This document shows, piece after piece, positions 1 to 24,947 of a stretch of DNA of 24,947 bases (position 1 is the first letter of the stretch; the number at the start of each line of letters is the position of its first letter). The stretch is taken from contig QZKU01000123.1 in NCBI GenBank assembly GCA_003598085.1, positions 1-24,947 on the forward strand. Reading direction: 5' to 3'. The notes under the pieces are model-generated. The model did no database searches, was not told where the DNA came from, and saw only the letters and a list, made by a program, of their open reading frames with translations. Source of the stretch: Candidatus Abyssobacteria bacterium SURF_5. GTDB taxonomy: Bacteria; Abyssobacteria; SURF-5. Both the position numbers and the translations under genes were made by a program.

Positions 1-30
1 AAACTCAAAAGCGGTAAATGCATGATCGAG

Positions 31-57
31 TGCTAACTACTACTCGAGATGCTAACT
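31..57. repeat. Short direct repeat TGCTAACT
   Basis: TGCTAACT occurs at 31-38 and again at 50-57, 19 bases apart, each preceded by CGAG. The segments CGAGT (27-31) and ACTCG (42-46) also form a small inverted repeat. A period near two helical turns would suit a DNA-binding protein, but no promoter can be placed with confidence between here and the response-regulator gene. It may equally be chance or the tail of something outside the window. Confidence 0.3.
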
Positions 58-208
58 TTGGGAAAACGGCAAAATTCTAATTTCCGCTGAACCAAGACAA
101 TCTCACTTTCTTCTGTTGCCGGAGAGGACTTTTGGGCAGGAATTGCGAGCGCCCGGCGGTTGTTCGACATATTCAAAGGAGTGATTATAGATAAAGGAGG
201 TTTGCAGT

Positions 209-628
209 ATGCTAGTAGAGAACAGCAAGAAGAGAATATTCGTCGCCGACGATAGCAAGGACTTCCTCAGTATCATGCAGTCTATTCTTGAGTTTGCAGG
301 GTTTCTTGTGGAGACTTCGGAGGATGCCGAAGAGGCTCTGGATCAGATACAGAAGCTTCAGTATGATTTGCTGGTGCTGGGCGTGGTTATGCCGAGGGTA
401 GATGGTATAAGACTGCTTCACATGGTGAGAAACAGCAAACAATATGCGGCGGTTCCAGTGATATTTATCACCGGCGCCTCGAATAAAAAGGTGATGGAAA
501 CGCACCTGAGGGAGACGGACACCAAAGCGGAGGGTTACATACGCAAACCTTTCAAAAACAAGGCATTTCTGGAGATGCTTACGGCTCTGCTAGGGAAGCC
601 AAAAGAGGGCGGCGCGCAGTATAACTAG
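209..628 (+). CDS. Receiver-domain protein lacking the phosphoacceptor Asp
   Basis: This is a single CheY-like receiver domain of 139 residues with no output domain. Visible family features are the acidic pair D14-D15 near the N-terminus, the MP-x-x-DG loop at 61-66, the conserved Thr88 in FITGAS, and the Lys113-Pro114 pair at the end of beta-5. The residue that should be the phosphoacceptor aspartate (consensus LLD-x-x-MP) is Gly58, encoded by GGC, one base away from an Asp GAC codon. The rest of the fold is intact, so it may be a phosphorylation-independent pseudo-receiver or a recently mutated protein. The start is well supported: AAGGAGG at 193-199 is eight or nine bases before the ATG. 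It leads a plus-strand trio with the two following genes, so they may be co-transcribed. No sensor kinase is in the window. Confidence 0.9.
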   Translation: MLVENSKKRIFVADDSKDFLSIMQSILEFAGFLVETSEDAEEALDQIQKLQYDLLVLGVVMPRVDGIRLLHMVRNSKQYAAVPVIFITGASNKKVMETHLRETDTKAEGYIRKPFKNKAFLEMLTALLGKPKEGGAQYN

Positions 629-655
629 CAGCATCAAAGAGGAGAGGGATGCAAG

Positions 656-1171
656 ATGAAGTTTTTGAAATGGCTGTTCGGACCGAATCAGGAAGGAAAG
701 AACGAAAAATACGAAAAGATGCCGAATTTCAAGAAGATTTTCGCTTCGTTGCCCGATATAGTAAAGGCAACCGCAATTCCGCCGGATGATTCCAAGAGGG
801 AGAATGACGCTACTGCTCAGGAACGTGATGCAGCAAGATGTGTTGCGGAAGATGAAGCAAGAGCGGCAGTCTCAAAAGATAAAGTCCAGGATGTTTATAT
901 CAGGATTCAGACAGCCATGAATAGAAACAAGGAAATTATATGGCTTCTCCAAACCGACAGAGAGATTTCACATAAATCCCTGAATGACCTGCTTCAAACC
1001 TATCGGAAAATGAAGGACAGCGACTCGTACAAGGGAATGTCGGTAAATTATGGGTCCGCGGGAGAGTTGCATGAGATTTCTTCTTTGAACGAGCGGGACC
1101 TGGAGGGGCTTGCCCAGAAGCTGGAAGGCAAAAAGAATGCGGGAGCGAAAGCCTTCGCGACAGAAAGATAG
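656..1171 (+). CDS. Hypothetical protein, charged and helical
   Basis: I do not recognise this 171-residue protein. It begins with a short basic-hydrophobic segment (MKFLKWLFG) that is too short for a convincing signal peptide. A highly charged region rich in Asp, Glu, Arg and Lys follows (about 45-75), then a predicted helical stretch (about 75-120) that could form a coiled coil. It has no transmembrane segment and no recognisable catalytic motif. GGAGAGGG at 641-648 lies seven bases before the ATG, so the start is good. It sits 27 bases after the receiver gene and 11 bases before the ankyrin gene, which suggests one transcription unit. A scaffold or signalling-partner role would fit the neighbours, but nothing in the sequence proves it. 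Confidence 0.75.
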   Translation: MKFLKWLFGPNQEGKNEKYEKMPNFKKIFASLPDIVKATAIPPDDSKRENDATAQERDAARCVAEDEARAAVSKDKVQDVYIRIQTAMNRNKEIIWLLQTDREISHKSLNDLLQTYRKMKDSDSYKGMSVNYGSAGELHEISSLNERDLEGLAQKLEGKKNAGAKAFATER

Positions 1172-1182
1172 AGGCGAAATTA

Positions 1183-1467
1183 TTGGCAAACGCGAGACCG
1201 ATGACTTCGATAATCGCGCCGTTGAAGGCGCTTCTGCGCAAAGTGAGGGCGCTGCTGAATAATGTAAATGCAAAAGATGAATGCGGCAGGACGGCGCTCA
1301 TGAAGGCGGCTTACAATGGCAGTGCCGACGCTGTAAAGGCGTTATTAAATAACGGGGCCGATGTGAATGCGCGAGATCCCTGGGATGTGACCGCTTTGAC
1401 CATGGCGACCGCCCAGGGGCGCAATGAGATTGTACAGCTTCTTAAGAAGGCCGGGGCCAAGAAATAG
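1183..1467 (+). CDS. Small ankyrin-repeat protein
   Basis: This 94-residue protein carries about two and a half ankyrin repeats. The clear units are GRTALMKAAYNGSADAVKALL and a second unit starting at DVTALTMATAQG, linked by the typical GADVNARD turn. The first turn reads LLNNVNAKD where LLNNGADVNAKD would be expected, so three residues of the turn are missing in frame. I prefer the TTG start at 1183 because GAGG at 1171-1174 is eight bases upstream, while the later ATG at 1201 has no ribosome-binding site. Ankyrin repeats bind proteins and are not catalytic. Its place behind a receiver gene suggests a protein-interaction role in that pathway, which is inference. Confidence 0.75.
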   Translation: MANARPMTSIIAPLKALLRKVRALLNNVNAKDECGRTALMKAAYNGSADAVKALLNNGADVNARDPWDVTALTMATAQGRNEIVQLLKKAGAKK

Positions 1468-1500
1468 GCTGCAAGTCATTCCGCACCGGCGCGGCCTACC

Positions 1501-1524
1501 GGCGGTGTCATGTTTTTCACCGCC
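1501..1524. terminator. Possible bidirectional hairpin between convergent genes
   Basis: GGCGGTG (1501-1507) and CACCGCC (1518-1524) form a perfect 7-bp stem with a 10-base loop. It lies between the convergent ends of the ankyrin gene and the thioesterase gene. There is no clear U-run after the stem on either strand, so intrinsic termination is only possible. Confidence 0.3.
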
Positions 1525-1572
1525 CCTGATGCGCACCCTTAATTTGTGAAATTCTCCTCCCAAATCTCTGCA

Positions 1573-2088
1573 CTAAACCAAATGTAAGCCGCGGCTACGC
1601 CGGTTTCGGCCGGCTATTTCATTTGGAGGCTCCATGCCTTCGGGGATTTTTCTGATTTGCCAGACGCCGGCGACTTCGGCGACGGACTCGCCGTTTTCGT
1701 CCTTCAATTGCAGGCTGAGCTCGTAATCGGCCTTCCCGATTTTTTCGGCCTCGGCCTGTAGTCTTATTGCTTCCTGCTCGGACATGGTGACTTCCATGGT
1801 CACGTCGGTGGTGGCCGGCCGCCGGAATCGGATACGCACTTCCTTGACGATGGGAAAGAATTTCGAGAAATCCATGCTGACGAGATGGATGGCGCCGCCG
1901 GCGAATTCGCCGAGCGTGAAGAGCGAGCCGGCGTACATGATTCCGACGTGGTTGGTGTTGCCTTCGAGGGGCATGAGCGCTTTTGCATAGCGATCGCGCA
2001 ACTCGAGGATTTTGAGGCCGGTGCGTTCGATGCCGGAGACGGACGCAATGGCCATTTTGCAGACTTGAGCGTATTTTTCGTCTATCAT
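1573..2088 (-). CDS. Hotdog-fold thioesterase-like protein (DUF4442/PaaI/YiiD type)
   Basis: The 171 residues match the hotdog fold of the DUF4442/YiiD C-terminal group. The core reads NHVGIMYAGSLFTLGEFAGGA at about 46-67, where the central helix begins with H-x-G-x-x-(Y/H)-A-G, followed by FRRPATTDV (about 88-97), typical of the strand that pairs across the dimer. Such proteins hydrolyse or bind acyl-CoA thioesters, which suits the acyl-CoA genes downstream in the window. AGGTG lies just before the ATG. The C-terminal tail is basic and unlike the family core. It is the last gene of the long minus-strand array and converges on the ankyrin gene. The substrate cannot be told from sequence. Confidence 0.8.
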   Translation of the reverse strand: MIDEKYAQVCKMAIASVSGIERTGLKILELRDRYAKALMPLEGNTNHVGIMYAGSLFTLGEFAGGAIHLVSMDFSKFFPIVKEVRIRFRRPATTDVTMEVTMSEQEAIRLQAEAEKIGKADYELSLQLKDENGESVAEVAGVWQIRKIPEGMEPPNEIAGRNRRSRGLHLV

Positions 2089-2141
2089 TTTTTCACCTGA
2101 AGAGTTGGACCATTGAACCAGTTCTTGTCGTGGACCACGGA

Positions 2142-2164
2142 GGCGAGTTGAAATTCGCCGCTAC
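2142..2164 (+). repeat. Palindromic element with CTAC tail (copy 1)
   Basis: GGCGA (2142-2146) and TCGCC (2155-2159) flank TTGAAA-like sequence and are followed by GCTAC. The palindrome is imperfect at one position. It belongs to the same structural family as the elements at 4420, 5216, 10148 and 10214. Confidence 0.5.
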
Positions 2165-2254
2165 AAACCCTCCAAAAATGCTTCTATACCTCCATCCGGT
2201 CGGGCGTCGCCCGGAGAATTTACAATAATTTGTTAGAATAGCAGAATCAAGGAG

Positions 2255-2274
2255 GCGCGGCATGCCGCCCTAAC
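2255..2274 (+). repeat. Palindromic element with CTAA tail (copy 2)
   Basis: GCGGCATGCCGC (2257-2268) is a perfect 12-base palindrome followed by CCTAAC. The arm sequence differs from the other copies, but the plan is the same: a GC-rich palindrome, then a CTA-containing tail on the plus strand. Confidence 0.4.
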
Positions 2275-2344
2275 ATGACCCCGCAGAACGGCGGACGAGG
2301 TGGACGGAATGGACGATCAGAAAGAGGCGCACCGTGCCGCACCC

Positions 2345-3301
2345 TTACATTATCTGTTTTTCGTACCAGACCAACGCCGTTTTCGGTTTGAATCCGGCTT
2401 TTTCATACAGTGCGCGAGCCGCGCGGTTTTCATTATCGACGGTCAGCTCAATCGTATGAACGCCTGAGCTCGCCAGGTGTTTCAGGCCGTGCCACAGAAC
2501 GAGCTTTCCCAGACCCTGCCCGCGGTGCTCCGGAAGTGTGCCGATCATGTGAATTCGGCCAATCTCTTCTCCGCCGTCACGATCCCGCCGCCGCGTTTTG
2601 GCTGTCCAACAGTAACCGACGGCGGTCTTTCCGCTATAGGCCACAATGACGCCCTCGTGGCGGTATCCGGGTATATTCAGCAACTGCACGATCTGGGGTA
2701 GCGTATTCGGACAGAAGCCCCAGGAACCTTTGAAGGCACGATTCTGAAGATGTGTGAGTACACGTTCATGACCTGGCTCGAGCGGATGCAGGCAAAATTC
2801 CCCTTTGTCCCCCTTTTCAAAAGGGGGGGCCATTAGAGGCATCGGCGGAGAAAGACTGGTGGTATTCACAGTCATTTCGGAACATTTGCGGACCGGTGTG
2901 AATCCCAAGGCGGAGAATAGATCACGTGCGACGCTGTCGTTTGCTCTCAGGTCCGCATGTATTCTGGCCACTCGCAGATTGCGCGCCCGTTGAAGCGCCG
3001 CATTGAGCAATTTAGCCGCGAGCCCGCGCTCGAGAAGACCCGGCATTGCCAGAAGCCTGAGGACGGCGCGATCTATGGCCGATTCCGGGACCACGCGACA
3101 TGCTCCCATGAGTCTTCCTTCTTCCTCGGCCAAAAAGAGGTCTTCTTCGGAAACCAGGCCGGGTTCGGAAGAGGCGATCAGTGAAGTCAAAAGGAGAATG
3201 TCATCGGAATGGCAGATGGATTTTGCTTCTGAGAGCAGCCGGATGTATTGGGCCAGGTCGGCCGGAGAGTAGTTTCTTATTGTGCAGGAGGCGAAAGACA
3301 T
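2345..3301 (-). CDS. Tandem GNAT acetyltransferase, mycothiol-synthase-like layout
   Basis: This 318-residue protein has two GNAT domains. The N-terminal one (about 5-150) is degenerate: it keeps the fold pattern but lacks a clean acetyl-CoA P-loop. The C-terminal one (about 175-318) has the P-loop motif GTLPEHRGQGLG and the ending DNENRAARALYEKAGF. A degenerate N domain joined to an active C domain is the layout of mycothiol synthase MshD, and the C-domain motif resembles that group by memory. The substrate is unproven. The linker at about residues 158-168 (APPFEKGDKGEF) is encoded by a palindromic repeat, see the separate entry. The ATG at 3301 gives a normal first strand, with only a weak Shine-Dalgarno. 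The next gene upstream is the TIGR03084 protein. Confidence 0.8.
   Translation of the reverse strand: MSFASCTIRNYSPADLAQYIRLLSEAKSICHSDDILLLTSLIASSEPGLVSEEDLFLAEEEGRLMGACRVVPESAIDRAVLRLLAMPGLLERGLAAKLLNAALQRARNLRVARIHADLRANDSVARDLFSALGFTPVRKCSEMTVNTTSLSPPMPLMAPPFEKGDKGEFCLHPLEPGHERVLTHLQNRAFKGSWGFCPNTLPQIVQLLNIPGYRHEGVIVAYSGKTAVGYCWTAKTRRRDRDGGEEIGRIHMIGTLPEHRGQGLGKLVLWHGLKHLASSGVHTIELTVDNENRAARALYEKAGFKPKTALVWYEKQIM
2797..2831. repeat. Palindromic repeat inserted in frame inside a GNAT gene
   Basis: CCCCCTTTT (2809-2817) and AAAAGGGGG (2819-2827) form a 9-bp perfect inverted repeat, preceded by a CCCCTTTG tract. Elements of this composition are common dispersed intergenic repeats in many bacteria and translate to PPF-x-KGD-like peptides. 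Here the element lies inside the double-GNAT gene, exactly at the inter-domain linker, and keeps the reading frame. Confidence 0.65.
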
Positions 3302-3327
3302 TGGTTAGCACTCTAAAGACATAAAAA

Positions 3328-3357
3328 CAAACCACCAAGGCTCCAAGACACAAAGGA
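3328..3357. repeat. Possible dispersed CCACCAAGG/CCAAGACAC element
   Basis: The stretch contains ACCACCAAGG followed by CTCCAAGACACAAAGG, a semi-repetitive composition I recall from dispersed intergenic elements in other bacteria. Only one copy is in this window, so this rests on recall. The rest of the 222-base gap between the TIGR03084 gene and the GNAT gene shows nothing further. Confidence 0.25.
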
Positions 3358-3523
3358 TTTTTTCTTGATGCATTATGTTCGAAACAGAAAGTTACAGAGC
3401 CGGCATTCAGATTGAAGGTGGATTCTTGCTTGCGCGGAAATTGACAAGAAGGCGCATCAATACTCCTTACGGTTTGAAACTGTCCATTTTGGACGAGTTG
3501 ATTACCGGCTGAATGCAGTTTGC

Positions 3524-4315
3524 TCATTTTTCCCAGACCCGTTCGCCGGGCGGGGGGCCGTCGGTTGGCGGGCCGGCAAAGCATTGGGCTTTCAGCATCC
3601 AATCGCGCGCGGTTTCGCCAATGACCCGGAGGCGCGTGTCATCCACATGTCGTCTTTGCGCCACGATCAGGCAGAAGTCTTCGGCTGGACCGCTTATCTT
3701 GTCTGACGCGTTCTCCGGTCCCCACGTCCAGAGTGCGCCTGATGGAGCAGTGAGCTCGACGCGGACCGGGGTTTGAGGAGCTTGCAGGCCGCGGTTGGTG
3801 TAGCTCCAGCCAAAGGTTTTGACGCCGAGATGGGCGATGTGGCGCAGCCGATCGGTGTTGGTGCGTTTCAAGCGGAGAGCGTCGAAAACGTCCTGGCCAT
3901 GCGCCCAGGTCTCCATCAGCCGCGCGGTTGCGTGGGAGAGGGCGCTCATCGGTGGGCCGTACCAGAGGATGCGGTCTTTCGGGTTCATTGCGGTATAGGC
4001 GTCGAGCATCTTGTTTCGCTCGCTGCGCCACCAACTCATTAATTCATCGATGGGCATGTCCTTGCCGACTTCGTCGAGCGTTTTCATGAATTTGGCGATG
4101 TCGCTCATGACTTCCTCAATATGCTTGGCGAAACCGTCCGGGTCCGAGGCGGCAAGAGCGGCGCGGTCGTCGAAATACGCCAGATGACGTATCTGGTTCT
4201 TGATGTTCCAGGTGGGAGACGGAGTCATCAGCATCCATTGTTTTTCATCCAGACCCGCCACGACGGTATCGAGTTCCGCATGCTCGGTCCTGAGGTCTTG
4301 ACAGATTTGTTTCAT
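3524..4315 (-). CDS. TIGR03084-family metal-binding protein (DinB/MDMPI-like)
   Basis: The 263 residues match the TIGR03084 family, part of the DinB/mycothiol-maleylpyruvate-isomerase-N superfamily of four-helix metal-binding proteins. The recognisable core is TWNIKNQIRHLAYFDD (about 36-51), which carries the first metal-ligand His, and MSALSHATARLMETWAHGQD (about 124-143), which carries further His and Glu ligand candidates. Superfamily members often act as thiol-dependent S-transferases or isomerases, but TIGR03084 proteins have no settled reaction. GAGGTG seven bases before the ATG supports the start. It lies between a double-GNAT gene and a PIG-L deacetylase gene, both resembling parts of thiol-cofactor metabolism. 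Confidence 0.85.
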   Translation of the reverse strand: MKQICQDLRTEHAELDTVVAGLDEKQWMLMTPSPTWNIKNQIRHLAYFDDRAALAASDPDGFAKHIEEVMSDIAKFMKTLDEVGKDMPIDELMSWWRSERNKMLDAYTAMNPKDRILWYGPPMSALSHATARLMETWAHGQDVFDALRLKRTNTDRLRHIAHLGVKTFGWSYTNRGLQAPQTPVRVELTAPSGALWTWGPENASDKISGPAEDFCLIVAQRRHVDDTRLRVIGETARDWMLKAQCFAGPPTDGPPPGERVWEK

Positions 4316-4419
4316 TTGTTCACCTCACATTTGGGTTCAATAAAGAATCTGCTGCAAAAGTCCATTTTTTGATCAAATTCTGCCGTGGTACATGCAAATT
4401 GACTCGCACATTCAAGACC

Positions 4420-4442
4420 GGCCGAATGAATTCGGCCCTACC
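4420..4442 (+). repeat. Palindromic element with CTAC tail (copy 3)
   Basis: GGCCGAAT (4420-4427), a GA spacer and ATTCGGCC (4430-4437) make a perfect 8-bp inverted repeat, followed by CTACC. It lies in the gap between the PIG-L and TIGR03084 genes. Confidence 0.6.
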
Positions 4443-4464
4443 AAAAGGGGTTTTGCGGCGCAAT

Positions 4465-5184
4465 CTAATAAAGAATTTCCACCCGATGAAAAGCTTCGGC
4501 GAGCTCGAACGATTCTCCTTCAGCCATTTTTATGGCGCGCTGCCTGACCCATTCTGTCAATGCCTCCGGCTCGTATTGCCCAACCTGACTCTTGTGACAC
4601 TGAAGCGCGGCCATCTTCAAATCAAAGGTGCCCGAGATATCCGAGCGGTAATTGATTTCGTCCGCACCCCAGAACAACATTTCTTCGACCTTGTGCGGCT
4701 CGAGCCCCTGCTCGAGAAGATCGGGGTATGCGAGGTGGTCTCTTGCGAACGGGAAAACGGCATCGAGTAAAACCTGGCCGGTGATCCTGTGGTCGCGGTG
4801 CCAGAGGTATTTGCGGTATGGATCTGCCGTCACGACCACTTTCGGGCGGTACTTTCTGATTTCCCGGACAATATCCTTTCGGAAGTCGGATGTATCTTCC
4901 AGACCTTGATCAGGATACCTCAGGAACACGATGTCGCTGACACCAAGCATCCGGGCGGCTTCACGCTGCTCGGCTTCGCGGATTTCGGACAGGACCTCTG
5001 GTTTCATGTTTCGGTCGCTCGTGCCTTTGCTGCCATCCGTGCAGATAACGTAAACGACCTTGTTTGATTCGCGGGTCCATCGGGCGACTGTGCCACCGGC
5101 GCCGAATTCGGCGTCATCCGGGTGGGGGCTGACGATCATCGCGTAATACGGCGACGTGATAGGTGGAGAATTGGTGGTCGGCAT
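4465..5184 (-). CDS. PIG-L family zinc deacetylase
   Basis: The protein has the PIG-L/LmbE signature HPDDAEFGAGG (about 19-29), which supplies the Zn-binding His and Asp, and the later WHRDH segment (about 125-130), which supplies another His ligand. Family members remove N-acetyl groups from GlcNAc-type substrates, as in MshB, Mca, BshB and PIG-L. I chose the ATG at 5184 (239 aa), with a weak AAGAGA upstream. A GTG at 5226 would extend the protein into a palindromic repeat, giving an unlikely Arg/Ser-rich leader. An ATG at 5139 just before the motif is also possible but lacks a ribosome-binding site. With the MshD-like and DinB-like neighbours it may act on a sugar-thiol, which is inference. 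Confidence 0.85.
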   Translation of the reverse strand: MPTTNSPPITSPYYAMIVSPHPDDAEFGAGGTVARWTRESNKVVYVICTDGSKGTSDRNMKPEVLSEIREAEQREAARMLGVSDIVFLRYPDQGLEDTSDFRKDIVREIRKYRPKVVVTADPYRKYLWHRDHRITGQVLLDAVFPFARDHLAYPDLLEQGLEPHKVEEMLFWGADEINYRSDISGTFDLKMAALQCHKSQVGQYEPEALTEWVRQRAIKMAEGESFELAEAFHRVEILY

Positions 5185-5215
5185 ACCATGTTCTCTTGGC
5201 GATGATCGGTTGAGC

Positions 5216-5240
5216 GGGCGACCCACCGGGTCGCCGCTAC
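5216..5240 (+). repeat. Palindromic element with CTAC tail (copy 4)
   Basis: GGCGACCC (5217-5224), spacer ACC, and GGGTCGCC (5228-5235) form a perfect 8-bp inverted repeat, followed by GCTAC. It is nearly the same sequence as the copy at 5267, so these two are recent duplicates or close relatives. Confidence 0.65.
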
Positions 5241-5266
5241 GGTAAACGTATAATGCTTTTCACGGC

Positions 5267-5290
5267 GGGCGACTCATCGGGTCGCCGCTA
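5267..5290 (+). repeat. Palindromic element with CTAA tail (copy 5)
   Basis: GGCGAC (5268-5273) and GTCGCC (5281-5286) flank a TCATCGG centre and are followed by GCTAA. It repeats copy 4 with a changed loop, about 50 bases away, in the gap before the PIG-L gene. Confidence 0.6.
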
Positions 5291-5349
5291 ACAGTTGAAA
5301 TCGCCCCCCAACGGTAACAGAGCGTGCTTGCTGCAAGAGGTCCATTGGC

Positions 5350-6504
5350 CTATGATGCTTTTATGTCCTTCGGAATCCTGCGGGTGAGGATGTCCACAGT
5401 TTCCTCAACGAGTTCTTCGAGCACTTGTCCTGCGGGCTTGATTTCCTTAATCAGTCCGGAAATCTGGCCGGAGAAGGGGGCCACGTAATCCAACTTCTTG
5501 CCCTTGAGGAACATATCGACGAGACCCGAAGCGAGGGTGAGCTGCATCGGAAACGGCAGCGGATCAAGGCCGGACTGATCCCAGAGATCATGGAATCTGT
5601 TGTAGATCACTCTCGATGTTTTTCCTGTATACAAGTATGTTCTGCGAGTATCCTCATCGGTCGCGTTGAGGATGTGTTGTTTCTGGATATCGAGGATTCC
5701 GCCCTCTTTCGTGGCGAGGAAGCGCGTGCCGATCCAGACGCCTACACAGCCTATGGCCAGAGCCGCAGCCACGCCTCTTCCGTCGCCGATACCGCCAGCC
5801 CCCAAGACAGGAATAGGCGCCGCAGCGTCAATGGCCTGAGGAAGCAGCGCCATGGTGCCTATGCGTCCGGTATGCCCGCCGCCGTCATAGCCCTGAGCGA
5901 CGATCAGGTCCACGCCGGATTGCGCCATACGCCGCGCGTTCTTGGAATTTCCGGTAATGCCGAGGACTTTGATGCCATTCGCGTGGGCTTCGTCGACCAT
6001 CCAGCCGGGATTGCCGAGCCCGGAGCAGAACAGAGGGATCTTTTCCTCGATGCATGCCTTCACCGCTTTCAGCGGCTGCATGGTTGCGGTATCCATCCTC
6101 ACGGTGGTGTCTGTATCGGGAAGCTGCAGCTCTTTTTTCACCTTCTGGATCCAGTTATAATAGGGTTCAGGAAGGGATTTGATTATTTCGCTGAGCGGCA
6201 CTTCCTTTGGGCCTTCAACTTCTCTGTCCCCCTGATCGACAAGTTGGCTGGGCAGGATCAAATCGACGCCGAAGGGTTTATCGGTTCTGCGCCTGATCTC
6301 CCGGATGTGTTCGCGCATTTGCTCGACCGTATAGCCGGCGGCGCCGAGCACGCCGAGGCCTCCCGCCTCCGATACCGCCACGACCAGGTCCACCGGAGCG
6401 CCGGTGCTTTCTCCAATAAGAGAGGGGCCCATGCCGGCGCTGAGGATCGGGTATTCGATGCCCAGCATATCGCAAAGTTTTGTCCGTAAGATTCGCCTGC
6501 TCAT
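5350..6504 (-). CDS. Nitronate monooxygenase-like FMN enzyme
   Basis: This 384-residue TIM-barrel flavoprotein belongs to the nitronate monooxygenase/2-nitropropane dioxygenase family. It shows the N-terminal YPILSAGMG strand, the motif VSEAGGLGVLGA (about 43-55), the GGGHTGRIGT loop with the family's catalytic-position His, and the phosphate-binding LGAGGIGDGRGVAAALAIG segment. Family members oxidise nitronates using FMN, but many relatives are enoyl reductases or uncharacterised. The C-terminal helical extension is longer than in the shortest members. AAGGAG lies eight bases before the ATG. It follows the FemAB-like gene by 49 bases and precedes the PIG-L gene, so it may be in the same transcript. 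No specific substrate can be given. Confidence 0.85.
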   Translation of the reverse strand: MSRRILRTKLCDMLGIEYPILSAGMGPSLIGESTGAPVDLVVAVSEAGGLGVLGAAGYTVEQMREHIREIRRRTDKPFGVDLILPSQLVDQGDREVEGPKEVPLSEIIKSLPEPYYNWIQKVKKELQLPDTDTTVRMDTATMQPLKAVKACIEEKIPLFCSGLGNPGWMVDEAHANGIKVLGITGNSKNARRMAQSGVDLIVAQGYDGGGHTGRIGTMALLPQAIDAAAPIPVLGAGGIGDGRGVAAALAIGCVGVWIGTRFLATKEGGILDIQKQHILNATDEDTRRTYLYTGKTSRVIYNRFHDLWDQSGLDPLPFPMQLTLASGLVDMFLKGKKLDYVAPFSGQISGLIKEIKPAGQVLEELVEETVDILTRRIPKDIKAS

Positions 6505-6553
6505 GTCGTCTCCTTCGTTTCTTAATGGTCCCGGGTTTTCCCCCGCCCCTTGT

Positions 6554-7543
6554 TTACCGGAAACTGATCCGGCATCTTGAGAGCCGGACTTCCCTGCCGC
6601 CGAGATGGTATTTATAGGGCTCGGCGCCTTTCAAGAAATCGTACTTTTTCCGGCCGATCTCGATGCTGTGTTTGATGCTAAGAATCTTGCAGAGCAGTCC
6701 GATACTCAAAGAACTATAACGAGTATCATATCCGCTGTTATATAGGTACATGGTGTTCTGGCAGTCGAAACAGAGACACGCGGCCACAGATGCTTCGTTG
6801 ACTTTGAGAATGAAAAGTCGAATGAGCGCTTCCTCCGACATAGCCTTCGTCATCGAGCGAAAAAAGGTTTCCATTTTCGAGCTCATGAACAGCGCCTTAT
6901 CGGAGCGGCTCTCGCGAAACATTTTGAGAAAGGGGTCCACCTCGCGCTCGATTTCGGCGGGGTTCTCCAGAACAACGAAATTAATTTCGCCTTCGTTGTA
7001 CAGTCGCCGGAATTTGCGTCTGATTTCATGCCGCTGTTTTCCGTCGAGCGAGGCCAAATACTGGTCCCAGTCGCGCGGCAGATCCATTTCGACGGATACG
7101 CCATCCGGTTCAAACGAGCACATGCCCCATCGATCCAGGGCTGATTCTGCCAGATGCGAGAACACTGTCGATTCGGGCCGCAGGCATCTCAGATCGAGAT
7201 CCGCCACGCCGCTTTGTGCCAACTCATCGAGCAGCGCGTGATAGAATTGCTTTTCATAACCGGGAACCACGGCGAGATCCATGCAGTCGCAGATCTCCGG
7301 ATCGCCGACGAAAGAGGCCGTTGTGCCTTTGATGGAAAGCGGCGCCACGCCGATTGATTTTCCCCTTTCCTTCATTACGCATATGTGGAGTTGGTCGTCC
7401 GGGGAAAACACATTGCGCCATGCCTGCATCCAGCGGGGCAGCATAAAGACAGGTTGTTGTTTTGGGACTCCGCTTGAATGCTCCACATAAACGTCGATGT
7501 TATTGAAAGCCTCTATAGCTGCGGCCGTTGCCATCGTCTTCAT
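6554..7543 (-). CDS. FemAB/BioF2-like acyltransferase (GNAT fold)
   Basis: The 329 residues match the Acetyltransf_6 (BioF2/CelD) group with a duplicated GNAT fold. The hallmarks are GKQRHEIRRKFRRL (about 188-201), a helix before the acyl-acceptor cleft, and the C-terminal YDFLKGAEPYKYHLG block with its FLKG/Y-K pair. Relatives transfer acyl or aminoacyl groups to cell-envelope polysaccharide, peptidoglycan or small molecules. Its ATG overlaps the accC stop in an ATGA junction, so translation is coupled to biotin carboxylase. That coupling is unusual for a generic envelope enzyme and hints that it uses or modifies an acyl-CoA made by the carboxylase module. It has no signal peptide, so it is probably cytoplasmic. 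Confidence 0.8.
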   Translation of the reverse strand: MKTMATAAAIEAFNNIDVYVEHSSGVPKQQPVFMLPRWMQAWRNVFSPDDQLHICVMKERGKSIGVAPLSIKGTTASFVGDPEICDCMDLAVVPGYEKQFYHALLDELAQSGVADLDLRCLRPESTVFSHLAESALDRWGMCSFEPDGVSVEMDLPRDWDQYLASLDGKQRHEIRRKFRRLYNEGEINFVVLENPAEIEREVDPFLKMFRESRSDKALFMSSKMETFFRSMTKAMSEEALIRLFILKVNEASVAACLCFDCQNTMYLYNSGYDTRYSSLSIGLLCKILSIKHSIEIGRKKYDFLKGAEPYKYHLGGREVRLSRCRISFR

Positions 7544-8904
7544 TCTTCGTCATCATCATCGTCGTCCGTAACAAATTTTCTGATGTAGCCGGTATGGATA
7601 TCTCCTTTCTGGAAATCCGGATCATCGACGATCTCCAGATACAGGGGGATTGTTGTCTTTATCGGTTGGATGGTAAATTCCTGAAGAGCCTTTTTGAGGA
7701 TGCGGATTGCGCCGTCTCTGGTGTGATCGTGCGCGATGAGCTTGGCCACGAGAGAATCGTAATATATCGGCAACTCGTAACCCTGATACAGGTGCGTGTC
7801 GAGCCTGATTCCGCTGCCGGCGGGCGGGCGATATTCCTTGATAATTCCTGGAGAAGGCGCGAAGTTGAAATCCGGATTCTCGGCATTGATCCGGCATTCG
7901 ATGGCCCAGCCGTTGAGGGGGATGTCGTCGAAGCTGTACGCGAGTCTGCCGCCATCGGCGAGTCGAATCTGCTCTTTTACGAGGTCTATGCCGGTGACCA
8001 TTTCTGTGACCGGGTGTTCCACCTGGATGCGGGCGTTGACCTCCATAAAGTAGAAGTTGTCGTCCCGGTCGAGCAGGAATTCCACGGTGCCCGCATTGAA
8101 GTAGTTGAGGGCCTTCGCCGCGGTGATGGCGGCCTGCCCCATCGCCTGGCGCAATTGAGGCGTCATGACGGGCGAGGGCGCTTCTTCGATCAATTTCTGG
8201 TAGCGCCGCTGGATCGAGCATTCGCGCTCGCCGAGGTGGATCACATTGCCGGATTCGTCTGCCAGCACCTGGAACTCGATGTGCCGTGGGTCCACGAGGC
8301 ATTTCTCGATGTAGAGCGAGTCATCGCCGAAAGCCGCTTTCACTTCGGCTCTGGCTACGGCGAACTCTTCCCTGAGCGTATCTTCATCAGGGCAAATGCG
8401 AATTCCGCGGCCACCGCCGCCGGCGGATGCTTTTACCATGACCGGATACTGGATTTTCGAAGCGAAAGCGACCGCGTCATCGATTGAGCGGACTCCATCG
8501 GGGCTTGAGGGGACGATGGGCACTCCGGCCTTATTGACGGCGGCTTTTGCCTTTATTTTGTCGCCGGCCAGGTACAGGTTTTCGGGCGTCGGCCCGATGA
8601 AGACAAGGCCGGCTTCTTTGCAGGCGCGGGCGAAGTCTCCGTTTTCGGCGAGGTAGCCGTAGCCGGGATGGATTGCCTGTGCCCCTGTTCTTTTGGCCGC
8701 CCCGATGACAGCCTCTACGTTCAAGTAACTCTTGGCGCTCATTGGCGGCCCGATGCAGACGCTCTCGTCGGCGTGCCGGACATGCAAACTGGTCGTATCG
8801 GCCTCCGAATACACGGCCACGCTTTTTATTCCCAGTTCTTTGAGCGCGCGCACGATTCGGAGGGCGATTTCGCCTCTATTGGCTATCAGTATTTTCGAGA
8901 ACAT
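7540..8904 (-). CDS. accC: Biotin carboxylase (acyl-CoA carboxylase alpha part)
   Basis: This 454-residue enzyme carboxylates biotin on the carrier protein using ATP and bicarbonate. The N-terminal domain starts FSKILIANRGEIA. The ATP-grasp domain has the glycine-rich loop KASAGGGGRGIR, and the active-site strand MEVNARIQVEHPVTE follows. The length is normal for a free AccC subunit with no fused carrier domain. The C-terminus ends in an acidic run (six Asp and two Glu) that is not needed for the fold. I prefer the ATG at 8904 over the adjacent TTG at 8907; AAGGA lies nine bases upstream. The separate biotin carrier gene is 37 bases upstream and the carboxyltransferases are farther upstream on the same strand. 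The accC stop overlaps the start of the FemAB-like gene. Confidence 0.95.
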   Translation of the reverse strand: MFSKILIANRGEIALRIVRALKELGIKSVAVYSEADTTSLHVRHADESVCIGPPMSAKSYLNVEAVIGAAKRTGAQAIHPGYGYLAENGDFARACKEAGLVFIGPTPENLYLAGDKIKAKAAVNKAGVPIVPSSPDGVRSIDDAVAFASKIQYPVMVKASAGGGGRGIRICPDEDTLREEFAVARAEVKAAFGDDSLYIEKCLVDPRHIEFQVLADESGNVIHLGERECSIQRRYQKLIEEAPSPVMTPQLRQAMGQAAITAAKALNYFNAGTVEFLLDRDDNFYFMEVNARIQVEHPVTEMVTGIDLVKEQIRLADGGRLAYSFDDIPLNGWAIECRINAENPDFNFAPSPGIIKEYRPPAGSGIRLDTHLYQGYELPIYYDSLVAKLIAHDHTRDGAIRILKKALQEFTIQPIKTTIPLYLEIVDDPDFQKGDIHTGYIRKFVTDDDDDDEE

Positions 8905-8941
8905 CAATCGGCATCCTTAAAAACGAATTTGGGCATGGCAT

Positions 8942-9190
8942 CTATTCAGTTTCCAGGATGAACATCAAGTCGCCGTCGGCCAGCGGCGTTTCGTTTTGTG
9001 CGATGATCTCGAGAATCTTTCCGGCTGCGGGCGATTTGATTTTTTGAAACACTTTCATGGTCTCGAGCAGGGCGAGAATCTGTTTTTTCTTGACTGCGTC
9101 GCCCACCTCGACATATGGCGGTTGTTCGGGAGACGGCTTTCTGTAGAAGACTCCGGACATAGGCGCTCTCACTTCGAGTTTCTTGTTCAT
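8942..9190 (-). CDS. Biotin carboxyl carrier domain protein
   Basis: This small 82-residue protein is a stand-alone biotinyl domain. It contains GVFYRKPSPEQPPYVEVGD, which resembles the AccB C-terminal domain including part of the thumb, and the attachment site ETMKVF with Lys46 as the biotinylated residue. The usual motif is EAMKM, so Thr and Val replace Ala and the second Met. These are conservative changes that should still allow biotinylation but may tune ligase recognition. It lacks the N-terminal region of full AccB. CAGGAG precedes the ATG. It lies between enoyl-CoA hydratase and accC and presumably ferries carboxybiotin between AccC and the carboxyltransferases. No biotin ligase gene is in the window. 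Confidence 0.9.
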   Translation of the reverse strand: MNKKLEVRAPMSGVFYRKPSPEQPPYVEVGDAVKKKQILALLETMKVFQKIKSPAAGKILEIIAQNETPLADGDLMFILETE

Positions 9191-9244
9191 ATCACGGTCT
9201 GCTCCTGAAGAATTATAGTTGGTCCTGAACCAGGAAAGGCGTCT

Positions 9245-10030
9245 CTACCGTCCTTTCCACACCGGGTCTCTCTTTTGCATGAAGGCGGCCACACCTTCCA
9301 TCAGGTCTTCCACCTGGGTGTTGACAGTAAGTTGCGAATGAAGATAGCTCAATGCATCGTCGACGGCCATGTCAGCGATTTTGTAGAACGATGACTTGCC
9401 AAGCCCCATAACAGCGGGGCTGAACGATGAGAGTTTTTTAGCCATTTCGGAAACTCTCTGCTGGAATGAGTCTTTGGGGACAGAATAATTGATTATGCCG
9501 ATGCGCTCAGCCTCGGCGGCCGGGATTCGGTCTCCGGTCATGCACAATTCGAGGGCCTTTTTTCTCCCGACATTTCGGATGAGAACGGCGGTAACCATAT
9601 ATGGCCACAGTCCGCGCTTTATTTCCGGCAGCCCGAATTGTGCGTCCTCACTCGCGATGGCGACATCGCTTGACAAACACAGCCCCATCCCGCCGGCGAG
9701 GCAATAGCCTTCGATGGCGGCGAGGATCGGCGTCTTGCATGAGTTCATTTTCATCAGTAGATTTGCGTAGTGGCCGCGGTCGTAATGCATGTCGAGAAAC
9801 GACTGGTCGCCGCCGAAGCTGCCGCCGAGATCGGCGCCGGAGCAGAAATTGCCGCCGGTGCCGGTGAGAATGATTGCTGAGACATTGGGGTCGTCGCCGG
9901 CCTGATCGAGGTATTTGGTCAATGCGGCGATGACGGCGGAATTGAGCGCGTTGCGGCGTTCCGGCCGGTTAATGGTGATGGAGGCTACTTTATCTTTTAT
10001 CTCGTAAAGAACCTCACGGGTTTCGCTCAT
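9245..10030 (-). CDS. Enoyl-CoA hydratase/isomerase family protein
   Basis: This is a crotonase-fold protein of 261 residues. The oxyanion-hole segments are GGNFCSGADL (about 59-68) and LAGGMGLCLSSD (about 110-121). The second motif normally has a catalytic Glu after GG(G/C) (Glu144 in rat hydratase), but here that position is Gly. The other glutamate (Glu164 equivalent) is kept in FGLPEI (about 132-137). Losing one of the two glutamates is known among crotonase relatives that hydrate branched acyl-CoAs or catalyse isomerisation, so simple crotonyl-CoA hydration should not be assumed. AAGGAG precedes the ATG. Next to a carboxylase it could act like AtuE/LiuC, hydrating a carboxylated enoyl-CoA, which is inference. 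Confidence 0.85.
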   Translation of the reverse strand: MSETREVLYEIKDKVASITINRPERRNALNSAVIAALTKYLDQAGDDPNVSAIILTGTGGNFCSGADLGGSFGGDQSFLDMHYDRGHYANLLMKMNSCKTPILAAIEGYCLAGGMGLCLSSDVAIASEDAQFGLPEIKRGLWPYMVTAVLIRNVGRKKALELCMTGDRIPAAEAERIGIINYSVPKDSFQQRVSEMAKKLSSFSPAVMGLGKSSFYKIADMAVDDALSYLHSQLTVNTQVEDLMEGVAAFMQKRDPVWKGR

Positions 10031-10077
10031 ATTCGTCTCTCCTTGCGCGAGCGGTTGCTGGCGGCTCTGAGTCTCCA

Positions 10078-10137
10078 GGGACAGACACCATTCTACGAAT
10101 TCAAAAGGACGTGAATTCCATAAATGGTGTCAGTCCC
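10078..10137. repeat. Long inverted repeat, MITE-like
   Basis: GGGACAGACACCATT starts at 10078, and the other arm AATGGTGTCAGTCCC ends at 10137. The arms are 15 bases long with one mismatch, and each is followed inward by a GAATTC box, so the whole 60 bases can fold as one cruciform. The arm sequence recalls dispersed elements carrying TGGTGTCTGTCCCC in other genomes, from memory. It is a non-coding repeat in the gap between BKACE and the hydratase gene. Confidence 0.65.
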
Positions 10138-10147
10138 CGTCGCAATC

Positions 10148-10171
10148 GAGCGCGATGAATCGCGCCCCTAC
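10148..10171 (+). repeat. Palindromic element with CTAC tail (copy 6)
   Basis: GCGCGAT (10150-10156), GA spacer and ATCGCGC (10159-10165) form a perfect 7-bp inverted repeat, followed by CCCTAC. It sits just after the long inverted repeat at 10078. Confidence 0.65.
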
Positions 10172-10213
10172 AAAAGATTGACAACCGTTGACAGATTCAC
10201 TCCCCCACGTCAA

Positions 10214-10238
10214 GGCGGGTTTGAAACCCGCCGCTACC
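10214..10238 (+). repeat. Palindromic element with CTAC tail (copy 7)
   Basis: GGCGGGTTT (10214-10222), one central G, and AAACCCGCC (10224-10232) make a perfect 9-bp inverted repeat, followed by GCTACC. The same core recurs at 10275. Confidence 0.65.
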
Positions 10239-10274
10239 GGCATTCGCAAGAATCCACCGTTGTCTATCGTTTTG

Positions 10275-10303
10275 TGTGGGCGGGTTTGAAACCCGCCCCC
10301 ACA
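10275..10303 (+). repeat. Palindromic element, GGGCGGGTTT core (copy 8)
   Basis: GGGCGGGTTT (10278-10287), one G, and AAACCCGCCC (10289-10298) form a perfect 10-bp inverted repeat. The flanks GTG and CCACAC give a partial extension. It lies just downstream of the BKACE stop codon on the minus strand. It could form a strong hairpin in that transcript but lacks a U-run. Confidence 0.6.
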
Positions 10304-10325
10304 TTTCGTGTCGCAGCTGCGATTC

Positions 10326-11192
10326 TCAGTTCTTGAGCCCGAGAATACGGCGCGCTTCGTCCGCGGTGGCGATGTCGCGGCCGACTTCGCGCGTTATCTT
10401 CGCCAGCGTTTCGACGAGCTCGCCGTTGCTTTGGGCCTTCTCGCCGTTGGGCAGGTAAAATGTGTCTTCGAGGCCGGTGCGCACGTTGCCGCCTTCTTCC
10501 AGTGCTTTGCGCTGGAGGTCCCAAACTTCTTTGCGGCCGACACAGATGACCTGCCAATGAGTTCCCGGCAACATCTCTTTTTTGAGAAGCGGCACCCATT
10601 CGGGCTTTGCCGGTTGTCCGCTGGCGACGCCCATAACCAGAGATATGTGCGGGTCGCCCTGGAACATGCCGGCTTTTTTGTACAAGGCGACGCTGCGGAC
10701 GATGCCGGAATCAAAGCATTCAAACTCGGGGACAACGTTGTTAGCCGTCATCACATCGAGGAAGGCTTTCACCTTCTCGACGGGGTTATCGAACGTCATC
10801 GGCGGCCAGGCCCATGTGCCGTTCTCCCTCAGCTTGAGGTAGTTTAGGGAGCCGGCGTTACATGCAGCCATTTCAGGTTTGACCGCTTCGAGACAGGCCA
10901 CGGGTCCTGAGATATCGGGACCGACGATGCCGGTGCTCTGGTTGATGATGATGCCGGGAACACGAGATCTGACGGCGTTGATTATTGATTTGACAACGTC
11001 CACGTCCCACGTTGGATATGCGCCCATGCCTGGCCGCTGGTCCCGGAAATGGCAGTGGACGATTGTCGCTCCTTGATTCCACGCCTGTTCAGCCGCGTCG
11101 GCCATCTGTTCGGGCGTGACCGGAATGTTGCCCATGTTGGGATTAGTCAGAACACCGGTAAGCGCGCATGTCAATATCGCTTCGCCGCTCAT
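10326..11192 (-). CDS. BKACE family beta-keto acid cleavage enzyme
   Basis: This 288-residue TIM barrel belongs to the BKACE (DUF849/Kce) family. Members condense a beta-keto acid with acetyl-CoA to give acetoacetate and a new acyl-CoA, using a Zn ion. The metal His pair is H46 and H48 in VHCHFRD, and the C-terminal ligand and catalytic acids lie in VRTGLEDT (about 236-243). The residue before that Val is Asn, where many relatives have GGHVR. That pocket position may affect substrate choice. AGGAGG lies six bases before the ATG, a very strong site. The gene is 50 bases after carboxyltransferase 2 and is followed by a repeat-filled gap. With acetoacetate decarboxylase nearby, acetoacetate may be a real intermediate. 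The exact beta-keto acid is unknown. Confidence 0.9.
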   Translation of the reverse strand: MSGEAILTCALTGVLTNPNMGNIPVTPEQMADAAEQAWNQGATIVHCHFRDQRPGMGAYPTWDVDVVKSIINAVRSRVPGIIINQSTGIVGPDISGPVACLEAVKPEMAACNAGSLNYLKLRENGTWAWPPMTFDNPVEKVKAFLDVMTANNVVPEFECFDSGIVRSVALYKKAGMFQGDPHISLVMGVASGQPAKPEWVPLLKKEMLPGTHWQVICVGRKEVWDLQRKALEEGGNVRTGLEDTFYLPNGEKAQSNGELVETLAKITREVGRDIATADEARRILGLKN

Positions 11193-11242
11193 TCGTTACC
11201 TCCTGCCAATTTGATAGAGCCGGCCTTTGGGTCTTGAAAAAA

Positions 11243-12799
11243 TCATGTTGGAGAAGAGCCGTGCCGCTTCGCTCGCGGGGGCAGCTTATCCGTTTTATTC
11301 TTGACGACATCCATGGCTTCTATTATTTTTCTTCGTGTATCTTTGGGTTCGATGACTTCGTCGACGACGTGAGCGGTCCAGGAATGCGCCACGTCGAAGA
11401 CATCCAGTCTTTCGCGGGAGCGATTGAGATACGCATCGTAAGCGTCCTCTTCAATGCCCTTATCATAGACCTGCCGGTAGTCAAGTTCAGAAGCCTCGAT
11501 AGCGAAGCGCGCGATCGGCCAGGCAAAGGTCAGGTCGGCGCCCATTCCTTTGAGGCCGCTCATGATCATGCTGCCAGCGTCGGCGTAGGCTTCGCGCAGG
11601 ACCACGCCAATTTTCGGGATAGTCGAGGTGGCATAGACGTCGACGACTTTTCCGATATGCCGGAGCAGGCCGCGCGCTTCCTCGTTTTCGCCGGGAACTA
11701 CAGGCGGCGTGTCGACCAGATTGACGAGAGGCGTGTCGTAAGCGTCCAGCGCCTGCAGGAAGCGGTAGTACTTGTCGCAGGCATTGACCTCGTATATACT
11801 GCCCGGCTCGGCGGGATTGTTTGCCACCAGGCCGACTGTCTGGCCATTGAAGCGGCAGTAGCCGGTGATGAGCTGTTTTGCGTACTCGTTCTTGAGCTCG
11901 AAGAAATCGCCGCCGTCGACTATTTCGCGGATGACCTCGTGCATGTCGTACGTCTTGTCGAATTCATCGGGCACGATTTCGATCAGTTTTTCGACTTCGC
12001 GATTGGGATCGTCGCCGCGTTCCCATGCGGGCGGTTTTTCCCGATAATTTGACGGCAGATAGCGGAGCAACTCGCGGCAGGCGAGAATCGTTTCTTTGTC
12101 GTCGTCTCCGACGAGGTCGCAGGTTCCGCTCAACTGCATGTGGTAATCGGCGCCGCCGACGTTGCGGTCGATTTTTTCCGAGGTTGCCGCCGCCGTTTGG
12201 CGAGGGCCGCCGAGCCACAGATTTCCTGAGATTCGACTGATGAAGAGAAAATCGCACAACGTGGGGAGATAGGCGCCGCCCGCGATGCAGGGCCCCATCA
12301 ACACCGTGATCTGGGGGATAATACCCGAGTAGACCGACTCGAGACGAAACATCCAGTCGATTCCAGCCATGGCCACATCGCGGTAACCCAGGCGGCCGCC
12401 GGAGGAGTCGAGGAGGTTCACGAGCGGGATTCCCCACGAAGCCGCCAATTCGAGGCAGTGGCAGTACTTCATGATATGCTGCTGTCCGATCGATCCGCCG
12501 AGAACGGTGAAATCGGAGGAATAGATCATGATCGTGCGGCCGTGGACTTTCGCCGTGCCGACGACGGCTCCGTCGCAGGGCGCGTCGGTGAAGCGGCCGT
12601 CGATGCGGACGCCGGTGGTGTTTACGCAGGTGCCGAGTTCATTGAACGTGCCGGCATCGATGAGGACGTCGATCCTCTCGCGGGCAGTGAGCTTCCCGCG
12701 GCTGTGTTGCCGCTCGACGTGTTCGGCGCCGCCGCCGAGCTTGTTTTTCTCCTGTATCTTTCGGTAGCGCTCGATCGCTTCCTTCATTCTGTTTCCCAT
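11243..12799 (-). CDS. Acyl-CoA carboxylase carboxyltransferase subunit 2
   Basis: This 518-residue protein has the two crotonase-like halves of PccB/MccB-type carboxyltransferases. HSRGKLTARERID (about 30-42) is the family entry motif. The N half has LLDSSGGRLG and GPCIAGGAYLP (about 168-178), close to the MCC-beta pattern. In the C half, the oxyanion-hole loop reads AYADAGS (about 402-408) where propionyl-CoA carboxylases have YGGAYD and MCC-beta has a Gly-Ala-Gly loop, so Ala-Asp replaces a Gly pair. FAWPIARFAIEAS then aligns with the usual WP-x-A strand. It lies 52 bases downstream of its paralogue, and the two probably form one enzyme with AccC and the carrier. The ATG at 12799 has only a weak Shine-Dalgarno; a second ATG at 12787 is possible. 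Confidence 0.9.
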   Translation of the reverse strand: MGNRMKEAIERYRKIQEKNKLGGGAEHVERQHSRGKLTARERIDVLIDAGTFNELGTCVNTTGVRIDGRFTDAPCDGAVVGTAKVHGRTIMIYSSDFTVLGGSIGQQHIMKYCHCLELAASWGIPLVNLLDSSGGRLGYRDVAMAGIDWMFRLESVYSGIIPQITVLMGPCIAGGAYLPTLCDFLFISRISGNLWLGGPRQTAAATSEKIDRNVGGADYHMQLSGTCDLVGDDDKETILACRELLRYLPSNYREKPPAWERGDDPNREVEKLIEIVPDEFDKTYDMHEVIREIVDGGDFFELKNEYAKQLITGYCRFNGQTVGLVANNPAEPGSIYEVNACDKYYRFLQALDAYDTPLVNLVDTPPVVPGENEEARGLLRHIGKVVDVYATSTIPKIGVVLREAYADAGSMIMSGLKGMGADLTFAWPIARFAIEASELDYRQVYDKGIEEDAYDAYLNRSRERLDVFDVAHSWTAHVVDEVIEPKDTRRKIIEAMDVVKNKTDKLPPRAKRHGSSPT

Positions 12800-12851
12800 C
12801 TATCCGTCAACCCCCTGATTTGACTATTTGGCTTCCTCGGTCACGACTTCA

Positions 12852-14402
12852 TTATGCGGGTTTGATATAGCGTCTCTTTTCGGGAAGTTCTTCCCGCTTG
12901 TTTTCGGATGCGTGGAGAGCCTTGATGATCCGCGAGCGCGTGTCCCTGGGATCGATGATTTCATGGACTGTGTACCAGGTGGTGAAGACTTTTCCCATCG
13001 TCATGACGCTGAACATCTGGCGAAGGATTCCGACATAGAATTCGAAGAGGCTGTCGTAGTTGCCTTCTTCCTTGGCCTTTGCCAATTCCTTGTGGAATAC
13101 AGCATGAACCATCATTTCGGGTCCTGTCGGGGCAAACTCGGTTGTGGGCCAGCCGTAAATGAAGTCGGGCCCCATCTTGCTGCAGCCCAGAACGATGTTG
13201 GAGCCGCCGTATGAGCGGCGCAGCACTACGGTGACTTTCTGAGTCGTGAGGTGGGAATAGCCGTGCAGGTTCTTTGCGCCGTGACGGATGACGCCCATGC
13301 GCTCCCATCGGTCGCCGGGCGGAAAGGCCGTTGTGTCGGACATCGTGAGCAGGGGAATGTTGAAGCAATCGAGGAACATCAGGAATCGATCGTACTTATC
13401 GGAAGCGTCCGGTTCCATGATGCCGCTCAGCTCGTCCGGATTGGTGGCGACAAGACCGGTCACGATTCCGTCGAACCGCGCGAAGCCGATGACGAGGTTC
13501 GGCGCGAAGTCTTCCTGAAGCTCGAAGAATTCGCCGTCATCAACGATGAGGTTGATGATCTCGTGGATATCGTAGGTAAATCGAACGTTATTGGGCATGA
13601 CATCGAGCAGGGCCTCTTCCCGCCGATTGGGATCGTCGGTGGGCTTGATTGCTTGCGGCCGCTCCCAGCAGTTTTGAGGAATGAATTCCATGATCTTCTT
13701 GCAGAGGTCGAGGGCGTCCTTGTCACTGTCGGCGACGAGGTGGCATTGTCCGGAGCGGGTCATATGGAAATCGGCCGAGCCTGCATCTTCGGATTCAATA
13801 GGGCCTCCCAACCACAGGAAGCCGGTCTCACTGTTCATAATGAGGAAATCCGAGAGCACGGGCACTTTCGCCATCGGGCCGGTGCACGGTCCGAGGACGA
13901 GGGCGATCTGAGGGATTACGCCGGAGTACCGGCAATAATTTTTAAGGACGCGGGCGATACCGAACGATCCCACATATCCTTTTTTCATGCTTGCCCGAGT
14001 TCCGGCTGAATCGAAGATGCCGATGATCGGCATCTGTTCCTGTCCTGCCATCTGGACGAGTTCGGCTATTTTCCATATGCCCTGGTCTCCGAAGGAGCCG
14101 GACATAACCGTGAAGTCCATGGAATAGGCCATGACCGGCCGGCCGCTTATCTTGGCCATGCCCATGATCACGCCGTCGCCCGGGCTCGGCCTGTCGCTGG
14201 AATCGGGAAAGGCGCGGAACTCTCGAACTGCGGAGCCGATTTCCTCGAAAGTACCCGGATCAGCCAGATATTCTATTCGCTCTCGCGCGGTCAGCTTGCC
14301 GAGCGCGTGCTGCAGGTCGGCGCGATCCGTTCCGCCGCCCGCCAAATTTTCCTGACGGCATTCTTCAAGCTTTGCAAGATAGCCGTCCATCCATTCGCCC
14401 AT
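12852..14402 (-). CDS. Acyl-CoA carboxylase carboxyltransferase subunit 1
   Basis: This is the second carboxyltransferase paralogue, 516 residues from the ATG at 14402. The start is chosen because AGGAAAGGAG lies nine bases upstream; an in-frame extension to 14501 is unlikely. The motif ALGKLTARERIEYL opens the N half. FDSAGTRASM stands for the usual DSGGAR, and the N-half oxyanion loop reads GPCTGPMAKVP (about 170-180), where relatives have a Gly-Gly; here it is Gly-Pro. The C half keeps a Tyr-Gly-Gly-Ser loop (about 397-400) followed by YGWPTTEF. Its weak points are therefore opposite to those of subunit 2. The two genes are adjacent, which suggests a heteromeric complex. It is separated from the upstream DUF35 gene by 308 bases, so it may have its own promoter. 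Confidence 0.9.
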   Translation of the reverse strand: MGEWMDGYLAKLEECRQENLAGGGTDRADLQHALGKLTARERIEYLADPGTFEEIGSAVREFRAFPDSSDRPSPGDGVIMGMAKISGRPVMAYSMDFTVMSGSFGDQGIWKIAELVQMAGQEQMPIIGIFDSAGTRASMKKGYVGSFGIARVLKNYCRYSGVIPQIALVLGPCTGPMAKVPVLSDFLIMNSETGFLWLGGPIESEDAGSADFHMTRSGQCHLVADSDKDALDLCKKIMEFIPQNCWERPQAIKPTDDPNRREEALLDVMPNNVRFTYDIHEIINLIVDDGEFFELQEDFAPNLVIGFARFDGIVTGLVATNPDELSGIMEPDASDKYDRFLMFLDCFNIPLLTMSDTTAFPPGDRWERMGVIRHGAKNLHGYSHLTTQKVTVVLRRSYGGSNIVLGCSKMGPDFIYGWPTTEFAPTGPEMMVHAVFHKELAKAKEEGNYDSLFEFYVGILRQMFSVMTMGKVFTTWYTVHEIIDPRDTRSRIIKALHASENKREELPEKRRYIKPA

Positions 14403-14710
14403 GCCATGTATCTCCTTTCCTGTTCCAGTTCCAATTGAATCGCACCCGGCCGGCGGGTTGGTCAAGTTCTTATTGGAGTAGTTCGTCAGAGGGCCAGGCA
14501 TGTAGTGCGGCGTTGAGGTCTTCTCGCCGCCGCGAAGCCACAGGGCTTGAATCAGTACTATAGAGCATATCCGATTCTGTGCTTCTTATTCAACTGTCGT
14601 GGCAACCCCTGACAGATCGGGAACCGCGATTGGACGCGGATACCGAGCCATAACTGTTCCCTCTTCAAAGAGCGAGGGTGCTCGGATGGGCGGAAAACGG
14701 GAGATCAAGA
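14403..14710. other. 308-base gap between DUF35 and carboxyltransferase 1 genes
   Basis: No gene is supported here. Near the carboxyltransferase start, ACCCG...CGGGT forms a 15-base palindrome (14444-14458). On the minus strand there is a TATAGT hexamer, but it has no good -35 partner, so a promoter is possible but not convincing. A 6-bp inverted repeat (GAGCCA-region and GCTCGG on either side of a 30-base loop) lies closer to the DUF35 end. No U-run terminator is visible. The gap may mark a transcript boundary. Confidence 0.4.
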
Positions 14711-15127
14711 TCATACGCGGTCGAAAGGCCGAAACTTTGGAAGGGTGATTTCCTCGGAGACTCTCTCGAAAACTACTTCAACCGGCATGCCCACGCGAAC
14801 GTGTTCCGGCGGAATTCCGATGACATTCGATAACATGCGCGGGCCCTCTTCGAGGTCGATGACGGCGACCACATACGGGACATCGGCCGCGAAGGCGTCA
14901 CTTGGCGGTCTCGATATTATGGTGAATGTATGGACTACACCTTTGCCGCTCGAGTCGATCCAATCCACGTCTTCCGAGAGGCATTCCGGACAGAAATGAT
15001 TGGGGAAGAAAAACATCTGGCCGCATGAGCGGCATTTCGGGAGGAGCAGTTTCCCCGCTTTGCAGCCTTCCCAAAAAGGTTTTGTGCTTTCGGTGATGTC
15101 GGGCAATGGTTTTGCGTATTCGCTCAT
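14711..15127 (-). CDS. DUF35 Zn-ribbon/OB-fold protein, thiolase partner
   Basis: This 138-residue protein has the two-part DUF35 layout: an N-terminal Zn ribbon with C32, C35, C46 and C49, then an OB fold (about 58-130) that includes HTFTIISRPP and VPYVVAVIDLEEGPRM. DUF35 proteins bind SCP2-type thiolases and are needed for acyl-CoA channelling in retro-aldolase complexes such as Ltp2/ChsH2 and in archaeal HMG-CoA synthesis. The ATG at 15127 lies two bases after the thiolase stop, with AAAGG just upstream, so the two are translationally linked. An upstream in-frame extension to 15238 would run into the thiolase gene and is Arg-rich, so I reject it. The pairing with the thiolase is strong evidence for a complex. 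Confidence 0.9.
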   Translation of the reverse strand: MSEYAKPLPDITESTKPFWEGCKAGKLLLPKCRSCGQMFFFPNHFCPECLSEDVDWIDSSGKGVVHTFTIISRPPSDAFAADVPYVVAVIDLEEGPRMLSNVIGIPPEHVRVGMPVEVVFERVSEEITLPKFRPFDRV

Positions 15128-15129
15128 TG

Positions 15130-16332
15130 TTATACCTTTGCGAGCAGAAGAGCGGTGACGGACGAAAAAATTCCGCCGACGCCGCTCACGAGGCCGACCT
15201 TCGGGTCCTTCACCTGGCGCGCGGGTTCCACCTCGCAACGGAGCTGCTTAACGGCTTCTGTTATGTGGAATATTCCCGACGGCAAGCCGGGATGACAATG
15301 CGAGAGACAACCGCCATGAGTAACGATGGGCAGTTCGCCTCCGATCTCTATGCGTTTGCCGCTTTCGACAAACGCGCCGCCTTCGCCCTTCTTGCAGAAT
15401 CCAAAGTCTTCCAATGAGATTAACGGAGTGATCGAGAAACAATCGTAGAGTTCGGCGAAATCAACGTCTGCAGGAGTCAACCCTGCCATTGCGAAGCAGT
15501 CGTTTCCGGCGGAGACGGCGGGACTCGTGGTGAAACTCTTGCTCAGAGTCGCGTGCTCCTGGGTTGTTTTCGCGCCGCCGCCCAGAATCTCGACCGGCTT
15601 TTTCTTCAGGTCGCGAGCGCGCTCAAAGGTGGTAACGATGATGGCGGCCCCTCCATCAGATATGAGCGAGCACTCGTCTTTGGTGAACGGGGACGCGATC
15701 GGTTTTGCATTCATGACATCTTCGACGCTGATCTCCTGCCGTTTCTGGGCCTGGGGATGCATCGAGGCGTGCTTGCGGATCGATACCGCCACTTGCGCCA
15801 GTTGCTCATGCGTGGTGCCGAATTCGGCCATGTGGCGGTTGGCGTACAGCGCATATTGTCCGATGAGCGTTGTCCCAAAGGGCACCTCGAAGTCGGGGTG
15901 GCCTATGGCCGAGTAAACCGCTGTCATATCTCCGCTCGCGTTTCCGAACAAGCGAATCAGCCGTTCAAACCCGGCGAAAGAGCGCAGCGATTCAGCCGAA
16001 GTTATCAGTGCGATCTCGCACATACCGGCTTCGATCGCATTTGCGGCGGTCAGCACATTCAGGATATGGGTCGCGCCGCCGATTTGCATTACCGACGTGT
16101 AGCGCGGCCTCAGCCCTACGTATTCGCAGAACAGAAGGCTGTGCATCGGGTAGAGCACGGAAAAGGCACCGGACGTCATAACGCCGTCAACCTCGCTCTT
16201 GCGCACGCCGCAATCATCAAGCGCGCGAATCAGCGCCTGACGCGAAAGCTCGTAGCTGTCCTTTCCCGGTACAGTGCCGAGATCGCTCTCGCCGATGCCG
16301 ACGATTGCTATTCTTTTTCGCCAACGTCTCAT
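15130..16332 (-). CDS. SCP2-type thiolase-fold protein, probable retro-aldolase or non-Claisen enzyme
   Basis: This 400-residue thiolase-fold protein is of the SCP2/nonspecific-lipid-transfer type. The opening KRIAIVGIGESDLG and the VDGVMTSGAF segment are typical. Where classical thiolases have the nucleophilic Cys (Cys-x-x-G), this protein has QIGGATHI (about 83-90), with no Cys. The C-terminal catalytic loop reads GGCLSHCHPG (about 338-347), so the His-Pro is kept but the Gly before it is Cys. DUF35-linked relatives lacking the nucleophilic Cys act as aldolases or retro-aldolases in sterol side-chain breakdown. A classical thiolase step is therefore doubtful. It starts six bases after the HDAC-like stop and is followed directly by DUF35. 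Confidence 0.88.
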   Translation of the reverse strand: MRRWRKRIAIVGIGESDLGTVPGKDSYELSRQALIRALDDCGVRKSEVDGVMTSGAFSVLYPMHSLLFCEYVGLRPRYTSVMQIGGATHILNVLTAANAIEAGMCEIALITSAESLRSFAGFERLIRLFGNASGDMTAVYSAIGHPDFEVPFGTTLIGQYALYANRHMAEFGTTHEQLAQVAVSIRKHASMHPQAQKRQEISVEDVMNAKPIASPFTKDECSLISDGGAAIIVTTFERARDLKKKPVEILGGGAKTTQEHATLSKSFTTSPAVSAGNDCFAMAGLTPADVDFAELYDCFSITPLISLEDFGFCKKGEGGAFVESGKRIEIGGELPIVTHGGCLSHCHPGLPSGIFHITEAVKQLRCEVEPARQVKDPKVGLVSGVGGIFSSVTALLLAKV

Positions 16333-16338
16333 TAAAAT

Positions 16339-17244
16339 CTATTCCTTGCTTCCTCTTGCAAACAGGCGCAGGCAGGTCTGGTAGTGGATGCGGACAGTGT
16401 CGCGCACATCGCGCGAGTATCCGCCCGCCAGGACAATGCAGATGGGAATCTTTTTTCGCTCGCTGAATCCGATGACGAGATCGTCGCGGCGGCGGAAGCC
16501 TTCGTGGGTAAGCCTCAAGGCGCCGAGCTGATCCTCTTCAAAGGGGTCGGCGCCGGCGAGGTAGAAGACGAAATCCGGATCAAAATCCTTTTCGATCACA
16601 TCGAGCGCGCGCCCAAGCTGCTCAAGATATTCCTGGTCGCCCACGCCGTTGTCCAATCCGATATCCAGGTCGCTTTCCTGCTTTACCGGATAGTTATCCT
16701 CTTGATGGATCGAGAAGGTGAAAACGTTTTCTTCCTTCAAAAAAATGTGGGCCGTACCGTTTCCCTGATGCAGATCGCAATCTACAATGGCGATCCGGCG
16801 GGCCTTCTTCTCAGTGAGCAGTTTCCGGGTGGCTATCGCGACGTCATTAAAGAAGCAGAATCCTTCGGCGTGATCCGCGAACGCGTGATGGTATCCGCCG
16901 CCGAGATTGATGCTTGGCTCCTGCGCGGTCGCGCATTCGGCGGCGACCAATGTGCCGCCGGTGCTGAGCAGGAAAGCGTCGATGACGTCGCGTTTGACCG
17001 GCAGTTCGGAGCTGAAGGTAGCCGGTGTCAATCGGGCATTGAGGGCGTCATCGAGATATTTTTCGGTATGCACCAGGAGCAGCTCATCGCGGGTCGGGAC
17101 GCGGGGTTGAATGAGATGAGCGCGGGGGTCGGAAAGATTTTCATGTTTTTCCAGCATCTGGTACACGAGCCGGTACTTCTTTGAGGGAAAGACATGAAAG
17201 CCGATATCGCAGTAATACTTGTCCGAATATACGATGGTGGCCAT
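16339..17244 (-). CDS. Histone-deacetylase-superfamily amidohydrolase
   Basis: This 301-residue arginase/deacetylase-fold protein is likely an active zinc deacylase. The tandem catalytic His pair is in GGGYHHAF (about 114-121). Zn ligands are Asp and His in VDCDLHQGNG (about 152-161) and Asp in AGADPFEED (about 227-235). The transition-state Tyr is in LAGGYSRD near the end. Bacterial members act on acetyl-lysine (AcuC-like), acetylpolyamines or other acylated amines, so the substrate is open. As first gene of the operon that includes thiolase and DUF35, it may reverse protein acylation or act on a pathway metabolite. It has its own consensus promoter and a palindrome just downstream of it. 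Confidence 0.9.
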   Translation of the reverse strand: MATIVYSDKYYCDIGFHVFPSKKYRLVYQMLEKHENLSDPRAHLIQPRVPTRDELLLVHTEKYLDDALNARLTPATFSSELPVKRDVIDAFLLSTGGTLVAAECATAQEPSINLGGGYHHAFADHAEGFCFFNDVAIATRKLLTEKKARRIAIVDCDLHQGNGTAHIFLKEENVFTFSIHQEDNYPVKQESDLDIGLDNGVGDQEYLEQLGRALDVIEKDFDPDFVFYLAGADPFEEDQLGALRLTHEGFRRRDDLVIGFSERKKIPICIVLAGGYSRDVRDTVRIHYQTCLRLFARGSKE

Positions 17245-17267
17245 GCGAACCCCTGAGAGGCGCCTAT

Positions 17268-17285
17268 TTTGGCCGGTCGGCCAAA
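17268..17285. promoter_or_regulatory. 18-bp palindrome just downstream of the HDAC-operon promoter
   Basis: TTTGGCCG (17268-17275), GT, CGGCCAAA (17278-17285) is an exact inverted repeat. It lies immediately downstream of the predicted transcription start of the HDAC-like gene and 23 bases before its ATG. That position suits repression by a bound protein. It is unlike the operator upstream of tetR, so a different regulator is implied. Confidence 0.6.
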
Positions 17286-17293
17286 TTTAGGTC

Positions 17294-17323
17294 ATTATAT
17301 GTTTTGCCTCAAAGCGTTGTCAA
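17294..17323 (-). promoter_or_regulatory. Sigma-70 promoter of the HDAC-thiolase operon
   Basis: On the minus strand the -35 box is TTGACA (17318-17323) and the -10 box is TATAAT (17294-17299), both exact consensus, separated by 18 bases. The start of transcription is expected near 17287. It drives the HDAC-like gene and probably the thiolase and DUF35 genes behind it. Confidence 0.75.
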
Positions 17324-17368
17324 GGAGCCATTTTGTGACGCAGGCACTTCTCTGAACCAACTCGATGC

Positions 17369-18106
17369 CTACATGCCAAATGTCGGTCCTTTGAAACGCT
17401 CCACTTCCTCGCCGAACGGTCCGCGCAGGCTTCCTATGACGTAAACGCCGCCGATGATCTCGACCGGCTCCAATTCATAAATGGGATCGGCCGGCGACCT
17501 CTCGAAACTGACGGTGGCGGGTCCTCCCAGGAGTTCATGAAATTCCATATCTTCCTGCCAACTCTTGACCAGGCTGATTTCAGCGGGAGCGTTGACATCG
17601 GGCTGAGGGATGACTTTCAACTGATAGAGAGGCCGCATCAGGACGTGCTCCATGTTCGCTTCGCGGTGGATGCAAACTGCGGCATCGACAATACGAAAGC
17701 CGCGGCGGACGCACGTCCCGCGGACGACGTCGCAATCCTGTGAGAAGGAGAGCTCGGCCATTTTTTTCGGGTGTCCGAATCGCTCGCGTCCGCCGGCCAT
17801 GCTGGCATCGCTGTCGACGTAGATGTAGGCGGTGTAAGCGACCGGTTCGCCCTTATAGCGCGCGGTCACGTTGACAATGGCCTCGCGGTAGGGGCCGATG
17901 TTAGTCACGAACCGATAGTTGGCGACGATCACCGACGCGAGGGGCTCGGGCTCCGGCTCGAGCGGCTCAGGGATGAGAGCCGCCGCTTTTGCGGGGTTCG
18001 GTTTGATCAACACCTGAATGAGCTCGAAATTTTTGTTCGTGCGGATGCCTTCGGGATATAGAGGCGCGTGGACGGGGCCGCTGTGGCCGAATTCTTCCTT
18101 TTTCAT
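17369..18106 (-). CDS. Acetoacetate decarboxylase family protein
   Basis: This 245-residue protein matches acetoacetate decarboxylase (ADC). The catalytic Lys pair is in the motif ASMAGGRERFGHPKK (about 104-118), where the first Lys of PKK forms the Schiff base and the second lowers its pKa. The upstream GPYREAIVNV segment supplies the active-site Glu seen in the clostridial enzyme. The reaction in true ADC is acetoacetate to acetone and CO2. Relatives act on other beta-keto acids, so the call is at family level. GGGAG precedes the ATG. It follows the acyl-CoA dehydrogenase gene by 60 bases. With BKACE in the next operon, acetoacetate could be made and then decarboxylated. Confidence 0.88.
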   Translation of the reverse strand: MKKEEFGHSGPVHAPLYPEGIRTNKNFELIQVLIKPNPAKAAALIPEPLEPEPEPLASVIVANYRFVTNIGPYREAIVNVTARYKGEPVAYTAYIYVDSDASMAGGRERFGHPKKMAELSFSQDCDVVRGTCVRRGFRIVDAAVCIHREANMEHVLMRPLYQLKVIPQPDVNAPAEISLVKSWQEDMEFHELLGGPATVSFERSPADPIYELEPVEIIGGVYVIGSLRGPFGEEVERFKGPTFGM

Positions 18107-18166
18107 TTTCTTTTTCTCCCAGACGCAGACGACTTGATTTCGGGATTCGAATATTTTTCAGGAAAT

Positions 18167-19330
18167 TCAGTCGTTCAATACTTCCATGACTGCTTCTCTG
18201 CAGATCTCATTCGGTCCTTCGTATATCTGAAGTACCTTCGCGTCGCGCAGAGACTTTTCGACGAGGTAATCCTTCATGTAGCCGTAGCCGCCAAGCACCT
18301 GAATGGCATCGATTGCGACTTTCACAGCGACATCGGTCGCGAACACTTTCGACATTGCGGTGTATAGCCGGTTGGGCGGCAGCAGGTTTGCATTCACCCA
18401 GCACGCGCGCCACACCATCAGACGAGCGGCCTCGATCTGAATCGCCATCTCCGCCAGCTTTTGCGCAACTGCCTGGTGTTCGATGATGAGCTTGCCCCCC
18501 TGAACGCGCTCCTTAGCATACTGAAACGCGATCTCGTATGCGCCGCGGGCGATGCCGACGGCCTGCGAGCTGACCGGTCCGCGCGCGTTCGCGAGGCGTG
18601 TCATATGGATTTGATATCCCATGCCCTCGGGGCCGATCCGATTCAGGGGCGTCAATTTCATATCCTCGAAGATCAGGTCGCCGGTCTGCGATGAGCGCAA
18701 TCCCATCTTATCCTCGACCTTTCCGTAGCTGAGGCCGGGTGTATCCTTCTCGACCGCGAATAGACAGGATGTCTCCTGCGGGCGTTGAGGATCGGTGACG
18801 GCGAAGATGACATAGAGACTCGCAACACCTGCATTCGATATGAAGCATTTCGTGCCGTTAACGACATATTCGTCGCCCACTTTTCGCGCGACCGTTCGGC
18901 ACACTTTGGGGAGCAGTTCTTTGGCCTCGAGGTCCGAGCCGGCCTGCGGCTCGGTCGTGCCGGACGCTCCGAGACCGCCCTGCTCCACAATCAGAGGAAA
19001 AAACTTTTTCCATTGCGCCTCGGTTCCCGCGAACAGGAGCGGCGCGATCGCGAGCCAGGTTGCTCCCATTGTCGTGCATACCCCGGGCTCAACCGATCCG
19101 ATCTCCTCCATGAGCAGCATGGCATCGGTCAGCTTGCCGCCGCCTCCGCCATGATCTTCCGGGATGAACAGACTGAGAAATCCCAACTCGTGCAGCTTCT
19201 TCGGGATGCCCCAATCGAAAGCGTGGCCCTCGTCGAGCTTTCTCACTTTCGGCTTCAATTCCTTGCGGGCGAAATCGCGGGCAAGTTGGCGCAATGCTTC
19301 CTGCTCCTCACTGAGTTCGAAGTTCAACAT
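18167..19330 (-). CDS. Acyl-CoA dehydrogenase
   Basis: This 387-residue flavoenzyme introduces a double bond into an acyl-CoA and passes electrons to an electron-transfer flavoprotein. The family pattern runs from FELSEEQEALRQLARDFA through the FAD and substrate motifs GASGTTEPQAGSD and KCFISNAGVASLYVIF to the C-terminal IYEGPNEICREA. The catalytic base is the Glu of YEG. The ATG at 19330 is right because GGAGGTGG lies just upstream; a longer in-frame reading to 19762 would run into the tetR gene. No electron-transfer flavoprotein gene is in the window. It follows tetR by 38 bases and is followed by the decarboxylase. An operator-like site lies in the tetR gap. Confidence 0.93.
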   Translation of the reverse strand: MLNFELSEEQEALRQLARDFARKELKPKVRKLDEGHAFDWGIPKKLHELGFLSLFIPEDHGGGGGKLTDAMLLMEEIGSVEPGVCTTMGATWLAIAPLLFAGTEAQWKKFFPLIVEQGGLGASGTTEPQAGSDLEAKELLPKVCRTVARKVGDEYVVNGTKCFISNAGVASLYVIFAVTDPQRPQETSCLFAVEKDTPGLSYGKVEDKMGLRSSQTGDLIFEDMKLTPLNRIGPEGMGYQIHMTRLANARGPVSSQAVGIARGAYEIAFQYAKERVQGGKLIIEHQAVAQKLAEMAIQIEAARLMVWRACWVNANLLPPNRLYTAMSKVFATDVAVKVAIDAIQVLGGYGYMKDYLVEKSLRDAKVLQIYEGPNEICREAVMEVLND

Positions 19331-19344
19331 GATTCCACCTCCAG

Positions 19345-19359
19345 ATATACCATGTATGT
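19345..19359. promoter_or_regulatory. TetR operator-like site before the acyl-CoA dehydrogenase gene
   Basis: ATATAC (19345-19350), CAT, GTATGT (19354-19359) is an inverted repeat with one mismatch, matching the site at 19976-19990 (ATATAC, N3, GTATAT). It lies between the tetR stop and the Shine-Dalgarno of the dehydrogenase gene. Two matching copies around one TetR gene support a common operator. Confidence 0.65.
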
Positions 19360-19368
19360 TGGGCCAAA

Positions 19369-19977
19369 TTATTCCTTTATCCGAAACGGCAAGAGATGTT
19401 TTTCCATTGCCCGAAGGATGCTCTGTTCGTCCATCTGCCAGAGTTGCTGAAGGCGTCCGATCAGCAAGAAGCTCACATAGCCGTGCATGGCCGCCCACAG
19501 GTGAGTGGCGACCTCCTGCGGGTTGCAGTCGGGCTGGATGACGCCGGCTTGTTGACACGCCTCGATCACCTCGGTCAGCGGCACCCAGAAGTTCTCCATG
19601 ACCAAGCTGCGGGGCGGGTTTTCCCACGAATATTTCTGGATGAACTCGCTGCCAAAGAGCAGGGAGTAATAACGAGGATGTTTCATTCCGAAAGCGATAT
19701 ATGAGCCGGTCAGAGAACGGAGCTTTTCGGCGGGGGTCTTTGCTCTGGCGATGCCTTTCCATACGAGCCGGGCGAGCTTGGCCACTCCCTGCTCATAGAC
19801 GGCAACCATCAGCGCTTCGAGGTTGGGGAAATGATTATAGATTCCCATGGGGGTGATTTCGACCATTCTGGCGATTTTGCGGATGCTGACGGCCTCGATG
19901 CCCTCGCGCTCGAGGACGGCGCACGCGGCGCGCAGGATGCGCTGTTTGGTGCCTCCCTTTTCCGCTCGCGTTTTCAT
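19369..19977 (-). CDS. TetR family transcriptional regulator
   Basis: This regulator of about 202 residues has an N-terminal helix-turn-helix: the DNA-binding part runs from TKQRILRAACAVLEREG through VSIRKIARMVEITPMGIYNHFPN, the typical TetR signature. The rest (about 70-200) is an all-helical ligand domain of the type found in regulators of acyl-CoA and fatty-acid genes. The ATG at 19995 is upstream of the predicted transcription start, so the ATG at 19977 is the better start. The transcript would then be nearly leaderless. The promoter overlaps an exact operator palindrome, so autorepression is likely. It leads the tetR, dehydrogenase, decarboxylase group. The ligand is unknown; an acyl-CoA is a fair guess. 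Confidence 0.88.
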   Translation of the reverse strand: MKTRAEKGGTKQRILRAACAVLEREGIEAVSIRKIARMVEITPMGIYNHFPNLEALMVAVYEQGVAKLARLVWKGIARAKTPAEKLRSLTGSYIAFGMKHPRYYSLLFGSEFIQKYSWENPPRSLVMENFWVPLTEVIEACQQAGVIQPDCNPQEVATHLWAAMHGYVSFLLIGRLQQLWQMDEQSILRAMEKHLLPFRIKE

Positions 19978-19990
19978 ATACGGTGTATAT
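19976..19990. promoter_or_regulatory. TetR operator-like palindrome over the tetR promoter
   Basis: ATATAC (19976-19981), GGT, GTATAT (19985-19990) is an exact 6-bp inverted repeat. It overlaps the -10 box and transcription start of tetR, so binding would block transcription. The same pattern recurs at 19345. Confidence 0.7.
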
Positions 19991-20014
19991 ATCATGCCCG
20001 GCGGGAATTGTCAA
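19986..20014 (-). promoter_or_regulatory. Sigma-70 promoter of tetR
   Basis: On the minus strand, TTGACA (20009-20014) and TATATA (19986-19991) are separated by 17 bases, a near-consensus promoter. Transcription should start near 19979, only one or two bases before the chosen ATG at 19977, which implies a leaderless message. Confidence 0.7.
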
Positions 20015-20074
20015 GGTGAAAATGAAACCTCGCGGCGGCCTGATCGGCTCCTGAGCACAGGGAGGCCGCGGGAA

Positions 20075-20104
20075 TTGTATATGCAACAACTTTTGTGTTA
20101 GAAT
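20075..20104 (+). promoter_or_regulatory. Extended -10 promoter of the TPR gene
   Basis: TGTTAGAAT (20096-20104) is an extended -10 box (TG-N-TAGAAT). A weak -35, TTGTAT at 20075-20080, lies 18 bases before the hexamer. The predicted start near 20111 leaves a leader of about 43 bases with AAGGG seven bases before the ATG. Confidence 0.55.
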
Positions 20105-20153
20105 TTTTGGGAAATGCATGCGGGGAGGGAATTTGGAGAATAAGGGTTACTGA

Positions 20154-22631
20154 ATGAAGCACAGAATCTTTACAGGATTTTTTTTACTGATAATAGTGGC
20201 GGCGGCTCGGGCGGAGGCTCTTCCGCAGGGCGGCGTCTACGTCAGCGCCTTCGCAAACATGAGCGGCGACATCGAGAACGACTGGCTGGGCTATTTGATT
20301 GCCGATTCGATTGCGAAGAACCTGCAGGTTTTTCCTCAACTCGAGGTTGCAGTTCGGAACGGCGGGGAAACGGGCCGCGCCACATTCGCATCCGCATTGG
20401 AGGTTTCATCATTATGTGAAGCGGGGCGGAGCGCAGGCGCTGCGGCTGTAATTGGCGGCGACTTTCGAGTGGAGGGTGACTCCTTTCTTGTGAACGCGTC
20501 TTTTTACGAAGTAGACGGGGGGAAACTTCTGAGCGCTCATTCGTTCACCTCTTCGATAGGCGATCTGTACTCGCACCTGAATGAATTGTCTCTTTCACTA
20601 GCAGGGGGAGCGGGCGTGGCGCATACGGAGGAGCAGTACAAGAGGGTGCAGTTAATACCGACGGTTTTCGAAGAAGCGATAATTTTGTACGGCAAGGCGC
20701 TTATGGTGGAGGCGACCTCGCCCGAACATGCCGAATTGCTGCTCAGGGCGTTGGCGGTCGATCATTCCTATACGGATGCTCTGTCGGCCCTTGGGGTGCA
20801 TTATTACAAGACAGGCGCCTTGGCGAAATCTCAGGAGGCGTTTGACCGGCTTGTTCAGACCCAACCGGATTATCCTAACGCATATTACAATCTGGGGCTG
20901 GTGCTGAACTCGAGGATGCATTACACCAAAGCGATCAATGCTTATCAGCTCGCGATAGAAAAAGAGCCGAAGGATGCGGATGTCTGGAACAATTTGGGTG
21001 TCGTCTACTATGAGATGGGGATGTACAGCGATGCCGCGAAATCATTTGAACGGGCGCTCCAGTTGAGTCCCGACCATTCCAATGCGCAGATGAACCTATC
21101 GAGGTTGAAGCAAAAAATGGAGAAGGGCCTCACTGAGCGGCCTCATCAGACCTCGGCGACGTTCAAGAAGCACATTGAGGCGGGAGCGGCTTTATATCTT
21201 TCCGGCGACTACTACAAGGCAATCAAGCATTTCCAGAAAGCGCTCGAGCTCGAGCCGAGCAATTTCAAAGCGAACAACAACATGGCGATGGCGTATATGA
21301 AGCTGGGAGATACGGGCTCGGCGAAAGAGTATTTCAAACGCGCGCTCAAAGCGGACCCAACCGCCGACGATGTCAGAAAGATCATTGCAGAACTTGAAGC
21401 CGCCTCTCCTCCGGCGGCAACCGAGGTCGCGGCGGAAGCAGCCTCCGCGCCAAGAGACACCGCCGCCTTTTTGCGTGCAGCCGGAAAAGCGAATCTTCTG
21501 CGCAAGGATTATGATCGGGCCGAGGATGCGTTCCTTGGAGTGCTCGAGCAGAATCAGAATAACCCGGATGCTCTGCACGGGCTTGGCCTCGTTTATATGG
21601 CGAAAGGGGATTATATTCAAGCGCGGCAGCAGTTTGAGGAAGTGCTTTCCTTGGATCCGCAGAATGAGGAGGCGCAGAAACGTCTGGAGGACGTAAAATT
21701 CATTTTAGCGGCGGAGGCGAGTCAGCCGTCCCTGCAAATACCGCTTAGCCCCGAGATACAGGGGCGGGCGCATTTTGTTCGGGCAAACGAGTTGTATCAG
21801 AAAGAAGACTATGCGGGCGCGATCGCCGAATACCTGCGGGCTCTCGATTTGGCGCCAGCCGACGTCAGGATTCTGAACAATCTTGGTACCGCCTACTATG
21901 CGGCGGGTCGATTCGACGAAGCCAAAGCGGCCCTCGAGAAAGCAAAAAAGATACAGCCGAACAATGAGACAATAGACAAGAACCTCCAATCAATTGCTCT
22001 CATAGATGCTCCCGATCACAAGGGCGAGGCAAATCTTTTTCAGATAGTTTCCGTGGAGGAGAAGATGCCGGAATCGCCGACGCCGACGCCGGCTTCCCAA
22101 CCGGACGCGACACCAGCGGCGAGCGAACCGGCAAGCGTCTCCACGAATCTGCCAGCTTCTCCGGAGCCGGAGCCGGCCGCGCGTCTTTCCCAGGCAATAG
22201 AAGAAGAGCGGATACCGACGGTTCGAGAAACGGAAACGACGAAAGAGGTTGCAGTCGTGTCTGCGGCGGAACTTGCCGGGTCGGCGCAGGATCATCTTAA
22301 TCGGGGTATTTTCAAAGAGGGCACAGGCGATCTCGAGGCGGCTCTCGCCCATTATCGAGAGGCAGTGAGACTTGAACCCGGCAATGCAGTCGCGCAATAC
22401 AATTTGGGCAATGTTTACTTCCGGCTTGGCGCTTTTGAATCGGCCATACAATGTTATAATGCCGCGTTGCTTGTCGACCCGAAACTGGCGAAGGGTTATA
22501 ACAATATCGGAGCGGCTTTGTACCGGCTGGACCGGATCGAGGAAGCGAAGGAAGCCTGGCGGCGCGCGCTCGAGCTTGAGCCGACGATCGAGAGCGCCCG
22601 GGAAAATTTGAACAAATACAGCGGCAGTTGA
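20154..22631 (+). CDS. Exported TPR-repeat protein with FlgO/TolB-N-like domain
   Basis: This 825-residue protein starts with a signal peptide (MKHRIFTGFFLLIIVAAARA, cleaved near residue 22). Residues 23-150 form a domain with the pattern VSAFANMSGDIENDWLGYLIADSIAKNL, like the FlgO/CsgG-type or TolB-N-like domains found before TPR arrays. Four TPR blocks follow at about 168-325, 335-415, 436-525 and 530-615. After a Pro/Ala/Glu-rich linker (about 640-700) a last TPR block runs from 704 to 825. It is probably periplasmic or outer-membrane associated and acts as a protein-assembly scaffold, but no partner can be named. It is transcribed alone and divergently from tetR. The start has AAGGG at the right distance. 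Confidence 0.88.
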   Translation: MKHRIFTGFFLLIIVAAARAEALPQGGVYVSAFANMSGDIENDWLGYLIADSIAKNLQVFPQLEVAVRNGGETGRATFASALEVSSLCEAGRSAGAAAVIGGDFRVEGDSFLVNASFYEVDGGKLLSAHSFTSSIGDLYSHLNELSLSLAGGAGVAHTEEQYKRVQLIPTVFEEAIILYGKALMVEATSPEHAELLLRALAVDHSYTDALSALGVHYYKTGALAKSQEAFDRLVQTQPDYPNAYYNLGLVLNSRMHYTKAINAYQLAIEKEPKDADVWNNLGVVYYEMGMYSDAAKSFERALQLSPDHSNAQMNLSRLKQKMEKGLTERPHQTSATFKKHIEAGAALYLSGDYYKAIKHFQKALELEPSNFKANNNMAMAYMKLGDTGSAKEYFKRALKADPTADDVRKIIAELEAASPPAATEVAAEAASAPRDTAAFLRAAGKANLLRKDYDRAEDAFLGVLEQNQNNPDALHGLGLVYMAKGDYIQARQQFEEVLSLDPQNEEAQKRLEDVKFILAAEASQPSLQIPLSPEIQGRAHFVRANELYQKEDYAGAIAEYLRALDLAPADVRILNNLGTAYYAAGRFDEAKAALEKAKKIQPNNETIDKNLQSIALIDAPDHKGEANLFQIVSVEEKMPESPTPTPASQPDATPAASEPASVSTNLPASPEPEPAARLSQAIEEERIPTVRETETTKEVAVVSAAELAGSAQDHLNRGIFKEGTGDLEAALAHYREAVRLEPGNAVAQYNLGNVYFRLGAFESAIQCYNAALLVDPKLAKGYNNIGAALYRLDRIEEAKEAWRRALELEPTIESARENLNKYSGS

Positions 22632-22644
22632 AACGAAGATGAAA

Positions 22645-22681
22645 AGAGGCCGCCCCGACATCGAAGCGGCCTTTCTTTTTT
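22645..22681 (+). terminator. Rho-independent terminator after the TPR gene
   Basis: AGGCCGC (22647-22653) pairs with GCGGCCT (22666-22672), and wobble or A-T pairs extend the base of the stem. A T-rich run follows (TTCTTTTTTG). On the minus strand the other side also shows a shorter T-rich run, so it could stop the convergent glnA transcript too. Confidence 0.85.
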
Positions 22682-22690
22682 GTTTCCGGT

Positions 22691-24103
22691 TTACACGTCG
22701 TAATAGAGATAGAACTCGTAAGGATGCGGTCGGAGGCGTACCGCGTCCACTTCATTTTTGCGTTTGTACTCGATCCACGTCCGAATGACGTCCTCGGTAA
22801 AGACATCTCCCCTGAACAGGAATTCGCAGTCGTTCTCGAGTGCGTCCAGGGCCACCTCCAAAGAACCCGGCACCGATGGCACTTCTGCCAGTTCCTCGGG
22901 CGCCATGTCGTAGATATTCTTGTCAAGCGGTTGGCCGGGATCAATTTTCTTTTGGATTCCATCGAGTCCGGCCATGAGCATTGCGGAAAACGCGAGGTAC
23001 GGATTACAGGAAGGATCGGGCGGTCGGTACTCGACGCGCTTTGCCTTCGGGCTTGGTGAATACATCGGGATTCGGGCTGCCGCGCTCCTGTTCCGGCTGG
23101 AATACGCCAGGTTGACCGGCGCCTCATAGCCGGGAACGAGCCGTTTGAATGAATTGGTGGTCGGATTGGTCAAAGCGGTGAGCGCGGGCGCATGTTTCAA
23201 GAGTCCGCCGATGTAATAGAGGGCGAGATCGCTCAAGCCGGCATATTTGTCTCCGGCGAACAGCGGTTTGCCGTCCTTCCATAGGCTCTGATGGCAGTGC
23301 ATTCCGCTGCCATTGTCGCCGAAAAGCGGCTTGGGCATGAAGGTGACAGTTTTATTGTGCCGGTGGGCGACGTTTTTCACGATGTATTTAAATCTCATCA
23401 GCTTGTCGGCCATCATGAGCAGCGTGTCGAATCTGATGTCGATTTCGGCCTGTCCCGCAGTTGCCACTTCATGATGTTCGGCCTCGATCTCCATTCCGCA
23501 CTGCATCATCAAGAGCGCCATTTCGGCGCGAATATCTTCGAGCGAGTCCGTCGGCGGAACGGGGAAGTATCCTTCCTTATAGCGGGGCTTGTAGCCGAGG
23601 TTCGGTCCCTCGTCGCGCCCGCAGTTCCAACTGCCTTCCACGGAATCAATGTAGTAGAAGCCGGACCGCTGGTCCTGGTTGTAGCGGATGTCGTCGAAGA
23701 TGAAGAATTCGGCTTCCGGTCCAAAGAAAGCCGTATCGGCTATGCCGGTGGATTTCAGGTAGTTTTCCGCCTTTTGCGCGATATAGCGCGGGCAGCGGCT
23801 GTAGCGTTGGCGGGTGATCGGGTCGGCGATATCGCATTGCATCACGAGGGTCTTTGCTTTGTAAAACGGGTCGATGTAGGCGGTCGCCGGATCGGGAATC
23901 ACCAGCATATCGCTCTCGTGGATCGCCTGCCAGCCGCGGATGCTTGAGCCGTCGAACCCGACCCCGTCTTCAAAGATCGACTCCGACAACTTGACAGCCG
24001 GTATCGCGAAATGCTGCATCAGGCCGGGGAAATCCATGAAGCGAAGATCGATCATTTCGACATTCTGTTCTTGCACCATACGTAAGATGTCATTCGGTTT
24101 CAT
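22691..24103 (-). CDS. glnA: Type I glutamine synthetase
   Basis: This 470-residue enzyme makes glutamine from glutamate, ammonia and ATP and assembles as a dodecamer. It has the beta-grasp N domain ([15 protein letters not shown]), the metal and substrate motifs [26 protein letters not shown] and [13 protein letters not shown], and the NRSAAARIP block. The length and the Tyr at about 397 in NIYDMAPEE match the adenylylated GSI-beta class, so adenylylation control is likely. It lies 101 bases behind glnB on the same strand and ends by the shared terminator with the TPR gene. The Shine-Dalgarno is weak (GGGAA about 13 bases upstream). No separate promoter is convincing in the glnB-glnA gap, so co-transcription with glnB is likely. 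Confidence 0.97.
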
Positions 24104-24204
24104 TTTCTTGCAGTTCCCTTTCCATTCAACGGGCAGCCTTTTTTCAACGACAGCCTCTTTTCCCCATTGCGCGATTTTCAGGTGCGGCGGAACGTCCTCG
24201 GGCG

Positions 24205-24546
<342 letters not shown>

Positions 24547-24622
24547 TCACCTCATCCTCGCCCCGCGGGGGGTGCCTGGAATCCAGCGCCGGTCGCTCCG
24601 CTCTGGGTTCCTCCGGTCAATG

Positions 24623-24638
24623 TGCAAGAACAATACCA
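24623..24638 (-). promoter_or_regulatory. Candidate sigma-54 promoter of glnB
   Basis: On the minus strand TGGTATTGTTCTTGCA fits the sigma-54 plan (TGGCAC-N5-TTGCA): the GG at -24 and GC at -12 have the required 10-base gap, and TTGCA is exact. The first half differs at two or three bases. Transcription would start near 24612, leaving a leader of about 70 bases. Nitrogen-regulated sigma-54 control is the known rule for many PII/glnA operons. Confidence 0.65.
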
Positions 24639-24660
24639 GTAAAATCTCTGCTGCGTTCTG

Positions 24661-24690
24661 TTCCGGCCGATATCCCTTTTTAAGCCGGAA
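24661..24690. repeat. Inverted repeat upstream of the sigma-54 site
   Basis: TTCCGGC (24661-24667) and GCCGGAA (24684-24690) form a perfect 7-bp inverted repeat with a 16-base loop, with further pairing between GCGT (24653-24656) and ACGC (24691-24694). It lies about 25-50 bases upstream of the -24 box. It is not the known NtrC site, so its role is open. Confidence 0.35.
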
Positions 24691-24947
24691 ACGCGAGTAA
24701 TTTTATACGATGAGCCGGACTGTGCGCAAATTGAAAGGGATATTGAGCGGGAGATTAGTGCTTGAAAAATCGGCAACTGCGTATCCTTTGTGCATGCAAG
24801 CAGCGTGAAAAGCCCGCCGCCGAAGGCGTTCTTTCGACTGCAATCGGAGTCATCTCTAAAAACCAAAGTCAAGAAAAAAATCTCCTTTTCCCTCCTTAAT
24901 TACCATCTTTTGATTTTGGAGGGCATCCATAACGCAAGCGCCGATAG

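Follow-up and report, generated by a model that had tools for sequence, protein, structure and literature searches.

A conserved pair of full-length carboxyltransferase paralogues with a half-specific loss in one subunit, and a candidate composite active site

Described carboxyltransferases and the Abyssobacteria gene cluster

Known carboxyltransferases (CTs) consist either of one full-length protein that forms a homohexamer or of two separate halves. The closest relatives of the two proteins described here, CT1 and CT2, are PccB and the methylmalonyl-CoA decarboxylase α subunit (TIGR01117), with ∼35–42% identity over the full length and the same two-domain fold. Known members of this family are one-gene homohexamers with intact halves, whereas CT1 and CT2 are encoded by two always-adjacent genes, known from sequence. 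In AccA/AccD of acetyl-CoA carboxylase and in MdcD/MdcE, the active site likewise lies between two subunits, an acyl-CoA side and a carboxyl/biotin side, but each of those subunits is a single crotonase half, while CT1 and CT2 both cover both halves. The mycobacterial long-chain acyl-CoA carboxylase likewise combines two full-length CT paralogues, AccD4 and AccD5, in one complex (PDB 9t97, 9yx1), for which interaction data are available (PMC4347857) and in which the AccD4 and AccD5 chains are listed at 1:2 (12 D4 to 24 D5). That enzyme has a fused biotin carboxylase-carrier (AccA3) and an epsilon subunit; here, AccC and an 82-aa carrier are separate, and no counterpart of the epsilon subunit was noticed in this cluster without a profile search. 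The β subunits of 3-methylcrotonyl-CoA and geranyl-CoA carboxylase (MCC, GCC) share with our pair the N-half loop of CT2 (CxAGGAYxP), the MCC-type Asn435 in the C half of CT1, and a hydratase gene beside the carboxylase genes. They differ in that the rest of the CT1 and CT2 residues are PCC-type or neither; typing the whole proteins as MCC-like was rejected, as only the loops are MCC-type.

Mixed CTs of full-length paralogues (AccD4/AccD5) and two-subunit sites (AccA/AccD, MdcD/MdcE) are thus already known. What differs here is a pair of full-length subunits with a half-specific loss in one of them. The half-specific deletion was not seen in a probable Nocardia AccD4 fragment, and a literature search that covered few subscription journals gave no description of a half-degenerate CT pair.

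The window analyzed, a stretch of 24,947 nucleotides from Candidatus Abyssobacteria bacterium SURF_5, contains a run of minus-strand genes for an acyl-CoA dehydrogenase, an acetoacetate-decarboxylase-like protein, a deacetylase-like protein (assigned by eye), and thiolase-like and OB-fold proteins, continuing with CT1, CT2, a beta-keto acid cleavage enzyme (BKACE), an enoyl-CoA hydratase, a small biotin carrier and AccC, among others. The main genes are as follows.

18167–19762, minus strand: acyl-CoA dehydrogenase, upstream and in the same orientation
14711–16332, minus strand: upstream of CT1, an OB-fold/zinc-ribbon protein with its thiolase-like partner
12852–14402, minus strand: CT1 (subunit 1), full-length two-domain carboxyltransferase; PF01039, 375 bits; 27 full-length orthologues aligned
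11243–12799, minus strand: CT2 (subunit 2), full-length two-domain carboxyltransferase; PF01039, 353 bits; 27 full-length orthologues
10326–11192, minus strand: BKACE (PF05853); an orthologue adjoins the CT genes at seven further loci
9245–10030, minus strand: enoyl-CoA hydratase family protein (PF00378)
8942–9190, minus strand: small biotin carrier of 82 aa with an ETMKV biotinylation motif; orthologues adjoin the CT pair in other loci
7540–8907, minus strand: AccC, biotin carboxylase (NCBIfam accC, above cut-off); orthologues adjoin the CT pair elsewhere

Both CT reading frames lie where an earlier note on this DNA had placed them, and each is covered by PF01039 over its full length (positions 2–490 of 493 in CT1 and 1–491 in CT2), with scores far above the cut-off of 22.3. 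The start chosen there for CT1 (14402) agrees better with the starts of homologues than the longer reading frame from 14501, and the loop motifs quoted are present, within GPCTGPMAKVP and RRSYGGSNI in CT1 and within GPCIAGGAYLP and REAYADAGS in CT2. The two proteins fall far below the cut-off of the mmdA/PccB family TIGR01117 (447.8 and 423.4 for CT1 and CT2 versus 998.8), and they are 39% identical to each other. The window holds one carrier and one AccC for both CTs, which completes a four-part biotin-dependent carboxylase. The same genome encodes two ordinary PCC-β proteins and a 1,105-aa reading frame with a CT domain.

Two neighboring gene calls deserve comment. The acyl-CoA dehydrogenase reading frame as called overlaps a TetR-like reading frame (19369–19995), and its family matches begin only at about residue 145, so its true start is probably well downstream. 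The product of 16339–17244, amid catabolic genes, reads like a member of the histone-deacetylase/acetoin-utilization family; it has no match in NCBIfam.

Distribution and linkage of the gene pair

A single scan of named genomes yielded CT1 orthologues of 61–85% identity, including one fragment, in metagenome-assembled genomes named as Ca. Poribacteria, Desulfobacteraceae, Deltaproteobacteria (Myxococcota by taxonomy), Gammaproteobacteria and Pseudomonadales; class-wide searches brought further ones. The pair spans at least four phyla (Ca. Poribacteria, Thermodesulfobacteriota, Myxococcota and Pseudomonadota). Where both genes are present, CT2 immediately follows CT1 on the same strand in 29 of 29 loci, a count in which two loci are one stretch counted twice, and the gap is often 20–60 bases. 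Of 85 genomes of one class, 14 have CT1; all 14 also have CT2, as does one further genome, in which the CT2 gene starts at a contig end. The pair is usually accompanied by the carrier and AccC, and in nine loci by an acyl-CoA dehydrogenase from the same family. Two genomes carry two CT1-CT2 pairs each (L039/L094 in G061 and L090/L091 in G847), with no single extra copy in either. A search of plasmid records gave no close relative of the pair.

In a tree with 30 PCC sequences, CT1 and CT2 form two separate clades that are sisters, a relation that is provisional since the tree was a quick one with PCC as the only outgroup. Their distance matrices are strongly correlated (r = 0.948; 0 of 2000 permutations). 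The two genes evolve under strong purifying selection (dN/dS ∼0.05 for both, with synonymous sites near saturation), and neither is therefore a pseudogene. The motif patterns described below are fixed over the 27 orthologues of each protein, beyond what chance would give.

Both proteins are full length and have the two domains, and their canonical relatives are homohexamers; the two could accordingly be independent homomeric carboxyltransferases that act on different substrates and draw on a common carrier and AccC. The correlated trees and the adjacency are also compatible with two enzymes in a single pathway. We nevertheless consider independent homomers quite unlikely, as the two genes are never apart and their order is fixed, and as the N half of CT1, to judge from its residues, looks unable to form a site of its own.

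Active-site halves of CT1 and CT2

The segments that distinguish the two subunits from each other and from other CTs are listed below.

12852–14402, minus strand: CT1 halves, the N half without the universal element and the C half conserved
13860–13892, minus strand: CT1 N-half loop GPCTGPMAKVP, with Pro at the PccB Gly183/MccB Gly184 position
13800–13805, minus strand: CT1 residues 233/234, the site of the 10-residue deletion; other CTs carry GPxVVKxxTGE here
13194–13220, minus strand: CT1 C-half loop RRSYGGSNI, glycines invariant
11243–12799, minus strand: CT2 halves, the N half complete with an MCC-type loop and the C half altered
12263–12295, minus strand: CT2 N-half loop GPCIAGGAYLP, MCC-type, key Gly174 invariant
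12176–12208, minus strand: CT2 N-half element GPRQTAAATSE, whose counterpart is deleted in CT1
11570–11596, minus strand: REAYADAGS, the C-half loop of CT2, with two residues more than in PCC and an invariant Gly409

The strongest single feature of CT1, as judged from the alignments, is a deletion directly after the Gly-Gly of the N half. The 10-residue element GPxVVKxxTGE is absent from all 27 CT1 sequences; a similar element is present in 51 of 51 comparators (30/30 PCC and 21/21 other CTs) and in 27/27 CT2. Judged by an intact element, which CT2 keeps, CT1 falls outside canonical PCC-β in every orthologue. Going by the general layout of the crotonase fold, this stretch presumably lines the N-half active site, and the N half of CT1 looks degenerate.

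The N-half loop gives a less simple picture. CT1 has Pro (20 sequences), Leu (4) or Val (3), and never Gly, where CT2 has Gly in 27/27. The Pro (residue 209, as numbered in the 549-aa reading frame) aligns with Gly183 of Streptomyces coelicolor PccB, a number counted from the alignment, and with Gly184 of MccB, which contacts bound acyl-CoA through its main-chain NH (PMC5187497). The proline thus does replace a functional loop position, as had been proposed. Loss of this second glycine is not a defect by itself, however: 14 of 21 other CT paralogues lack Gly there, having Leu, Ile, Phe, Trp, His, Asp or Ala, and 7 of the 27 CT1 sequences have Leu or Val. Because any residue but Pro supplies a main-chain NH, a clear defect would be confined to the Pro members. 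In the tree, the clade of Pro sequences excludes those with Leu or Val, and so Pro is probably the later state. Residue 209 of CT1 covaries perfectly with residue 175 of CT2: of 24 pairs, 18 combine Pro with Gly or Ser and 6 combine Leu or Val with Gln. CT1 residue 434 follows the same division (Ser in the Pro group, Ala or Gly in the Leu/Val group). We rejected this covariation as independent evidence, since it is essentially one split of the tree and probably one evolutionary event.

In CT2, the N-half loop had been read as retaining Gly-Gly. The key glycine at the Gly183 position is indeed invariant, but the register was off by one: Ala occupies the Gly182 position, giving the MCC-type CxAGGAYxP. 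The C-half loop had been described as having Ala-Asp in place of Gly-Gly, which is not borne out. Aligned with 51 other CTs, the loop is two residues longer (gap placement depends on the alignment), and the glycine equivalent to MccB Gly420 is kept in 27/27. Of 21 diverse CT paralogues, 13 have a longer loop filling the same two columns (YG[V/M]xG-type, mostly YGVAGG-like), which is therefore no defect by itself. Reading defects from motifs in single sequences was abandoned, as these 21 paralogues show that both a non-Gly N-loop and a longer C-loop are common.

Other changes in the C half of CT2 are more plausible as defects. Ala replaces the first loop glycine in 20/27, the HGAK and VMGPEG motifs are gone, and five residues are missing at PCC positions 450–454. 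At the position of MCC Phe380, an oxyanion donor (PMC5991677), mapped onto CT2 by motif, 24/27 have Val, Leu, Ala, Thr, Ile or Arg rather than Phe or Tyr. Against a composite site, the CT1 C half also lacks the Pro-Gly of the PGF motif, and a count of superfamily-wide residues kept in each half gave no asymmetry (CT1 versus CT2: 31 versus 30 of 37 in the N half, 28 versus 27 of 35 in the C half).

Evolutionary constraint separates the halves more clearly. In MccB, residues 137–237 of one monomer and 392–492 of the other form the two faces of the site (PMC5187497); these segments were shifted to our alignment by motif and were not tuned on rates. The ratio of N-segment to C-segment mean diversity is 0.72 in PCC, 0.58 in MCC and 0.67 in CT2, compared to 1.27 in CT1. 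Random subsets of ten gave 1.13–1.43 for CT1 and at most 0.82 for PCC, MCC and CT2, without overlap, and a column bootstrap of the CT1-CT2 difference excluded zero (0.170, 95% CI 0.067–0.273). All 11 sister pairs gave a larger sum for CT1-N and CT2-C than for CT2-N and CT1-C, the site proposed as degenerate thus diverging faster than the one proposed to work. Very distant CTs have a ratio near 1 by saturation, which fails to explain the difference between CT1 and CT2 because both have the same overall divergence. The half-specific signal comes from CT1, with its N half relaxed and its C half tightened, and the pattern of CT2 is ordinary.

The complementary defects proposed in the earlier note are thus upheld on one side. 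Loss of constraint is clear for the N half of CT1, which looks degenerate; the C half of CT2 is changed but evolves no faster than that of canonical PCC, at a rate normal for the family, and so appears altered rather than clearly dead. This counts against a composite site, being compatible with homomeric CT2 sites. Both halves of CT2 show the normal constraint pattern, and CT2 could be the sole catalytic subunit, working through CT2-CT2 sites, with CT1 as a scaffold or regulator. Such a division of labor is difficult to reconcile with the unusually constrained C half of CT1, where the YGG, HGAK and TGPE motifs lost from the C half of CT2 are retained, and we regard it as very unlikely.

A mixed hexamer in which all sites are productive, with subunit differences that set the substrate range as in AccD4/AccD5, has a precedent in that complex (PMC4347857; PDB 9t97, 9yx1–9yx5), and Leu/Val-like residues at the N-loop position occur in other CTs. 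It would have to accommodate a CT1 that lacks a universal N-half element and whose N half is under relaxed constraint. This arrangement therefore seems unlikely.

A proposed composite site and its pathway

We favor, with a probability of about 0.6, a model in which CT1 and CT2 are obligate subunits of a mixed oligomer, CT2 contributing its N half to the working site and CT1 its C half. The opposition of these two halves, proposed in the earlier note from motif changes, now draws its support mainly from the deletion, the inverted conservation of CT1 and the strict gene pairing. CT1, CT2, the small carrier and AccC would constitute one biotin-dependent acyl-CoA carboxylase, most likely with a PCC-β-like hexamer of face-to-face CT1:CT2 dimers. 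CT2 would hold the acyl-CoA in its N half and CT1 would receive carboxybiotin in its C half, the two halves meeting across the dimer. The opposite site, made of the N half of CT1 and the C half of CT2, would be degenerate or strongly weakened because CT1 lost its N-half active-site element. AlphaFold models of CT1 and CT2 have the right fold, with mean pLDDT of 66 and 70; no loop geometry was read from them because values fall below 50 in many active-site loops.

A heterohexamer of three working and three degenerate sites, the latter used for assembly or regulation, would stand between homomeric PCC-β and split AccA/AccD; we put this forward tentatively, as somewhat short of an even chance. 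If the composite site is correct, a conserved full-length pair in which one half has been given up would represent a natural intermediate between the two known architectures, and the two active-site halves would be open to study on separate genes.

For several bacterial groups, most of them uncultivated, the CT pair marks a catabolic carboxylation step that is unassigned so far. Its likely role is acyl- or enoyl-CoA carboxylation in a catabolic pathway together with the acyl-CoA dehydrogenase, thiolase, hydratase and BKACE. As to the substrate, CT1 has Ile at the position of PccB Asp422 in 27/27, a feature that in S. coelicolor accompanies a broad acyl range (PMC7835884). The MCC-type loops, this Ile and the adjacent hydratase hint at an enoyl-CoA or medium acyl-CoA, which is a guess.

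The BKACE gene recurs beside CT2 (L036, L044, L078, L082, L083, L092 and L093), which suggests a shared pathway ending in beta-keto acid cleavage. A metal-binding protein of the TIGR03084 family, of unknown function, also recurs near the pair:

3524–4315 of the window: TIGR03084-family protein
15276–16073 of locus L036: TIGR03084-family protein
4513–5301 of locus L093: TIGR03084-family protein
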